Shown here piece by piece: positions 1 through 64,000 of a stretch of 64,000 bases of DNA. The position numbers were made by a program, and so were the translations under genes. The notes below the pieces were generated by a model. The model was not told the DNA's origin and made no database searches. It worked only from the letters and a program-made list of their open reading frames with translations. The stretch is from Deltaproteobacteria bacterium. GTDB lineage: Bacteria; Desulfobacterota; Syntrophobacteria; Syntrophobacterales; Syntrophobacteraceae. How positions within the stretch are numbered: position 1 is the stretch's first letter; each line of letters opens with the position of its first letter. Where the stretch lies: contig JAJYDE010000013.1 of NCBI GenBank assembly GCA_021777755.1, forward strand, positions 1 through 64,000, written 5' to 3'.

Positions 1-427
1 GGTCCCCCACCCTGAGAGACGGAAATTGGGGGATGAAAAAGGAAATAATGTTCCAGATCAAACCCTTAAATCCCATCTACGCGGCTAAGTGGTTGACGGT
101 GGAGGGGGAAAAGTACCCGGCCACGAGTGGGGGATTTTCAAGTGGCCCTCAAGGCTCGGAAAAGGCGAATCCAGAAAATACTCGGTAATCGTGTGGTTGG
201 ATTCGTTTTTCATGCGGTGTCCTCTTCCGGGCAAAATAATCCAAAATGGCTTGCCACATTTGGAGGGCAATGTTCAACACGGTTTCATGCGATTGCCGTG
301 GGCGCCGATCACTATTCGCTATCCGCATCGGCCGCCACATGGTATATTGCAAAGTCTACGAAAGCCCTTTTTCTGCCGGTTTTTTTCCACCCCGGCACCC
401 TGGTGTTCTGAAAGGTTAGAGATTTCG
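1..427. other. Gene-free leader upstream of purM
   Basis: No reading frame here looks like a protein; frames that stay open on either strand have no recognisable motif and shadow each other. The purM frame stays open upstream to position 89, but that extension lacks any resemblance to PurM, so I treat the stretch as intergenic or as the 5' leader of purM. I see no convincing promoter, riboswitch or terminator. Confidence 0.5.
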
Positions 428-1477
428 ATGGCTGGAGAGTTATACAAAGAAGCTGGAGTTGACCTCGAAAAGGCAAACGATCTTGTGAGCCGCATCAGGC
501 CGATAGTGCGTTCGACCTTTCGCGGCGGTGTTATAACCGACATCGGTGGTTTCGGAGGATTGTTTTCCCTGAATCTCCAGGATGTCCAAAACCCGGTTCT
601 GGTTTCTTCCACCGACGGGGTGGGCACAAAGCTTAAAATCGCCTTCATGGCCGACAGGCACGATACGGTGGGAATAGACCTGGTCGCCATGTGCGTAAAC
701 GACATAGTGGTCCAGGGAGCAAAACCTCTTTTCTTTCTCGACTACCTTGCCCTGGGACGCATTGACCTGGGGGTGGTCGAAAAGTTGGTCTCCGGCATTG
801 CGGAGGGCTGCAGGCAGGCGGGCTGTTCGCTAATAGGCGGTGAAACCGCGGAGATGCCCGGTCTCTATCGGGCGGAGGAATACGACATGGCCGGCTTCGC
901 CGTGGGGCTGGTCGATAATTCCCAAATCATAGACGGATCGACCATCCGGGTCGGCGATAAGATCATAGGGCTTTCTTCCAGCGGACTGCACTCAAACGGG
1001 TACAGCCTGGCAAGGCGCATCATCTTCGACAAGCTGGGGCTAAAACCCGACACCCTGGTCCCGGAGTTTGGTCGAACGATTGCCGAAGAACTCCTTGAGC
1101 CCACCGTCATCTACGTCGAGCCGGTCTTGCACCTGCTGCGCAAGTACCGTGTCCACGGGATGGCCCACATCACCGGCGGGGGTTTCTACGACAATATCGC
1201 GAGGATACTTCCCAAGCCTTGCAAAGCCGTTATTTGGGAAGGCTCCTGGAGTGTGCCGCCCGTTTTTACCTTCATGAAGGAAAAAGGCGGGGTTCCGGCC
1301 GAGGAAATGTATAACGTTTTCAATAACGGCATCGGATTTGTGCTGGTGGTCGAACCCTCCGAGGCCGAAGACATAGCGGCCTTTCTGGGCGCGGTGGTCG
1401 GCGGGGTGCAAATCATCGGCGAGATAATTTCCAAGGACCAGGAGGGCGCGGCGGTGGAAATAGCGGCGGGCAAATAA
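428..1477 (+). CDS. purM: Phosphoribosylformylglycinamidine cyclo-ligase (AIR synthetase)
   Basis: PurM closes the imidazole ring of AIR from FGAM with ATP in cytosolic de novo purine synthesis. The 349-residue product has the family length. The glycine-rich substrate/ATP loop with DGVGTKLK lies at about residues 63-70, followed by the conserved GGETAEMPG segment near 138-145 and HSNGYSL in the second half. I chose the ATG at 428 because the usual N-terminal AGVDLEKAN signature starts just after it, while the frame upstream has no family similarity. No other pur gene is adjacent; rpmB follows after a gap holding its own likely promoter, so purM seems to be a single-gene unit or the end of one. 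Confidence 0.95.
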   Translation: MAGELYKEAGVDLEKANDLVSRIRPIVRSTFRGGVITDIGGFGGLFSLNLQDVQNPVLVSSTDGVGTKLKIAFMADRHDTVGIDLVAMCVNDIVVQGAKPLFFLDYLALGRIDLGVVEKLVSGIAEGCRQAGCSLIGGETAEMPGLYRAEEYDMAGFAVGLVDNSQIIDGSTIRVGDKIIGLSSSGLHSNGYSLARRIIFDKLGLKPDTLVPEFGRTIAEELLEPTVIYVEPVLHLLRKYRVHGMAHITGGGFYDNIARILPKPCKAVIWEGSWSVPPVFTFMKEKGGVPAEEMYNVFNNGIGFVLVVEPSEAEDIAAFLGAVVGGVQIIGEIISKDQEGAAVEIAAGK

Positions 1478-1482
1478 AATCC

Positions 1483-1511
1483 TTGTCGCAGTGTCCGTCT
1501 TCTGCTATAAA
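1483..1511 (+). promoter_or_regulatory. Likely sigma70 promoter of rpmB
   Basis: A TTGTCG -35 box at 1483-1488 is separated by exactly 17 bases from a TATAAA -10 box at 1506-1511, followed by an A/T-rich initiation region. It sits directly after the purM stop and about 60 bases before the rpmB start, which suits a ribosomal protein gene. Assigned by consensus match only. Confidence 0.5.
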
Positions 1512-1573
1512 AATTTTTTTTGGAATCGAGCACTCCGGGTGCCTCGGCGCCCTTTGCGAAAGGAATATCGATT

Positions 1574-1768
1574 ATGAGCAGAGTCTGTGAGTTCTGCGGC
1601 AAAACGCCACATGTGGGCAACAACGTGAGCCACGCAAACAACAAAACCAAGCGCGTCTGGTATCCCAATCTCCAGCAGGTGCGGCATGTGCAGTCCGACG
1701 GTTCGGTAAGGCGCGTCAAGGCCTGTACTAGGTGCATTCGTTCGGGATCTGTTGTGAAGCCTGCCTGA
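1574..1768 (+). CDS. rpmB: Large ribosomal subunit protein bL28
   Basis: A 64-residue basic protein with the bL28 N-terminus ([10 protein letters not shown]) and the WYPNLQ segment near residues 30-35. It carries two CxxC pairs, C5/C8 and C51/C54, so this is the zinc-binding (C+) form of bL28. The ATG at 1574 is preceded by AAAGGA at good spacing; the frame is open further upstream but the extension is not ribosomal-protein-like. It follows a good promoter and precedes menG on the same strand. Confidence 0.95.
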
Positions 1769-1836
1769 TCGACGCTTGCCGCCTGATGTTCGGCGCCGGG
1801 CCACTGGCATAAATTTTTTGATCTCGCGGTTTCAAA

Positions 1837-2613
1837 ATGTCCGAACTCAATCCCGATCCCGAAAAGACGACCCATTTCGGATTTCTTACCATTCCCGAGA
1901 GGGAAAAGGTGGAATGGGTGCGTCGTCATTTCGATACTATCGCCTACAAATACGATTACATGAACACCCTGCTGAGCCTCGGGGTCCATTACCAGTGGAA
2001 GCGGATCGCGGTGCGCATGATGGGTCTGGGGCAGGGCCAAAAGGTGATCGATGTTTGCGGGGGAACGGGAGACCTCTCCAGGTTGGCCGCGCAAAATGTC
2101 GGGCGCTCCGGGAGTGTGGTCCTCTACGACATCAATTGGGAAATGATGGCTGCCGGGAGGCCCAAAACCGTGGCCGCCGCCTGCGGCGACCGTGTTTGTC
2201 ATGTGCAGGGGGATGCGGAAAAAATCGGATTCCCCGATGAGACTTTCGACGCCGCGATGGTTGGTTTCGGCATTAGAAACCTGACACATTTCGAAAAAGG
2301 TTTTGCGGAGATGCACCGGGTCCTGAAAAAGGGCGGTGTTTTCATGTGTTTGGAATTCTCCCAGCCTGTAACCCCCTGGTTTCGCTCCCTCTACGATTTC
2401 TATTCTTTTCACCTCATGCCCTTTATAGGCAAGGCCCTTGCCCGATGCGGGCCGGCCTACTGCTATCTGCCCGAATCGATCCGGCTTTTTCCGGGCCCCG
2501 ACAAACTTAAAACGATTCTTGAAAATATGGGTTTCCGCAATGTCGCCTATCGCAGGCTCACAAACGGAATAGCGGTGGTGCACGTGGGCAAAAAAGGGGA
2601 TGGGGCGAAGTGA
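1837..2613 (+). CDS. menG: Demethylmenaquinone methyltransferase (UbiE/MenG family)
   Basis: SAM-dependent C-methyltransferase that converts demethylmenaquinone to menaquinone, the last step of quinone synthesis, at the inner face of the membrane. The 258-residue protein shows the family N-terminus (EKVEWVRRHFDTIAYKYDYM, residues 23-42), SAM motif I (VIDVCGGTGDL, about 70-80) and the late signature GFGIRNLTHFEKGF. UbiE and MenG cannot be told apart by sequence alone; menaquinone is the likely substrate because mqnB and mqnD of the futalosine route lie at 58.8-60.4 kb and no ubiquinone gene is present. Its stop overlaps the start of the next methyltransferase by four bases, so the two are probably co-translated. 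Confidence 0.88.
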   Translation: MSELNPDPEKTTHFGFLTIPEREKVEWVRRHFDTIAYKYDYMNTLLSLGVHYQWKRIAVRMMGLGQGQKVIDVCGGTGDLSRLAAQNVGRSGSVVLYDINWEMMAAGRPKTVAAACGDRVCHVQGDAEKIGFPDETFDAAMVGFGIRNLTHFEKGFAEMHRVLKKGGVFMCLEFSQPVTPWFRSLYDFYSFHLMPFIGKALARCGPAYCYLPESIRLFPGPDKLKTILENMGFRNVAYRRLTNGIAVVHVGKKGDGAK

Positions 2614-3206
2614 AACTCAATTGGGCCGAACGGCTGGTTGTAAATAACCCCATGAGGGTGTTCGAGCAAAGACTTGAAATCGGCTGGATGAAAAAGCACG
2701 CCCGGCTTTCCCCCGGAGGCTCTTTTCTGGAAATAGGGTGCGGGCGGGGGGCCGGGGCCTCGATTATTCGGGAGCAATTTTCCCCGGCTTTTCTGTGTGC
2801 AACCGATCTGGACCCGATGATGATGAAGCGCGCCGTTCGCTATCTCTACGGCCGTGAGACGCGAAACATCCGCTTTTGCGCCGCCGACGGCCTGCGTTTG
2901 CCGCTAACCGATTCCGTTTTCGACGCGGTGTTCGGATTCGGCGTTCTCCATCACATTCCCGACTGGCAGGGGGCGCTGGCGGAAGTAGCTCGGGTGCTAA
3001 AACCCGGCGGGCTCTATTTTCTCGAAGAACTCTACCCTTCGCTGTACCAAAACTTCATAACCAAACACATCCTGCTGCACCCCGAAAAGAACCGTTTCGG
3101 TCCCTGCGATCTTCAAACGGCCCTGGAAAGCGCCGGTTTTTCCGTGCGGGCAACTTTTCAAATCAAGTTCGCCGGAATTCTGGCCGTCCTCGAGAAAGCA
3201 AACTGA
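2610..3206 (+). CDS. Class I SAM-dependent methyltransferase
   Basis: A 198-residue methyltransferase of the Methyltransf_11 type. SAM motif I (FLEIGCGRGAGAS) is at about residues 39-51, an acidic ATDLDP motif II follows near 71-76, and GFGVLHHIPDWQGALAEVAR is the post-II segment with the common HHIP signature. It starts with GTG overlapping the menG stop (GTGA), which suggests translational coupling. The substrate cannot be read from the sequence; position beside menG makes a quinone, lipid or small-molecule substrate plausible. It ends six bases before the PHP-domain gene. Confidence 0.8.
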   Translation: MKLNWAERLVVNNPMRVFEQRLEIGWMKKHARLSPGGSFLEIGCGRGAGASIIREQFSPAFLCATDLDPMMMKRAVRYLYGRETRNIRFCAADGLRLPLTDSVFDAVFGFGVLHHIPDWQGALAEVARVLKPGGLYFLEELYPSLYQNFITKHILLHPEKNRFGPCDLQTALESAGFSVRATFQIKFAGILAVLEKAN

Positions 3207-3212
3207 CCCACC

Positions 3213-4661
3213 TTGAAAGATCGCCGCACCGCCGCCCTCATCTTGCTTTCGGGCCTTGTCGTTCTGAGCGTCCTTGCCTGCCTTCCCTACGCACCCCAAG
3301 GCCCCTTCGACGCGAGAAATTATACTCGCCTTGCCCAAATGAGTGTCGAGCAGCACCCGTGGACGGCGATGATCGAGCCCTTCTTCGCCCCTGTCCTGAT
3401 CATCGCGGGAGCGCCCGATTTTCTTACAGCGGCTTTTTCGGTGCTGATATGGGTGTTTGTCTGCGCGGGGGCGCTGGGAAGTTTCACCGAGTTTCGATTG
3501 CGGAAAAGATGGTCCGGCTGGATCATTTTGGCGGCAATCCGGAGTTCCCTTATTGCCGTCTCCTCTTTGATGCTTCTCCTGTTCCTGCTCGTAATCGCCA
3601 GAGTTCCGGGCTGGAGGCTTGTGGTAGCCGATCCGAACGTGATCGTGGCCGACCTGCACACCCATACCGTCATATCTCACGACGGCCTCGTCTCACTTCG
3701 AACCAACCTCGCCTGGCACGCCGCCTGCGGCTACGACCTGGAGGCCATTACGGAACACGACAATCTGGTCGCCCACAAGCTGCGCACGGAGACTGCTTCG
3801 CAGGCCGCTCGCTTCCCGGCGATCATCTCGGGCCTGGAGACCCATGCGGGACCAGGCGCCATGGCCCTGGGCATTTGCCGTAAGACGGACGTTCAGTTGG
3901 GACCGACAGCGGACATGGCTTCCTTTGTGAAAAAGATTCACCGGGGTTGCGCAGGCGCGGTATTCATACTGCCCCTCAAAAACCTCACAGCTTCAGGTAT
4001 CACAAGGCTTGTCGACGACGGCGTCGATGGTTTCGAAATCGCAAACTGCGGCCATCCGGATCTTCGGTTAGAACTCCGGAGCAAGCTCCTCGCAACCTGC
4101 CGTTCAAAAGGCCTCGTGCTTCTGGCCGATACCGACTGGCACGGATGGTCCGGACTGACAAGGACTTGGAACGTTATCCGGGTGGCGGGGGCATCGGCTC
4201 TTTCGCCTTCCCGGAGGGCAATTGCCGTGATCGGCAAACTGAGGGCGCACGACGCGGCGGACATAATCCCGGTGGTTGCCGGATATATGGGCCGGCCTTC
4301 GCGCCTTCGCGCCGTTTTTGCCCCGTTTGCCGAGACCGTTAGATACGGCATGGAACTTTGTTTTTCGCGGGTGATGTCCTGGTGGCTCTGGGCCTGGGCG
4401 GTCTTTGCGCTGTGGATATGGCTCGAGGGCAAAGGTCTTAGCCCCGGAGACGTCCTGCCCGCCATTTTCGTCTGGATTACCAGCGTTTGTCTCATTTTTG
4501 CCGGGATTTTCCAATCCATGCAGGGAATGGGAACCACAGCCTTCGGATTTCACATCGGGCTCATCGCGATCGGTGCGGGCCTGATCGCCTTTGGGATATC
4601 CACTTTTCGCGGGATGAAGTTTTTAAAAAAAGCCGAGCCCGCTCCGCCAAGACACAGGTAG
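3213..4661 (+). CDS. Membrane-anchored PHP-domain phosphoesterase
   Basis: A 482-residue protein in which a PHP metal-dependent phosphoesterase domain sits between membrane segments. Hydrophobic helices lie near residues 8-26, 72-90 and 102-130, the PHP core near 140-315, and three more helices near 385-405, 412-432 and 440-465. Metal ligands visible are the DLHTHT motif (147-152), E181-H182-D183, E209 with H211, and D306-D308-H310. Many PHP proteins cleave phosphoesters or pyrophosphates, but the substrate here is unknown. The start is TTG at 3213, seven bases after the previous stop; no better start is visible. The GT39 gene begins six bases downstream, so both may act on the same lipid-linked or envelope molecule. 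Confidence 0.72.
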   Translation: MKDRRTAALILLSGLVVLSVLACLPYAPQGPFDARNYTRLAQMSVEQHPWTAMIEPFFAPVLIIAGAPDFLTAAFSVLIWVFVCAGALGSFTEFRLRKRWSGWIILAAIRSSLIAVSSLMLLLFLLVIARVPGWRLVVADPNVIVADLHTHTVISHDGLVSLRTNLAWHAACGYDLEAITEHDNLVAHKLRTETASQAARFPAIISGLETHAGPGAMALGICRKTDVQLGPTADMASFVKKIHRGCAGAVFILPLKNLTASGITRLVDDGVDGFEIANCGHPDLRLELRSKLLATCRSKGLVLLADTDWHGWSGLTRTWNVIRVAGASALSPSRRAIAVIGKLRAHDAADIIPVVAGYMGRPSRLRAVFAPFAETVRYGMELCFSRVMSWWLWAWAVFALWIWLEGKGLSPGDVLPAIFVWITSVCLIFAGIFQSMQGMGTTAFGFHIGLIAIGAGLIAFGISTFRGMKFLKKAEPAPPRHR

Positions 4662-4667
4662 AGTCCT

Positions 4668-6227
4668 ATGACACCCGATTTTTCATCCTCCCGGGGACGC
4701 TCCGAAGCCATCGCTGAATCCTTTGCCGGGCAAAGTGAGATTAACTGGAACAGACGTTTTATAATCCTCATCTGCCTTGTGACCCTGGTTCGTCTCATCT
4801 ACCTGGCCGTATCGCCGCTAAACCTCTCCGCGGATGAAGCCTACTATTGGGACTGGTCCAGGCGGCTTGCCTGGGGCTATTTCAGTAAACCCCCCATGGT
4901 CGCCTGGGTCATTGCTCTTTTTTCCCGTGCATTAGGCTCGACCACGGCGGTCGTGCGACTGCCCCCGGTTGTTTTTGGCACGATTTCCTCTCTTGCCGTA
5001 TTCTTTCTTGCAAGAAAAATGTTCGACGCCCGCACCGCCTTCTGGGCGGCCGCCGCGGGCATGGCCTGCCCCGGCACGGCGGCCCTTGGCTATATCATGA
5101 CAATCGATGCTCCGCTGATGTGTTTCTGGGCTCTTGGCCTCTATCTCTTCTGGGCGGGGCTGGAAAAACGGAAAGAGGGTTTTGCCACGTGGGCGGCCCT
5201 TGCCGTGGTAATCGGCCTGGGGCTTTTGAGCAAGCAGGTGATGGCGGGATTCATCGTCCTGATGTTTGTCTTTGTGGCTTTGAGCAAAGAGGACAGGTGG
5301 CTGCTCAAATCGCCCCGTCCGTATGTGGTTTGGCTTCTGGGTCTTTGCGCCCTGATTCCGGATCTGCTCTGGAACGCCGGGCACGGCTGGATCACCTTGC
5401 ACCATACCGAAAGTCATTTCGCGGGAAGCCACACGGCATTTATCGTGACATTCGCCCAGTTCATCGGGGGGCAAATCGGACTCATTTCGCCAATAACCTG
5501 GCTTCTGTTCATGGCCCTCTCGGGGCTTTTGCTTTGGCGTTTCAGAACCCTGGACAGGCGTGTACTCTATTTGCTCACTTTCAGCATGGCCCCCCTTGCG
5601 GGCATCACGGTCCTCAGTTTGCGTCAGAAGATTCAACCCAACTGGCCGGCTCCCGTTTATACGGCGGCGATGGTGCTACTCGCCGCCTGGGGCTGCGGGT
5701 ATGTTTCGGCAGGGAAAAGATTCGAGGCCTTTCGGCCCTGGTTTAAAAAAGGAATAATCGTTGGAGCGGTAATGGCTGTTCTGACATATGGATTGCCGTT
5801 CTGGGCGCGCATCCTGCCCTACCGGATGGTTGATAAGGTTGCCTGGCGGGTGGAGGGCTGGGACCAATTCGGGACCGAAGCCGGCGCCGTTCTGGCTCGG
5901 GTGCCCCGCCCGCGGGAGACTTTCCCGTTGACCTTCGACCGCAAACTCGCCGCTGAACTCGCCTTCTATGTTCCAACCCATCCGAGGGTCTATGTATGGC
6001 ACGCCCCGGGCGCTCCCCCAAAGAGCCAATATGACATCTGGGGCGGGCCCAAAACCGGGCTCGACGCTCTCATTATCGTCCCCGAGGGCGGCGGGCGCCG
6101 CCTGAGTGGCGTTCTTTCCGATTATTTCGAGAAGATAGAACCCCTTTCCGGCGTTTTAGGTGGTGATGAGCACAGACGATACAAACTCTACCTGGGAACA
6201 AAACTCAAACTATGGCCCGGCAATTGA
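4668..6227 (+). CDS. GT39-family (ArnT/PMT-type) membrane glycosyltransferase
   Basis: A 519-residue polytopic membrane protein of the dolichyl-phosphate-mannose/ArnT type, which moves a sugar from a polyprenyl phosphate to an envelope acceptor on the outer side of the inner membrane. The first helix starts near residue 31, and the first periplasmic loop carries the catalytic acidic pair in SADEAYYWDWSRRL (D56, E57), followed by SKPP (about 74-77). Roughly ten helices follow, and a soluble C-terminal part begins near 400. It starts six bases after the PHP gene with no terminator between. Donor and acceptor cannot be told from sequence. Confidence 0.83.
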   Translation: MTPDFSSSRGRSEAIAESFAGQSEINWNRRFIILICLVTLVRLIYLAVSPLNLSADEAYYWDWSRRLAWGYFSKPPMVAWVIALFSRALGSTTAVVRLPPVVFGTISSLAVFFLARKMFDARTAFWAAAAGMACPGTAALGYIMTIDAPLMCFWALGLYLFWAGLEKRKEGFATWAALAVVIGLGLLSKQVMAGFIVLMFVFVALSKEDRWLLKSPRPYVVWLLGLCALIPDLLWNAGHGWITLHHTESHFAGSHTAFIVTFAQFIGGQIGLISPITWLLFMALSGLLLWRFRTLDRRVLYLLTFSMAPLAGITVLSLRQKIQPNWPAPVYTAAMVLLAAWGCGYVSAGKRFEAFRPWFKKGIIVGAVMAVLTYGLPFWARILPYRMVDKVAWRVEGWDQFGTEAGAVLARVPRPRETFPLTFDRKLAAELAFYVPTHPRVYVWHAPGAPPKSQYDIWGGPKTGLDALIIVPEGGGRRLSGVLSDYFEKIEPLSGVLGGDEHRRYKLYLGTKLKLWPGN

Positions 6228-6238
6228 GCGCGGTCCTT

Positions 6239-6700
6239 TCATGATTTATCCGATGACACCAGGGTCCGCAAAACGTCCGATTTGCCGATGATCCCCACCA
6301 GTTTGCCGCCCTCCATGACCGGAATGGTGTGAAACCCGCGGTTCACCATTATCTCGGCCACCTCCTCCATTCCCGCCTCCGGTCCGATGGTAAGCGGCTT
6401 TGGCGACATCGCATCGGAAGCTTTCATAGCCGCTATTTTTTGCACTTCTCTTTCCGTCTTGCCCGGCGAATGGATGGGGATAAATGAATCGAGGATCGTG
6501 AAAACAGAAGGAAGCGGGAGTTTTTTTTGCTCGGCAATCAGGTCGCTCTGGCAAACGATACCAACCAGGGCGCCGTTGCGGCCAACAACCGGGATACCGT
6601 TAAAATGTTTTTCGAGCAGCAGTTTGGCGATTTCAGTTACTCCCGTCTCCGGGGTGACGGTGACCACATCCCTTGTCATTATATCTTTGGCTTTTATCAT
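6239..6700 (-). CDS. CBS-domain-pair protein
   Basis: A 153-residue cytosolic protein made almost entirely of two CBS domains, which usually bind adenine nucleotides or SAM-type ligands. The first runs from about residue 3 (KAKDIMTRDVVTVTPETG) to 60, the second from about 92 (KASDAMSPKPLTI) to 150. I chose the ATG at 6700 because a perfect GGAGGT lies six bases upstream; the frame extends to 6772 without an RBS. It lies 68 bases downstream of the tandem amidohydrolase on the same strand and ends 11 bases from the convergent GT39 gene. The ligand is unknown. Confidence 0.88.
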   Translation of the reverse strand: MIKAKDIMTRDVVTVTPETGVTEIAKLLLEKHFNGIPVVGRNGALVGIVCQSDLIAEQKKLPLPSVFTILDSFIPIHSPGKTEREVQKIAAMKASDAMSPKPLTIGPEAGMEEVAEIMVNRGFHTIPVMEGGKLVGIIGKSDVLRTLVSSDKS

Positions 6701-6768
6701 CTGCTGACCTCCGCTCGGTTTTAGACTTCGTATAATTACGTTAACCTTCGAAAGTGATCCGGTAAACG

Positions 6769-9594
6769 TCACAGGCGGGACAGAAAAGCCGAGATCCTGT
6801 TGCCCATGCGTTTCGCATCGGACATGATAACGGTTTCATTGACCGTAAGGATCTGGCGGTCTTTTACCACCAGCCTGCCGTCGACCCAGACGAAGCTTAC
6901 GTCCGCGCCCCGGGCCGCGTAAACGATATGGCTGATGGGATCGTAGAGCGGGCTCAGATGAGGCTGACGAAGATCGAGGGCCACCAGGTCGGCCTTTTTG
7001 CCCGCTTCGATGCTGCCGATCTCATCGTGGAGCCCGATGGCCGCGGCCGCGCCCGAGGTAGCCATCCGCAGCGCCATTTTGGCCGGGCAGGCGAGGGCGT
7101 CTTTTCTGAAAACCTTGTGGAGTCTGGCCGCGAAGCCGGCTTCCGAAAACAGGTCAAGGTCGTTATTGCTTGCGCAGCCGTCCGTTCCAAGCCCGATCTT
7201 TACACCCAGGGAGTCCAGTTCCAGGACGGGCGCGGTTCCCGAGCCGAGCTTCATTGCGGATTCCGGACAGTGGGCGATGGAGGCTCCACGGTCGGCGATC
7301 AACCGGACCTCCTCCTCGGACAGCCAGATGGCGTGAGCGCAAAGGGTGAATTCGTCCAACACCCCGAGGGCGTCCAGATGCATGGCCGGTCTGAGATCGT
7401 ATTGCTTCATTATCGCGGAGACCTCTTCTTTTGTTTCAGACAGGTGGGTCTGGAAGAGGATTTTATTGCCGCGGCACAGTTCCTTTGTTCTTTTGAGTGT
7501 TTCCGGGGAGCACGTATAGGGAGCGTGGCAAAAAAGGGAGGGGCGGATCCGGCCGTTTCGGGATGGAAAATCGCTAATGAAAGCTTCGGCGCGCGCCCTG
7601 GAGGCAGACTGGTTGGGGGCGTCCGGGGTTGGAAAATCCAAAATCCCCTGGCCCAGGACGGCTCGAATGCCGGCTTTGACGCAGGCCTTGGCCGCCCGAT
7701 CCTCGAAAAAGTAGCCGTCGCAAAAGCAGGTCGTGCCGCTCTTTAACATCTCCACAACCGAAAGCAGGGTGCCCAGGTAGACGCTCTCAGGGTTCAAAAA
7801 AACATTTTCCAGCGGGAAGATCTTTTCTTCGAGCCAAATTTTAAGGGGCAGGTCGTCAGCGACGCCTCGAAAAAGGCTCATGCCCGCATGCGCATGGGTG
7901 TTTACCAAACCGGGCATGAGCAAGTATCCGGAAAGGTCCAATTCCTTTCGACCCTGGAAGAGATCGCGAAGTTCGTGAGTGGAGCCCGCGGCCACAATCT
8001 TTTTGCCTTCGATGGCAACGGCCCCGAGGCGGCGGCAGTTCATTGCCCGATCACAGGTGACAAGCCAGTCGGCGTTGAAAAGGAGCCAGTCGACCTCGCG
8101 TCTAGGCAGGGCGGGAGAGGAGCAAAAGGCGGGGCTCCCGGAGGCGGAAAAAGTCTGGCCCGGCGCCATCTTTACCCTTATTCCCGGCTCCTCCCGGCGC
8201 ACGTCGAGCTGTTTGGCTTCTTGCTGTCCGCTTTCGGTTCCCACCATTTCGGCGAATTCCCGGACGTGCGCCAGGATTTCCTCCAGGTCCAGGGTAAGGA
8301 GTGCGCGGTCCTTCATGACAAGACGACCGTCAATGATACTGTGGCGGACATCCGCGGCCCCGGCGGCGTAAACCAGGTGGCTGATCGGATTATAGACCGG
8401 GGTCAGATTGGGTTTTTCGAAATCGACCACTATCAGGTCGGCCGCCATACCCGCAACGATTCGTCCCGTCCGCCCCCCCAGGCCCAACGCCTCCGCGCCG
8501 TTTACGGTGGCCATCCGGAGCGCTGTTTCAGCCGGAATCAAGGTCGGATCCAACCCCGCGATCTTGTGGAGCTTGGCGCACGAATCCATTTCCCCGAACA
8601 TATCCAGGTTATTGTTGCTCGCACAACCGTCGGTGCCCAAAGCCACGGTCACGCCGGCTTCGAGCAGGCGCGGGACCGGGGCGATGCCCGAGGCAAGTTT
8701 CATGTTGCTTTCCGGATTATGGACCACCTTGACGCGATTTGCGGCCAGCAAATAGATGTCGCCTTCGTCGAGGGCCACGCAATGGTCGGCTATCAGGCGG
8801 TGATCGAGCATGCCGAGCGCATCGAGGTGTTCGACTGGACGCTTGCCGTACAACTCCAGGATCTGTTTGACCTCCGCCTCGTTTTCCGAGAGGTGGATAA
8901 CGAGAGGTACATCGAAGTGTGCCGACGTCCGGCTGCACGCTTTCAATAGATCCGGTGAACAGGTGTAGAGCGCGTGGGGTTCGACGGCCACGCTGACAAG
9001 GGGATCCCCCCGCCATTTCTCGATCAGCAGTTCCGTGTGTCTCAGGCCATTTTCCAGCGGCCCGTAACAGGGCGAGGGAAAATCGTAGAGCACCTCGCCC
9101 ACCAGAGCCCGCATCCCCGCCTTTTTTGCGGCCTCCGCCACCTTATGTTCGAACAGATACATGTCGCAAAAGGTGGTTGTCCCGGACAGGATCATCTCGG
9201 CGCAGGCAAGCATCGCGCCCCAGTAAACCCACTCTTCGGTCAGCTTTTTTTCGGCCGGGAAAATGTGACTTTGAAGCCAGTCCATCAGCGGCAGATCGTC
9301 GGCAAGGCCTCGAAAAAGGGTCATTGCCGCGTGGGTATGAGAGTTTATCAGCCCCGGGAGGACTACGCACCCGGAAATGTCGAGGGTCTCGCGTGATTGG
9401 AAAGTGGATTGAACCTGGTCGGAAGGGCCAACCGACACTATCTTTCCCGAACGTACGGCTACCCCGCCCGGGTTTAGAAGTGTCGATGCCGGATCCATGG
9501 TCACCACAAGTCCGTTCAATAAGAGAATATCGACCTGTTCTTTTTTCCCGTTGCTTTCCTCGTTGCGTTGAATTCGCCGGCGCAAATCATCCAT
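6769..9594 (-). CDS. Tandem-duplicated SAH/MTA-deaminase-type amidohydrolase (two full enzymes in one chain)
   Basis: A 941-residue protein containing two complete cytosine/adenosine-deaminase-like amidohydrolases of the MtaD/SsnA family. Members deaminate S-adenosylhomocysteine or 5'-methylthioadenosine to the inosyl products. Copy 1 spans about residues 22-450 and copy 2 about 501-941, joined by a low-complexity linker. Each copy keeps its metal set: H86/H88 (NSHTHA), the VEPHALYTCSP and VIHLSENEAE histidines and GTDGCASNN in copy 1; H567/H569 (NTHAHAG), the FCHAPYTCSPE and FQTHLSE histidines and GTDGCASNN in copy 2. The family length is about 430, so this is a genuine fusion. The start at 9594 has no clear RBS and is uncertain. 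metK and ahcY lie 1.5 kb away, which supports a role in SAH removal. Confidence 0.88.
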   Translation of the reverse strand: MDDLRRRIQRNEESNGKKEQVDILLLNGLVVTMDPASTLLNPGGVAVRSGKIVSVGPSDQVQSTFQSRETLDISGCVVLPGLINSHTHAAMTLFRGLADDLPLMDWLQSHIFPAEKKLTEEWVYWGAMLACAEMILSGTTTFCDMYLFEHKVAEAAKKAGMRALVGEVLYDFPSPCYGPLENGLRHTELLIEKWRGDPLVSVAVEPHALYTCSPDLLKACSRTSAHFDVPLVIHLSENEAEVKQILELYGKRPVEHLDALGMLDHRLIADHCVALDEGDIYLLAANRVKVVHNPESNMKLASGIAPVPRLLEAGVTVALGTDGCASNNNLDMFGEMDSCAKLHKIAGLDPTLIPAETALRMATVNGAEALGLGGRTGRIVAGMAADLIVVDFEKPNLTPVYNPISHLVYAAGAADVRHSIIDGRLVMKDRALLTLDLEEILAHVREFAEMVGTESGQQEAKQLDVRREEPGIRVKMAPGQTFSASGSPAFCSSPALPRREVDWLLFNADWLVTCDRAMNCRRLGAVAIEGKKIVAAGSTHELRDLFQGRKELDLSGYLLMPGLVNTHAHAGMSLFRGVADDLPLKIWLEEKIFPLENVFLNPESVYLGTLLSVVEMLKSGTTCFCDGYFFEDRAAKACVKAGIRAVLGQGILDFPTPDAPNQSASRARAEAFISDFPSRNGRIRPSLFCHAPYTCSPETLKRTKELCRGNKILFQTHLSETKEEVSAIMKQYDLRPAMHLDALGVLDEFTLCAHAIWLSEEEVRLIADRGASIAHCPESAMKLGSGTAPVLELDSLGVKIGLGTDGCASNNDLDLFSEAGFAARLHKVFRKDALACPAKMALRMATSGAAAAIGLHDEIGSIEAGKKADLVALDLRQPHLSPLYDPISHIVYAARGADVSFVWVDGRLVVKDRQILTVNETVIMSDAKRMGNRISAFLSRL

Positions 9595-9702
9595 CCAATC
9601 AATTTTGAGTTTGAAATTTTAGGATTTAAGCTTAGAATCCCCCCGCCTGCATATTTGGTCTATTTCGGTTTTTCGCAAACAGGACTTGAATCTCAAAAAC
9701 CC

Positions 9703-10362
9703 ATGAAAATAACCGACGGTCTTCATGCTTTCCTCTGGACTTCAAGGTCCGCCAACAACTGCAATAGTTATCTCATAGACGGTCCGGCGAAAATTCTGAT
9801 CGACCCCGGCCACTTCAATTTATTCCATCATGTCCAAGACCTATTGGCGACGCTCGGTATGGAGATCGGCGACATAGACCTGGTAATTTCAACCCACGCC
9901 CATCCTGATCATTTTGAGGCGGTGAAGCATTTCAGAAATCAAACCGCTCTTTTCGCCATGGGTCGCGAGGACTTGCGTCTTGTCGAGCGGATGCTCGAAC
10001 AGGCGGGAACGGCCTGCGACTACGAGGATTTCGCTCCCGACTTTTTCCTCGGACCGGGCAGTCTCAACGTCAAGGGAATGGAGCTTACAATCGTGCCCGC
10101 CCCCGGCCATTCGCCAGGGTCTGTGGCGTTATACTGGCCTGAGCGCAAAGCGCTGTTTTCCGGTGACGTTATTTTCCGGGACGGCCTCGGGCGTACGGAC
10201 CTCCCCGGAGGAAACGGGGCCATGCTCAAAAGGAGCATCAGGGAACTCGAAGCGCTCGATTCGGAACTCCTCCTGCCGGGGCATGGCGACATAGTCCGGG
10301 GAGGCGCCGAGGTCAGGTCGAACTTTGAACGGGTAAAGACTTACTGGTTTAATTATATTTAA
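9703..10362 (+). CDS. MBL-fold metallo-hydrolase
   Basis: A 219-residue metallo-beta-lactamase-fold hydrolase. The zinc signature HAHPDH lies near residues 65-70, a further ligand histidine in PAPGHSPGS, the aspartate in FSGDVIFRDG, and the last histidine in LLPGHGD near the C-terminus, as in glyoxalase II-like enzymes. The frame extends to 9568 but the upstream part is not conserved-looking, so I took the ATG at 9703 (MKITDGLHAFLW). It is divergent from the tandem amidohydrolase. Thioester or lactone hydrolysis is typical of the family; the substrate is not evident. Confidence 0.82.
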   Translation: MKITDGLHAFLWTSRSANNCNSYLIDGPAKILIDPGHFNLFHHVQDLLATLGMEIGDIDLVISTHAHPDHFEAVKHFRNQTALFAMGREDLRLVERMLEQAGTACDYEDFAPDFFLGPGSLNVKGMELTIVPAPGHSPGSVALYWPERKALFSGDVIFRDGLGRTDLPGGNGAMLKRSIRELEALDSELLLPGHGDIVRGGAEVRSNFERVKTYWFNYI

Positions 10363-10697
10363 TCAGTCCCGGCTTTGCCTGCCCGGTCGCGCTCTTTTTC
10401 CAGGCCGCTCAATCGCTGCTCGAGCATGTCGACTCTGGCCAGGAGTTCGGAGAACTCTTTTCGGCGAATCACTTCCAGGCTTTCGGAAACTTTCTTAAGG
10501 GATGACTGGAGTTTGGAGCCGGCATCCTCCCATTCCCGCTCGCCGCTTTTGATCAGCTCTTCGGTGAGTGTTTCCGCCTCGTCGCTCGAAAGCTTTCCCT
10601 CTTCGACCAGCTTTCGGGTCGCTTCAAGGATCTTGTCGCGAGTCAGCACAGCGGCTCCCAAACCGGCAAGCATACCTTTTTTGAGCAGCTCAAGCAT
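10359..10697 (-). CDS. Small coiled-coil protein, phasin-like
   Basis: A 112-residue, charged, helix-rich protein. An N-terminal hydrophobic helix (KKGMLAGLGAAVLTRDKI) is followed by a heptad-rich stretch with an ELLARVDMLEQRL segment near the C-terminus, typical of a coiled coil. The layout matches short phasin-like or polyhydroxyalkanoate-granule regulator proteins often found in Deltaproteobacteria. The ATG at 10697 has AAGGAG upstream; the longer frame has none. Its stop overlaps that of the convergent MBL-fold gene. Function inferred weakly. Confidence 0.6.
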   Translation of the reverse strand: MLELLKKGMLAGLGAAVLTRDKILEATRKLVEEGKLSSDEAETLTEELIKSGEREWEDAGSKLQSSLKKVSESLEVIRRKEFSELLARVDMLEQRLSGLEKERDRAGKAGTD

Positions 10698-11114
10698 TTT
10701 GGCTCCTTTTACAGTCATCGTATCGATTTGATCAATGGCTTGGAAATGTTTGTCCCCCGCAAATATCCCCTGATTTGGCGCATCTTCGGTAAGGTATCTC
10801 GCAGATGGGCGCCTGTCAAGGCTTTGATCCAACCGCCCGTGTTTAGCCGGGCTGGTCGCCGAGTCAAAAAAGGCTTGACTAAATGGTTAAGCAGCTATAG
10901 CAATGGGTTGCTCTGATGTCACCGGCTGTTCGCAGGAATGCCCTTTGCTCGGAAACCGCGCGATTTTGTGCACGGACTGAGCTTTTCTTTTTGGAGCGCT
11001 CGGGTGATCGAACAGCCGATGCGCTATCCGGCGACATTTTGTGGACAATTGCAAAAAGAATAATTTCTCCTTTTTGCCCGCACTTTATCGAAAACATGTC
11101 ATGGGGCTGTGAGA
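10698..11114. other. Leader region of metK with a small hairpin
   Basis: No protein-like frame. A perfect 8-bp inverted repeat (GCAAAAAG at 11051-11058, CTTTTTGC at 11070-11077, 11-base loop) lies 38 bases before the metK start. I looked for a SAM or SAH riboswitch fold because metK and ahcY follow and did not see a convincing one. Confidence 0.4.
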
Positions 11115-12314
11115 ATGAGCAAAATCTATGCGGATCATGTGTTTACATCAGAATCGGTGGGCAGCGGACATCCGGATAAAATCTGCGATCAGATTTCCGA
11201 TGCCGTTCTGGACGCCTGCCTTGCCATCGATCCTTCGAGTCGCGTTGCCTGTGAGACCATGGTTGGTTATAACCTGGTGGTCAATGTGGGCGAAATCACC
11301 TGCAGTGGATGGAGCACCATCGATACTGAGGCTATTGCACGTTCAGTGATCCGTGAAATAGGCTACGACAAGCCGGAATTGAAATTCTGGCACGAGTCCT
11401 TCGAATATATCAATCGGATGCACGGTCAGTCGCCTGATATCAGCCAGGGTGTGACTGCGGGCGAGGGATTGTACCAGGAGCAGGGAGCGGGCGATCAGGG
11501 GATGATGTTCGGTTATGCGACAAATGAAACCGCCGAGTGCATGCCGGCGCCGGTGGCCTTCAGCCACCGTCTTCTGCGCGAGTTGGAGAAGCGCCGCAAA
11601 AGCGGGGCGATTTCTTATCTTCGACCGGACGCCAAATCCCAGGTTTCCGTTCGTTATGCGAAGGGAAAACCCAAGCGCATCACAAGCGTGGTGATCAGTC
11701 ACCAGACTTCCGAGATGCCCCTGGAGAAAATCCGCGCGGATTTGATAGATGTGGCCAGGGAGGTTCTCGACCCGACAGGGATGCTCGACAGGGAAACCGA
11801 GTTTTTTATCAATCCGACCGGCTCTTTTGTGCTCGGGGGCCCCTATGCGGATGCGGGAGTTACCGGACGCAAAATCATAGTGGACACTTACGGGGGTGTT
11901 GGCAGTCACGGAGGCGGGGCATTTTCCGGCAAAGACCCTTCCAAAGTGGACCGCAGCGCGGCCTATTACGCCCGTTACGCCGCCAAGAATATCGTTGCCG
12001 CGGGCCTGGCAGAAAAATGTGAAATACAGGTCGCCTACGCAATCGGGGTTGCCCGGCCGGTGAGCATCAATATCGATACCTACGGGACCGGGAGCGTCAG
12101 TGAAATGGAATTGCAGGAGATCCTGGACAGAAGCGGGATCTTTGATTTTCGGCCGGCGGCCATAATCGATGATTTGGAACTTCTAAACCCGTCGGGTTGG
12201 TCTTACCGGCAAAGCGCCGCATTCGGCCACTTCGGCCGCAACGGGTTTCCTTGGGAAGAAGCTGACAAGATTGCCGACTTGCAAAAGATTGCCGGAATAA
12301 GAGCGGTAGCCTGA
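11115..12314 (+). CDS. metK: S-adenosylmethionine synthetase
   Basis: Makes SAM from methionine and ATP in the cytosol. The 399-residue product starts with the family signature [20 protein letters not shown] (about residues 11-30); [20 protein letters not shown] (residues about 112-131) is the ATP loop, and [19 protein letters not shown] lies near 274-292. A GTG six bases upstream is possible, but the ATG at 11115 has a GGGG stretch at suitable spacing. ahcY follows after 17 bases, so synthesis of SAM and breakdown of its product SAH are in one transcript. Confidence 0.96.
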
Positions 12315-12331
12315 ATAAGGATCGGAATATA

Positions 12332-13774
12332 ATGATGAGAGCAGATGCAGCGGAAAAACTCGACAACGATCTGAACAACCAGGATTTCAAGGTGAAGGAC
12401 CTTGGATTGGCGGGCTTCGGGCGCCGGGAAATAGAGATGGCCGAACACGAGATGCCCGGCCTCATGGCCACCCGCGAAAAATATGGCCCCAACCGTCCTC
12501 TGGCCGGTGCCCGCATTGCCGGAAGTCTTCACATGACGATCCAGACCGCGGTTCTGATCGAGACCCTCAAGGCGCTGGGGGCGGATGTGCGCTGGGCATC
12601 GTGCAATATCTTTTCCACCCAGGACCATGCGGCCGCGGCCATAGCCGAAAGCGGAACTCCGGTGTTCGCCTGGAAGGGTGAAGATCTCGAAGAATACTGG
12701 TGGTGCACAAAAAAGGCGCTGACCTGGCCGGACGGGCGCGGACCCAACCTCATCGTAGATGATGGCGGAGACGCCACTTTGCTCATTCACAAGGGCTATC
12801 AGGCCGAGCAGAACCCCTCGGTACTCGACGAGCCTACCGATAACAAGGAACTGCAGATTGTAAACGCTCTGCTGAAGAAGACCTTGAAGCAAGACCCGCA
12901 ATTCTGGCACCGCGTGGTGGGGCAATGGCGGGGTGTTTCCGAGGAGACCACCACCGGAGTGCATCGCCTCTACCAAATGGCCGAGGAAGGTCAACTGTTG
13001 GTTGCGGCCATAAACGTCAACGATTCGGTGACCAAGAGCAAATTCGACAACATCTACGGTTGCCGAGAGTCCCTGGTGGACGGCATCAAACGTGCCACAG
13101 ACGTGATGGTGGCGGGAAAAACCGCGGTCGTGTGCGGCTTCGGAGACGTGGGCAAGGGCTCGGCCCAGGCTCTTTCGGCTCACAAGGCCCGGGTGATCGT
13201 AACGGAAATAGATCCCATATGCGCTCTGCAAGCCCTCATGGCTGGCTACCAGGTCATGACCGTCGAAGACGCGCTTTCCCTGGGAGACATCTTCGTAACC
13301 GCAACCGGCAATCGGGACGTGATTACAGCCGAGCACATGATCAAAATGAAAGATCAGGCAATCGTGTGCAATATCGGTCATTTCGATAATGAGATCCAGG
13401 TTGATAAACTCAATGCAACCCCCGGGGTCAAGAAAATCAACATCAAGCCTCAACTGGACAAATATCTTTTCCCCGACGGCCACACCATCTATATCCTGGC
13501 CGAAGGGCGCCTCGTAAACCTGGGCTGCGCCACCGGTCACCCGAGCTTTGTCATGTCCAATTCTTTTACCAACCAGACTTTGGCTCAGATAGATCTTTGG
13601 ACCAATAAGCGGGAAATCGGGGTCTACTGCCTGCCAAAAGAACTCGATGAGGAAGTGGCAAGGCTTCATCTCGGAAAACTGGGTGCAAAGCTCACAACAC
13701 TCAAGCCGGAGCAGGCCGCTTATATAGGCGTACCGGTCGGGGGGCCTTTCAAGCGGGAAGAATACCGATATTGA
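12332..13774 (+). CDS. ahcY: Adenosylhomocysteinase
   Basis: Hydrolyses SAH to homocysteine and adenosine with bound NAD. The 480-residue protein contains [16 protein letters not shown] and [15 protein letters not shown] in the substrate domain, the NAD-binding loop [14 protein letters not shown] (about residues 268-281), the [14 protein letters not shown] segment, the NIGHFDNEI motif, and the C-terminal tail KREEYRY needed for subunit exchange. All sit at the expected places. Two ATGs (12332 and 12335) are adjacent; AAGGATCGG lies upstream. It is followed by a strong hairpin at 13792-13845. Confidence 0.96.
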
Positions 13775-13791
13775 TCGAAGCAAAAGACAAG

Positions 13792-13845
13792 CTCGTATCG
13801 GCCGTTCAGGATGTGAACCGGACACGGCCTGAACGCCGATACGAG
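13792..13845 (+). promoter_or_regulatory. 18-bp intercistronic hairpin reaching the RBS of the DUF3786 gene
   Basis: Left arm 13792-13810 and right arm 13828-13845 pair over 18 bp with one extra C in the left arm; the loop is 17 bases. The last three bases of the right arm are the first bases of the GAGGAGAA ribosome binding site (13843-13849) of the next gene, whose ATG is at 13854. No T-run follows, so it is not a standard intrinsic terminator. An mRNA processing or translation-control element between ahcY and the next gene is my inference. Confidence 0.7.
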
Positions 13846-13853
13846 GAGAAGAT

Positions 13854-14660
13854 ATGTCCAAACTGAATCATCTGGAAATTTACAAACTGCTGCCTAAAAC
13901 CAACTGCCTGCAATGCGGTGTGCGGACCTGCCTTGCTTTTGCCGCAGCTGTTATGCGCGGTGACAAGCCCCTGAAGGACTGCCCCTTCCTGGATGGGGCC
14001 CTGATCGAAAAGCTCGGTGAAAGCGCAAAGCCGAACCCGCCCGATAAGGACAACGGGGATGAGGCGATGGAGGAGTTGAGAAAACGGATCGCAAACACCG
14101 ATCTTGCCTCTCTGGCCGGCAGGCTCGGCGCTGAATTCAGGCGCGACAGGCTGGCGGTCAAATGCCTGGGCAAAGATTTTTTTATAGACCGAAACGGATA
14201 TATGATTTCGGAGTGCCATAACAACCGTTGGGTGCTCGCTCCCCTGCTGAATTACCTTGTCCACGGCTCCGGGCTTGATCCGGGCCGCAATTGGCTCCCC
14301 TTCCGGGAATTAAAAGACGGCGCCCCCCGGGCCGGGCTCTTCGCCCGAAGATGCGAAAAACCGATGAAAGAACTGGTCGATAAACACACCGACCTGTTCG
14401 AGCTGATCGTCGATATTTTCGACGGCAAGCCTGCCACGGGCAGTTTCGACTCCGACATCTCGATTGTTGTTCATCCCCTGCCCAAAGTTCCCATGCTCAT
14501 CAGCTACTGGAAAAAAGAGGCCGATCTCGATTCTTCCCTCAGTCTTTTTTTCGACTCGACAGCCAACGAAAACCTGCCCATCGGCTCCATATACATTTTG
14601 GCGGTCGGACTTCTCACCATGTTCGAAAAGATCGTTTTAACGCATGGCAAGGCGGCCTGA
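13854..14660 (+). CDS. 4Fe-4S domain protein with DUF3786
   Basis: A 268-residue protein with an N-terminal Fe-S domain (Cys at about 18, 21, 26 and 43, spacing C-x2-C-x4-C-x16-C), the same arrangement found at the N-terminus of the corrinoid Fe-S protein large subunit of acetyl-CoA synthase. A DUF3786-type domain follows from about residue 75, with conserved-looking WVLAPLLNYLVHG and LPFRELKDG segments. DUF3786 has no established function; it is common in anaerobes with corrinoid or Wood-Ljungdahl enzymes. The start has GAGGAGAA upstream, part of which is in the preceding hairpin. Position after metK-ahcY suggests a methyl-transfer link, which is inference. Confidence 0.8.
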   Translation: MSKLNHLEIYKLLPKTNCLQCGVRTCLAFAAAVMRGDKPLKDCPFLDGALIEKLGESAKPNPPDKDNGDEAMEELRKRIANTDLASLAGRLGAEFRRDRLAVKCLGKDFFIDRNGYMISECHNNRWVLAPLLNYLVHGSGLDPGRNWLPFRELKDGAPRAGLFARRCEKPMKELVDKHTDLFELIVDIFDGKPATGSFDSDISIVVHPLPKVPMLISYWKKEADLDSSLSLFFDSTANENLPIGSIYILAVGLLTMFEKIVLTHGKAA

Positions 14661-14870
14661 GACCGATCTATTCCCGCCAGAATATGCAATGCATTCGGTA
14701 GGGCAGGTCCTGATTGCCTCCTCGATGCAACCTCTATCCGTGATCTCGAACACTATCCACTCCGGCCTTACCGGTTCTGTCGTCCATCTGAAAGATTTGC
14801 GGGCAAAGTTGCGCACATGCGCCACCCGCCACCGCGATGCGCTCACGTTTTTGTTGTGAAACAGAAGGGA
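14637..14870 (-). pseudogene. Decayed single-cluster ferredoxin gene
   Basis: Two minus-strand frames together resemble a 4Fe-4S ferredoxin of about 60 residues. The upstream frame reads ACAQLCPQIFQMDDRTGKA and then stops at 14734; the next frame carries CIEEAIRTCPTECIAYSGG and stops at 14637. A one-base shift near 14750-14765 would join them. The first cluster-binding part is also damaged: where CxxCGxC is expected, only one cysteine is left before AQLCP. So both a frameshift and lost ligands mark it as non-functional. Its 3' end overlaps the 3' end of the DUF3786 gene. Confidence 0.55.
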
Positions 14871-14940
14871 TTAAGGGATAATAACCGACAAAACGTGCAG
14901 ACGCGCGGCAATCTGGAAAGAAGTGAGCCGAGGATGAGTT

Positions 14941-15381
14941 ATGAAAGATCGCATAAAGAAGGCTAACAAGACCTATTGTGACGGCCATGAGGAAGAGGGC
15001 GTGGAAGTTTGCAACTGGGAAAGCATGCCGGGCTGGCAAATGTATATGAAGGGCGAAATTAGTGAAGAAGAACTTTCCGAGACGGCCAGGAAGGAACTGG
15101 CCGAACTGGATCGGACCTTCGGCAAGTACCTGCGGGAAGACGAGGCAAAGCCCGCTGGCAAGGAGACACTGAAGAGCCGGCAGGATGAGCGGGTTAGAAC
15201 GGCCAACAGGATTTACAGGCAAGTGTGCGTTGATTCGGGCCTGAGCCCTTGTTTTTTCAAGAATTTTTCCACCTGGCAACAATTCGTGCACGGGGAAATA
15301 GGCGAGGCCGAGTTTTACGAAAAGGCGCGGGAAGAAATCCGAAAAATTGGCGCCCGGCGGCAAAGTGGACAAGGCGACTAA
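14941..15381 (+). CDS. Small protein of two internal repeats, unknown function
   Basis: A 146-residue charged, soluble protein that I do not recognise. It consists of two related halves: residues about 4-56 and about 85-138 share the pattern RxxxANxxY, a cysteine about nine residues later in a G-x3-C setting, then W-Q or WQ, GEIxExE and AREE/ARKEL. The halves are joined by an acidic-basic linker. The cysteines (C13 and C24 in half 1; C98 and C106 in half 2) are only partly aligned. ATG at 14941 follows a GAGGATGAG stretch. It lies downstream of the DUF3786 gene and the ferredoxin remnant; no function can be assigned. Confidence 0.7.
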   Translation: MKDRIKKANKTYCDGHEEEGVEVCNWESMPGWQMYMKGEISEEELSETARKELAELDRTFGKYLREDEAKPAGKETLKSRQDERVRTANRIYRQVCVDSGLSPCFFKNFSTWQQFVHGEIGEAEFYEKAREEIRKIGARRQSGQGD

Positions 15382-15431
15382 GGCTTGGAGCGTTTGCCGC
15401 ATGCCGGAAAGTGTGGCGACTCGGTTAAGGG

Positions 15432-16316
15432 CTAGGCAATCAAAGAGGTCAATGTGGCCCCCTGGTCCGCGGCTGTGGCCAGGCGTTGGAAAAAATCCAT
15501 GTCGGATTTGAACCCGGGGCGGTAACTCGCTCCCCCGAGATGCACCCAACTGTTGTCCACAACGCACATTTCCCGGATTGCGCCATCCAGGGGGTCTCTT
15601 AGCGGGGTTCTTTTGGCCGAAGTAAGTAGGAGCCGAGCGGGATCGAAGTTTTTGTACAGACAGGACCAGTTTCTGCCGCCGGTGTCAAGTCCATTCGAAA
15701 AATCATTCAGGAAGTTCAAGGGCAGATCTCTTACGACCGAGAAATCGTAACAGCAAAACCCCGCCCAGAGCGACCAACCCCACTTGCTAATATTGGGCAT
15801 TCCGTAAAATGGCCGATTGCCAAGGCAGCGGCCCATCTCAATTTTTTCCATCGGGATCAGATCATGATCGAGATAGGTGAACATCCGGGGGCGTATTTTT
15901 TTGACCACGTTATGGAACACCCAGGTCATTGCCAAGCCGTGGGATCGATTCGGATGTTTTGTCGGACTGGGCGGAAGCCCCAGGTAAAGCACTCCCGCCT
16001 CCCGGCAGACACGTTCGATATCGATTCGGGCCGACTTTTTGCGTGAATTGTCGAATACCAGAAGAGTTGTGTCGAGGAGGTGTCGCGAAGCCATTCTGAG
16101 CAGCCAGTCGATTGTCCATGGCTGCTGGTAGGCTATCACAAGCCCGATACTCTTTCCTTCCAGGCTGGCCGCGTCAAGCAAAAACCGCTCGAGCGTTTTC
16201 GGGCGCAAGGCGCGAAAGAAACGCTGCAGGCCATCATTGCAGACCTGGACAAGAAAGTGATCGAGAGGTTTATTTCTTAGCCATTCCCTTTTGGAATAAT
16301 CCTTGATTCTGCGCAA
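15432..16316 (-). CDS. Glycosyltransferase-like protein (putative)
   Basis: A 294-residue soluble protein with features of a GT-A glycosyltransferase: an early GLVIAYQQPWTIDWLLRMA strand-helix, a LLVFDNSRKK segment, and an acidic YLDHDLIPM motif near residue 150 where the DxD metal site would be. Aromatic-rich WGWSLWAGFCCYDF follows. I cannot place it in a named family or give a sugar. The only in-frame start is TTG at 16316, just after an in-frame stop; an out-of-frame ATG lies beside it. It comes 27 bases after engB on the same strand and is probably the last gene of the long minus-strand run. Confidence 0.5.
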   Translation of the reverse strand: MRRIKDYSKREWLRNKPLDHFLVQVCNDGLQRFFRALRPKTLERFLLDAASLEGKSIGLVIAYQQPWTIDWLLRMASRHLLDTTLLVFDNSRKKSARIDIERVCREAGVLYLGLPPSPTKHPNRSHGLAMTWVFHNVVKKIRPRMFTYLDHDLIPMEKIEMGRCLGNRPFYGMPNISKWGWSLWAGFCCYDFSVVRDLPLNFLNDFSNGLDTGGRNWSCLYKNFDPARLLLTSAKRTPLRDPLDGAIREMCVVDNSWVHLGGASYRPGFKSDMDFFQRLATAADQGATLTSLIA

Positions 16317-16343
16317 ACGACATCCTTATGTGACGGAGCGGGA

Positions 16344-16976
16344 TCAGCCGAGCAGGAGTTCTTTAACTTTCAGAAGCAGTTGATCCCTGCCCTGCCGGGT
16401 CTCCGCCGAAAATACAATGAAATCCGCCGGCGATATGCCGAGAACTTCGCCCGCGGTTTGCGCAAGAGGTTTCCACTTCGTCCTGGACAGTTTATCCGCC
16501 TTGGTAAGTATGGGTATGGCGGTCATCTTTTTGTCCTTCAGCCAGTTCCACAGTATCAGGTCGTCGGGGGTGGGGGGGTGGCGCAAATCCATTATCTGGA
16601 CGATCCCACGCAGGTTTTCGCGCGAATCGATGTAGGTTTCGACCATCGGGCCCCAGGTGGCCTGCAGTCGTTGAGACACCTTGGCATACCCGTAGCCGGG
16701 CAGGTCGACCAGGATGAAGGTGCCGTTTATTCTAAAAAAATTGATCAACTGGGTGCGCCCGGGTGTGCGACTGGTGCGAACCAGTTTTTTACGCTGGAGC
16801 AGGCAGTTGACAAGAGAGGACTTACCCACGTTGGAGCGGCCCGCAAAAGCCAGCTCGGGCAAGTCCTCGCGCGGATACTGTCCGGGCCTGGAGGCCGAGG
16901 TGATAAATTCGGCCGAGGATATGATGAGTTCACCGGATTGGACAGAGCCGGGATTGTCATTGGAATCCTGGGTCAT
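16344..16976 (-). CDS. engB: Ribosome biogenesis GTPase EngB (YihA/YsxC)
   Basis: A 210-residue P-loop GTPase needed for large-subunit assembly. G1 is GRSNVGKSS at residues 46-54, G2 the TPGRTQ threonine near 71-75, G3 DLPGYG at 91-96, G4 TKADK at 158-162 and G5 SAET near 189. The length fits the family. Its start overlaps the stop of the aminotransferase upstream by four bases, so it is translationally coupled to a gene of unrelated function. Confidence 0.95.
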   Translation of the reverse strand: MTQDSNDNPGSVQSGELIISSAEFITSASRPGQYPREDLPELAFAGRSNVGKSSLVNCLLQRKKLVRTSRTPGRTQLINFFRINGTFILVDLPGYGYAKVSQRLQATWGPMVETYIDSRENLRGIVQIMDLRHPPTPDDLILWNWLKDKKMTAIPILTKADKLSRTKWKPLAQTAGEVLGISPADFIVFSAETRQGRDQLLLKVKELLLG

Positions 16977-18142
16977 ATTTTCCTTTGCCCTTTTTCGAGG
17001 TAGCGTTGGATTCTATCGAGCCCCTCTTTGATATTGGCCAGCGAGTTTGCGTAGGTGAAGCGGACGTAGCCTTCACCATTGGTTCCAAAATCCACCCCCG
17101 GGGTGATGCCGACCTTGGCGTTTTCCAAAATTTCAAAAGCAAAGGAATAGGAATCACTGGTAAAGCGGCGCGCATTGGCAAACACGTAAAAGGCCCCCGT
17201 GGGCTCGACGGTTATGCCGAACCCCATTTGCCTCAGCCGGGAAACCATGAATTTTCTGCGCTCGTTGTAGGTTTCGAGCATCTTTGCGACGTCGCGGGCA
17301 ACGCTTGGATCTTGCAAGGCGGTGCAACCCGCGGCCTGGGAGACGGAATTGGCGCAGATGAAAAAATTTTGCACCATTTTCTGTATCGGACGCACCATGT
17401 GCCCTGGCACTATCATGTATCCAAGTCTCCAGCCGGTCATGGCGTAAAGCTTGGAAAAACCGTTGAACACTATGCAGTTATCTGTGAACTCCAGGGCCGA
17501 ATGTGCGCGTCCTTCGTAGACCAGGCCGTGATAGATCTCATCGCTGAGGATCAGCTTTCCGGTACCAGCGATCTCGGCCATCCTGTCCGCATCGAGAAGG
17601 TTGCCGGTGGGGTTTGCGGGCGAATTGACAAGAATTGCTTTGGTCCGGGGCGTAATGGCGGCCCTTATGGCTTCGAAGCGATACTGAAAACCGTCTTCTT
17701 CGTACACGGGAATCATCACCGGAGAGGCTTCCAGAAATCGAACGAAGTTGGGATGACAGGGATAGTGAGGATTGGACAAAATGACCTCGTCGCCACATTC
17801 CAGAATGGCGCCCATCGCCACCAGAAAAGCCGGGGAGGTTCCTGATGTAACGATCACCTGTCGGGGCTCGATACCCTTTACCCCGTATTTTTGTTCGTAA
17901 TGGAGGCAGATGGCCTCTCTTAGCCTGGCATCTCCCAGACTATGGGTGTAGTGGGTATCTCCCCTGCCCAAGGCCTCGACAGCGGAGTTTTTGACGGCTT
18001 CGGGGGTGTTGAAATCGGGCTCGCCCACCTCGAGGTGAATTACGGACTCTCCGGCCCGCTCCATCTCCTGGGCGCGCTCGAGAACATCCATGGCAATAAA
18101 TGAGCTAAGCTGTTCGAGTCTTTTGCAAGTCACGCGGTTCAC
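16973..18142 (-). CDS. PLP-dependent class I/II aminotransferase
   Basis: A 389-residue fold-type I aminotransferase. It shows EVGEPDFNTPEAVKNSA near residue 38, LVNSPANPTGNLL near 174, the LSDEIYHGLVYEG aspartate-tyrosine pair near 195, and the PLP lysine in NGFSKLYAMTGWRLGY near 229. This is the aspartate/aromatic/branched aminotransferase superfamily; substrate is not resolved, though hisG and hisI upstream make a histidinol-phosphate or related role possible. HisC proteins are usually shorter (about 350). Starts with GTG, 10 bases after the TPR-SPOR gene. Confidence 0.85.
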   Translation of the reverse strand: MNRVTCKRLEQLSSFIAMDVLERAQEMERAGESVIHLEVGEPDFNTPEAVKNSAVEALGRGDTHYTHSLGDARLREAICLHYEQKYGVKGIEPRQVIVTSGTSPAFLVAMGAILECGDEVILSNPHYPCHPNFVRFLEASPVMIPVYEEDGFQYRFEAIRAAITPRTKAILVNSPANPTGNLLDADRMAEIAGTGKLILSDEIYHGLVYEGRAHSALEFTDNCIVFNGFSKLYAMTGWRLGYMIVPGHMVRPIQKMVQNFFICANSVSQAAGCTALQDPSVARDVAKMLETYNERRKFMVSRLRQMGFGITVEPTGAFYVFANARRFTSDSYSFAFEILENAKVGITPGVDFGTNGEGYVRFTYANSLANIKEGLDRIQRYLEKGQRKI

Positions 18143-18152
18143 CCGTTTTCGG

Positions 18153-19337
18153 CTAGTGCGCCCGAATCTTTATGATGGTGGGCGAATCGCTCGTTTGGCC
18201 GGCGACCTGCGCCTTAAGCGTGGCAGCCTTGGAAAAGCTGGCGACCGGCTTTAGCTCAACCAGGAAATTGCCTCCTCGAGTATGGGTTACGATCGCGTCG
18301 TAGCCTTTCCCGCCGAGCTTGGATTTCATCTCTTCGGCCTTCTGCCTGTCGGAAAAGGAACCAATCTTTACGACATATCGAAATGAGCTTGCCGGCGCGG
18401 CCGGCGTGGTGGTGGTTGCTTTCGTCGCCGCGTTTTCATTTTCTCCCTTGGTGGTGGGCGCCGGTGGAGTGATCGTGCGCTTTGGCGCCGGGGTGGCCAC
18501 CGGCGCGGTTTCTTGCGGGGACTCCATGTTTTGGCTTTTCAGGCGTGAGGGCAGGTAATGGTGCGGGAGCACAGCCGGCCGGGGGCTATTGATCCGGTCA
18601 AGATAGCCTTGCGCCTTGGTGGCCGAAGCACTGTTGGGAGCAACTCTTTCGACCTGGCTGAAAAAGCCGGCGGCCTCTCTGATCTTATGGGCGCGGAAGC
18701 TCATAATGCCCAACTGCAAGAAGGCTTCGGCCATTTCGGGTGATTCCTGCACCGCCGTTTGATATGCCTGCCTCGCTTCGTCGTTACTGCCCGTCTGCTC
18801 CAAAATTTTTCCGATTTGATACCACGCCTCCGCGTAATGGGAATTGAGTTTGACCGCCTTCCTGTAATAGAACAGAGCTGTTTGATTGTCACCGCGCTTC
18901 TGGTAGATTTGCCCCAGATTGAATGCCGGAATCTGGGGAGTCTGATAGAAGGGGTCGTTCATCGACTTTTCAAAGGCTTGCCTGGCAAGATCGAACTGAC
19001 CGCGAGTGGCGTACATGAAGCCAAGCGTATTCAACGCTTCCGGGTAATCGGGTTTGATTTTCAAAGCTTTCTGGACATGTTCGAACGCCTGGGTGTCAAA
19101 GCCGCGCTCGTTGTATGCCAGCCCCAGATCGTATTGTATGACGGCATCATTTGGCAGCTTTTTTTCCGCCATTGTGAGAAATTTCAACGAAGCTGCCGCG
19201 TCATGCGCAATGAGAGCCTTTTCGCCCAAGCTTCTGAGTTGATCCGCCGTGAACTCGGTTTTTCGTCGAGTGGTGGCGCAACCTGAAGTCAGCACCATAG
19301 CCACAAGGGCTACGTAGAAAAGCGAAAGTCTTCTCAT
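18153..19337 (-). CDS. TPR lipoprotein with C-terminal SPOR domain
   Basis: A 394-residue exported lipoprotein. The N-terminus is a signal peptide ending in a lipobox (LTSGC, Cys about 19). Residues about 30-245 form TPR repeats (for example AVIQYDLGLAYNERG and PEALNTLGFMYATRG). A Pro/Thr/Ala-rich linker leads to a SPOR domain from about residue 320 (YVVKIGSFSDRQKAEEM), which in other proteins binds denuded septal peptidoglycan. Outer-membrane anchoring with a role at the cell wall or division site is the likely setting. It sits oddly between hisG (two-base gap) and an aminotransferase. Confidence 0.88.
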   Translation of the reverse strand: MRRLSLFYVALVAMVLTSGCATTRRKTEFTADQLRSLGEKALIAHDAAASLKFLTMAEKKLPNDAVIQYDLGLAYNERGFDTQAFEHVQKALKIKPDYPEALNTLGFMYATRGQFDLARQAFEKSMNDPFYQTPQIPAFNLGQIYQKRGDNQTALFYYRKAVKLNSHYAEAWYQIGKILEQTGSNDEARQAYQTAVQESPEMAEAFLQLGIMSFRAHKIREAAGFFSQVERVAPNSASATKAQGYLDRINSPRPAVLPHHYLPSRLKSQNMESPQETAPVATPAPKRTITPPAPTTKGENENAATKATTTTPAAPASSFRYVVKIGSFSDRQKAEEMKSKLGGKGYDAIVTHTRGGNFLVELKPVASFSKAATLKAQVAGQTSDSPTIIKIRAH

Positions 19338-19339
19338 TT

Positions 19340-20215
19340 TCAGATTACCTTATTTAGGGTGTATTCGATTATCCCCTGGGCGCCTTTCTTTATTAAAACC
19401 GGAATGAGTTCTCGCACCCGGCTTTTGGATACCACGGTTTCAACCGAAAGCCAGTCCGACTGGTAAAGACCTGCAATCGTGGGAGCATTCAAACTGGGAA
19501 GAATTCCCACGATCTCTTCGATTTTTGTCTCGGGCACATTCATCTTGAGCGCCACCAGGCCTTCGGCGCGCAAGGCCCCCTGGAGAAGCAGCGAAATGTG
19601 CTCAATCTTCTCGCGTTTCCACGGATCATTCCAAGAATCGATATTGGCTATGAACTGGGTGTTTGACTGCATCAATTCATCAACGATCCTGAGGCCGTTG
19701 GCGCGCATGGTCGAGCCGGTCTCGGTGACTTCGACAATGGCATCGCAAAGCCCGGAGATCACTTTGGCCTCAGTCGCCCCCCAGGAAAATTCCACCTCCA
19801 CCTTGACGCCTTTGGACTCGAAGTGTCTTCGGGTGAAATTGACGAGTTCGGTTGCGATTTTTTTCCCCTCGAGATCCTGTTCGGATTTTACGGGAGAGTC
19901 CATCGGAACGGCAAGGACCCATCTGGCCGGCCTCTGGCTCACCTTCGAGTAGATCAGGTCGGCAACCACATGCACAGTCGAGTCGTTTTCCATGATCCAG
20001 TCGCGGCCGGTAAGACCCGCATCGAAGGTTCCGTTCTCCACGTAACGGGACATCTCCTGGGCGCGGCAGATAGAGCAGGAAATTTCCGGATCGTTGATTT
20101 CCGGGAAATAATTTCTGTCCGAAAGCGATATTTTCCAGCCGGACTGTTGAAAGAGCCTGATGGTGGATTCCTGAAGGCTTCCCTTGGGAATGCCCAGATT
20201 TAGCAACCGTTTCAC
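19340..20215 (-). CDS. hisG: ATP phosphoribosyltransferase, long form
   Basis: First enzyme of histidine synthesis, joining ATP and PRPP. At 291 residues it is the long, homo-hexameric form with its own C-terminal feedback domain (about 215-291), so no HisZ is needed. Visible motifs are [14 protein letters not shown] at the start, [11 protein letters not shown] near 73, and the PRPP loop in the [20 protein letters not shown] segment near 156-175. The start is a GTG that overlaps the hisI stop by four bases. No other his genes are in the window except hisI. Confidence 0.95.
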
Positions 20216-20592
20216 TTCTTATAGACCTCCCGGGGATCGAAGACTCTATTCCCCCGCACTTCGAATTGGCCGTTATTGAAAAAGCGGTAAAAGCAGGACT
20301 CGAAACCGGTATGGCAAGCCGCTCCCCCCACCTGCTCGACTCTTAGAAGGATTGTATCCTCATCGCAGTCGATCGAGATCTCTCGAACCACCTGGACATT
20401 GCCCGACTCTTCGCCCTTCATCCAAAGCTTTTGCCGGGATCGGCTCCAATAGTGGGCGTTACCGGTTTGGACAGTCTTATTCCAGGCGGTTTCGTTCATA
20501 TATGCGAGCATGAGCACCCGATCGGTCTCGAAGCTTTGCACTATAACCGGGACTAGTCCGTTTTGTTTACTAAAATCAGGTCCCAACGTCAA
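20212..20592 (-). CDS. hisI: Phosphoribosyl-AMP cyclohydrolase
   Basis: The 126-residue product is the stand-alone PRA-CH enzyme, without the pyrophosphohydrolase (HisE) domain that is fused to it in enterics. It shows [20 protein letters not shown]-like [11 protein letters not shown] near 47-57, the DCDEDT metal site near 75-80 and zinc cysteines in [14 protein letters not shown]. The start is TTG, overlapping the rlmN stop (TTGA), with GGGAGAA upstream. It is coupled to hisG downstream. Confidence 0.94.
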
Positions 20593-21623
20593 TTTCTCCC
20601 TTCCTTTGCCGCCAACTGACCGCAGGCGGCGCCTATTTCGCCGCCCCGGCTCTTGCGGATTATGGCAGTAAGATTTGCTTTTCGCAAGACATCTTGGAAT
20701 TCCAGGACTCTTTCCATGGACGGAGTGCGGAAAATGGAACCGGGATGCGGGTTGAAGGCGATGAGGTTTATCTTTGCCGCAACGCCCCGAAGCAGCCTTA
20801 CGAGTTCCTTTGCCTGCGCTGGACTGTCGTTTACGCCCTCAAGCAGGATATACTCGAAGGTGATGCGTTTGCGTGCCTGCAGGGGATAGTCGCGGCATGC
20901 CCGCATGAGTTCGGCAAGCGGATAGGTCCGGTTTACCGGCATGAGGTCATCTCGCAGCGCGTCGTTTGGCGCATGAATGCTTATGGCCAGATTGACCGGG
21001 GTTGCGGTTCCAAGGCGCCGCATCTGCGGGACGAGGCCCGCGGTCGACAGAGTCACCCGGCGATGGGAAAACATCAACCCGTTTGGATCCGTTATGATCG
21101 AAACGGCGCGCAGGACCTGGTCCAAATTTGCCAGGGGCTCGCCCATCCCCATGAAGACAAGACTGTTTACCTTTGAGCCCAGCTTGGGGTCCCGAAGGGC
21201 CTGGCAAACCTGATCGACTATCTCGGCAGTTTGCAGGTTGCGTTTGAGCCCCAGTTTTCCGGTCAGGCAGAATTTACACCCCAGGGCGCACCCGGCCTGG
21301 CTCGAAACACAGAGGGTGCATCTTGGCGGATCGGGAATGAGCACCGATTCGATGAAATGGCCGTCATGGAGGCGGAACAGGTACTTTCGGGTCCCGTCGT
21401 CGGCTTCATCGACGCGGGAAACCGCAAGGGCGTGAAGAGAGACTTCGGATTCGAGCCGGGCGCAAAAAGAGCGGCTGAGATCGGTGCATTCACTCCAGTC
21501 CGCGACATTTCTGGCATAGAGATGCTTGTAGAGCTGGCGCGCTCGAAAAGGCTTTTCTCCCATGCCGGCCACCCGGGCTTCAAGTTCTTGCAGTGTGAAA
21601 TTTTTTATGAAAAGAGGTTTCAT
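20589..21623 (-). CDS. rlmN: 23S rRNA/tRNA adenine-2 methyltransferase RlmN
   Basis: Radical-SAM enzyme that methylates A2503 of 23S rRNA and A37 of some tRNAs. The 344-residue protein has the radical-SAM cysteines in [12 protein letters not shown] (the CxxxCxxC pattern) near residue 110-117, preceded by [17 protein letters not shown] near 157-166, and the C-terminal catalytic cysteine in [12 protein letters not shown]. All required cysteines are present. Start and stop both overlap neighbouring genes by four bases. Confidence 0.95.
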
Positions 21624-22933
21624 TTTCTGGAAAAATATTCGTCGGTAGTACGGTCCTGGATGAAAATCCGATCGAATTCCTCCAGGCCGGTCGAGTCATA
21701 TAACTGATAGCCGGCTTCCCGGCATTTGCCGCAGGCCTTGCGCGGCACATGAACGGCAAGGATTCTTCCCCCCCGATCGGTTCGCGAGTCGATGGAAACA
21801 AGCCCCGCGCACTCGGGGCAACCTCGGACCGTTTCCCGCTGTACTTCGATGATGCGGTCCGTATCGTAGAATATATGGCGTTCCCGACGGAAGAGCCGGC
21901 CCTCTTTGCGGTTTGCTCGCCGCATCTCCGGGCCCTGCTTCCAAAGACTTAAGGCCTCCTCCACCACCTTTTCGATTTTTCGCGATATCTCAGGCCCCTG
22001 CCTCAGCCTTTCGGGATCGAAATCGGGTTCGCTTATCCGGCTGTAATCCATTCCGGCAAGGGCTAAAATAATCCCCACGTTCATGTAGGGCAGAGCGCTT
22101 TCGATGGAATAGCCGCCTTCGAGAACCGCGATATGCGGCTTCAAGCGGCTTGTCAGTTCGGCATAGCCCCGGGCGCAAAACCGCATGTCGGTTATCGGGT
22201 CCGAGTAATGGTTGTCCTGCCCCGCGGAATTGATTATCAGTTGCGGTTTGAATTCATCCAGGATGGGCAGGATGGCATTATCGAGCACATAGAGAAAACC
22301 CTCTTCGGAGGTATGGGGAGGCAGCGGCAGATTGATGGTGGTTCCAGCCGCATTCGGCCCCCCGAATTCGGAGGTGAATCCGGTCCCGGGATAGAGGGTG
22401 CGGCCGTCCTGGTGGACGGAGATGAAAAGGGTATCGGGATCGTGCCAGTAGATGTCCTGTGTGCCGTCGCCGTGATGGCAGTCGGTATCGACGATGGCCA
22501 CCCGATCAACGCCATAGGCCTGCCGCAGGTATTCGATCATTACGGCTTCAATATTTATATTGCAGAAGCCCCTGGCCCCGTGCACCACGCGCATGGCATG
22601 ATGGCCGGGGGGGCGAACCAGGGCGAAGCCCCGACTGATATTTCGCTCCAGGACCTCGGAGCCGATTTTCTTTGCTCCCCCCGCGCTTATGAGGTGAGAC
22701 TGGGTGGTCACGCTCAGTTCGTCCGGAACGCAGAAGTGCACGCGTTGAATGTCTTTAACCGTGGCGATGTCGGGTTTATATTCAACGATCCCCTCTATGT
22801 CCAGAATTCCTTCCTCGAACACCTGGTCCTGGGTGTAGAGCAGTCGCTCTTCACGCTCCGGATGGGTCGGATCGATCGCCCAGTCGAATGCGGGGAAAAA
22901 TACAAGCCCGATTTTCTCGCTCGATGAAAGCAT
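21620..22933 (-). CDS. Histone-deacetylase-family amidohydrolase with C-terminal Cys4 motif
   Basis: A 437-residue zinc deacetylase of the histone deacetylase/acetylpolyamine amidohydrolase superfamily. Catalytic features are RPPGHHA (H111, H112), VDTDCHHGDG (zinc D151, H153), GQDNHYSDP (zinc D240) and LEGGY (Y275 region). Bacterial members remove acetyl groups from polyamines, acetoin-linked or other small amides; the substrate is unknown here. After residue about 340 there is an extra part with two CxxC pairs (RGCPECAG and ACGKCREAG), a likely zinc ribbon that ordinary members lack. It lies 15 bases after the hydantoinase-like gene and is coupled to rlmN. Confidence 0.85.
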   Translation of the reverse strand: MLSSSEKIGLVFFPAFDWAIDPTHPEREERLLYTQDQVFEEGILDIEGIVEYKPDIATVKDIQRVHFCVPDELSVTTQSHLISAGGAKKIGSEVLERNISRGFALVRPPGHHAMRVVHGARGFCNINIEAVMIEYLRQAYGVDRVAIVDTDCHHGDGTQDIYWHDPDTLFISVHQDGRTLYPGTGFTSEFGGPNAAGTTINLPLPPHTSEEGFLYVLDNAILPILDEFKPQLIINSAGQDNHYSDPITDMRFCARGYAELTSRLKPHIAVLEGGYSIESALPYMNVGIILALAGMDYSRISEPDFDPERLRQGPEISRKIEKVVEEALSLWKQGPEMRRANRKEGRLFRRERHIFYDTDRIIEVQRETVRGCPECAGLVSIDSRTDRGGRILAVHVPRKACGKCREAGYQLYDSTGLEEFDRIFIQDRTTDEYFSRK

Positions 22934-22948
22934 ACCAACCTCAGTGAG

Positions 22949-24655
22949 CTAAACCGCGTCAGGAAGAATACAGCAGTTGAAAATAGACCCGGCAAGATCC
23001 CGGCACTCCGAAATCAGGCCGGGCCGTGTCTGGACCTGGACGCGGATGTTGCGCCCGACGGTGTAATAATCCCTTACCATATTGAACTGGTTGCTTTCGA
23101 CCACCTCCAGATCGATCTCGCATTCCGAGGCGCCGGCTTTGATGCACTTTGCCCGGAGCAGTTCACTGGCAAGGCAAAGGGCCTTTTCCAGGTCGAAGTC
23201 TTTTCCCACCGCACGGCTGAATTCTTCTCCGGGAGCCAGGGCCAGCCCCCTTTCGGTATCGGCGAAAAGAGTGACTTCGGAGGTGTTTCTGGCAAGAGCC
23301 GCCCCGATGGCGTTGGCCACGTGCCACAGCGGCACGGCGCAGGTTTGGATTCCAGTCAGTTCTTCGATTCGGGGAGCAAAATGAGGTGCGGGACCTCCCA
23401 GAACCACTATTTCAGCGGGTTGGACCCTGTAGCCGGACAAAAGCTCTTTTACCGTATAGACCGGTCTGAGATTGATCTCTTCGACCATTTCGCGAGCGGC
23501 GCCCACAATTTTTGCGCAGGCAAGATCGAGGATAAGCAGGGCGGTGTCTTCGATCGATACGCCGAGATTTCGGGCAATGGGGCGCAGCCCGCGGCGGGCC
23601 GCCTCCAGATCGCCTTTGCCCCCTTTTCCAAGGACAAAAAGAGCATCCGTGGGAGTTGGATGCCCACCCCCGTAAGCCATGGCCGGTCCCAGCCGGCGGG
23701 GGCCCACCCGCAGCTCCGCGTCGATCACATCCACACAACTGTCTCCCCCCAGGGCGATCGAGCGGGTCTTGAGCGCCCGCACCAGGGTCCTGCTGCCTGC
23801 GACCTCGCCACCAAGAGGTTCGAGAAGCGGGGCGCGGCGGGCAAATACCGCGATATCGGTGGTCGTTCCCCCGATATCGAGGACCAGTGTATCCACGTCG
23901 GGGGAGGCAAACGGCAGGGCGCCCAGAACGCTTGCCGCGGGTCCGGAAAAGATGGTCTGTTCGGGAGCCATGAGAGAGGCCTCGAAACTCATCGTTCCCC
24001 CGTCGGCCTTCAGGACGTAAATGGGGATTTCGACCCCCTTGCTCTTAAGCGATTGCCGGACCGCTTCGAAAAACTCCTTGTGAAGGGGGTGCACGGCCGC
24101 GCTGAGCCATGCGGTGTTAATCCTGCGGGGGAAATTGAGGGTCGCCGAAAGGCTGTGGCCGGGTATCACAACCTCGCAGGAGCGCGCCAGGATACGCGCC
24201 ATTTCCAGTTCGTGCTTTGGATTTCGTACGGAGAACTTCGAGATTACGGCAGCCCGGCGGATGTTGTCGGCAATAAAGATGTCGGCAATTTCTTCAATTT
24301 CGCGCTCCCGCAGGGGCTGGACCTCACGGCCGCGATGATCGATCGAACCCGAGACGCAAAAATAGTGGCTGCCGATTTTGAAGTTGGCCGGGTCTATGCC
24401 CGGTCCGGCGGACACGACGACGCCGATTTTTTCCAGATTGCCTTCGGCAATGGCATTGGTGGTAAGAGTGGTGCTTAAAACCGCGCGGCGAATCGCCTTC
24501 GGGGGCAGGTCCACGGTGAGCTTTTCCAGGCAGGCGCACACGCAGTCGAAAAGATTGCCGGTATCGGTGGCCACCTTGACCTGGCGCAAAATGGCGCCGT
24601 TTCCGATCAGCACACCATCGGTGTGAGTACCGCCAACATCGAGACCGATTATCAT
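22949..24655 (-). CDS. Hydantoinase/oxoprolinase family protein (HyuA-type)
   Basis: A 568-residue actin-fold ATPase of the HyuA/OplA family. The N-terminus IIGLDVGGTHTDGVLIGNG is the phosphate-1 loop, TLVLDIGGTTTDIAVF near 265-285 the second nucleotide-binding loop. Family members open 5-oxoproline or hydantoin rings, or carboxylate ketones, with ATP. Only the A-type subunit is present; no HyuB partner is adjacent, and the protein is somewhat shorter than standard HyuA. Its start overlaps the GT39 stop (ATGA), and the deacetylase gene follows, so they may act on a common amide substrate, which is inference. Confidence 0.82.
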   Translation of the reverse strand: MIIGLDVGGTHTDGVLIGNGAILRQVKVATDTGNLFDCVCACLEKLTVDLPPKAIRRAVLSTTLTTNAIAEGNLEKIGVVVSAGPGIDPANFKIGSHYFCVSGSIDHRGREVQPLREREIEEIADIFIADNIRRAAVISKFSVRNPKHELEMARILARSCEVVIPGHSLSATLNFPRRINTAWLSAAVHPLHKEFFEAVRQSLKSKGVEIPIYVLKADGGTMSFEASLMAPEQTIFSGPAASVLGALPFASPDVDTLVLDIGGTTTDIAVFARRAPLLEPLGGEVAGSRTLVRALKTRSIALGGDSCVDVIDAELRVGPRRLGPAMAYGGGHPTPTDALFVLGKGGKGDLEAARRGLRPIARNLGVSIEDTALLILDLACAKIVGAAREMVEEINLRPVYTVKELLSGYRVQPAEIVVLGGPAPHFAPRIEELTGIQTCAVPLWHVANAIGAALARNTSEVTLFADTERGLALAPGEEFSRAVGKDFDLEKALCLASELLRAKCIKAGASECEIDLEVVESNQFNMVRDYYTVGRNIRVQVQTRPGLISECRDLAGSIFNCCILPDAV

Positions 24656-26529
24656 TGACCCCCCTTGTGACCATTAGGAGCAACCGTTCGAGTTGACCGG
24701 ATCATATCCCGAATGGTGAACAGTGAATAGTGAAAAGAAGGGGAAAGCGGGGGGCATGGAGCCGGGAGCTGAAGAACCGCGCCGGGTTTATTTTCATGTA
24801 TCCCGAAGGGACTGCGGGAATACAACCGCAGCAGCGTGCGTCTTCCCTTGGAGTAATTGATGCCGGAAAAAGCACCCACCTGCCGAGGATGCAAGCCGAG
24901 GCTGCGCGCTTTTGCGAGAAATTGCCCCTCTTGCCCGCAGTCGACAAGGGCCAGAGCGCCGGGATTTTTATCCAGAAAATCGGCCGCCCCGTTTCCGGAG
25001 GTAAGAAGGGTACGGGTTCCAACCAGAAAAACCAGGCTCGGTTCATAGTAGCCCGCCGAACAGAGCTTGACCTGTTTTCCGCCAAGGGCTGTGGCGGCAT
25101 CGCTAACGCTTCTGCTAAGCCATATGGAGTTGATTTCGGGCAGTATCCACTGCAGGCCGGGGGCCAATACGAGGGCTGTGGCGGCGAGGGCGGCGAAAGT
25201 GGCGCGCAGGTAGCGGCGCTTGAGAAAGCCCCGGATGGAAAGGAAAGCTCCGAGGAGGCCGGCCAGGGCGGTAAGGATACCCGGGGGCACAAACCGGTGT
25301 TCGAGAAACCAGGGCAGTCCAAGAAAGGCGAAACCCAGAAACACTATGACGAGCTGGCAGGAAATGTAGCCGATCTTAACGAGCTTCGAGTCGAGTTCGG
25401 AGGCCTCGCCCTTTTCCCCGCAAGTTATGAGGTGGGCGACCAGAAGACAAATGGCCGGATAGAGCGGCAAGACATAATGGGGGAGCTTGGTTGGAACCGA
25501 TTCAAACACCACCCAAGCGGGGACGATCCAGGCGAGGCAAAACCTCAGTGCCGGCGAGGCTCGCAACTTCCAGGCGCGAAACAGGGCCGCCCCGGCAAGA
25601 GGCGAAGCCGGCCAGAGGGTGAGAGGTAACAGGAGCAGATAGAATCCGGGCGGAAACCCGTGGGATTCCTGCCCCGAAGCCACCTTGGAAAGAAAATCCC
25701 CCATCACCGCCTGGCGAAAGAAAGCCCCTTTGGTGGCAATTCCGATGGCAATCATCCAGGGGCTTACCAGAAGCAGCATCAAGGCCAGACCGTAAAGGGG
25801 TCTCAGACCTTTTAGCAGGCGCGCGTCCCTGTCGGCGAGGGCAAGACAGCCGATGGTGAGCAGGCCGATCATCGGAGCAACGGGCCCCTTTACAAGAATC
25901 CCGGCGGCCTGGGCTGTCCAGAACAGCAAAAAGAGCCCGATTCCCGCAGGTTTGCTTTTGTCCTCACGCACATAAAAGCAGCCAAGGGCGTACTGGGAGG
26001 CCATGATCGCGGCAAGCAGCACGGCATCTGTTGTGGCGATGTGCGCCTCGAGCACCAGCAGAATGCAACTTGAGCAAAGAAGGGCGCCAAGAAAACCGGT
26101 CTTTTCACCAAAAAGCCGCTTGCCGAGCGCAAGGGTGAAAAGCCCCGCCAAAATGGCCCCGATAAGCGAGGGGTCCCGGTATGGCCAGATTTTTCGAGCC
26201 TCGGCGCGTCCGGCCGCCCGTACGCTTGCCGCCTGCAGCCAGTAGATGCCTATCGGTTTTTTGTTTCGCGGAGTGTTCTGGAAATTGATCCGGACGTAGT
26301 CGCGACTCTCGTTCATCTGTTTGGAAGCCTGGGCGAATCTGGCTTCGTCGCGATCAAGGGGCGGAATGGTGTAATGACCGGGAAGATAGAAAAGCAGGCA
26401 AAAGAATATCAGAAAACCGCCCCGGAGAAGGGTCGAGCTGGAGATGAGAGGGGCGCAGTCCTGTTTTGTTTCCATATCGCAGGCGGCATGGTCCTTTTCC
26501 CTGTTTTTCGATTCCACATTACTGCTCAT
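24652..26529 (-). CDS. GT39-family (ArnT-type) membrane glycosyltransferase
   Basis: A polytopic protein of about 625 residues related to ArnT lipid A transferases. The first helix (FLIFFCLLFYLPGHY) is followed by the periplasmic acidic motif DRDEARFAQA and by a NTPRNKKPIGIYWLQ loop. About eleven further helices come before a soluble tail. Sugar and acceptor are not evident. The frame is open to 26592; I placed the start at 26529 but an ATG at 26475 is also possible, as none has a strong RBS. The last 20 or so residues are encoded by a degenerate repeat (24711-24734) and look non-conserved. The stop overlaps the hydantoinase start. Confidence 0.8.
   Translation of the reverse strand: MSSNVESKNREKDHAACDMETKQDCAPLISSSTLLRGGFLIFFCLLFYLPGHYTIPPLDRDEARFAQASKQMNESRDYVRINFQNTPRNKKPIGIYWLQAASVRAAGRAEARKIWPYRDPSLIGAILAGLFTLALGKRLFGEKTGFLGALLCSSCILLVLEAHIATTDAVLLAAIMASQYALGCFYVREDKSKPAGIGLFLLFWTAQAAGILVKGPVAPMIGLLTIGCLALADRDARLLKGLRPLYGLALMLLLVSPWMIAIGIATKGAFFRQAVMGDFLSKVASGQESHGFPPGFYLLLLPLTLWPASPLAGAALFRAWKLRASPALRFCLAWIVPAWVVFESVPTKLPHYVLPLYPAICLLVAHLITCGEKGEASELDSKLVKIGYISCQLVIVFLGFAFLGLPWFLEHRFVPPGILTALAGLLGAFLSIRGFLKRRYLRATFAALAATALVLAPGLQWILPEINSIWLSRSVSDAATALGGKQVKLCSAGYYEPSLVFLVGTRTLLTSGNGAADFLDKNPGALALVDCGQEGQFLAKARSLGLHPRQVGAFSGINYSKGRRTLLRLYSRSPFGIHENKPGAVLQLPAPCPPLSPSFHYSLFTIRDMIRSTRTVAPNGHKGGQ
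24711..24734. repeat. Degenerate GTGAATA-type short tandem repeat
   Basis: The stretch repeats GGTGAA, CAGTGAA, TAGTGAA with a 7-base period. It encodes the unusual C-terminal tail of the GT39 gene. Similar low-complexity strings lie at 41071-41120 and 62983-63020. Confidence 0.6.
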
Positions 26530-26626
26530 CGGGAAGTGGGCCCATTGGTGGCAGGGCGGCAGCGCCAGGCGCTCCCGCCCCGGTATTTTCAAAAAAAATT
26601 AACGCGCCCAAACATTTCACCCGGGG

Positions 26627-27823
26627 TTACTTCAGCTTTTCAATGGCTTTTTTCACCGCCTCGAAGCCTTGTTCGATTTCCTCTTCCGAAAGAGCATAGG
26701 AAAACCGAATGCACTTATCCTCACCGAAGGCTTCTCCGGGCACTACCGCCACGTGGGCTTGCTCCATGAGGAAATCGGCGAGATCAACAGAGCCGCTTAT
26801 GGTGCGTTCTCCGAATTTTTTCCCGTAATAGGCGCTAAAATTGGGAAAAACGTAAAAGGCCCCATCGGGGGCCGCGCAGGTAACCCCGGGCATGGCGGCG
26901 ATGATTTCCATCACCCGCGCACACCGGCTCTCGAATATTTTCGCCATCTCCAGGGCCGGCTTCTGGTCACCCGCCAGCGCCTCTACGCTCGCCCACTGGG
27001 AAATGGAGGCCGCGTTGCTGGTCACCTGGCTCTGGAAGTCGGTAGCCGCCTTTATGAAGCTTTTTTCTCCCACCAGGTATCCGATACGCCATCCGGTCAT
27101 GCAATAGCTTTTACTGACCCCGTTTACGATAAAGATGCGCTCGCGAAGTTTTTCTTCCACCATTGCCAGGCTGACCCATTTGCGGCCACCAAAAAGGATG
27201 CGGTAATAGATGTCGTCGGAGACGACCAGGACGTTTTCATGGCGCAAGAGCACTTCGGCCAGAGCCTTGAGTTGCTTTTCACCGTAGTACTTGCCGGTTG
27301 GATTGGAGGGGCTGTTCAAAATGAGGAGCCGGGTCTTGGGCGTGATGGCCTTCTCCAGGGCTTCGGGCCCCAAGAGGAAGCCGTCTTTTTCCGAAACTGG
27401 AATAACCACCGGCTTGGCGTCCGCCAGATTGACCATGTCCGGATAACTCACCCAGTAGGGCGCGGGCACGATGACCTCGTCTCCCGGATCGAGCAGAGTC
27501 ATGAAAAGGTTATAGAGAGCGTGTTTTCCACCGCAGGAAACCAAAACGTTTTCGCGCCCGAAAGCAAGACCGTAATCGGCTTTGATCGTTGCGCACACGG
27601 CGTCTTTCAGCTCGTTTATTCCCCCCACGGCCGTATAGCGGGTGCGGCCCTTGCGGATGCTCTCCAGCCCCGCTTCGCAGATATTTTGAGGCGTATCGAA
27701 GTCGGGTTCTCCGACCCCGAAATTAATGATCTTCACCCCGTTTCGCTTGAGTTCGTTCGCCTTGGCGTTAATCGCCAGGGTGGCGGAGGGTTTGATCCTG
27801 CCGAGCCTTCCAGATAACTTCAT
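26627..27823 (-). CDS. aspC: Aspartate aminotransferase-type enzyme
   Basis: A 398-residue PLP enzyme of the class Ib aspartate/prephenate aminotransferase group. Visible are INFGVGEPDFDTPQNI (near 35), LLILNSPSNPTGKYYG (near 168), the VVSDDIYYRILFGG pair, and the PLP lysine in IVNGVSKSYCMTGWRIGY (near 237), then SYALSEEEIEQGF at the end. It converts aspartate and 2-oxoglutarate to oxaloacetate and glutamate, possibly also prephenate. It lies 28 bases after truA on the same strand. The second aminotransferase at 17-18 kb is a distant paralogue. Confidence 0.87.
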   Translation of the reverse strand: MKLSGRLGRIKPSATLAINAKANELKRNGVKIINFGVGEPDFDTPQNICEAGLESIRKGRTRYTAVGGINELKDAVCATIKADYGLAFGRENVLVSCGGKHALYNLFMTLLDPGDEVIVPAPYWVSYPDMVNLADAKPVVIPVSEKDGFLLGPEALEKAITPKTRLLILNSPSNPTGKYYGEKQLKALAEVLLRHENVLVVSDDIYYRILFGGRKWVSLAMVEEKLRERIFIVNGVSKSYCMTGWRIGYLVGEKSFIKAATDFQSQVTSNAASISQWASVEALAGDQKPALEMAKIFESRCARVMEIIAAMPGVTCAAPDGAFYVFPNFSAYYGKKFGERTISGSVDLADFLMEQAHVAVVPGEAFGEDKCIRFSYALSEEEIEQGFEAVKKAIEKLK

Positions 27824-27851
27824 TTTGTTCCTCCGGTAGATGTCGCCCGTT

Positions 27852-28634
27852 TTATCCGTAATTGACTGAAATGAGAAATAGACCGTAGCCCGGGGCGGTT
27901 ATGCCGGCCTGCCTGCGATCACCGCTTTTTAAAATGCGCTCGAAATCCGCGGTCGTTCTCTTCCCTTTTCCCACCTCAACGATCGTGCCCGTGAGGTTTC
28001 GCACCATGTGCCGCAAAAAGCCGTCGGCCTCGTAGGTGAACTTCAACCTGTCGGGCCCGACGTGTTCGAGTTCGGCTCTCAGCATGTTCCGGCGGGTCGA
28101 GGAGACCTCGGAACCCGAAGCCATGAAGGCCGAGAAGTCGATTTGTCCGCGAATTTTTTCCAGGCATTCCCTCATTGGCTCGTGGGAAAGAGTGTTTCGC
28201 ACATGCCAGCTGAAGTTTCGCAAAAGGGCCGAGGGCGCCTGGCGATTCAGGATATGGTATTCGTAGACCTTGCTGAGGGCCGAGAAGCGGGCATGAAAAG
28301 AGCGATCGACCTCGCGGGCCTCAAGGACCGCGATATCGTGGGGCAGAAGGCTGTTAAGCCCTTTCATTATTTCATCGACCCCAAGCCTTGTGCGGGTGCG
28401 AAAATTGACCACCTGCCCCCTTGCGTGGACCCCGGAGTCGGTTCGCCCGGATGCATTGACCCCCACCCTTTGGCCAAACATGACGCCCAGGCGCGATTCG
28501 ATCACTTCCTGGATGGAAAGCGAGCCGGCCTGGCGCTGCCACCCGTGGTAACCGCGCCCGTCGTATTCGACTACGAGCTTGATATTGCGCTCGGAGGGAA
28601 AAACTGGGGCGTAGGCGACTTCTACGGCTGCCAT
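27852..28634 (-). CDS. truA: tRNA pseudouridine(38-40) synthase
   Basis: A 260-residue TruA that isomerises uridines 38-40 in the anticodon arm. The catalytic aspartate is in NASGRTDSGVHARGQVV (near residues 77-93), with the N-terminal VVEYDGRGYHGWQRQ and the C-terminal DGFLRHMVRNLTGTIVEVG signatures. I chose ATG at 28634, which overlaps the argC 3' end by 13 bases; the frame is open to 28691 within argC. Last residues end directly before the aspC leader. Confidence 0.93.
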   Translation of the reverse strand: MAAVEVAYAPVFPSERNIKLVVEYDGRGYHGWQRQAGSLSIQEVIESRLGVMFGQRVGVNASGRTDSGVHARGQVVNFRTRTRLGVDEIMKGLNSLLPHDIAVLEAREVDRSFHARFSALSKVYEYHILNRQAPSALLRNFSWHVRNTLSHEPMRECLEKIRGQIDFSAFMASGSEVSSTRRNMLRAELEHVGPDRLKFTYEADGFLRHMVRNLTGTIVEVGKGKRTTADFERILKSGDRRQAGITAPGYGLFLISVNYG

Positions 28635-29656
28635 GGCGCTTCTTCGAGCCCGGTTTGCGCAGGCAGACCGCTCATTATGTTCATGTTGCAAACAGCCTGT
28701 CCGGAAGCCCCCCGGGTGAGGTTATCGATAGCCGAAACGACGATGCAGCGCCTGGTGCGCGGATCGACCTTCCAGCCCAGATCGCAGTAATTGCTGCCAC
28801 GCACCTGCAGGGTGTGCGGAAGATTATCGCCCCCGAGCCTGACGAAAAGCTCCCCTTTGTAAAAATCGGCAAAAGCCCGGTCGATGTCGGCCCGTTCCAC
28901 CCCCGGCAACAGATTGGAGTAAACCGTGCTCAGAATGCCCCGGGTCATGGGTACAAGGTGGGGGGTGAAGCTGACGGTGATCTCGACTCCGGCCAGAAGG
29001 CTCAGTTCCTGCTCGATTTCGGGGGTATGGCGGTGTTCGCCCACCTTGTAGGCCTTGAAGCCCTCGTTTACCTCGCAAAAGAGCAACCCCTGGGCCACAC
29101 CCCTTCCCGCCCCCGAGGCGCCCGATTTGGAATCGGCGATAATGGAGGCCGGATCGACCAGGCTGCGGGAAAGAAGCGGGGCAAGGGCCAGGATGACGCT
29201 TGTGGGATAGCAGCCCGGGTTTGCCACCAACCGTGCGGTGCGGATCTTTTCCCGGTAGAGTTCGGGGAGGCCGTAGACGGCTTGGCTCAAAAGCTCCGGG
29301 GTCTTGTGCTCCGAATACCACTTCCCGTAGACCTCGGGGTCTTTCAGCCGGTAGTCCGCGCTTAGATCGACGACTTTCATACCGCGCCCAAGAAGGTCGG
29401 GAATGATTTCCATGGAGGCCTGGTGCGGCATGGCCGCAAAGACCAGATCGCAGGAGGCGGCGAGCTTGCCCGGATCGGTGTCCTCGAACACCAGGTCGTA
29501 GCAGTGCTTGAAGGCCGGGTAGTAATCGTCGAGCCGCACCCCCTTCTGCTGTCTTGAGGTGATCGTTGATACGACGACCTCGGGATGAGCCCGCAGGATG
29601 CGCAACAACTCGAAACCCGTGTAGCCGGAAGCCCCGGCAATGCCAACCCTCAACAT
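28622..29656 (-). CDS. argC: N-acetyl-gamma-glutamyl-phosphate reductase
   Basis: The third enzyme of arginine synthesis, reducing N-acetylglutamyl phosphate with NADPH. The 344-residue protein starts with LRVGIAGASGYTGFELLRIL, carries the active cysteine in VANPGCYPTSVILAL (near 149) and the GASGAGRG and HRHTPEIEQEL segments. ATG at 29656 has AAGGA upstream. It follows the rplM-rpsI terminator, so it probably begins a new unit that runs on into truA and aspC. Confidence 0.95.
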   Translation of the reverse strand: MLRVGIAGASGYTGFELLRILRAHPEVVVSTITSRQQKGVRLDDYYPAFKHCYDLVFEDTDPGKLAASCDLVFAAMPHQASMEIIPDLLGRGMKVVDLSADYRLKDPEVYGKWYSEHKTPELLSQAVYGLPELYREKIRTARLVANPGCYPTSVILALAPLLSRSLVDPASIIADSKSGASGAGRGVAQGLLFCEVNEGFKAYKVGEHRHTPEIEQELSLLAGVEITVSFTPHLVPMTRGILSTVYSNLLPGVERADIDRAFADFYKGELFVRLGGDNLPHTLQVRGSNYCDLGWKVDPRTRRCIVVSAIDNLTRGASGQAVCNMNIMSGLPAQTGLEEAPWQP

Positions 29657-29674
29657 GGCGGAGTCCTTACGAGG

Positions 29675-29714
29675 CAAAAATAAGGAAGGGCGCGTGCACA
29701 CAAGTGCAGCGCCC
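29675..29714 (-). terminator. Rho-independent terminator after rpsI
   Basis: On the minus strand an 11-bp stem (arms 29704-29714 and 29688-29699, one bulged base, four-base loop ACAA on the + strand) is followed by TTCCTTATTTTT at 29687-29676. It lies 70 bases after the rpsI stop and 20 bases before argC, so it should end the rplM-rpsI transcript or attenuate argC. Confidence 0.75.
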
Positions 29715-29785
29715 CGATTCAAAACCAGTGAAAGTTTGATTGGATGAAAACCGAGATTTTCTCCAACCAAGGCTCACAGCGTCAA

Positions 29786-30178
29786 TTAACGTTTGGAATA
29801 CTGGAACCGCGCTCTGGCGCTCTTGCGGCCATACTTTTTGCGTTCCTTAACTCGGGAATCGCGGGTGAGAAAGCCGGCTCGCTTCAAGACTTCCCTGTAC
29901 TCGGGATTGAGTTCGAGCAACGCCTTGGAGATCCCGTGTCGAATGGCCCCGGCCTGGCCGGAAATCCCGCCCCCGAGCACATTGACCGAGATGTCGAGTT
30001 TGCCCAGGGTCCCCGTGAGGGTGAGCGGCTGAGCAATCACCATCTTGCTCGTTTCTCTGTCCAGATACTCCTCGGAGGGTTTTTTGTTGATGACTATGCG
30101 TCCCGTTCCGGGCTGAAGCCATACCCTGGCGATGGAGGTCTTTCTTTTTCCTGTGGCGTAAAAACGTTGTTCGGGCAT
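29786..30178 (-). CDS. rpsI: Small ribosomal subunit protein uS9
   Basis: 130-residue basic protein with the uS9 signatures [14 protein letters not shown] near the start, [20 protein letters not shown] near 68-87, and the C-terminal tail ending in ARFQYSKR that reaches the P-site tRNA. AGGAGC precedes the ATG. It follows rplM after 11 bases, the standard bacterial pair. Confidence 0.98.
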
Positions 30179-30189
30179 GTAAAGGGCTC

Positions 30190-30636
30190 CTAGCTGCTAT
30201 ATTTCTCGATGGTCTTGAAAGCTTGGGGCTGCTGGGCCTCGTGAGGATGTTCGGGGCCGGTGTAGACCTTTAGCTTCTTTATGAGCTTGCGTCCCAGACG
30301 GTTTTTGGGCAGCATTCCCCACACCGCGAGGCGCAACATGCGCTCGGGGTGCTGCTGGTTTAGCTTGCGGGCGGAAGTTTCCTTCAGGCCACCCATGTAG
30401 CCGCTGTAGTGATAGTAGGTCTTCTTGTCCCATTTGTTTCCGGTAAGCTTTATCTTATCGGCGTTTACCACGACGACAAAGTCGCCCAGATCCACGTGGG
30501 GGGTGAAGGTTGTCAGGTGCTTGCCGCGGATGCGCAGTGCAATCTGACTTGCCAGCCGGCCCAGGGCCTGGTTTTGGGCATCGACCACTATCCATTTGCG
30601 CTTTTCCGGTTCGAACTTGGCGCTTTCAGTTTTCAT
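30190..30636 (-). CDS. rplM: Large ribosomal subunit protein uL13
   Basis: 148-residue uL13 with [20 protein letters not shown], the [13 protein letters not shown] segment and [20 protein letters not shown] near residues 105-125. I chose ATG at 30636 (GGAG upstream); the frame extends to 30675 but those residues fall over the promoter leader. First gene of the rplM-rpsI operon. Confidence 0.97.
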
Positions 30637-30675
30637 CGCTGATGACTCCGATGGGAAAATTAGCTTAAGCGTCAC

Positions 30676-30704
30676 ATGATAGCGGGACCCGGGCGGGTTG
30701 TCAA
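30676..30704 (-). promoter_or_regulatory. Near-consensus sigma70 promoter of rplM-rpsI
   Basis: Read on the minus strand: a perfect TTGACA (30704-30699), a 17-base spacer, then TATCAT (30681-30676), a one-base mismatch to TATAAT. The -10 box ends 39 bases before the rplM ATG, giving a short leader. The best promoter I could see in the window. Confidence 0.8.
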
Positions 30705-30820
30705 ATAAAAAGCGACATCAGGATGACGTTCACTGACGCTTGCCCGATCCGAATTTGAAACTATCACAAAGCGGGCCGCACGGCAAGAGTCGCCAGGCCG
30801 AGCCCGCATATGCAGTGTCT

Positions 30821-31135
30821 TCATTTTATATAGGAACAGCAGTAATCCGTAACCTTTTTGATCTTAAGACTGAATTTGGATTGCGCAGCAATCTCGAAGG
30901 TGTCTCCATCCTTTACGCTTTTCCATTGAGCGCATCCGGGCAGAAGCACTTCCAGCTCGCCGGCGATGATTTCCATTATCTCTTTTTCCGCCGTCCCGAA
31001 CTCGTAGTCACCGGGAAGCATTATCCCGAGGGTCTTTTTCTCCCCGTCCGGAAAGATTACGGTGCGGCTCGACACCTTTCCTTCAAAATAGACATTTGCC
31101 CGCTTGACCACACTGACACCAGTGAATTGCGTCAT
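30821..31135 (-). CDS. ppnP: Pyrimidine/purine nucleoside phosphorylase (DUF1255 family)
   Basis: A 104-residue cupin-fold protein matching PpnP, which cleaves several nucleosides with phosphate. The sequence keeps [32 protein letters not shown] near residues 36-48, [14 protein letters not shown] and the [13 protein letters not shown] segment. GGAAAAGG precedes the ATG. Length fits the family. It stands alone between gmhA and the ribosomal operon, on the same strand. Confidence 0.9.
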
Positions 31136-31266
31136 TGCCTTTTCCTTTCCGCCACTTTTTCCGAATACACTCTGATTTCAAACCATGCCGAGCCTGACGT
31201 CCTCTCCCGATTTGGCTATAGTCCCCCAGTCCGTCGCGGTTTGGAATCAAACGAGCCGTGCCGCCC

Positions 31267-31830
31267 TCAGACGTGTTGTTCCAGAATTGCGCACCACAGG
31301 TGCAGAATAAAGATGTGGGCCTCCTGAACGTGGGCGGTAATATTGCTCGGCACGGTGAGAGCCAGATCGCAGACCGGCCCGATGAGCCCGCCATCTTTTC
31401 CAAGAAGAGCGACACCTTTCATCTGAAGCTCGGAGCATTGCCGGATGGCGCTCAACACATTTGCGGAATTGCCGGAAGTGGATATGCCGAGGAGCAAATC
31501 TCCTTTTTTCCCCAGGGCTTGGAGCTGGCGGGAAAATATGGCATCGAAGGAGTAATCGTTTCCAATGGCGGTAATCGCGGAAGTGTCGGTGGTAAGCGCT
31601 ATCGCGGGCCAGGGGCTCCTTTCCTTTTGAAACCTGCCAACCAGTTCGGCCGCAAAATGTTGCGCGTCGGCAGCGCTGCCTCCATTGCCGCAAACAAGGA
31701 TCTTGCCTCCCCCGGCAAGAGATTCGGCCATCCAGCGAGCGGCCTGAAGAATCGAGGGCAGAAGCTCCTCAAGTTTGGCGAAGGTTTTGGAATGCGCATC
31801 GAGAAGGTCATAGAAAAGTTGTCGCGGCAT
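31267..31830 (-). CDS. gmhA: Sedoheptulose-7-phosphate isomerase (SIS domain)
   Basis: A 187-residue SIS-fold isomerase of the GmhA/DiaA family. It keeps ILVCGNGGSAADAQHFAAELVG, LLLGISTSGNSANVLSA and the HVQEAHIFILHLWC end segment. GmhA starts ADP-heptose synthesis for LPS core; DiaA-like members look similar but the envelope-polysaccharide genes upstream favour GmhA. The frame starts with a TTG at 31845; I took the ATG at 31830, where the true start is uncertain. Confidence 0.85.
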   Translation of the reverse strand: MPRQLFYDLLDAHSKTFAKLEELLPSILQAARWMAESLAGGGKILVCGNGGSAADAQHFAAELVGRFQKERSPWPAIALTTDTSAITAIGNDYSFDAIFSRQLQALGKKGDLLLGISTSGNSANVLSAIRQCSELQMKGVALLGKDGGLIGPVCDLALTVPSNITAHVQEAHIFILHLWCAILEQHV

Positions 31831-31890
31831 AGGTAAACTCTTCAAAAGAGGTCCCGGCTGGAAGATTCAGAGACCATGGGTCACCCGCTG

Positions 31891-32946
31891 TTACTCGACT
31901 TTGCTACAACCGCAGTACCACTCAGCCGATTTGCTCAGCCCGGTATCGACCGATATCTCGGGGAAGAAGCCCAAAAGGGTTTTCGCCTTCGAGATGTCAG
32001 CCAGCGAGTGGCGGACATCGCCCGGCCGAAAATCCCGGTACACGGGATTCGCCGCGGATATGGCGGGGTTGGTTGTTGCGGCCAGTTCCCGTATCATTGC
32101 AAAGAGTTCATTAAGAGTGGTTCTTTTCCCGCAGGCCACATTGTAGACCTGGTTAGCGGCTTGCGGGTTTTGGGTGCAGGCCGAGAGTATATTGGCCTGG
32201 ACACAGTTTTCTATGAAGCAAAAGTCCCTGGAAGTTTCACCGTCTCCGTTTATGAAGACGGTTTGGCCCTCAAGCAGACCTTGAAACCACTTGGGAATCA
32301 CCGCCGCGTAGACCCCGTCGGGGTCCTGCCGGGGGCCGAACACATTAAAATAGCGCAGGCCGATGGTTTGAAGACCGAAGTTTTTAGCAAACACTCCCGC
32401 GTAGAGTTCGTTTGCAAGCTTGGTCACGGCGTAAGGCGAAAGGGCTTCGCCGATCTTGTCCTCGACTTTGGGCAGGTTTGGCTCGTCTCCGTAAACGGAA
32501 CTCGACGAGGCGTAAACAAACCTTTTTACCCCGGTTTCTTTTGCGGCCACGAGCATGTTGACAAAACCGGTCAGGTTGCTTTCATGAGTGGAGATCGGGT
32601 CTTCGATCGAGCGGGGCACCGAACCCAGGGCCGCCTGATGGAGGACGAAATCCACACCGGAGCAGGCTTTGCGGCAGGTATCGAGATCTCGTATATCGCC
32701 TTCAAGAAAGGTAAAGCGTTCCCAGTCGCCCGTCTTGTCAACCAGGCGCCGGACCACGTCGAGGTTTTTCTGGTAACCGGTTGCGAAATTGTCCAAACCT
32801 ACAACGGTCTGACCGAGTTTTAGCAGGGTTTCCAGCAAATTGGAGCCGATAAAACCCGCAACGCCCGTGACCAGCCACTTCGCTGGATTTCGAGCGAGCC
32901 CGGATTTTATCCGACCATAGACACCGTTTGAATCCATTTTATCCAT
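31891..32946 (-). CDS. UDP-N-acetylglucosamine/GlcNAcA 4-epimerase (WbpP-type)
   Basis: A 351-residue short-chain epimerase. It has the NAD loop [16 protein letters not shown] (near 27-42), [30 protein letters not shown] (near 108) and the YAVTK catalytic pair, plus [20 protein letters not shown], which is typical of the WbpP/TviC group acting on UDP-N-acetylhexosamines or their uronic acids. Two ATGs (32946, 32937) are close; either may be used. Lies between gmhA and the nucleotide-sugar dehydrogenase, as expected for a GalNAc(A) route to a surface glycan. Confidence 0.85.
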
Positions 32947-32993
32947 CTTTCAAACCAAGAGTCTGGTTGGGATGTGTTCGACGACATCATCAG

Positions 32994-33024
32994 GGCTTGG
33001 CGTGCTCACACCTTACGCCAAGCC
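32994..33024 (-). other. Perfect 10-bp intercistronic hairpin
   Basis: GGCTTGGCGT (32994-33003) and ACGCCAAGCC (33015-33024) pair fully around an 11-base loop in the 87-base gap between the dehydrogenase and epimerase genes. No T-run follows, so it is more likely an mRNA stabilising or processing element than a terminator. Confidence 0.5.
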
Positions 33025-33033
33025 GGGGAGCGT

Positions 33034-34710
33034 TCACTTGCCGGCGGCTCGCACCTGGTCTTTTATCCGCTTCACATTCCCGCGCCCGAGGCCTTTCACC
33101 TCGCATCCCAGCTCGAAATAGCGCCTGATGTCGGCGTCCGAGAGAATCCCGAAACAATCGACCACCGCGACCGGTTTGCCGGTCATCTCCACGACTTTAT
33201 CGGCGCAAAGAGCCAGGTAGGGTTCGTGACGGACGGCCAGGACAACGGCATCGGCGCCACGCACGGCTTCCGCCAGATCATTTTTCACCACCAGCCGAGT
33301 GAGGTTCTCCTGATTGCGGAAAAACCGCGCCCAGGAATGGCCTGGAGCCGGGTAGGTATCCTGTTTTTCAAATTCCCACCAGTGCTTGACATAAGCGTCA
33401 TGGACGGATATGTCGGCTCCCATTTCGGCAAGTTTTCTAACCAGCATTTCCGAACCGCTGTAGCGCGTATCGCCAACGTCTTCCCGGTAGGAGGCGCCCA
33501 AAATGGCTATCTTGCAGGCCGCCACTATTTTGCCCATATTGCGCAGGGCATCACGCACCAAGCGAGCCACGTGGAGTGCCCTGGTATCATTAATGTCGAT
33601 GGCCTGCGGGGTTATCTTGAAGATATCGTCTTCAAAGCCAAGAAGAGTCTGATAGGCCCAAACTCCAAGTCCGCCGTCCTTGGGCAGGCAATAGCCTCCA
33701 ATGCCCGGCCCGGGAAATATGATATTGGAATGGGTGGGGCGAACCTTGATCGCGTCGATGACTTTTATGAGATCCACACCGTTTCGTTCGGCAAAAACAC
33801 TCCATTCGTGCAGAAAGGCAAGGATGGTCGCCCGGTAGGAGTTTTCGATCACTTTGCAGGTTTCGCTTTCCATGGGGGATTCGAGGACGGTGAGGGGGAA
33901 TTTTTCAACGTTAAGAATCTCGGACAGGAATGTTTGCACCCTCTGCCGGGACTCTTCGTTCACCCCGCTGCATACCCTCCAGAAATCCCGGATGGAGGAG
34001 ACGTAGTTTTTGCCCGGCATAACCCTTTCAAACGAATGGGCCAGCAAGGGTTCGGCTTGGATGCCCCTGTTTTGGAAAGCCTTCTTGATTATGGGATAGG
34101 CCACATACTGGGTGGTACCCGGCGGGACCGTGGTTTCAATTAGGACCATGCACTCCGGGGAGATCTTTTCTCCAATCACTTTGAGGCAGTCTTCCAGCGC
34201 GGCGATATCGGCGCTGCCCTGGCGGACGTTTCCAACCGTTTCCTTCTGATAATCGCACTGAACGTCAACTATCACCACGTCGGCAAGCGAAAGCACTTCA
34301 TAGGTGTAGGTGGCAACAAGGGTCTTCTTGTCCTTCACGCACCTTTCTATAAGAGGCGCCACTTCCGGGTCTTCGGCCTCGACCGGGGCAATGCCACGGT
34401 TTATATATTCGATTTTCCAAAACGAGCGCGGCGAGGGCCGCTGCATCCCGATTACGAATTTAGCGGATTTTCCGGTTTTTTTGTCCACCGAATCGGCGAC
34501 CACACCGGCCATCACGGCACCCACGAATCCGACGCCCATGACCACCACGATCTGGCGGCCCAACCGCCTCTGTTCGGCGACAATTTTGCCAAGTCTGGCA
34601 ATTTCGGCTTCATGCTCCGATTCCCGGGGAATCGTAAAAGCCTCTCCGGCCGGGCATATGGAGCTGGGAAGGAGTTGAGCCGTCGGATTTTGAGAGGTAT
34701 TGGACTGCAT
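33034..34710 (-). CDS. Nucleotide-sugar (UDP-Glc/UDP-HexNAc) 6-dehydrogenase
   Basis: A 558-residue member of the UDP-glucose/GDP-mannose dehydrogenase family, oxidising a UDP-sugar to its uronic acid with NAD. The Rossmann loop VVVMGVGFVGAVMAG is near residues 55-69 and the catalytic cysteine in GPGIGGYCLPKDGG near 355. It is about 100 residues longer than usual members, with an N-terminal extension of about 50 residues and extra segments. Starts at 34710 with AAGGATCAG upstream. Together with the epimerase it could supply GalNAc-uronate or similar precursors for surface polysaccharide. Confidence 0.85.
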   Translation of the reverse strand: MQSNTSQNPTAQLLPSSICPAGEAFTIPRESEHEAEIARLGKIVAEQRRLGRQIVVVMGVGFVGAVMAGVVADSVDKKTGKSAKFVIGMQRPSPRSFWKIEYINRGIAPVEAEDPEVAPLIERCVKDKKTLVATYTYEVLSLADVVIVDVQCDYQKETVGNVRQGSADIAALEDCLKVIGEKISPECMVLIETTVPPGTTQYVAYPIIKKAFQNRGIQAEPLLAHSFERVMPGKNYVSSIRDFWRVCSGVNEESRQRVQTFLSEILNVEKFPLTVLESPMESETCKVIENSYRATILAFLHEWSVFAERNGVDLIKVIDAIKVRPTHSNIIFPGPGIGGYCLPKDGGLGVWAYQTLLGFEDDIFKITPQAIDINDTRALHVARLVRDALRNMGKIVAACKIAILGASYREDVGDTRYSGSEMLVRKLAEMGADISVHDAYVKHWWEFEKQDTYPAPGHSWARFFRNQENLTRLVVKNDLAEAVRGADAVVLAVRHEPYLALCADKVVEMTGKPVAVVDCFGILSDADIRRYFELGCEVKGLGRGNVKRIKDQVRAAGK

Positions 34711-34770
34711 CTTAAACTGATCCTTTTCGCAATTGAATGGCTGAAAAATTAAAAGTCGTTGTCCCCAAAA

Positions 34771-36732
34771 CTATGTCATTTCAAATTCCCGAGCTTTACC
34801 GTTGCCGTTGGCCGGCTGGACCATCGAAAAATTCCCATTGGCCTGCGGGGCGTACTCGGGGACTATTTCCTTGAGCTTGTGCCTGATAGAGTTAACGTCC
34901 TGTGTTTCGGCGAGCCGCAAGAGTTCATCAATCTGTCGATTCAAAGATTGGCGAAAGCCTTCCTGGTTTTCCTCTTTGCCGCTTATCCCGTTGCATTTCA
35001 CCACCATTATCTTTTCATGCCTGGTTCTGATAACGTCTTCATCGTAGCTGAACAGTTCCTCGAAGAGCTTTTCTCCAGGCCGCAGCCCCGTGAATTCAAT
35101 CTCGATTTCGGTTTCAGGCTCTTTGCCCGAAAGCCGAATCAGGTCCTTTGCCATCTCACAGATCTTTACAGGCTCGCCCATTTCGAGGATATAGATATCT
35201 CCCTCCTCAGCCAGGGCTCCCGCCTGGACAATTAACTGCGCCGCCTCGGGAATGGTCATGAAATAACGAGTCATGTCGGGGTGGGTAACCGTAACCGGGC
35301 CGCCTCTTTCTATCTGGCGTCGGAAAACCGGGATTACCGAACCCGAGGAACCTACAACGTTTCCGAAACGCACAGCTTTAAACTGAGTGCCGTTGCCGCG
35401 AAGCGACTGCATTATCAATTCGGAAATCCTTTTGGTGGCCCCCATAACGTTCGTTGGGCGCACGGCCTTATCGGTGGAAACAAGCACGAATTGCCGCACG
35501 CCGAACTCCACCGCGGCTTCCATGAGCACCCTGCTTCCCTGCACGTTGTTTACGACGGCTATCCGGGAGTTGTCTTCCAGCATGGGAACATGCTTGTAGG
35601 CCGCGGCATGAAAAACCACCTGCGGACGAAATCTTCCGAAGGTATCCCGGGTCAATTGCCGCTTCTGAACCGGGCCAAGAACGCACTCCAAATTTTGGCA
35701 ACCGAGGTCTCGCAGTTCCCTGTCTATATTGAAAAGATTTTCTTCGGAGGCGTCAAATAAAACAAGCTTTCCGGGGCTGAAGCGAACGAGCTGACGGCAT
35801 AGTTCCGAGCCGATAGAACCTCCACAACCCGTAATCAAGACTGTTTTGCCTACCAGGTAATCCTTGATGCCGGCGGTCTCCAACTTGACGGGCTCGCGCC
35901 GCAGCAAGTCGGCGTAATCGACGTCGCGCAGCTTCTTGATGCTCACCCTGCCGTCGACGATCTCGCCGATTCCGGGTAAAGTCTTGTATTTTACACCACA
36001 ACTCTTGCAGGCATCGAAGATGCGGCGAAGCTGAGTTCCCGAGGCTGAGGGAATGCAAATGAAGACCTCATGAATAATATAATCGTTGATGATTTGGGGT
36101 AGTTTGGAAACGTCTCCGAATACGGACACGCCATGCACTGTGCGGCCCCGCTTGGCGGGATCATCGTCGATAAAGCCGGCAACACAGATGTCGAGTTGGT
36201 GGTTTTCGATAATTTCCCGCAGTATTTTTTCCCCACCGGCCCCCGCACCGTAAATTATCACGCGCCGGGTACATTTCAGCCACGCTCTCACATCCGGCAG
36301 CCCGTAGGCCTTCAACCCACGCAGATTGCCACGCGCGACGTAGAAGGATCGTATGCCCATGCGCAGCCCTCCGGCAAGGAGGAAAATCAGGATACCGTTC
36401 AGGATCAGTATCGATCGAGACAGCTCGTGAAGAGAAAGGAGAAAAACATAGGTGAAGGCACCCATTAGCGAGAAAATGCAGGCCTCGGCCAAGCGCCAGA
36501 AATCGACCAGGCTGGTATATCGCCACATCCCCTTGTAAAGGCCGAACATCCCGAATACAACAGCCTCCATCGGAACGATAAACGGCGCCAGCGCCAACAT
36601 TTGGTGCACCTGCCTACCGCCCATACCATGCTCGAACCGCAGCAAATAGGCGCAGCTCAATGCCACCACGAAAATTGCCAAATCTGCAAAAAGCATAATG
36701 TAAAATCTCAAGTTCTTAAATTGGGACATCAT
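34771..36732 (-). CDS. Membrane nucleotide-sugar dehydratase/epimerase (CapD/WbpM-type)
   Basis: A 653-residue inner-membrane polysaccharide enzyme. Four hydrophobic segments (about 12-28, 42-65, 84-103, 108-126) precede a CoA-binding-like Rossmann domain (GAGAGGEKILREI near 170) and the catalytic SDR domain (ITGCGGSIGSELCRQL near 302), with DKAVRPTNVMGATKR as the catalytic loop region and the PEAAQLIVQAG and GDIYILEMG signatures. Homologues are C4/C6 dehydratases on UDP-GlcNAc. The start has no strong RBS; ATGs at 36732 and 36729 are adjacent. First gene of the capsule-like cluster read leftward. Confidence 0.88.
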   Translation of the reverse strand: MMSQFKNLRFYIMLFADLAIFVVALSCAYLLRFEHGMGGRQVHQMLALAPFIVPMEAVVFGMFGLYKGMWRYTSLVDFWRLAEACIFSLMGAFTYVFLLSLHELSRSILILNGILIFLLAGGLRMGIRSFYVARGNLRGLKAYGLPDVRAWLKCTRRVIIYGAGAGGEKILREIIENHQLDICVAGFIDDDPAKRGRTVHGVSVFGDVSKLPQIINDYIIHEVFICIPSASGTQLRRIFDACKSCGVKYKTLPGIGEIVDGRVSIKKLRDVDYADLLRREPVKLETAGIKDYLVGKTVLITGCGGSIGSELCRQLVRFSPGKLVLFDASEENLFNIDRELRDLGCQNLECVLGPVQKRQLTRDTFGRFRPQVVFHAAAYKHVPMLEDNSRIAVVNNVQGSRVLMEAAVEFGVRQFVLVSTDKAVRPTNVMGATKRISELIMQSLRGNGTQFKAVRFGNVVGSSGSVIPVFRRQIERGGPVTVTHPDMTRYFMTIPEAAQLIVQAGALAEEGDIYILEMGEPVKICEMAKDLIRLSGKEPETEIEIEFTGLRPGEKLFEELFSYDEDVIRTRHEKIMVVKCNGISGKEENQEGFRQSLNRQIDELLRLAETQDVNSIRHKLKEIVPEYAPQANGNFSMVQPANGNGKAREFEMT

Positions 36733-37871
36733 GGCTAAGACTTTCGATTCTCTATTTTTGAATGCAGATTGCCGTTGGCGGCACTAAGGGCTCAAAGGAT
36801 AAGCTACAATTTAATCCTTGTTTAAAATGGCCCCTTTGGCAATGGTGGTCCTTAGCGCAGCCAGGCAGGAATTTCTTGGAGAGGAAGCGATACAGCTCCG
36901 CCAACTCGATTACACGAGCATCTAGCAGACTCACAGAAAAAGCATGTTTACCAAGTACCGACAGGTCCGGATGAATTTATACGCCTGCAGGCACACCGGT
37001 AAGTTTAAGAGACGGTTGTTTATTAAAATAGTAATAGTCTCATAAAAAACGCTCAACACTGTAGCCACCAAAAAGCAAAGGAAATCTCCCTCCGCTCATC
37101 TACCCGAATACCTTACTTAAATGACAATAGCGATGGTGGCCGACTCTTTAAAAACAGCCTCAAAAAATCCCCGCTGCAAAAGTCCCTGGATCGTCTATCG
37201 ACCGGATTTTCCGCACGTCCATGCGATCCCCCCGCCGGGCTGAATAATCAGCCAGGACTGCGGCATAAGTCAGTCAAACAAAAATCTCCCACGATTTAAA
37301 ATGTCCAGTGCCGGCTTTTGTCGGTTCAGGTCGGTCATTTGGCCTTGCGAGAATACCCGGACGGTATGCGACAGGCTTCTGCTTTTTTTAGCTTCGGCGA
37401 CTTGAAATAGCTCAGGCCGCAGCTTGGCAATTTCGCATCGAACCGTGCCTGCCCAAGTGAGTACGGCAAACAGTTTTCAGCTCCCTTCCCGGCATCGGAG
37501 CGCTGTTACCATGACACCCGGCATTTCTGCTGCCTTACAAATTTCAACCGATCTCCCCATGGTGGAGAGTATCGCACAGATTTGTGCCGTATTACAAGAA
37601 AACAGTTTACTCGCAAAATTTTTCGGCCGAAATCGTCCAGCTCTCAATTCGAACCAAATATCGATGGGTAATCGCTGTCAGGCGGTTGTGCGATCTCGGC
37701 CCATAATATTGCAGCTCTACAACTTCGGCATTCCAAGCCACCGGAGGCAGGCCTCTGCCCGTGGCGGACGGGCCGGCTCCGGGGATGGCCCCTGGCCCGC
37801 GCCGCTTGAATTCGCCCCGAAGTCTCCTTAATATGTGATTTTTGTTTCCGGACTGCTTTCAGGGGGAATCA
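36733..37871. other. 1.1 kb gene-free gap beside the polysaccharide locus
   Basis: No frame here looks like protein. A short minus frame near 36752-36934 and a plus frame near 37424-37831 are open but show no family features. The base composition looks more A/T-rich than the coding regions around it. A 6-bp hairpin (GGCTGA / TCAGCC, 37238-37253) is the only clear structure. It may hold the promoters of both flanking divergent units or be the residue of a lost gene. Confidence 0.45.
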
Positions 37872-39047
37872 ATGACCTTTTCAAACGTCGTTGCGGCATG
37901 CGAGAGCGCAAGCACCCCGCAAAGCGATGTCGCGGCCCCCAAAGGGCGTCTCACCTCTCTTGACGCCTTTCGCGGACTTGCAATCGCTTTGATGATACTT
38001 GTCAACAGTCCCGGAGACCCCGGCAATGTCTACTCCATTCTGGGGCATGCCGCCTGGAACGGATGGACTCTTGCGGACACGATCTTCCCGGCTTTTCTTT
38101 TCATGGTCGGGGTGGCGATCGTTATTTCCCTGGATAAACAAAGTGTGGAAGCAGAGTCGCACCCGGCGCTCATGGGGCGGATTCTGAAAAGAACGATCAT
38201 CCTTTTCGCTCTCGGGATTTTTATCAATGTTTTCCCAGGGTTCGATTTTTCCACACTGCGAATACCGGGAGTTTTGCAAAGAATTGCCGTTTGCTATTTT
38301 CTCGTTTGCCTGATCGTTTTAAAAAGCGGCCTGAGGGGCCGTATCCTGTGGCTTGTCGGCCTGCTCGCTTCCTACTGGCTGATGATGCGCTTCATGCCCG
38401 TGCCCGGAATCGGCGCCGGGGTGCTCGAACCGGGCAACAATTTCGCGGCCTGGGTCGATTCGCATCTGTTGAAAGGCTTCATGTGGTCCTACTACGGCGG
38501 GAAATGGGACCCGGAAGGAATAGTGAGCACGATTCCGGCAATCGCCACGACCCTTTTCGGGGTACTGGCGGCACAATGGCTCAAATCGTCCTTTTCGGGG
38601 GGGCGAAAAGTCGCGGGGATGATCTCGGGCGGCTCCGTGCTCATGCTTGCCGGCCTCCTTCTAGGTCATTGGCTCCCCATAAACAAAAGCCTCTGGACCA
38701 GCACCTTCAGTATCTTCATGGCCGGACTTTCCGTAATAAGTCTGGGGCTTTTTTACTGGTTTATCGATATCGCCGGGTTTGTCCGGTGGGCAAAACCCCT
38801 CGTCATACTGGGCATGAATGCGATAACGGTCTATGTTTTGTCGATTGTCTACGCTCATACTCTCTGGGCGCTGGACCTGGAGATAGCGACCGGGGAAAAG
38901 ATGAGCTGGCACTCCTATCTTTTTGGACACTTCCACACGCACCTCGGCCCGAAGATGGATTCCCTGCTCTGGGCAGTTTGGATCGTGCTATCAATGTACC
39001 TTCTGGCATGGCTTTTGTGGCGGAAAAAGATATTCATAAAAATTTGA
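37872..39047 (+). CDS. HGSNAT/NagX-like membrane acyltransferase
   Basis: A 391-residue protein with about ten membrane helices in the heparan-alpha-glucosaminide N-acetyltransferase-like family (COG4299, DUF5009/DUF1624). The N-terminal RLTSLDAFRGLAIALMILVN signature (near 28-47) and a following GWTLADTIFPAFLFMVGVAI are typical. Family members move acetyl groups across the membrane onto amino sugars. Start at 37872 has GGGGGA upstream; a longer frame lacks this. It ends 16 bases before the convergent L,D-transpeptidase. Substrate unknown, probably a wall or glycan sugar. Confidence 0.82.
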   Translation: MTFSNVVAACESASTPQSDVAAPKGRLTSLDAFRGLAIALMILVNSPGDPGNVYSILGHAAWNGWTLADTIFPAFLFMVGVAIVISLDKQSVEAESHPALMGRILKRTIILFALGIFINVFPGFDFSTLRIPGVLQRIAVCYFLVCLIVLKSGLRGRILWLVGLLASYWLMMRFMPVPGIGAGVLEPGNNFAAWVDSHLLKGFMWSYYGGKWDPEGIVSTIPAIATTLFGVLAAQWLKSSFSGGRKVAGMISGGSVLMLAGLLLGHWLPINKSLWTSTFSIFMAGLSVISLGLFYWFIDIAGFVRWAKPLVILGMNAITVYVLSIVYAHTLWALDLEIATGEKMSWHSYLFGHFHTHLGPKMDSLLWAVWIVLSMYLLAWLLWRKKIFIKI

Positions 39048-39063
39048 TATAACGTTCGGCAAT

Positions 39064-39768
39064 CTAGCGCGGGGTCCCCGAGTACATATAGAGCAGGCTC
39101 CCGTCCTTGATCTTGTCGATGACGCCTTCGGCCGCGCGCATGGGGATGGCCGGGCACCCCTCGCTCAGGCCGAGCCTTGCGATCCCGTGGAGTCGGCGGT
39201 TGAGTTCGATGGCCTCCGAGCTTACGTAATAGGCGCCGTGCATCACAATTTTGCGGGAAAGCGAATTATCGTTGACGCCCTTTTGAAGCCCGTAGAGAAC
39301 CAGGCTCGCGCCGTGGGGGCCGAAGTATTCGGGACCCGTGAGGAAAAACCCGCGAGGGGTTTCAAAGGACTCCGGTCTGTTCGAAAACCGGGTGGCGTAG
39401 AGCCTTCCGGAGTTTTTCCCGTGGGAGACCAGGAGCCTTTTGACATCCCCCGAAGCCAGGTCGATAAGAAAGAGTCTTCTGCTCGTGGATGGTTCGGTGT
39501 AGTCTATTATGGTGAGAAAGCGCCGGTTGGTAAACTCGACCCGGTGAAGTTTGAGGTAGCGCACGGCCCGGGTAAGAGCGCAATAGGGCAGGTAGGATTT
39601 TTTCGCGCGCCGATACAGCCGCGGGGAACAGTCCAGCGAAGCCGCGGGCGCCGGCAGGGGGCTGTAAATAGGCGCACCGGCACGGCAAAGCCGATTTGCC
39701 GGCAGCGTAAACCCAAAAAGGCAAAAAGCCGCAACTGCCAAAAACAGTCCGCGTACCCTCTTTTGCAT
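39064..39768 (-). CDS. L,D-transpeptidase catalytic-domain protein (YkuD_2 type)
   Basis: A 234-residue exported protein with a signal-peptide-like N-terminus (GLFLAVAAFCLFGFTLPA). The catalytic domain has YFGPHGASLVLYG, HGAYYVSSEAIELNRRLHG and the cysteine motif LSEGCPAIP (near residue 206), which matches the murein L,D-transpeptidase catalytic family (PF13645-type), so it may form or trim peptide cross-links, or anchor proteins, in the wall. ATG at 39768 has AAGGAG upstream; the frame extends to 39852. Confidence 0.82.
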   Translation of the reverse strand: MQKRVRGLFLAVAAFCLFGFTLPANRLCRAGAPIYSPLPAPAASLDCSPRLYRRAKKSYLPYCALTRAVRYLKLHRVEFTNRRFLTIIDYTEPSTSRRLFLIDLASGDVKRLLVSHGKNSGRLYATRFSNRPESFETPRGFFLTGPEYFGPHGASLVLYGLQKGVNDNSLSRKIVMHGAYYVSSEAIELNRRLHGIARLGLSEGCPAIPMRAAEGVIDKIKDGSLLYMYSGTPR

Positions 39769-39902
39769 ATTCGGATACTCCTTGCCGAGGGGGTCGGCGA
39801 AGCGCCGTGAAAACAGACGTAATACGGTGATTAAATTCAAAATCACGGGCAATTTATATCAAGAGCGTCAGAAAGTCAAAGTGTGATCGAAGGAGGAAAC
39901 AA

Positions 39903-41033
39903 ATGGCCCGCCGGGTTGCAATCCATGGCTATTGCGACAACCGCTTCCATGAGGTCGCGGAAAGGTTTGCGAGAAATTTCGAAATGGGCCTGGAACTGGG
40001 GGCCTCCTTTGCGGCGACCATCGACGGAGAGTATGTCATCGATTTGTGGGGCGGGTGGGCAAACGAGGCCGGCACGGAGCCCTGGAGACGGGACACGATC
40101 ACCAATGTTTACTCCACCACCAAAGTGATGACCGCGCTTTGCGTGCTCATCCTGGTCGATAGAGGCCTGCTCGACCTCGACTCGCCCGTGGCCGCCCACT
40201 GGCCGAAGTTTTCACAGGCGGGCAAGGGGCGCATCCCGCTGCGCTGGATTATGAGCCACTGCTCGGGGCTTTCGGGTTTCGATGAACCGCTTCCCGTGGA
40301 GGCCTTGTATGACTGGGAAAGAATCATCAGGGTCCTGGAGCGCCAGGAACCCTGGTGGGAACCCGGAACCAGGAGCGGCTATCATTCGATTACCTTCGGC
40401 TATCTTCTGGGCGAACTGGTGCGGCGCGTATCGGGCAAGACCCCCGGCGCCTTTTTCCGCGATGAAGTGGCAATTCCCCTCGGGGCGGATTTCCATATCG
40501 GTCTGCCTGAGGAGCACGAGGGCCGTGTGGCGGAAATGACCAGGATGAGTGGAATACTGCCGGGTCAAATCGATCCCGAATCGATTGCCGCAAAGACCTT
40601 TTACAACCCTCCGCTCATCCCCGGATTTTCCGATCGGGCGTGGAGGGCCGCGGAAATCCCGGCCAGCAACGGGCACGGAAACGCCCGGTCGGTGGCAAGG
40701 ATCGGCACGCTTCTGGCCTGCGGAGGCAGCCTGGAAGGCCGGTTTTTTCTCTCCCGAGCAACGGTCCGCCGTGCGCTCGAAGAGCAGATGAGCGGGGTGG
40801 ACCTGGTGCTCGGACTTCCCATACGCTGGGGGCTGGGGTTCGGACTGGCCAACGACAAGGCCCCGTTTCTGAGCCCGCGCTCCTTCTATTGGGCCGGTCT
40901 TGGCGGTTCCTGGGTGGAAATGGATCTCGACACCCGAATCTGTTTTTCCTACGTGATGAACAAGCTGCAACACAATCTCGCCGGAGATCCGCGAATGTAT
41001 TCTTTGAGGGAGGCCTTTTTCTCCGCGCTATGA
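39903..41033 (+). CDS. Serine hydrolase of the beta-lactamase class C/EstB type
   Basis: A 376-residue cytosolic serine esterase/beta-lactamase fold protein. The catalytic SxxK is STTK (near residues 71-74, in YSTTKVMTALCVLILVDRG), and the second catalytic motif is YHS in RSGYHSITFGYLL, in place of the usual YxN. A GGSWVEMD near the end stands in the place of the third motif. No signal peptide is seen, so esterase activity is more likely than drug resistance. AAGGAGGAAAC precedes the ATG at 39903, an excellent RBS. Confidence 0.86.
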   Translation: MARRVAIHGYCDNRFHEVAERFARNFEMGLELGASFAATIDGEYVIDLWGGWANEAGTEPWRRDTITNVYSTTKVMTALCVLILVDRGLLDLDSPVAAHWPKFSQAGKGRIPLRWIMSHCSGLSGFDEPLPVEALYDWERIIRVLERQEPWWEPGTRSGYHSITFGYLLGELVRRVSGKTPGAFFRDEVAIPLGADFHIGLPEEHEGRVAEMTRMSGILPGQIDPESIAAKTFYNPPLIPGFSDRAWRAAEIPASNGHGNARSVARIGTLLACGGSLEGRFFLSRATVRRALEEQMSGVDLVLGLPIRWGLGFGLANDKAPFLSPRSFYWAGLGGSWVEMDLDTRICFSYVMNKLQHNLAGDPRMYSLREAFFSAL

Positions 41034-41070
41034 TGAAGGGAGGACGGAAGGACGGATATTCTCCGAACCA

Positions 41071-41120
41071 TTCATTTTCTGTTTTCCGTTTTCTGTCCTC
41101 CGTCCTCCGCCTCCCTGTCC
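41071..41120. repeat. Degenerate C/T-rich short repeat at the zwf 3' end
   Basis: Repeated TTTTCTGTTTTCCG and CTCCGTCCTCCG units of about 7 bases; the related GGACGGA/GGACGGA string is on the other side at 41040-41055. It encodes the last residues of zwf, which read GQKTENRK and are not family-like. Confidence 0.6.
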
Positions 41121-42655
41121 ACCCGGCATGAGGCAAGATCTTCCCGGCACTGCAGGAAAGTTGGCAGGGTCCAGCTTCGCCCGTCCCTGGCAATGAATAT
41201 ATCAGCCGATTCGGGCCCCCAACTTCCGGCATGATAGTTCGGAAAATCGGTCGGGTTGACCGACTGCCACTTGTCCAGGATGGGGGCGATCACGGCCCAG
41301 GCCGCCTCGGTTTGATCCGATCTCATGAAAAGGGTCGAATCTCCCCGCACCACATCGAGCAGCAGGGTCTCATAGGCTTCGGGCGAGCGGGTCCTGAACG
41401 CCTCCCGGTAATAGAACTGCATCATGACCGGCGCAAGCGCCATGCTTGGCCCCGGGTGCTTTACCTCGAAGCGCAGAAGGATGCCTTCCTCGGGCTGAAT
41501 GGCCATCACCAGCCGGTTGGGGCGGGAATCGGCAAGGGCCGCGCCCGGAAATGCCTGGTGGGGCACGGGGCGAAAGTGGATGCAGACCTCCGAAATTCTT
41601 GCCGGCAGCCGCTTTCCGGTACGCAGGTAAAACGGCACGTCCTGCCAGCGCCAATTGTCCACGAAAAATCTCACGGCGGCAAAGGTTTCCGTGGTTGAAG
41701 CCGGGGCAACCCCGGCTTCGGACCGGTAGGGCGGGACGCGCTCTCCCCGGATTAAACCCGACCCGTACTGGCCCCGCACCGCATTTTGGCCCACCTGGTC
41801 GGCGGTGATGGGCCGAATGGCGCGCAAAACATCCACCTTTTTCTGGCGGATCTCATCGCTGCCAAAAGAAACGGGGGCTTCCATGGCAACCAGGCAAAGG
41901 ATTTGGAGAAGGTGGTTCTGAATGATGTCCCGAAGGGCCCCCGCGTGTTCGTAGTAACCGCTTCGATGGCCGATTCCGTCCTCTTCGGCCACGGTGATCT
42001 GCACGTGATCGATGTAGCGGCGGTTCCAGATAGGCTCGAAGAGGGCGTTGCCGAACCGGAAGGCGATGATGTTCTGAACGGTCTCTTTTCCCAGGTAATG
42101 GTCTATGCGGTAGATTTGGGATTCCAGGAAATGTTCGGCCAGGATCCGATCGAGCCGGCGCGCCGACTCCGGGTCATGACCGAAGGGCTTTTCCACCACG
42201 ATCCTGGCCTGGCTTCGATCGCGATTGAGCTTCTCGCCCGCAAGCCCCGAGGCTATGGGTTTGAACATATCCGGCGGCACGGCCAGGTAGAAGATTCGAA
42301 TGGCCCTCCCGGAAATCTGCTCGTCATAGGCGGCAAGCTCCTTGGCAATGGCCGCAAACGCCCGGGAATCGCCAAGATCGGACTCCAGGAAAAAGACATT
42401 GGAGGAAAAATCCTCCCAGCTCTTTTCATCGACCTCGCCGCGGTCGGAAAATTGATCCACCCCTTCCCTCAAGCGCCGGCGATAGGACTCGTCGCTCAGT
42501 TGGTTGCGCCCCGTCCCCAGGACCTTGAACCGGGCGGGAAGCCTGCCGTCGAGAAAAAGATTGTACAGGGCGGGGATGAGCTTTCGCCAGGCAAGATCGC
42601 CCCCTCCGCCGAAGATCACGAACACTGTGGCGCTCCCGGGTTTATCGCCGGCCAT
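41072..42655 (-). CDS. zwf: Glucose-6-phosphate 1-dehydrogenase
   Basis: Oxidises glucose-6-phosphate to 6-phosphogluconolactone with NAD(P), the entry step of the oxidative pentose phosphate path. The 527-residue protein has the coenzyme loop FVIFGGGGDLAWRKL near residue 12 (one Gly where others have Ala/Thr), VVEKPFGHD and the active site RIDHYLGKE near 190. The start at 42655 has AGGAGA upstream. The last 10-12 residues come from a degenerate repeat. It is read after tkt and tal; no 6-phosphogluconate dehydrogenase or lactonase is in the window. Confidence 0.93.
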   Translation of the reverse strand: MAGDKPGSATVFVIFGGGGDLAWRKLIPALYNLFLDGRLPARFKVLGTGRNQLSDESYRRRLREGVDQFSDRGEVDEKSWEDFSSNVFFLESDLGDSRAFAAIAKELAAYDEQISGRAIRIFYLAVPPDMFKPIASGLAGEKLNRDRSQARIVVEKPFGHDPESARRLDRILAEHFLESQIYRIDHYLGKETVQNIIAFRFGNALFEPIWNRRYIDHVQITVAEEDGIGHRSGYYEHAGALRDIIQNHLLQILCLVAMEAPVSFGSDEIRQKKVDVLRAIRPITADQVGQNAVRGQYGSGLIRGERVPPYRSEAGVAPASTTETFAAVRFFVDNWRWQDVPFYLRTGKRLPARISEVCIHFRPVPHQAFPGAALADSRPNRLVMAIQPEEGILLRFEVKHPGPSMALAPVMMQFYYREAFRTRSPEAYETLLLDVVRGDSTLFMRSDQTEAAWAVIAPILDKWQSVNPTDFPNYHAGSWGPESADIFIARDGRSWTLPTFLQCREDLASCRVDREAEDGGQKTENRK

Positions 42656-42683
42656 CGAAGAGTCTCCTGTCATCAACTCGGGC

Positions 42684-43784
42684 TCATGAGCCGCATTTTT
42701 TTTGGATATTGGACATCAGGCTGTCGAAGGGCTTGTTGAACTTTTCTATCCCCTCCTCTTCCAGCCCGCGGGTGACCTCATCGATATTTATCCCCAGGGG
42801 GGCAAGCTTTGCAAGACACTTTTGCGCCTCGGCAAGGCCTTCTTCAAGGCGCGGCTCGGGATTGCCGTGATCGCGATAAGCTTTCAGAGTCTTCATCGGC
42901 ATGGTGTTGACGGTTTCGGGACCGATAAGAGCCTCCACATATTTAAGATCCGAATATCGGGGGTCTTTTGAACCGGTGCTGGCCCACAGGAGCCTCTGGG
43001 GCTGCGCCCCCCGCCGGGCAAGACTTCTGAACCGCTCTGCGCCAAAAATCTCTTTATACATCTGGTAAGCCACCTTGGCGCTCGCTATGGCGACCTGCCC
43101 GCGCAGTTCGCCTCCCTCGGCCGTGCCGGCTTTTTCGAGCATCGGGTCCACCATGACGTCCATGCGGCTCAGAAAAAAACTTGCCACCGAAGCGATGCCC
43201 GCAACCGTAAGCCCCCTGGCCACCCGGTCCTCGAGGCCGGAGATAAAGGCCTCGGCCACCAACCGGTAGCGGGGAAGTCCGAAAAGCAGGGTAGCGTTGA
43301 CGTTCATCCCCTCGGCGATCAACCGCCGAATGGCCTTCAGCCCTTCGGCCGTGGCCGGAACCTTGATCATGACGTTTGGCCGCGAAAGCCTTTTCCACAA
43401 CAGCCGGGCTTCCTCGACGGTGGCCTCCTCGCCTCGGGCGAGGTGAGGGTTTACCTCGATACTGACAAAACCGTCCCTGCCCGAGAGTTTGTCAAAAACC
43501 GGCCTCAGGATATCCGCAGCCCGCCCGACATCTTCGGTCGCAAGGGTCTCGTAGATTTCCGCAGCACTTTTTCCCTTGCGCCCGAGGCCGCGGATAACCT
43601 CGTCGTAAGCCTCGCTTCCCTCTATGGCTTCATCGAAAATACTGGGATTGGAGGTTATCCCTCTGAGTCCGTCTTCGACGATCAGACCTTTGAGTTCACC
43701 CGACTCGATAAGATGGCGATGAATATAGTCGAGCCAGACGCCCTGCCCGAAAGACCCCACTTTTACCAAAGGATTTTGTTCCAT
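42684..43784 (-). CDS. tal: Transaldolase
   Basis: Links the pentose phosphate path to glycolysis by moving a dihydroxyacetone unit. The 366-residue protein has GITSNPSIFDEAI near the start, the Schiff-base lysine in NVMIKVPATAEG (near 140), and NATLLFGLPRYRLVAEAF, matching the longer transaldolase subfamily. It sits 28 bases after zwf in reverse order (tkt first) on the same strand. RBS AAGGTGG upstream of ATG 43784. Confidence 0.94.
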   Translation of the reverse strand: MEQNPLVKVGSFGQGVWLDYIHRHLIESGELKGLIVEDGLRGITSNPSIFDEAIEGSEAYDEVIRGLGRKGKSAAEIYETLATEDVGRAADILRPVFDKLSGRDGFVSIEVNPHLARGEEATVEEARLLWKRLSRPNVMIKVPATAEGLKAIRRLIAEGMNVNATLLFGLPRYRLVAEAFISGLEDRVARGLTVAGIASVASFFLSRMDVMVDPMLEKAGTAEGGELRGQVAIASAKVAYQMYKEIFGAERFRSLARRGAQPQRLLWASTGSKDPRYSDLKYVEALIGPETVNTMPMKTLKAYRDHGNPEPRLEEGLAEAQKCLAKLAPLGINIDEVTRGLEEEGIEKFNKPFDSLMSNIQKKCGS

Positions 43785-43803
43785 GATGACCCGCCACCTT
43801 TTT

Positions 43804-45687
43804 TCATCCCCGCGAGCCGGGAATATCGACCGCCTTGCGCCTTCGCTTCCACAGGACCTCTTTTACCTTCGCCACAATCGCCTTTCGGGATATCTCCTCA
43901 AAATCGAGAAGTTCCCCTGGCAGGCCGCTTTTCGGCTTTTTGCGCACAGCCAGCGAATGGACCGGTAGTCCCGTATTGCCCAAGGCCGATCTTACGGCCT
44001 CACCAATTCCTCCCTCCGGGTAATGGTCTTCCACGGTGATAACAAACCCCGTGGCCTTGGCGGCCTCCATCAATCCCGCTTCGTCCACGGGCTTGACCGA
44101 GTAGAGATCGATCACCCTGATGGCGATTCCCTCAATTTTGAGATCATCGAAGGCCTTTAGAGCCTCATGCAGGGTAACCCCCGCCCCGACGACCGTGGCC
44201 ACGTCCGCCTCGCTCCTTCGCAAAACCTTGCTGCCGCCGATTTCGAATTGCTCCTTGGAGTCGTAAATTATCGGAGTATCCATCCTGGTGGTGCGGATAT
44301 AGACGATCCCGCGGTGGGCGGCCGCCTTTTCGACAAGCGCATCGGTCGAGACCCCGTCGCAGGGATAAAACACGACGGAGTCGGGAATGGCCCGAAACAT
44401 CGCGATATCTTCGAGCCCCATCTGGGAAGGGCCGTCCTGGCCGATGGAGACCCCGGCATGAGAGCCCGCGAACTTGATGTTCGCATCCGAGTAGCGACTC
44501 ATTCGGATTTGGTCGTAGGCCCGGCTGAAGAATGCGGCAAAGGTTGAAACAAAGGGAATCTTGCCGCTTCGCGAAAGACCTGTCGCGGCTCCGACCATAT
44601 TCTGCTCGGCGATATACATCTCGAAGAAGCGCTCCGGGTGCTCGGCCTTGAACGTATCGGCCCCGGTTGAATTGCTCACCTCGCCATCCAGGCTGACAAT
44701 CCTTGGATATTGCGGATAAATGCGCGCCAGGGCTTTCCCATAGGCTTTCCTGGTGGCAATCGGCCTGCCCGCGGCAAAATTCCTCCCGGGCGCCTTCCGG
44801 GGCTCAATTACCACCGGCCGGAGATCTTCGGGCATGGAAATATGTCCCCGCACCGAAGTGTCGATTTCGCCAAGCTCGGCCAGGGCCTTGGCCAGCTCGT
44901 TTTCATCCAGCGTTTTCCCGTGCCAGCCCTCTTTATCCTCGAGGAAGGAAACCCCTTTGCCCTTGATCGTTCTTGCCACGATCATCACCGGCTCCTCGGC
45001 ACCAAGGGCTTTTTCGAAGGCGTCCAAAACCTGGGGATAGGAATGGCCGTCGATTATGATGGTTTGCCATCCGAAGGCCGCAACCCTTGTCGCGTAGGTA
45101 TCCAGATCGTGGCCCGGCATGGTTTCACCGCGCTGTCCCAGCCGGTTGACATCGAGCACGCCGATGAGGTTGTCGAGCTTGTAGTGGGCCGCGATCTGCA
45201 TGGCTTCCCACTGCGAGCCTTCAGCCATTTCACTGTCGCCCAGGAGCACGTAGGTGCGATAGGGCAGTTTGTCCAGGTACTTGGCGTTCAGGGCCGTCCC
45301 GACACCAATCGAAAGCCCCTGGCCAAGAGAGCCGGTGGCCGCCTCGGTATAGCGGAAGGCAACGGTCGGGTGACCCTCCAGAGGACTGTCGAATTTTCTG
45401 TAGCCGGCAAGCTCCTCTTCGCCCAATACTCCGGCAACGGCCCACAGGGCGTAGAAAAGCGGCGAGGCATGGCCCTTGCTGAAAATCAGCCGGTCGTTAT
45501 TGGGACTGTCCGGATGGTCCGGGTCGTACCGGAAGGCCCCGCCGAAAAGAAGGCCGGCCATAAGTTCGATTGCCGACAAAGAGGAGGTCGGATGTCCCGA
45601 GCCCGCCCTCGTGGTCATCACAAGACAGTGCCGGCGAATGAGCCGGCTGATTTTTTCGAGATTTTCCAGCTTGGCGCGATCCTGCAT
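43804..45687 (-). CDS. tkt: Transketolase
   Basis: A 627-residue TPP-dependent enzyme. The thiamine/metal loop GDSEMAEGSQWEA is near 152-164 and GVLDVNRLGQRGE near 176-188; the pyrimidine-binding segment SLDGEVSNSTGADT and the AEQNMVGAATGLSR glutamate come later, and the C-terminal ketolase domain is complete. It reads first in the tkt-tal-zwf unit, with GGAGGAG before the ATG. Likely feeds ribose-5-phosphate and heptose (GmhA) precursors in this organism. Confidence 0.95.
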   Translation of the reverse strand: MQDRAKLENLEKISRLIRRHCLVMTTRAGSGHPTSSLSAIELMAGLLFGGAFRYDPDHPDSPNNDRLIFSKGHASPLFYALWAVAGVLGEEELAGYRKFDSPLEGHPTVAFRYTEAATGSLGQGLSIGVGTALNAKYLDKLPYRTYVLLGDSEMAEGSQWEAMQIAAHYKLDNLIGVLDVNRLGQRGETMPGHDLDTYATRVAAFGWQTIIIDGHSYPQVLDAFEKALGAEEPVMIVARTIKGKGVSFLEDKEGWHGKTLDENELAKALAELGEIDTSVRGHISMPEDLRPVVIEPRKAPGRNFAAGRPIATRKAYGKALARIYPQYPRIVSLDGEVSNSTGADTFKAEHPERFFEMYIAEQNMVGAATGLSRSGKIPFVSTFAAFFSRAYDQIRMSRYSDANIKFAGSHAGVSIGQDGPSQMGLEDIAMFRAIPDSVVFYPCDGVSTDALVEKAAAHRGIVYIRTTRMDTPIIYDSKEQFEIGGSKVLRRSEADVATVVGAGVTLHEALKAFDDLKIEGIAIRVIDLYSVKPVDEAGLMEAAKATGFVITVEDHYPEGGIGEAVRSALGNTGLPVHSLAVRKKPKSGLPGELLDFEEISRKAIVAKVKEVLWKRRRKAVDIPGSRG

Positions 45688-45787
45688 GTTCCGGCTCCTC
45701 CATGGTAGAGAAAAGTCAAATCGGCGAACGCTTCACCATATTATAATCAGCGCCGAGCAATTTTACCCTGCCCCGGGAGATCCATTC

Positions 45788-45816
45788 TTGAGAAACAAAA
45801 AAGAGCGCGCTATTGT
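45788..45816 (+). promoter_or_regulatory. Likely promoter of murI
   Basis: TTGAGA (45788-45793), a 17-base spacer and TATTGT (45811-45816) lie 38 bases before the murI start and within the 167-base divergent gap to tkt. The match is fair on both boxes. Confidence 0.5.
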
Positions 45817-45854
45817 ACCGACCGATTTCAAAAACAATTTTTTGCGAGAGGCAA

Positions 45855-46673
45855 ATGAGACAAAAAGCGATCGGCGTTTTCGATTCGGGCTTCGGCGGCC
45901 TGGACATAATGAAGGGAATCGTTCGGGAACTGCCCGAATACGATTTTGTCTACCTGGGCGATACGGCCCGGATGCCCTACGGAACAAGATCCGGGGAAAT
46001 CATCTACGATTTTGCCAAAGAAGCGGTGGATTTTCTTTTCAGGAAAAACTGCGAACTGCTGATTTTCGCCTGCAATACGGCCTCGAGCGACGCGCTCCAC
46101 CGCATCCAGGTCGAGCATCTGCCCGAAAATCATGACGGCAAAAGGGTGCTGGGCGTCCTTATTCCGGCGGCCGAAGTGGCCTGCGAATTGTCGAGAAACA
46201 ATAAAATCGGCGTCATTGCCACCGCGAGCACGGTAAGATCCAAGTCTTTCATAAGGGAAATCACCAAAATCATTCCCGATATGAAAATCTACCAAAACGC
46301 CTGCCCCCTCCTGGTGCCCCTGGTCGAAGCCGGAGAGCAGAACTCGCTGATGGCCGAAATAGCGCTTCGAAAGTATCTCAAGCCGCTTCTGGCCAAAGAT
46401 ATCGACACCCTCATTCTGGGCTGCACACACTACGGCATACTCGAGTCGAAAATAAGAAAGATCGCCGGGAAAAATGTCAAGATCATCTCCGAGTCCAAAA
46501 TTATCGGAGGCAAATTGAAAGATTATCTCGCGCGCCACCCGGAAATCGAAAGCAAACTGGGCAGAAACAAAAAGCGGATCTTTTATTCCACGGACCTCAC
46601 CGACAATTTCAGAAAGCTCGGGAGCAAGTTTTTCGGAGATAAAATTGAAGTGGAGAAGGCCGAACTGGGATGA
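45855..46673 (+). CDS. murI: Glutamate racemase
   Basis: Makes D-glutamate for peptidoglycan. The 272-residue protein carries AIGVFDSGFGGLDIMKG near the start, the first catalytic cysteine in ACNTASSDAL (near 74) and the second in ILGCTHYGIL (near 185). I chose ATG at 45855 with GAGAGG upstream; the frame extends to 45813 but those residues are outside family similarity. Confidence 0.94.
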   Translation: MRQKAIGVFDSGFGGLDIMKGIVRELPEYDFVYLGDTARMPYGTRSGEIIYDFAKEAVDFLFRKNCELLIFACNTASSDALHRIQVEHLPENHDGKRVLGVLIPAAEVACELSRNNKIGVIATASTVRSKSFIREITKIIPDMKIYQNACPLLVPLVEAGEQNSLMAEIALRKYLKPLLAKDIDTLILGCTHYGILESKIRKIAGKNVKIISESKIIGGKLKDYLARHPEIESKLGRNKKRIFYSTDLTDNFRKLGSKFFGDKIEVEKAELG

Positions 46674-47174
46674 TTTCGGCAATTGTGTCCGAATCGTAAC
46701 CTCCCCGTAAGGATCTCGAAGCTGGAATATAGTAATTCAAGGCCCGATTCATCGGGTCGGGGATTTGTTGGATTCATTGCGGGCACTGGCTGCCTGCTCC
46801 CCGCCGCGTCTATTCCTTTGAATTCAATATTACAAATTCATTGCGGGGGTTGAGATGGTAATCGATGGCTGGTTTTTGGGCTCGGGCGTCCTGCCGGGTT
46901 GCGGAGGAAATGAACAAGCGGTAATTTCCGTTCTTTGCCGAGACCCCAAAGCCCTCGATGGTCAGGTGTTTTGCGTTGTCCAGGTTGAAAACAAATCCGG
47001 ATCGGCTTTTGAGCGCAAACCCATGGAGCTCGTTTCGATTCCGTGTGTGGATCGAGTCGGTGAAAACGGGAATGAAAATTACCATTATTTTGGCCAATCA
47101 CGCTCTGTTGAGGATGACCCGCTTGCTTCCTTTGCGCGGCGTCGGCGAAACGGCTGCCGAGCGGCCGGCCCCGG
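46674..47174. other. 500-base gap; one doubtful minus-strand frame
   Basis: A minus-strand frame from 47097 to 46810 could give 95 residues with IHTRNRNELHG, RSGFVFNLDNAKHLTIEGFG and KPAIDYHLNPRNEFV segments. Its composition looks more protein-like than chance, but I know no family match and no RBS is evident. A plus-strand frame over the same bases is less convincing. The stretch also has a 6-bp hairpin (CCCGAT/ATCGGG, 46743-46756) and a 12-base direct repeat ATTCATTGCGGG. Confidence 0.35.
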
Positions 47175-49484
47175 TCATGACAACCCGAGAAATCCCACCC
47201 CTTTCTGACTCTCGCTGTCCAGGTAGACCTGCAGGTATTGCCCGCCGGTGCAGGCGGGCACATCTATCACCCGCACGATGGGGTTCGGGGGGCCATGAGG
47301 GTCCAGGGCGGCCAGGGCATCGGGGCAGCCCAGGAAAAAATCCTCCCGAAACACGGTGCCCGCGCTTTCGGGATAGATCGCCACGGGCACGATGTTCGCC
47401 TCCACCAGGTCGTTAAAAAAATGGGTACCAAAGGAGGGCTCGGGCGAGGCTCCCATGGCCCGTACCGCTATTTCGGCCAGCACCCTGGTGTGGTTTATGT
47501 CTTCGTAGCTGATTTTTACTCCCATCATGACGTCGTTGGTCCCCCACCTTCCCGGCCCGAAAAGGGCGTAGTGTTTTCCGGCAAGAAGACGGTTGATTCT
47601 TCCAACGACATGTCTTACGGCAATGCGATCTTCGAAGGTCGCAATTTCACCATAAGCCTTCGTATCGACATAAACGACATACTCGATGTCCTTTACCACA
47701 CTGCTGAAAAGCACACTGTCGCACGTAAAGAGCACCTTTTGCGGCTCAATCGACTCGGGCAGCGAGACCTTTGCCGCCGGCCCTCCGGCGGCCAGGGCGC
47801 GGCACTGCAACAGGTAGAGCATGCCGTCATCCCATGCGAATTCGACTTCAACGGGCCTGCCGTGCGCCTCCTCCAAGCGATGAAGAATTCTTTTGAGAAG
47901 CCCCGCCACGGGCGTTTTGGAAAGAAGGTTATCGAAAGTGACGCAGGCGCTCGCCGTATCGATTTTCTCGGTTTTGAAAAGAGGCGGCGCAAGGTGTCCC
48001 TCTTTTTCCGTGGAAACAGCATAATAGAGGTCCGGTAAACCGCCCGCCTGGAAAAGATCGGCCGCGGGGACGGTCAGAAGCGAACTCGATTCGAGATCCA
48101 GAACATCGACCAGCTTCTGGGAATATTTCCTGATTTCCTCGGCGCCCACCTCGGGGCGAAGAAGAGGATGGCTCAAAGGCACCATTCGCGGATAATCGGG
48201 CCCGATTCGATCCACTGCCCTCGTGCCAAGGCCGAAGACCATTCTGAGCAGCCCCTCCGACCTCAAAATCCGCGGCGTCCAGGCGTACATGTTCAACGAG
48301 TAGGCAACCCCTGCGGCCGCCGGGAAAAAATAGTCTCCATGGCGCATTCCCACCACCTTTTGGACCAAAATGCTCATCCGCTCGTCGAAATCGAGCAGGT
48401 TGTGGTCCTTTCGATACAGAATGGCCCTGGGGCTGAAGACGCTGGCAAGCACCTGTTTCAGCGCATCGGTGAATTCGGCCGTGCGCAGATCGATGTCGCC
48501 CTGGTTGGCAATGAAAACCGAGTCGTATTTGCCCGAGAAGGTAAATCCCACGTTATCTTCGAGCAGGCTCGACGAGCGGATTATAAGAGGATGTTCGCCC
48601 ACCTTGTTCAAAAAATCCCGAAACTGGGCCACAACATCGGGCGGGAAGGAGGCCTTTTGAATCGTTTCGCAGATCTGGCTGAATTCCTCCTCGATTGTTT
48701 CCAGGTTTTTGTACTTTTGGGAATGGAGCCAAAAAAGATCGTTCGAGTCGAGAAAATCGGTCAGAAAACCCGAAGTGAAATAAAATGATTCGGGGATCCG
48801 GACGTATTTTTCAAATTCCGGGTCTCTTTGCCCCAAGGCCGGTAAAATGATCTTGTAGGCCAGAAACATGCCCGCCGCTTTGCCACCGATGCGCCCTTCC
48901 CGGCGGGGGTTGCGGATGATGCGCTCCATCAGCTCGTCGAGATCGCGTATCGCGATGTGGTTTTTCGCCACTCCCAGAAAGGGGAGTTGTTCGGAAATAA
49001 ATCGGCTTAGCAGCGCGACCCGCACGCCCATAGATTCGCCCGGGCTGATGTGGAGACCTCCCTTGGGGATGGCGCAAAATTCCCTCACCGCCTTTCGAAT
49101 CCGGGTGGCCCCGGCCCCTTCGGAGTTCATGAGCTTGGTAAGGGTCCTGAAGGCCTCCCGCTTCCTGACCAGATTGACATGGTTTTCGACGTCCTCCCGG
49201 GAAATATGGTGCGCGAAATAAAGGTCGATGAGCATACCGGTCACTTCTTCGAGCCCCCGCTCCCCGACCGGCTCGCCAAGCTCATCCAAAACCCTTGCCC
49301 CATCGTCCCGGATGGCCTTTTCGCTTGTCAGTTCCCGCCTGCACAGAACGGAGAGAAAAAGCTCGCGCATCTCGCCGATCAGGTGCGAATACTTCAGCAT
49401 CCGCTCATGGAGACGATATGCGCGCACAAGATCGGCCGGGCGCATATTTTCTGAGGAAAAATAGGGTTTTTCCTTCTGCTCCAT
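47175..49484 (-). CDS. PEP/pyruvate-binding (PPDK N-terminal type) ATP-grasp protein, orphan
   Basis: A 769-residue protein related to the ATP/pyruvate-binding domain of PEP synthase and PPDK. An N-terminal helical part (1-180) without known motifs is followed by GGKAAGMFLAYKI (near 205), the HPLIIRSSSLLEDNVGFTFS ATP-grasp loop, the RAILYRKDHNLLDFDERMS stretch and VEFAWDDGMLYLLQCR with the terminal acidic ligands. The phosphohistidine and PEP-binding domains of full PEP synthase are missing, so it cannot run the whole reaction. It starts six bases after gdhA; function is unknown. Confidence 0.75.
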   Translation of the reverse strand: MEQKEKPYFSSENMRPADLVRAYRLHERMLKYSHLIGEMRELFLSVLCRRELTSEKAIRDDGARVLDELGEPVGERGLEEVTGMLIDLYFAHHISREDVENHVNLVRKREAFRTLTKLMNSEGAGATRIRKAVREFCAIPKGGLHISPGESMGVRVALLSRFISEQLPFLGVAKNHIAIRDLDELMERIIRNPRREGRIGGKAAGMFLAYKIILPALGQRDPEFEKYVRIPESFYFTSGFLTDFLDSNDLFWLHSQKYKNLETIEEEFSQICETIQKASFPPDVVAQFRDFLNKVGEHPLIIRSSSLLEDNVGFTFSGKYDSVFIANQGDIDLRTAEFTDALKQVLASVFSPRAILYRKDHNLLDFDERMSILVQKVVGMRHGDYFFPAAAGVAYSLNMYAWTPRILRSEGLLRMVFGLGTRAVDRIGPDYPRMVPLSHPLLRPEVGAEEIRKYSQKLVDVLDLESSSLLTVPAADLFQAGGLPDLYYAVSTEKEGHLAPPLFKTEKIDTASACVTFDNLLSKTPVAGLLKRILHRLEEAHGRPVEVEFAWDDGMLYLLQCRALAAGGPAAKVSLPESIEPQKVLFTCDSVLFSSVVKDIEYVVYVDTKAYGEIATFEDRIAVRHVVGRINRLLAGKHYALFGPGRWGTNDVMMGVKISYEDINHTRVLAEIAVRAMGASPEPSFGTHFFNDLVEANIVPVAIYPESAGTVFREDFFLGCPDALAALDPHGPPNPIVRVIDVPACTGGQYLQVYLDSESQKGVGFLGLS

Positions 49485-49490
49485 ATCTTT

Positions 49491-50744
49491 TCAGACCCAA
49501 CCGCGCAGTTTGCATGCTTCGGCCACTCTGGCTATGGACACCAGGTAGGCGGCTTCTCTTAAATCGACCTTGTTTTGCACGCTCATTTCGTGGACGGCCT
49601 CGTACGCCTGGGTCATCCTCTTATCGAGCCTCCAGTGGACTTCCTGGAGTTCCCAGTAGAGGTTGTAAGCATTCTGAACCTGTTCGAAATAGGAGACGGT
49701 GACCCCTCCCGCATTGGCCAGGAAATCGGGAAGCACGATAACGCCTTTTTCATCGAGAATACGGTCGGCGTCCGGGGTGGTGGGGCCGTTGGCCAGTTCG
49801 CAGCATATTTTGCATTGAAGATTTTGGGCGTTGTCCGCCCGTATGACGTTTTCAAGTGCGGACGGGAAAAGAACGGTCACCGGAAGCCCGAGGATTTCTT
49901 CGTTGGTCAGTTCGTCGGCCTCGGGAAAACCTTTGACCGCCCCGCTTTTAAGCTTGTGATCCACCAGGGCCGCGGCGCTGATGCCCCGTGGATTGTAGAC
50001 CCCTCCCTTTGAATCGGAGGCCGCAACCAGCTTCAGCCCCAAAATCTCCTCGCCCAGCAGGGCCGCATTCATGCCCGCGTTGCCAAAGCCCTGCACCGCC
50101 ATCGGCGCGCCCTTCAAGTCCAGGCCGGCAACCGCGGCCGCCTCCCGCGTCACATAGACCCCACCCCGGGCGGTTGCGTCCTGTCGGCCTTTGGACCCGC
50201 CCAGTGCAAGGGGTTTTCCCGTTATCACCCCCGGGTGATTTTCCCCCACGATGGTTTCATATTCGTCCATCATCCAGGCCATGATCTGCGGCGTGGTGTA
50301 GACGTCGGGGGCCGGAACGTCCTTGGTCACCCCGATCGACCCGGCCATGGCCCGCACATAGGCACGGGCAAGGCGCTCCTTTTCGGTTTCGGAGAGTTCC
50401 TTCGGATTGCACACAACGCCCCCCTTGCCTCCCCCCAACGGCAGATCGACCACCGCCGTTTTCCAGGTCATCCAGGCCGCAAGAGCGCGAACCGTGTCCA
50501 TGGTCTCCAGCGGATGCCATCTGACGCCCCCTTTGGCCGGACCCCGGGCGGTGTTGTATCGAATTCGGAAGGCATGAAAGAGCCTGGTTGAACCGTCGTC
50601 CATTTTGACCGGCAGGGTCACCTTCAATTCCCGCATCGGCCAGCGGAGAAGTTCGTGGGTCGCATCGTCGAGCTCCAACTTTTCGGCTGCCTGATCTATC
50701 TGCTGCTGGGCTATTGCAAACGGGTTGAACTGCTCTGCTTTCAT
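49491..50744 (-). CDS. gdhA: Glutamate dehydrogenase (Glu/Leu/Phe/Val family)
   Basis: A 417-residue dehydrogenase interconverting glutamate and 2-oxoglutarate plus ammonia. The catalytic-lysine loop DLPLGGGKGGVV is near residue 100, APDVYTTPQIMAWMMDEY near 145, the NAD(P) loop VQGFGNAGMNAA near 214 and NAGGVTVSYFE (near 342) at the end. I chose ATG at 50744 with AGGAGC upstream; the frame is open to 50837. Lies 117 bases after ispH-ubiA, with a tandem repeat in the gap. Confidence 0.93.
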   Translation of the reverse strand: MKAEQFNPFAIAQQQIDQAAEKLELDDATHELLRWPMRELKVTLPVKMDDGSTRLFHAFRIRYNTARGPAKGGVRWHPLETMDTVRALAAWMTWKTAVVDLPLGGGKGGVVCNPKELSETEKERLARAYVRAMAGSIGVTKDVPAPDVYTTPQIMAWMMDEYETIVGENHPGVITGKPLALGGSKGRQDATARGGVYVTREAAAVAGLDLKGAPMAVQGFGNAGMNAALLGEEILGLKLVAASDSKGGVYNPRGISAAALVDHKLKSGAVKGFPEADELTNEEILGLPVTVLFPSALENVIRADNAQNLQCKICCELANGPTTPDADRILDEKGVIVLPDFLANAGGVTVSYFEQVQNAYNLYWELQEVHWRLDKRMTQAYEAVHEMSVQNKVDLREAAYLVSIARVAEACKLRGWV

Positions 50745-50816
50745 AATCGCTCCTATGAAGAGAGGCTTGCCACCTCGGGGAGGCGTGGCGCCTCGGGCGG
50801 GTTGCGCCCTTGCAAA

Positions 50817-50878
50817 GGCGCCGGGCGCGGGGCTCAACAGGCAAGGCGCCGGGCGCGGGGCTCAGTAGGCGAGGCGCC
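50817..50878. repeat. 28-bp direct tandem repeat, about 2.2 copies
   Basis: The 20-base core GGCGCCGGGCGCGGGGCTCA occurs at 50817-50836 and again at 50845-50864; a third, partial copy (GGCGCC) starts at 50873. Period is 28 bases, with one or two changes in the connecting bases. The stop codon of the IspH-UbiA gene (50862-50864) is in the second copy. Confidence 0.85.
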
Positions 50879-52586
50879 AGGCGATGGCGCACAGGCCGGC
50901 CAGTATCAGCACGATCTCTATCATTACCTCGTAGATGGGCGCCTCACGAAGCTTTCTGGTAAAACCCATCTTGAGGAAAAATCCATAAATGACGGCCGGA
51001 ACGATGAGAAAATAGGAAAACCGCGTCGAGATGCCGGCGAGGGGACCGCAAAGAGCTGTCAGGACCAGGGCCGCGAGGGTACCGACCGTGAAAAGCACGG
51101 TGCTCCTTTCCCCGATGAGCACTACCAGGGTTTCTTTTCCCACCAGCCTGTCGCCCTGGATGGCCAGCAGATCGTTTATCGTGGTCCGTACAAGGGCCAA
51201 GAGGAAAATTGCCCAGCCCGCGTAGGCCACCCGCAACGGATAGTCGCTTGTAAAATAGGGCAGAACGCACACAGAGGCCCAGGCCATCGGAACCAGAAAA
51301 GTCTTCGAAGTGGGAATATCCTTGATCTTGATCGGAAATCTTTCCCGGTCCGCGGGCAGAAAGAGCCTCACTCCGTATAAAACGCCCAGAAAAATGAGCA
51401 CGAGCATGGCCACGAAATTGGCAAACCCGATCCGGTAAGCCAGGACGAGGGCAATGCCAAGGGATATGGCGCTGGCGCCCATGAAGACCGGTCGCCATTT
51501 CATGCAGAAAGCGGCCCTGCCCGGATCGTTGAGTTCGATCGAACCCTGGTCGAGGTATACGTTCAGGGAATGCATGGCGAAGGCATACCCGGCGGCCATG
51601 ACGCTAAAAGCCGCTCTCCCTGGCAGGTTTGTCAGGGCTGCGGCGATCTGAGCGAGTAGAGCCGTGGCAACCGCTATATGAAAGTTCCCGTAGGCAAGCC
51701 CGTCGAACAGGTGCTTGAAGCTGAGCCTTTTTCCCGCCCCCGGTCTTATCTCCTCCAAAAAATCCACGACGTTGCGGATGATCCAGTTGGGAGTCGACGC
51801 TCCGGCCGATACGCCCACGCAGGAGTAACGCGCCATCGTCTCCGCATCGAGTTCGGCTTCGGTTTCCACGTGAAAAGTGGGGATCTCGCACTCCCGCGCC
51901 ACCTCGGCAAGCCGCAAGGTATTCCCGGAGTTTAGTCCCCCTACGATAACCATTGCCTCGACCTTCGAACACATTTGCCTTACTTCGGCCTGCCTCTCGT
52001 GTGTGGAATCGCAAATGGTGTTTTTCACAATACCGTTGGGATATTTTTTCAGAAAAGCTTCCTGGATCTGGCGGAAAACTTCCTCGTTCTGGGTCGTTTG
52101 GGCCACCAGGAGCACCTTGTCCCATTGCGAAGGCAGGTCGTCTATCTGTTCGGGCCGGTTTATCACGGTCCCGCGGTTTTCCGTGTAGCCCAGGAGGCCG
52201 ATCACTTCGGCGTGGTCGGCGTCCCCCGCGATGATGGTGTTATAGCCGCGTCTGGCGTGGATTTTTATGGCCGCATGCACCTTGGCCACCCGCTTGCAAG
52301 TGGCGTCAAGAAGAGTCGCTCCCTGCTCATGGAGCTGCTGGCGGCTGTAGGGAGGAATTCCATGGGCTCGGATCACCACCTTCCTGCCCGCGCACCGCTC
52401 AATCCGGCTTTCCTCCGAAACCCCTTTTTTGGCAAGCATCGAAAGCACCTGCGAGTTATGAATAAGAGGCCCGAAAGTGCAGATATTCTCGCCTTTCTGA
52501 CGCTGCTGGATAGCGTTCATGGTCACTTCGATAGCGCCTCGAACCCCTTTGCAAAAACCGGCTGTCTTTGCGATGACAACTTTCAT
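50862..52586 (-). CDS. Fused IspH (HMBPP reductase) and UbiA-type prenyltransferase
   Basis: A 574-residue fusion. Residues 1-285 form IspH, the Fe-S enzyme making IPP/DMAPP, with its three cluster cysteines C12 (AGFCKGV), C97 (DATCKRV) and C192 (NTICDSTHERQ) and the histidines H43, H75 and H125. Residues about 295-574 form a membrane protein of the UbiA superfamily with eight or nine helices and the second motif NDLLAIQGDRLVGKETL (D472, D479); the first motif is N342-x3-D346 with N353/D354. I took the ATG at 52586; the frame runs to 52925 but the extra 113 residues show no family similarity. Making the prenyl donor and the transferase in one chain is a known kind of logic but not a standard arrangement. 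Confidence 0.87.
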   Translation of the reverse strand: MKVVIAKTAGFCKGVRGAIEVTMNAIQQRQKGENICTFGPLIHNSQVLSMLAKKGVSEESRIERCAGRKVVIRAHGIPPYSRQQLHEQGATLLDATCKRVAKVHAAIKIHARRGYNTIIAGDADHAEVIGLLGYTENRGTVINRPEQIDDLPSQWDKVLLVAQTTQNEEVFRQIQEAFLKKYPNGIVKNTICDSTHERQAEVRQMCSKVEAMVIVGGLNSGNTLRLAEVARECEIPTFHVETEAELDAETMARYSCVGVSAGASTPNWIIRNVVDFLEEIRPGAGKRLSFKHLFDGLAYGNFHIAVATALLAQIAAALTNLPGRAAFSVMAAGYAFAMHSLNVYLDQGSIELNDPGRAAFCMKWRPVFMGASAISLGIALVLAYRIGFANFVAMLVLIFLGVLYGVRLFLPADRERFPIKIKDIPTSKTFLVPMAWASVCVLPYFTSDYPLRVAYAGWAIFLLALVRTTINDLLAIQGDRLVGKETLVVLIGERSTVLFTVGTLAALVLTALCGPLAGISTRFSYFLIVPAVIYGFFLKMGFTRKLREAPIYEVMIEIVLILAGLCAIAWRLAY

Positions 52587-52963
52587 TTTTTTCCCGCATT
52601 CAGGTTTGATCTTGAGCACCAAGGAAAAGACGCTCCGCCCCCAAAACCGCTCACGGCAAATCCTATCAGCTTTGGCTGGCTCTGGCAACCTCGGCGGGCA
52701 AACCACGGTGGTGAACTGGAAAGAAGCACCCAGGCGTCTATCCAGCCAATCGTAGTCGAGCCACGGGTTGGCAGCGGAGCCCCGCTCTTTTGCCCTTGGC
52801 CCTTTCAATGTGTAGCCCGAAGCCGACGGCATTGCCCTTGACTGCCCCGCTTTCATATTTATCGTTTCTGCCATGTTTCGAGTTTTCCGTTTGTTCATCG
52901 CGCAGCCGCGCCATACCCGGGCCAAAAGTAATAAAAGATGGCCCCTGATATTGCGAGCAAAAC
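52587..52963. other. Intergenic region between divergent ispH-ubiA and maturase genes
   Basis: Frames on both strands stay open here, including the upstream extension of ispH-ubiA, but none looks like a known protein. Probably holds promoters for both divergent units; I do not see one with clear -35/-10 boxes. Confidence 0.5.
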
Positions 52964-54181
52964 ATGATGATAGCCACCTCGGCGCCCGGGGCCTTCCATA
53001 TCATGGCCAAGCCCTCGGGTTCGGCCTGCAACCTGCACTGTGACTACTGCTTTTTCCTTAAAAAGCGAAGCCTTTATCCCGGCAGCAACTTCCGCATGAC
53101 CGATGAGGTCCATAAAACATTCATCCGGCAACTGCTCCAATACCACCGGGGCCCCGGTGTGACAGTGGCCTGGCAGGGCGGGGAGCCTGCTCTGATGGGG
53201 CTTGGCTTTTCTCGACGCTCGCTGGAACTTCAAAAAAGATACCGCGGGCCGGGCGTGCGAATCGAAAACACGTTCCAGACCAATGGTGTCCTTCTTGACG
53301 ACCAGTGGTGCCGTTTCTTTTATGAGAACAACTTCCTGGTCGGCCTCAGCCTGGACGGCCCGAATGAACTTCATGATTTTTATCGAAAAGACAAAGCGGG
53401 GAGAGGAACTTTCCGCAGGGTCGAGCACGCCGCCCGACTGCTTCAAAAACACCGGGTGGAGTTCAATATTCTCTGTGCCGTTAATTCCAAAAATGGCGAT
53501 CATCCGCTGGAAGTCTACCGATTCTTCCGCGACAAACTCGGAGTCAACTTTATCCAGTTCATTCCTGTTGTTGAGCGCGCCAACCAGACGGGATATCAAC
53601 AAGGCGGGGCCGTTACCGAACGTTCCGTGGGCCCGGAGCAGTTTGGCCGTTTTCTGATTGAAATCTTCGACGAATGGGTGGCGCTCGATGTCGGCCGCAC
53701 ATTTGTCCTTAACTTCGACGCGGCCCTCGCCGGATGGCTGGGCCGTCCCGGCCCGGTTTGCATCTTTGCGCCCACTTGCGGCCTGGCGCTGGCCCTTGAG
53801 CATAACGGCGATCTCTACTCCTGCGACCATTTCGTGGAACCGGCATGTTTACTGGGAAATATTCTCGAAACCCACATGATCGAACTCGTGGTTTCGGCCG
53901 GGCAGCAGAAGTTCGGAAGGGACAAAAGGGACACCCTGCCGGGATGCCGCGGCAGGTGTGATTTCCTGGCCGTGTGTTATGGCGAATGCCCGAAGAACCG
54001 TTTTGTCGAGACCACGGACAAAGAAAAAGGACTCAATTATCTCTGCGCCGGATATAAGGCCTTCTTCCTCCATGCCACCTCCGCCATGAAGATTATGGCG
54101 CGGCTGATTCGCGGCGGTAAAACGGCCGGCGGCGTGATGCAAATCTTACCCGAGGCGACAAATGAGCGATCCGGCAATTGA
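52964..54181 (+). CDS. Anaerobic sulfatase-maturating radical SAM enzyme
   Basis: A 405-residue radical SAM/SPASM enzyme that turns a sulfatase active-site cysteine or serine into formylglycine without oxygen. The radical SAM cluster cysteines are C22, C26 and C29 (SACNLHCDYCFF), with WQGGEPALMG following (near 69). The SPASM cysteines come in CIFAPTCGLALALEHNGDLY and CRGRCDFLAVCYGECPKNRF. Directly followed by a membrane protein (20-base overlap) and a sulfatase whose site is CSPTR, its likely substrate. Confidence 0.92.
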   Translation: MMIATSAPGAFHIMAKPSGSACNLHCDYCFFLKKRSLYPGSNFRMTDEVHKTFIRQLLQYHRGPGVTVAWQGGEPALMGLGFSRRSLELQKRYRGPGVRIENTFQTNGVLLDDQWCRFFYENNFLVGLSLDGPNELHDFYRKDKAGRGTFRRVEHAARLLQKHRVEFNILCAVNSKNGDHPLEVYRFFRDKLGVNFIQFIPVVERANQTGYQQGGAVTERSVGPEQFGRFLIEIFDEWVALDVGRTFVLNFDAALAGWLGRPGPVCIFAPTCGLALALEHNGDLYSCDHFVEPACLLGNILETHMIELVVSAGQQKFGRDKRDTLPGCRGRCDFLAVCYGECPKNRFVETTDKEKGLNYLCAGYKAFFLHATSAMKIMARLIRGGKTAGGVMQILPEATNERSGN

Positions 54182-54713
54182 AAAACCTGGCTGGAAGGAT
54201 AGAGTCGGCCATGAACTGGCGGAATATTGGATAAATGTCGCTTACCTGTTTGTTTTTTTCGGCGTTTTCACCATGTACCGCAGGTTGGTGCTGGCTGCAT
54301 ACAATATCAGCTACTTCCATTACGGGTATGCCTTCTTTAAAGCGCTCGTCTTAGCCAAAATCGTCATGATCGGAGACTCTTTGGGCCTTGCCAGGCAGCT
54401 TCAGGAGAAGCCCCTGATTGTGACGACCCTTTATAACGCGATCCTTTTTGCAGTTTGGGTAATTTTCTTTAGCGCCATCGAACATGTGGCCGACGGGCTC
54501 CCGCACGGCAAGAGCCTTGACGGAGGCTTCCATCTGGTTGGCGCTCACCTTTATGAACTGCTTGCGGGTGTTTTGGTCGTCTTTTTTGCCTTCATACCCT
54601 TTTTCGCCTTCAAGGAACTGGGGCGGGTAGTGGGCGCCAGGAACATTGCCTGGCTTTTTTTTCGGAAACGGACTGCTTTGAAATCCGAATTGTCCATACG
54701 CAAGGCTGAATGA
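54162..54713 (+). CDS. Integral membrane protein of unknown function
   Basis: A 183-residue protein with three or four membrane helices (about 27-47, 58-75, 83-107, 128-153) and no motif I know. GAGGCGAC lies before the ATG at 54162, and the gene starts within the maturase reading frame (20-base overlap) and its stop overlaps a GTG upstream of the sulfatase, so it is firmly in the cassette. A role in transport or localisation of sulfated material is possible but not shown by sequence. Confidence 0.65.
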   Translation: MSDPAIEKPGWKDRVGHELAEYWINVAYLFVFFGVFTMYRRLVLAAYNISYFHYGYAFFKALVLAKIVMIGDSLGLARQLQEKPLIVTTLYNAILFAVWVIFFSAIEHVADGLPHGKSLDGGFHLVGAHLYELLAGVLVVFFAFIPFFAFKELGRVVGARNIAWLFFRKRTALKSELSIRKAE

Positions 54714-54754
54714 ATCGCCGCCAAACATCTAATCCAAAGATAAGGAGGCCCACC

Positions 54755-57109
54755 ATGTCGCTAAAAGAATACAAACCCGGAACAGCATTTCCCGGCGTGA
54801 TAGGCCGCACGTTCGATCAATCCTCACCCGCGTGGCCTCAACCTCCGCGGGCCAGGGAGGGTGCGCCCAACGTGTTGTTTATCATTCTCGACGACACCGG
54901 CTTCGCACAGTTGGGGTGCTACGGCAGTCCCATCGAGACCCCGAACCTCGATGCGCTGGCCCAAAACGGCCTTCTCTACAACAACATGCACACCACCGCG
55001 CTGTGCTCCCCGACGCGCTCCTGTGTAATCACCGGGCGAAACCATCATTCAAACGCCATGTCGTGCATTACCGAGGGGGCCACGGGCTATCCGGGCAGCA
55101 ACGGCAACATTCCCTTCGAAAGCGGTTTTCTCTCCGAGATGCTTCTCCAGCACGGCTACAACACCTATGCCCTGGGGAAGTGGCACCTCACCCCGGCAGA
55201 CCAGCTCTCGGCCGCGGGCCCTTACGACCGCTGGCCGCTGGGGCGCGGAATGGAGCGATTCTACGGCTTCCTGGGTGGTGAAACACACCAGTACCACCCC
55301 GAGCTGGTATACGACAATCACGCGGTGGAGGCCGACAGGACGCCCGAACAGGGTTATCATCTCACCGAAGACCTGGTCGATAAGGCCATGGGCTTCATTG
55401 CCGACTCCAAGCAGGTCGCCCCGGAAAAGCCCTTTTTCATGTATTTCTGCCCCGGCGCCATGCATGCGCCGCATCACGTGCCCGAAGAATGGGCGGACCG
55501 CTATAAGGGAAAGTTCGATGCGGGTTGGGAATCTTACAGACAGCAGGTGTTCGAGCGTCAAAAGAAACTGGGAGTAGTACCCGCGGATGCCGAACTTTCC
55601 CGTCACGATCCAGATGTCCAGCCCTGGGAGTCCCTGTCCGCCGATGAAAAAAAGCTCTACACCCGCATGATGGAAGTCTTCGCAGGCTTTCTTACCCATA
55701 CCGATCACCACATCGGTCGGTTGATCGAATTTTTGAAAAGCCTGGGAGAATTGGACAATACTTTGGTCATGGTGCTCTCGGACAACGGTGCCAGCTCCGA
55801 GGGAGGGCCGCGGGGGATGGTGAACGAAGCGCTGTTTTTCAATAACGTCACGTCCACGCTGGAAGAAAACCTGGCGGCCATGGACAAGCTGGGCGGCCCG
55901 GAGGTGTGCAACCACTATCCCTGGGGTTGGACCTGGGCGGGAAATACCCCGTTTCGGCGCTGGAAACGCGAGACCTACCGGGGAGGGATAAGCGATCCTT
56001 TCATCGTGCACTGGCCCGAAGGAATTGCGGCAAAAGGCGAGATACGCACGCAGTACGCCCACGCCATCGACATGGTCCCAACGGTGTTGGAGGCGATCGG
56101 CATGGAAGCACCCGCCACCATCAGGGGCGTTACGCAGTCCCCGATCGAAGGGTTGAGCTTCGCTCACACTTTCAATGACGCCCGGGCCGAAAGCAGACAT
56201 ATCATTCAGTATTTCGAAATGATGGGGCACCGGTCCATTTACCACGACGGTTGGCGGGCGGTATGCCCATGGCCGGGAACATCCTTTGCCGAATCGGGCA
56301 AATTCTTCGGCGCGCCGCTCGATAAGGACAAATTGACCGAACTCGACGCCGCGGCCTGGGAACTCTACCACGTGGCAACCGATTTTGCCGAAAACAACAA
56401 TATCGGCCCCCAAAATCGCGCCAAACTGATCGAGATGATTGCCATGTGGTATGTCGAAGCGGGGAAGTACAAGGTATTGCCCATAGATTCGCGCGGCACC
56501 ATGCGATTTGCCGACGAAAGGCCCAGGATTGCCCGCGACCGCACTTCCTACGCATTTTACCCTCGGACCGGGGGAGTTCCGGTGAGCGCCAGCGTAAACA
56601 TACTCAACCGTCCGCACAGCATCACCGCCGATGTCGAAGTCCCCGAGGGCGGGGCCGAAGGCATACTGCTCGCACAGGGCGGAAACGACGGAGGCTTCTC
56701 GCTATATATTCAAAACGGCAAACTTTGCTATGCCTACAACTATGTCGGCCGCAAAATTTATTGCGTCCAATCCGTCGAGCCAGTCCCCGGGGGACCTCAC
56801 AAGTTGCGCTTCGAGTTCGAGGTGAGCGGAAAACCGGATATCTCGAAGGGCAAGGGCGCGCCCGGAAAAGGTCAACTCTATTTTGACGGCAGACTTGTCG
56901 GACAAGGTCAGATCGAGCTTACCAACCCGCTCACTATCGGCTTGCTGAGCAGCATCGTCTGCGGCCTGGCCCCCGGCGCTCCGGTGACCCCCGCATACAA
57001 ACCGCCGTTCGCCTTCACCGGCGTCATCCACAGCGTGATCGTGGATGTAAGCGGCGAACTGATCAAGGACACCGAAGCAGAGGTGCGGATGATCCTGGCG
57101 AGGCAGTAA
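54755..57109 (+). CDS. Arylsulfatase-type sulfatase, cysteine type
   Basis: A 784-residue type I sulfatase. The formylglycine site is C84-S-P-T-R88 in ALCSPTRSCVITGR; metal ligands are D46-D47 (LFIILDDTGF) and the DNGASSEGGPRG aspartate-asparagine pair. The core fold runs to about 520, and a C-terminal jelly-roll-like part ends the protein. I chose ATG at 54755 because TAAGGAGG lies eight bases upstream; an earlier in-frame GTG at 54710 exists. No signal peptide is visible, so it may be cytoplasmic. Activation by the maturase encoded upstream is expected. Confidence 0.93.
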   Translation: MSLKEYKPGTAFPGVIGRTFDQSSPAWPQPPRAREGAPNVLFIILDDTGFAQLGCYGSPIETPNLDALAQNGLLYNNMHTTALCSPTRSCVITGRNHHSNAMSCITEGATGYPGSNGNIPFESGFLSEMLLQHGYNTYALGKWHLTPADQLSAAGPYDRWPLGRGMERFYGFLGGETHQYHPELVYDNHAVEADRTPEQGYHLTEDLVDKAMGFIADSKQVAPEKPFFMYFCPGAMHAPHHVPEEWADRYKGKFDAGWESYRQQVFERQKKLGVVPADAELSRHDPDVQPWESLSADEKKLYTRMMEVFAGFLTHTDHHIGRLIEFLKSLGELDNTLVMVLSDNGASSEGGPRGMVNEALFFNNVTSTLEENLAAMDKLGGPEVCNHYPWGWTWAGNTPFRRWKRETYRGGISDPFIVHWPEGIAAKGEIRTQYAHAIDMVPTVLEAIGMEAPATIRGVTQSPIEGLSFAHTFNDARAESRHIIQYFEMMGHRSIYHDGWRAVCPWPGTSFAESGKFFGAPLDKDKLTELDAAAWELYHVATDFAENNNIGPQNRAKLIEMIAMWYVEAGKYKVLPIDSRGTMRFADERPRIARDRTSYAFYPRTGGVPVSASVNILNRPHSITADVEVPEGGAEGILLAQGGNDGGFSLYIQNGKLCYAYNYVGRKIYCVQSVEPVPGGPHKLRFEFEVSGKPDISKGKGAPGKGQLYFDGRLVGQGQIELTNPLTIGLLSSIVCGLAPGAPVTPAYKPPFAFTGVIHSVIVDVSGELIKDTEAEVRMILARQ

Positions 57110-57130
57110 TCACAAAGAAAGGGAGATCCG

Positions 57131-57922
57131 ATGCGAACGATTAAATCATGTGGTGTGGCCCTCTTGTGGCTAATTTTGTTTACCGTTCCGGCACCGGCCG
57201 CGGGAGTGCAAAAACCCGCCGCCAAGGGGCCGGACCCGATGGCGCTCCTCCATAAGATGTGCGATTACCTTCAATCGCTTCGTCAGTTTTCTTTTCATGC
57301 CGAAGTCTCCTACGACGAGGTCTATTCCGGTGGAAGGAAACTCCAATACGGGGCCGAGATGGAAACCTATGTGAAGCGGCCCGATATGATACGCGTAAAC
57401 GCCGTTGGCGACATCCTGGACAAACAGTTCTTTTTGCGCCATGGCTCCATAACTCTCTATGACAAGAGTCAAAACGTCTACGCCACCATGGGGGTCCCGC
57501 CAAACATCGGGGGAGCGTTGGCCAAAGCGCACGATGAATACAACCTGAGGGTGTCTTTGACCGAACTGGCCAACCCCCGTCTTTGGCAGCTTATCTCCGG
57601 AAAAATCGACAAGGCGCTCTATGTGGGTATGGCCGATGTCGGCACCATTGCCTGCTATCATCTGGCCTATGACGGGGCGGAGGTCGAATTGCAGGTGTGG
57701 ATCGGAGTCGGGGAAAAGCCCCTGCCGCTAAAAGTGGTCTTCGTTCAAAAAAGAGTTGAAGGCGAACCCCAATGGAGTGCGCATCTTAGTAAATGGAAGA
57801 CCTCTGCGCATTTGTCGGATGCTCTGTTTAAATTCAGTCCGCCCGACAGGGTGCGCAAAATCAAGTTCGTTCCACGCAGCCGGCCTGCTGCTCCAGGGAA
57901 CGAGAAAGGCAATAAGTCATGA
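57131..57922 (+). CDS. DUF2092 family exported protein
   Basis: A 263-residue protein with a signal peptide (VALLWLILFTVPAPAAG) and a DUF2092-type body (for example SFHAEVSYDEVYSGGRKLQY near 58-77), a fold likened to LolA/LppX lipid-carrying proteins. Function of DUF2092 is not established; such genes often lie beside sulfatases. RBS AAAGGGAG precedes the ATG, and the stop overlaps the next gene's ATG by four bases. Confidence 0.78.
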   Translation: MRTIKSCGVALLWLILFTVPAPAAGVQKPAAKGPDPMALLHKMCDYLQSLRQFSFHAEVSYDEVYSGGRKLQYGAEMETYVKRPDMIRVNAVGDILDKQFFLRHGSITLYDKSQNVYATMGVPPNIGGALAKAHDEYNLRVSLTELANPRLWQLISGKIDKALYVGMADVGTIACYHLAYDGAEVELQVWIGVGEKPLPLKVVFVQKRVEGEPQWSAHLSKWKTSAHLSDALFKFSPPDRVRKIKFVPRSRPAAPGNEKGNKS

Positions 57923-58482
57923 AACTGCTTTTTCTGGCTTTTTTGGCCACGACCTTGACCGGATTGGGGTTTTGCCCGGGACACGCCGATGCGAGGCGGT
58001 TTGGCGGTGGAGGCGCCGTGAGAGGCTATGGCGCGGGCGGGTTCAGCGGCGGGAGTTTCCGTGCGGGCGGAGGATGGGCAACGGGGCCGCGAGGTGGCGG
58101 GGCGGTTGTGGGCCCACGCGGCGGGGCCGCCGTTAAAGGTCCGGGAGGCTACGGCGCGGCAAGGGGCGCGGGGGGAGGAGCTGCCGTGAAGGGCCCTGGC
58201 GGAACCTATGTGCATGGCGGAGGCTCTTACAATGGAAATATCAACTTAAATCGAAATGTGACCGTGAACCAGGGGTGGGGCGCCTGGGGCTACAGGCCGG
58301 GCGCCCTGGCCGCCGGGGCCGCCGCCGGAGTTGCGGCAGGCGCGGCGGTGGCCTCGCTTCCGCCCTCCTATCAAACGGTGGTGATAAGCGGTCAAACTTA
58401 TTACGTGGCAAACGGCGCCTACTATCAACAGTGCTACCAGGGCGCAGAAGTCGGCTACTGTGCGGTCGCCAGACCGTATTAG
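57919..58482 (+). CDS. Glycine-rich exported protein
   Basis: A 187-residue protein with a signal peptide (LFLAFLATTLTGLGF), a glycine-rich middle (about 27-105) with two AAVKGPGG units near 70-105, an Ala-rich hydrophobic stretch (PGALAAGAAAGVAAGAAVA) and a C-terminal tyrosine-rich part with two cysteines (QQCYQGAEVGYC). Such low-complexity proteins often follow DUF2092 genes. ATG overlaps the DUF2092 stop. Role unknown. Confidence 0.65.
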   Translation: MKLLFLAFLATTLTGLGFCPGHADARRFGGGGAVRGYGAGGFSGGSFRAGGGWATGPRGGGAVVGPRGGAAVKGPGGYGAARGAGGGAAVKGPGGTYVHGGGSYNGNINLNRNVTVNQGWGAWGYRPGALAAGAAAGVAAGAAVASLPPSYQTVVISGQTYYVANGAYYQQCYQGAEVGYCAVARPY

Positions 58483-58775
58483 GGCTGATGCGGGACAAAT
58501 CGATTCCGGAGTAATATGGGACCGATTCATCAGACCATGGCCTCGATATTATCAACGACGGCGGTGACGCTTACTTACGTGTTCATGGCCCTTATGGCGC
58601 CTCCCAATATGCTTTTGACCCTGTATCGCAGCCTCAAAGGCAGGCACAAATCAACCTGATTGTACTCCAGGGTGTCGCGCTTGTGCGTCAGCGCCGGGCA
58701 AACCAATTCAATACTGAATTTAATCTCAAAGGGTGGTAGAATTTATCTGATGATTCAGCTTCGGATCAAGGACGA

Positions 58776-59531
58776 ATGGAAAAAGTCGATATTACAATTC
58801 TTGGAGCAACCGAAGGCGAAATTGCTCCGCTTTGCGCCCTCGAGTCAACGCGATTGCCGGGGATCGGGGGTCGTTTCTTTTCAATCCGCACCCATCGAGG
58901 TCTGCGGCTGTTGATCGCGGAAACGGGAATCGGGAAAGTGAACGCCGCCGCAATAACGGCGGCCGCGCTTTCAAGGGTCGCCTCGGGCGAGGTCTGGAAC
59001 GTCGGCTGCGCCGGCGCCTATTGCGGTTCGGGCCTGGAGGTGGGAGACGTTCTCATCTCGGACAATTGCCTTCTGGCCGATGAGGGGATTCTTACCCGAA
59101 ATGGACCGGCGCCGCTGAGCGAAATTGGAATCCCCCTTGTGGTCAAAAACGGCCTGGCCTTCTGCGACGCTTTTCCGGCTGGCGAAAGCCTCGGGAGCGC
59201 CCAAAAGATCCTTTCCCGGAGTCCATTTTCGGACAATGCCTTCCGGCTCCGCTATGGTCCGAGTCTTACCGTGGGCATGACCAGCGGAGACCTTCAAACC
59301 GCCTCCGCTCGCTTCCACCGCTTCCAGGCACTTGCGGAAAACATGGAGGGCGGCGCCATCGCCCAGACCTGCCTTCTCTTCGGGGTTCCCTTCCTGGAAA
59401 TTCGCGGCATAAGCAATGTGGCCGGCGAGCGCGACAAGGCCTGCTGGGACCTTCGCGCCGCCGTCGATCATTGCCTTGCAGTCGTCGAACGTCTGCTTGA
59501 AGGTTATCGCAGGATTGAGGTAAACAATTGA
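58776..59531 (+). CDS. mqnB: Futalosine hydrolase
   Basis: Removes hypoxanthine from futalosine in the alternative menaquinone path. The 251-residue product is a nucleoside-phosphorylase-fold protein with ITILGATEGEIAPL at the start, NVGCAGAYCGSGLEVGDVLI near 74-93 and the ENMEGGAIAQTCLLFGVPFL segment of nucleosidases. AAGGACG precedes the ATG. It overlaps mqnD by four bases, which strongly supports the futalosine assignment rather than MTA/SAH nucleosidase. Confidence 0.9.
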   Translation: MEKVDITILGATEGEIAPLCALESTRLPGIGGRFFSIRTHRGLRLLIAETGIGKVNAAAITAAALSRVASGEVWNVGCAGAYCGSGLEVGDVLISDNCLLADEGILTRNGPAPLSEIGIPLVVKNGLAFCDAFPAGESLGSAQKILSRSPFSDNAFRLRYGPSLTVGMTSGDLQTASARFHRFQALAENMEGGAIAQTCLLFGVPFLEIRGISNVAGERDKACWDLRAAVDHCLAVVERLLEGYRRIEVNN

Positions 59532-60358
59532 AAACACTGACTCTGGGATATTCTCCCTGCCCCAATGACACTTTCATCTTCCGCGCCATTGCGGAAAAAA
59601 AGATCTCTATTCCCTTCTCGCCCGACATCCTGCTTGCGGATGTCGAGATGCTCAACAGGCGGGCGGCCGAAGGCTCCCTTGACATTTCAAAGATTTCCGC
59701 CAGTGCCGCCCTCTCCATTCTGGACAGGTATTGGCTGCTGCGAGCCGGGGGGGCGATGGGCAGAGGATGCGGGCCGCTTGTCGTTTCGGCTCGCCCCGCC
59801 AAGATGGAAGATCTTCGAAACGCAACGATCGCCACCCCCGGCGATATGACCACGGCGAGCCTCCTGCTTAGACTCGAGTCCACACACCGAGGCAGGCGCG
59901 TCCCGATGCGCTTCGACCGAATCATGCCGGCCGTCGCCTCGGGCGAGGTTGACGCCGGAGTCATAATTCACGAGGGCAGATGGACCTACAAGGCCTACGG
60001 ACTCCACGAGGCGCTCGATCTTGGCCGATGGTGGGAGAGGCAAACCTCTCTTCCTCTTCCGCTGGGAGCGATTGCCATGCGGCGCGAACTCGGGCGCGAT
60101 CTCGCCGCCTCAGTGGAGGAAACGATCAGGGAAAGCCTCCGATTTTCCATGAAGGACCGCGACGGCGCATGGCCCTATATTGAAAAAAACGCCCAAGAGA
60201 TGACGCCCGAGGTGATAGGCCTTCATATCGATGCCTTTGTCAATGAATATTCCCTGGACGCCGGGCTCGAGGGCGAAAAGGCCATGAGAACACTTCTTGA
60301 AGCCGCCCGCGGCCTGGAAAACAGGCCCTTTCCAAAACACGATCTCTTTTGGAGCTGA
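59528..60358 (+). CDS. mqnD: 1,4-Dihydroxy-6-naphthoate synthase
   Basis: A 276-residue periplasmic-binding-protein-like enzyme that makes 1,4-dihydroxy-6-naphthoate from cyclic de-hypoxanthinylfutalosine. The family signature GYSPCPNDTFIFRAIA is at residues 7-22, the LDISKISASAAL loop near 50, and HEGRWTYK near 151. The start is a TTG overlapping the mqnB stop (TTGA). Forms a two-gene unit with mqnB; mqnA and mqnC are not in the window. Confidence 0.93.
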   Translation: MKTLTLGYSPCPNDTFIFRAIAEKKISIPFSPDILLADVEMLNRRAAEGSLDISKISASAALSILDRYWLLRAGGAMGRGCGPLVVSARPAKMEDLRNATIATPGDMTTASLLLRLESTHRGRRVPMRFDRIMPAVASGEVDAGVIIHEGRWTYKAYGLHEALDLGRWWERQTSLPLPLGAIAMRRELGRDLAASVEETIRESLRFSMKDRDGAWPYIEKNAQEMTPEVIGLHIDAFVNEYSLDAGLEGEKAMRTLLEAARGLENRPFPKHDLFWS

Positions 60359-60364
60359 TCTGAT

Positions 60365-61408
60365 ATGAGCGACACCCACCGTTTGGATTACTTGCTTTTT
60401 CCCCATACGACGCTTTCTTCTAGAAGACTGGAAAACCTGTGCCTTTTTCTTCCGCGTCTGGAGATCCTGGAGGTCATCAGCCCCGCCCGGATCCCCGAAT
60501 GGGCGCGGGAAAGGATTTCCGCGCGCCCCGCTGTTAACGAAAGCGAGATGTTCTCCCGAATCGAAGGCTGCATAGCCGGATACCGCGATTTCGCCAAGGT
60601 TCATGGGGGGCCGGGCGGAATGCTCGGCTATATCAAAGAGGCGCTGAGTGAAATCGATGAGCCGCGCTACCGCATCCAGGAGGAGTTGCGGGGAAAACTG
60701 CCCGGGGCAAACGACACCGTGGAAATGGAAACGCTAAAGGCTGCGCTTTTCCTGGAGATGGCCCGGGAACTCGACGAAAAGGAGCTTGACATGGAAGCCG
60801 GCTATGACCGGCTAAACGCCATCGAGCAGCAATTTCGCGACATTTTGGGCATCGAGGACGAAGAATCGGAACAACTGCGGACAAATCTTGCCCAGACCCT
60901 TTTTCCCGATGAAAGCGGCTCGCTCTACCTGCTCGATAAAAGAATCGAGAGCTGGTTCCTCATGTTGTCGCGCGGCCCGGTTTCGAGCATGCCGGTTTTT
61001 GTGGCCGGATTTTCTGAAGCGATCGACCAGGTTCTCGATATCATCAGGACCGGCTGCGAGAGGAAAGGGAAGGATTTTTCCACAGCCGCCTACAAATTGG
61101 GACCCGTTTCGCTATCGAGGACCGAGGAGCGGGAGTCCTCACGGATTGCCTCCTCGTGCCTGCCCGACTTGGACCGCTTTTTGACAAGCGTCCTCCGAAA
61201 TGAAGACCCGCGTGAACTGGAGGGCAAACGCCTCGAACTGCAAAGCGCCTATGAAGGGCTTTTTAAAGGGGAGCCCGGGGACGCGAAGGCCATACTTAAT
61301 ATCACCGTGATAAAAGGCCTCTCCTGTGCGGACATCCCCGGCCTTTCTCAACCGGGTGCCGACGCCCTCGCCGGGCCGCCCATTTTTCTAAACGTTGAGA
61401 CGGGGTAA
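60365..61408 (+). CDS. Unknown conserved-looking protein after mqnD
   Basis: A 347-residue soluble, acidic, helix-rich protein that I cannot place. No signal peptide, membrane helix or known motif is visible; SRRLENLCLFLPRLEILEV and FTQDEEESEQL-like acidic stretches suggest a scaffold-like helical protein. It lies between mqnD (six-base gap) and terC (one-base overlap), so it is translated with them. Function not known. Confidence 0.6.
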   Translation: MSDTHRLDYLLFPHTTLSSRRLENLCLFLPRLEILEVISPARIPEWARERISARPAVNESEMFSRIEGCIAGYRDFAKVHGGPGGMLGYIKEALSEIDEPRYRIQEELRGKLPGANDTVEMETLKAALFLEMARELDEKELDMEAGYDRLNAIEQQFRDILGIEDEESEQLRTNLAQTLFPDESGSLYLLDKRIESWFLMLSRGPVSSMPVFVAGFSEAIDQVLDIIRTGCERKGKDFSTAAYKLGPVSLSRTEERESSRIASSCLPDLDRFLTSVLRNEDPRELEGKRLELQSAYEGLFKGEPGDAKAILNITVIKGLSCADIPGLSQPGADALAGPPIFLNVETG

Positions 61409-62112
61409 TGGGCTCCCTTTTCACCTGGACCTTTTACGGTGACTTTCTCAATATCATAGCCATCAACCTGGTGCTCTCGGGCGATAACGCCGTGCTGATA
61501 GCCATGGCCCTCAGGTGGCTTCCGCCCGAAATGAGGAAAAAAGGCTTCATCATTGGCGCGGCCGGCGCCGTGGCGGGGCGGATCGTTCTTACTTTCGCCG
61601 TCGCCAAAGTGCTCGAAGTACCTTTCGTCAAGCTTGCAGGCGGCTTGACCCTTCTGTGGATCGCGGTAAAGCTTTTCGTCCAGGGCTTTCCGGGAAAAAA
61701 AGACAAAGAGGTCGCCACCCTGTGGCAGGCAATCCGGATCATGTTCATCGCCGATTTGACGATGTCGCTCGATAACGTGCTCGCCATCGCCGGAGCCTCT
61801 CACGGGAGCCTCTTGCTGCTGACCCTGGGGCTTTCGACCTCCATACCCCTGGTGATCTTTACGAGCGGCCTGCTCTCCATGCTCATGGACCGCTATCCGA
61901 TCATAATTTATTCGGGGGCGGCCCTGCTTGGCAAGGTGGGAGGGGGGATGCTCGCAACCGACCCCGTGGTGGTCCGGCTTCTCCATCCCCCGCCGGTTGC
62001 CCGCTATGGATTCGAGGCCTTTTGCGCGCTGGGCGCCATTGTTGTCGGTAAAATCCTGTTAAAGCGCATGATAGCCGCCGACAAGGACGCGGCGCCCTCA
62101 AACCTTCAATAA
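61408..62112 (+). CDS. TerC-family membrane protein (YjbE type)
   Basis: A 234-residue membrane protein of seven or eight helices in the TerC/YjbE family, tied in other bacteria to manganese or calcium export and resistance to tellurite. Both acidic signatures are seen: NLVLSGDNAVLIAMAL (near 19-34) and DLTMSLDNVLAIAGA near 120-134. It starts one base into the previous stop. Metal homeostasis is the likely role; a role in loading metalloenzymes at the membrane is possible. Confidence 0.85.
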   Translation: MGSLFTWTFYGDFLNIIAINLVLSGDNAVLIAMALRWLPPEMRKKGFIIGAAGAVAGRIVLTFAVAKVLEVPFVKLAGGLTLLWIAVKLFVQGFPGKKDKEVATLWQAIRIMFIADLTMSLDNVLAIAGASHGSLLLLTLGLSTSIPLVIFTSGLLSMLMDRYPIIIYSGAALLGKVGGGMLATDPVVVRLLHPPPVARYGFEAFCALGAIVVGKILLKRMIAADKDAAPSNLQ

Positions 62113-62133
62113 CGGATCCGGGAGCGATCATCG

Positions 62134-62937
62134 ATGGCCATCCTTACGATTTCCAGGGATACGGGCAGCGGGGGAAGCGAGATCGGGCGGCTTGTGGCAA
62201 AAACCGCCGGCTACCGGTTGGTGGAGAGGGAAACCATTCTGGCGCGTGTAAAAGAGGCGGGCCACAAGTGGGACAAGTGGTCGGAGGGCATGGACGAACA
62301 CGCTCCCAGGCTCTGGGAAAGGTATGACTGGTCCTACCGGGGCTTTGTGGCCATGATGCAAAGCGCCATAATCGATGAAGCACTCTCAAACAGGGTGGTC
62401 ATTATGGGGCGGGGGGGCAACTTTTTGCTAAAAGGGGTTCCTTTCGCCCTGCGCGCAAGAATCGTGGCCGGCATGGAGGCAAGAATCGCCAGGGTTTCGC
62501 GCCGCGAGGATATTGACGAAGATTCGGCCCGCCGCTTCATCGAAAGAACCGACCGGGAAAGAGCGGGATTTCTTCTAACGGCTTACGGAAAAGACGGAAA
62601 AGACCCCCTGGACTATGATCTCGTGCTCGACACCACGGGTGTGGAGATCGAGCCGATTGCCACCCGAATCATTGAATGCTTGTCCCGAAATGACTTGATG
62701 GAAAACGAACAGGCTTTGAAAGAACTCCAAATGAAAGGGCTCGCTTGCGCCATAAAGGCGCACCTTTTCACCTGCCTGCCCTTTTTCATTCCGACCCTTG
62801 ATGTCGAATATGACGGAGAGGCCGTGTGCGTGCGCGGCATAGTGAGGCAGCCTCGGGAACGCGCCCTGGTGATGGAGCAAGCGGGTAAAACGGCCGCAAA
62901 CGCCCCCCTCAAGTGCGAGTTGCAGTACCGGCGCTAG
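62134..62937 (+). CDS. Cytidylate-kinase-like protein with BON-like C-terminus
   Basis: A 267-residue protein with a P-loop-like kinase domain of the cytidylate_kin_like group (ISRDTGSGGSEIGRLVA near 6-22, VIMGRGGNFLLKG near 88-100). Residues about 185-257 form a second part that looks like a BON domain (VEYDGEAVCVRGIVRQPRER). The function of this kinase-like group is not established; it may bind nucleotides. GGGAGCG precedes the ATG. Lies 21 bases after terC, apparently in the same transcript as mqnB-mqnD. Confidence 0.72.
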   Translation: MAILTISRDTGSGGSEIGRLVAKTAGYRLVERETILARVKEAGHKWDKWSEGMDEHAPRLWERYDWSYRGFVAMMQSAIIDEALSNRVVIMGRGGNFLLKGVPFALRARIVAGMEARIARVSRREDIDEDSARRFIERTDRERAGFLLTAYGKDGKDPLDYDLVLDTTGVEIEPIATRIIECLSRNDLMENEQALKELQMKGLACAIKAHLFTCLPFFIPTLDVEYDGEAVCVRGIVRQPRERALVMEQAGKTAANAPLKCELQYRR

Positions 62938-62982
62938 CATTCTCCCACAGCCCCTCGGAGACGCTCGGCGCTCCCCGCCCCC

Positions 62983-63020
62983 GCTACTTGTTTTTCCGCT
63001 ACCTGCTCCCTGCTACTCGC
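62983..63020. repeat. Degenerate GCTACTTG-type short repeat
   Basis: Repeats GCTACTTG, GCTACCTG, CTCCCTG and CTACTCGC at a 7-base step in the gap before the Uma2 remnant. Related in style to the strings at 24711 and 41071. Confidence 0.6.
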
Positions 63021-63144
63021 CACATGTTTTTCCTGGCGAACCGGGTGTAGAGATCGTATACTCCGGCAGCTAAGGCTGAAATAAATGGGGGCTGGCCCCG
63101 GTTTGAGTTTTCAGCCGCCGGGGCGCTCTTGGAAGGAGACTGGC

Positions 63145-63300
63145 ATGGAATGGCGTGAAGTGATCGAGCATCCAAGCCTGAAAAACTTGCCTTTCAAGAT
63201 TGAAACCAACGAATGGGGGCAAATCGAGATGACTCCAACCTCCCATGCACACGAGAGAAAAGTGGATTATTCCCGCAGTTCCCTGGACACATCGATTTAG
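63145..63300 (+). pseudogene. Truncated Uma2-family (DUF820) remnant
   Basis: A 51-residue frame from the ATG at 63145 (AAGGAGA upstream). Its first 40 residues follow the start of Uma2 endonuclease-like proteins: WREVIEHPSLKNLPFKIE, WGQIEMTP and SHAHERK. After that the reading turns to unrelated residues and stops at 63300, while full Uma2 proteins are about 180-200 residues and carry an endonuclease core further on. So it lacks the catalytic core and is a gene remnant. Confidence 0.65.
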
Positions 63301-63304
63301 AGCG

Positions 63305-64000
63305 ATGAGAGGAATTTTTAAGATCGCCCTCAAGCTGCTCGTAAACGACCGAGGCAAGTTCGCCGCGTTGGTCGTGGGGATCACTTTCGCCATTTTTCTA
63401 ATCGTGCAGTTGACGTCGATATTTTCCGGGATCCTCGCCAAGGCCTCTTCGACGGTCATAAATACCGGCTCAAGGCTCTGGGTGATCGACCCCTCGGTTC
63501 AAAATCCCCTCAACACCATTCCGTTGCCCGATTACGTGCTGGACGCGGTGCGAAGCGTCAAGGGGGTGGAATACGCGGTTCCGCTCTATTCGGGAATCGG
63601 CCTGGTGAAACTCAACAGCGGCGCCTATCAGCCCGCGACCGTCCTGGGCCTCGATGACACCAGCCTGCTTGGAAGGCCCGAATTGATTCAGGGCCACATC
63701 GAAGACATCTATTCGAACAACGCCTTCATAGTGGTAAAGGATCAGGAGTACGCAAAGCTCGGCAATCCCCCCATCGGGACCACCTTCGAGATAAACGATC
63801 ACCGGGGCGTCATCGTTGGCATCGGGCATGTGCCCGAAGGCAGTCTATTCGGAATCCCCACCCTTTACACCACTTACAGCCGGGCCATTCAGTATTTGCC
63901 AAACACAAGGTTCACCATAGCCTATGTACTCGTAAAACCCAAAAGTGAGGCCGCTATTGCCGGCATTATCGACAACGTGGCCAAAATAGGCTACAGGGCT
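63305..64000 (+). CDS. ABC transporter permease, FtsX/MacB type (cut by window edge)
   Basis: An open frame from ATG 63305 (MRGIFKIALKLLVNDRGKF) runs 232 codons without a stop to the window edge, so it was missed as a closed frame. One N-terminal membrane helix (ALVVGITFAIFLIVQL) is followed by a periplasmic MacB_PCD-like domain (PLPDYVLDAVRSVKGVEYAV and VKDQEYAKLG). This fits a DevC/MacB-type permease for lipoprotein or small-molecule export. Its ATPase partner should lie outside the window. Confidence 0.8.
   Translation, partial: MRGIFKIALKLLVNDRGKFAALVVGITFAIFLIVQLTSIFSGILAKASSTVINTGSRLWVIDPSVQNPLNTIPLPDYVLDAVRSVKGVEYAVPLYSGIGLVKLNSGAYQPATVLGLDDTSLLGRPELIQGHIEDIYSNNAFIVVKDQEYAKLGNPPIGTTFEINDHRGVIVGIGHVPEGSLFGIPTLYTTYSRAIQYLPNTRFTIAYVLVKPKSEAAIAGIIDNVAKIGYRA

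Follow-up and report, generated by a model that had tools for sequence, protein, structure and literature searches.

The 941-residue protein encoded on the minus strand at 6769..9594 of the window (the whole stretch of 64,000 nucleotides analyzed here) contains two complete deaminase-type enzymes in one chain. It is a recent fusion, end to end, of two ancient, diverged and adjacent genes that belong to the MTA/SAH/5'-deoxyadenosine deaminase group (cog0402). Their products probably act in a deamination-first pathway that salvages adenosine, 5'-deoxyadenosine and/or MTA. The reading frame runs without interruption from 9594 to 6769 and holds two full cog0402 amidohydrolase domains that are ~44% identical to each other: an N-type first half (residues 18-462; 8209..9543) and a C-type second half (residues 496-941; 6772..8109), separated by a linker of 33 residues (463-495; 8110..8208), all on the minus strand. 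Amidohydro_1 (Pfam) matched the protein twice, with 483 bits in all, and NCBIfam models of the MTA/SAH/5'-deoxyadenosine deaminase type matched each half over nearly its full length. An earlier note on this DNA had described a single protein with two complete enzymes of this kind and a GTDGCASNN motif in each copy; the open frame and the family matches bear out the first point, and we found the motif in both halves.

Both halves belong to a group whose members differ in substrate. When they were searched apart, neither exceeded any NCBIfam equivalog cut-off in the deaminase group (for NF006549, 494 bits for the first half and 459 for the second, against a cut-off of 540), so the family models assign the wider group rather than an exact substrate, which weighs against our salvage reading to some extent. 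The cog0402 superfamily also includes 8-oxoguanine, guanine, aminofutalosine and triazine activities, and this breadth, together with the lack of an equivalog-level match, would accommodate halves that deaminate one of these other purines or related compounds. We consider that very improbable: guanine and 8-oxoguanine deaminase models scored far lower than the MTA/adenosine deaminase group, and in a structure library the predicted model came closest to adenosine/MTA deaminases (4dzh, 4f0r and 4gbd, with TM-scores of 0.97-0.98 by target length). Moreover, the equivalents of E84 and H173 of TM0936, which we take to be nucleoside contacts, are 100% conserved, a separate aminofutalosine-deaminase-like gene lies beside an mqnA-like gene, and the linkage to a purine nucleoside phosphorylase (PNP) described below implies a nucleoside substrate.

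To compare active sites, we built an alignment of 100 N-type domains, 74 C-type domains, four PDB relatives and TM0936 (sequence verified against 1p1m). The metal ligands of TM0936 (H55, H57, H200, H228 and D279) and its catalytic E203 correspond to H86, H88, H234, H271, D322 and E237 in the first half and to H567, H569, H717, H754, D805 and E720 in the second; the HxH, His, Glu, His, Asp site on the Amidohydro_1 fold is thus present twice. These positions are kept in 99-100% of the sequences of each type, as are the equivalents of W75, E84 and H173. The earlier note had held that both copies retain a full metal set and that the second is not a degenerate tail, and the conservation of ligands and catalytic residues among C-types upholds both statements; altered ligands were looked for in relatives, and the ligands proved unaltered. 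Median dN/dS was 0.12 for the first half and 0.15 for the second, so that both halves are under purifying selection.

Around these shared residues, the two types differ consistently. At the position of TM0936 M114, 100% of N-types have Met, whereas 98% of C-types have Gly. At R136 the N-type residue is Glu (100%) and the C-type residue Gln (93%); at G137 these are Val and Gly, at G171 Glu (95%) and Phe (97%), and at P172 Pro and Cys, respectively. Such type-specific residues cluster around TM0936 positions 114/116, 136/137 and 171/172, beside the conserved site residues, and their location next to D113, R136 and H173 suggests that they line the substrate pocket. The earlier note had suggested that the copies may differ in substrate. 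The conserved, clade-wide pocket differences would fit some division of labor, of which a split into SAH and MTA is one possible form.

The second site could also be weak or altered. C-type domains evolve faster than their N-type partners in all 71 of the pairs compared (median ratio 1.32), and in the window's second half A780 replaces the Asn of the ESNMK motif, which is present in 100% of N-types and in 72% of C-types, among which the position is variable. These features, the replacement of the M114 and P172 equivalents by Gly and Cys in the second half, and the confident packing of the two halves in the structural model would all fit a protein in which the first half does the deamination, while the second, though it has kept its metal site, acts within a heterodimer as a structural or regulatory partner or as one of low activity. 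We regard this arrangement as unlikely, although it is the strongest of the competing accounts. Dead subunits usually lose metal ligands, whereas all ligands, E720, W587, E596 and H690 are 100% conserved among the 74 C-type sequences, and the dN/dS of the second half is low.

For structure prediction with AlphaFold2, the input alignment combined fused proteins and in-frame pairs, with one stop treated as a residue for alignment only. The model had a mean pLDDT of 90.4 and a pTM of 0.90 over all 941 residues; pLDDT fell below 50 at residues 455-494, and the linker is predicted to be disordered. Two halves that were not placed relative to each other would give a pTM of ~0.5 by our estimate, so the value obtained reflects confident mutual placement. 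The halves thus probably pack as a pseudo-heterodimer in the model.

Homologues were found in every relative searched in the genus, family and order, and in nearly all cases the N-type gene comes first and the C-type gene follows it. The copies are adjacent on one strand in 67 of 73 unique two-copy loci, with the N-type first in 64 of them. Two loci have the reversed order, C-type first (L079 and L080), and in five others the two types lie on opposite strands (L098, L102, L107, L116 and L135). Phylogenies were built from 178 rows and, with IQ-TREE, from 55 rows. In both trees N-type and C-type sequences formed separate clades (IQ-TREE support 100/98 and 100/95, respectively), and the branching within one clade largely mirrored that within the other, which places the duplication before the sampled Desulfobacterota lineages. 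By this evidence the second copy is an ancient gene that stands separately in relatives, rather than something unique to the fusion.

The fusion itself has a much narrower distribution. A survey of related genomes, which the earlier note had proposed, recovered the same in-frame fusion in five further genomes of the genus (6 of 11 including the window's own) and in none outside the genus among the relatives searched. In each of the two half-trees, the six fused genomes group as a single clade (100/96 and 100/99), with the split genome G003 as its sister, which indicates a single fusion event. These trees place the fusion as recent and local to part of one Syntrophobacteraceae genus. All six assemblies are drafts of 50-310 contigs, and those with named records are MAGs, which would be the grounds for suspecting an assembly or sequencing artefact. 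The chance of this is negligible: the fusion is common to six separate assemblies that form one clade, with linkers that differ, and a local assembly error or frameshift would not recur in this way. A stop codon between the halves was looked for and was absent from all six fused genomes. Open frames of 906-952 aa in G024, G025, G026 and G036 were considered as additional fusions and rejected, since an in-frame TGA or TAA separates the two genes; the deaminases there are neighboring genes in the same frame.

Where members of the genus keep two separate genes, and likewise in many members of the family, the N-type and C-type genes overlap by ATGA or GTGA, which points to translational coupling; this overlap has been lost in the fused members. 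The fused linkers measure 23, 23, 24, 33, 61 and 109 residues, and the one in G008 includes five repeats of 22 residues each. A GC-rich core, GCTTCCCGCTCCYCGCTCC, occurs in or at the deaminase junctions of G005 (in reverse orientation), G007 and G008 and is dispersed elsewhere in the genomes of G003, G005, G007 and G008; a reversed-pattern control for this core found none. Repeat growth may have bridged the two frames. A repeat origin was also considered for the window's own linker and set aside: the linker occurs only once in its genome, which holds no exact copy of the repeat core. The linker does contain a possible internal start, Met476 (8167..8169, minus strand), with AAGGG upstream, which may allow a free second half to be made; a start of this type is absent from the linkers of G007 and G010.

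The genomic context of the pair points to the pathway that it may serve. Among 83 unique loci outside the window's genus with enough sequence, 59 have a PNP gene as the immediate upstream neighbor in the same orientation, no more than 600 bases away. These 59 clusters of PNP, N-type and C-type deaminase are spread across Desulfobacterota (among loci L031-L058 and L062-L138). No such cluster was seen in the window's genus, whose PNP lies elsewhere in the genome (on another contig in the window's own), and this loss of adjacency in the fused genus is a second point against the salvage reading. In the linked PNPs, Glu194 and Asn236, presumably equivalent to Glu201 and Asn243 of human PNP and thus to its 6-oxopurine pair, are invariant in every row with a residue there, and the linked enzyme is by these residues of the 6-oxopurine type. 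Most linked PNPs have Leu, Val or Ile at the position of human His257, which we take to bind the 5'-OH, with a hydrophobic residue there as in MTAP; ordinary PNPs with Leu at this position also exist, which tells somewhat against the salvage reading.

The enzymes usually responsible for such salvage are largely missing. We scored enzyme presence over curated cut-offs in 40 genomes that are 87-100% complete: MTAP and MtnK were each found in 0/40, MtnN in 1/40 and adenosine deaminase (ADA) in 5/40, while MtnA was found in 37/40. In the window's genome, MTAP, MtnN and MtnK all gave no match over cut-off. MtnA acts on 5-substituted ribose 1-phosphates, a substrate that deamination followed by phosphorolysis would supply. 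In the pathway that we propose, each half, an (alpha/beta)8 metal hydrolase, would most likely strip the 6-amino group from adenosine-type nucleosides left over when SAM is consumed. These would be one or more of the adenosine that AhcY releases, the 5'-deoxyadenosine formed by radical SAM enzymes, and MTA. A 6-oxopurine nucleoside phosphorylase, whose gene directly precedes the pair in most relatives and sits at another place in this genome, would then cut the inosine-type products, and the resulting 5-substituted ribose 1-phosphates would pass to MtnA. The halves would pair as a pseudo-heterodimer, the fusion fixing a 1:1 association that the overlapping genes already favored. The three candidate nucleosides are not separable as substrates from sequence alone.

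A stronger version of this proposal is that the N/C pair is an obligate hetero-oligomeric deaminase of Desulfobacterota whose sites have fixed, different specificities (for example, adenosine at one and 5'-deoxyadenosine or MTA at the other), that with PNP and MtnA it provides the main SAM by-product salvage, and that the fusion is a naturally occurring single-chain version of it. We offer this version tentatively, as possible but on balance doubtful.

The earlier note had read the locus differently, as perhaps offering two parallel routes for SAH removal, by hydrolysis and by deamination. In that account, at least one half would be a SAH deaminase, opening a second route beside AhcY via S-inosylhomocysteine. 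The window does place metK (11109..12314) and ahcY (12332..13774), both assigned by NCBIfam match, 1.5-2.7 kb from the fused gene; they lie on the plus strand, opposite to the fused gene, with two genes intervening. This proximity recurs in only one of ten genus relatives (G001), and the linkage that is conserved is to PNP rather than to SAH enzymes. In TM0936, R136 and R148 are presumed to contact the homocysteine carboxylate of SAH. Our alignment placed E167 and P179 at these positions in the first half and Q649 and N661 in the second, and the arginines are missing throughout both clades. Because the PA3170 and CV reference structures lack these arginines too, their absence is not decisive for the wider deaminase group. 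AhcY proteins with an HxTxE(Q) motif prefer SAH and those with HxExK prefer SIH (PMC10978960). HxExK was looked for in the window's AhcY and was absent; the enzyme carries the SAH-type HMTIQ instead, which would leave S-inosylhomocysteine without an obvious exit. Although the superfamily relatives TM0936 and DadD deaminate SAH (PMC10978960), a SAH deaminase here is quite unlikely, though less so than the alternative substrates and the artefact considered above. Of the earlier interpretation, the genuine fusion of two complete deaminase-type enzymes stands and the parallel SAH routes are not supported; salvage of adenosine, 5'-deoxyadenosine or MTA appears better supported than SAH removal.

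The protein's parts and likely chemistry are known in kind. The methylthioadenosine deaminase PA3170 of P. aeruginosa (4gbd) shares its fold and catalytic set with each half and works with methylthioinosine phosphorylase (MTIP) by the same logic, deamination first and then a phosphorylase cut; deamination-first routes are known from both P. aeruginosa and M. jannaschii (PMC6302742). PA3170 is, however, a single-domain enzyme present in one copy, whereas here two diverged copies are fused, and the relatives studied here link their deaminases to an inosine/guanosine-type PNP and not to MTIP. The 5'-deoxyadenosine deaminase DadD of M. jannaschii and the MTA/SAH deaminase TM0936 of T. maritima share the superfamily and the metal site, and the W75, E84 and H173 equivalents are kept in both halves; both enzymes are single-domain, unlike the protein described here, which lacks TM0936's SAH-carboxylate arginines and is encoded near an AhcY of the SAH type rather than the SIH type.

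Two further precedents concern how genes become joined. In gene elongation, as outlined in one account of histidine biosynthetic genes (PMC7284861), tandem duplication, divergence and fusion leave two divergent paralogous modules in one gene, as here. In contrast to the cases outlined there, the split pair survives in relatives of the window's genome, so that the point of duplication can be told apart from that of the fusion, which came much later. A methionine-salvage fusion outlined for Tetrahymena (PMC2759508) likewise joins enzymes of SAM by-product salvage, but it appears to combine different pathway enzymes, whereas the present protein combines two paralogues of one reaction type. In a literature search that covered few subscription papers, we found no published report of the fusion or of the PNP-deaminase-deaminase cluster. 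What is new is the fusion, the conserved cluster of two deaminases plus PNP with two fixed pocket types, and a pathway gap apparently filled.

Sulfate reducers and syntrophs need to clear adenosine, 5'-deoxyadenosine and MTA, and in this genome and nearly all of its relatives the usual enzymes (MTAP, MtnN, MtnK and mostly ADA) are missing while MtnA is kept. The conserved cluster of PNP and double deaminase is thus a specific, testable candidate for the missing salvage step. If the halves truly pair, the fused members would be a natural tool with which stoichiometry, interface and per-site specificity are easier to study. They also show clearly how the products of an old tandem duplication were joined at a much later time, via variable, partly repeat-rich linkers.

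Other neighbors of the fused gene vary in their conservation. Immediately downstream, a two-CBS-domain protein (6239..6772, minus strand; Pfam and sequence inspection) begins with a GTG that overlaps the stop of the fused gene by 4 nt (GTGA). Among the genus relatives, only the fused genomes and G003, their sister, have a homologue near the pair; the protein is possibly an adenosyl-ligand sensor. On the other side, a divergent MBL-fold hydrolase gene (9568..10362, plus strand, start codon uncertain; Pfam and genus comparison) adjoins the pair in 9 of the 10 genus relatives examined. It is followed by a small phasin-like protein (10359-10832), and three of the fused relatives have a homologue of this protein upstream of the pair. 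Farther along the window, a futalosine hydrolase and a menaquinone-biosynthesis gene (PF02621) occupy 58776-60358. The aminofutalosine-deaminase-like cog0402 gene and the adjoining mqnA-like gene are on another contig (L146:763-2834), and the futalosine menaquinone pathway is split over these two places.
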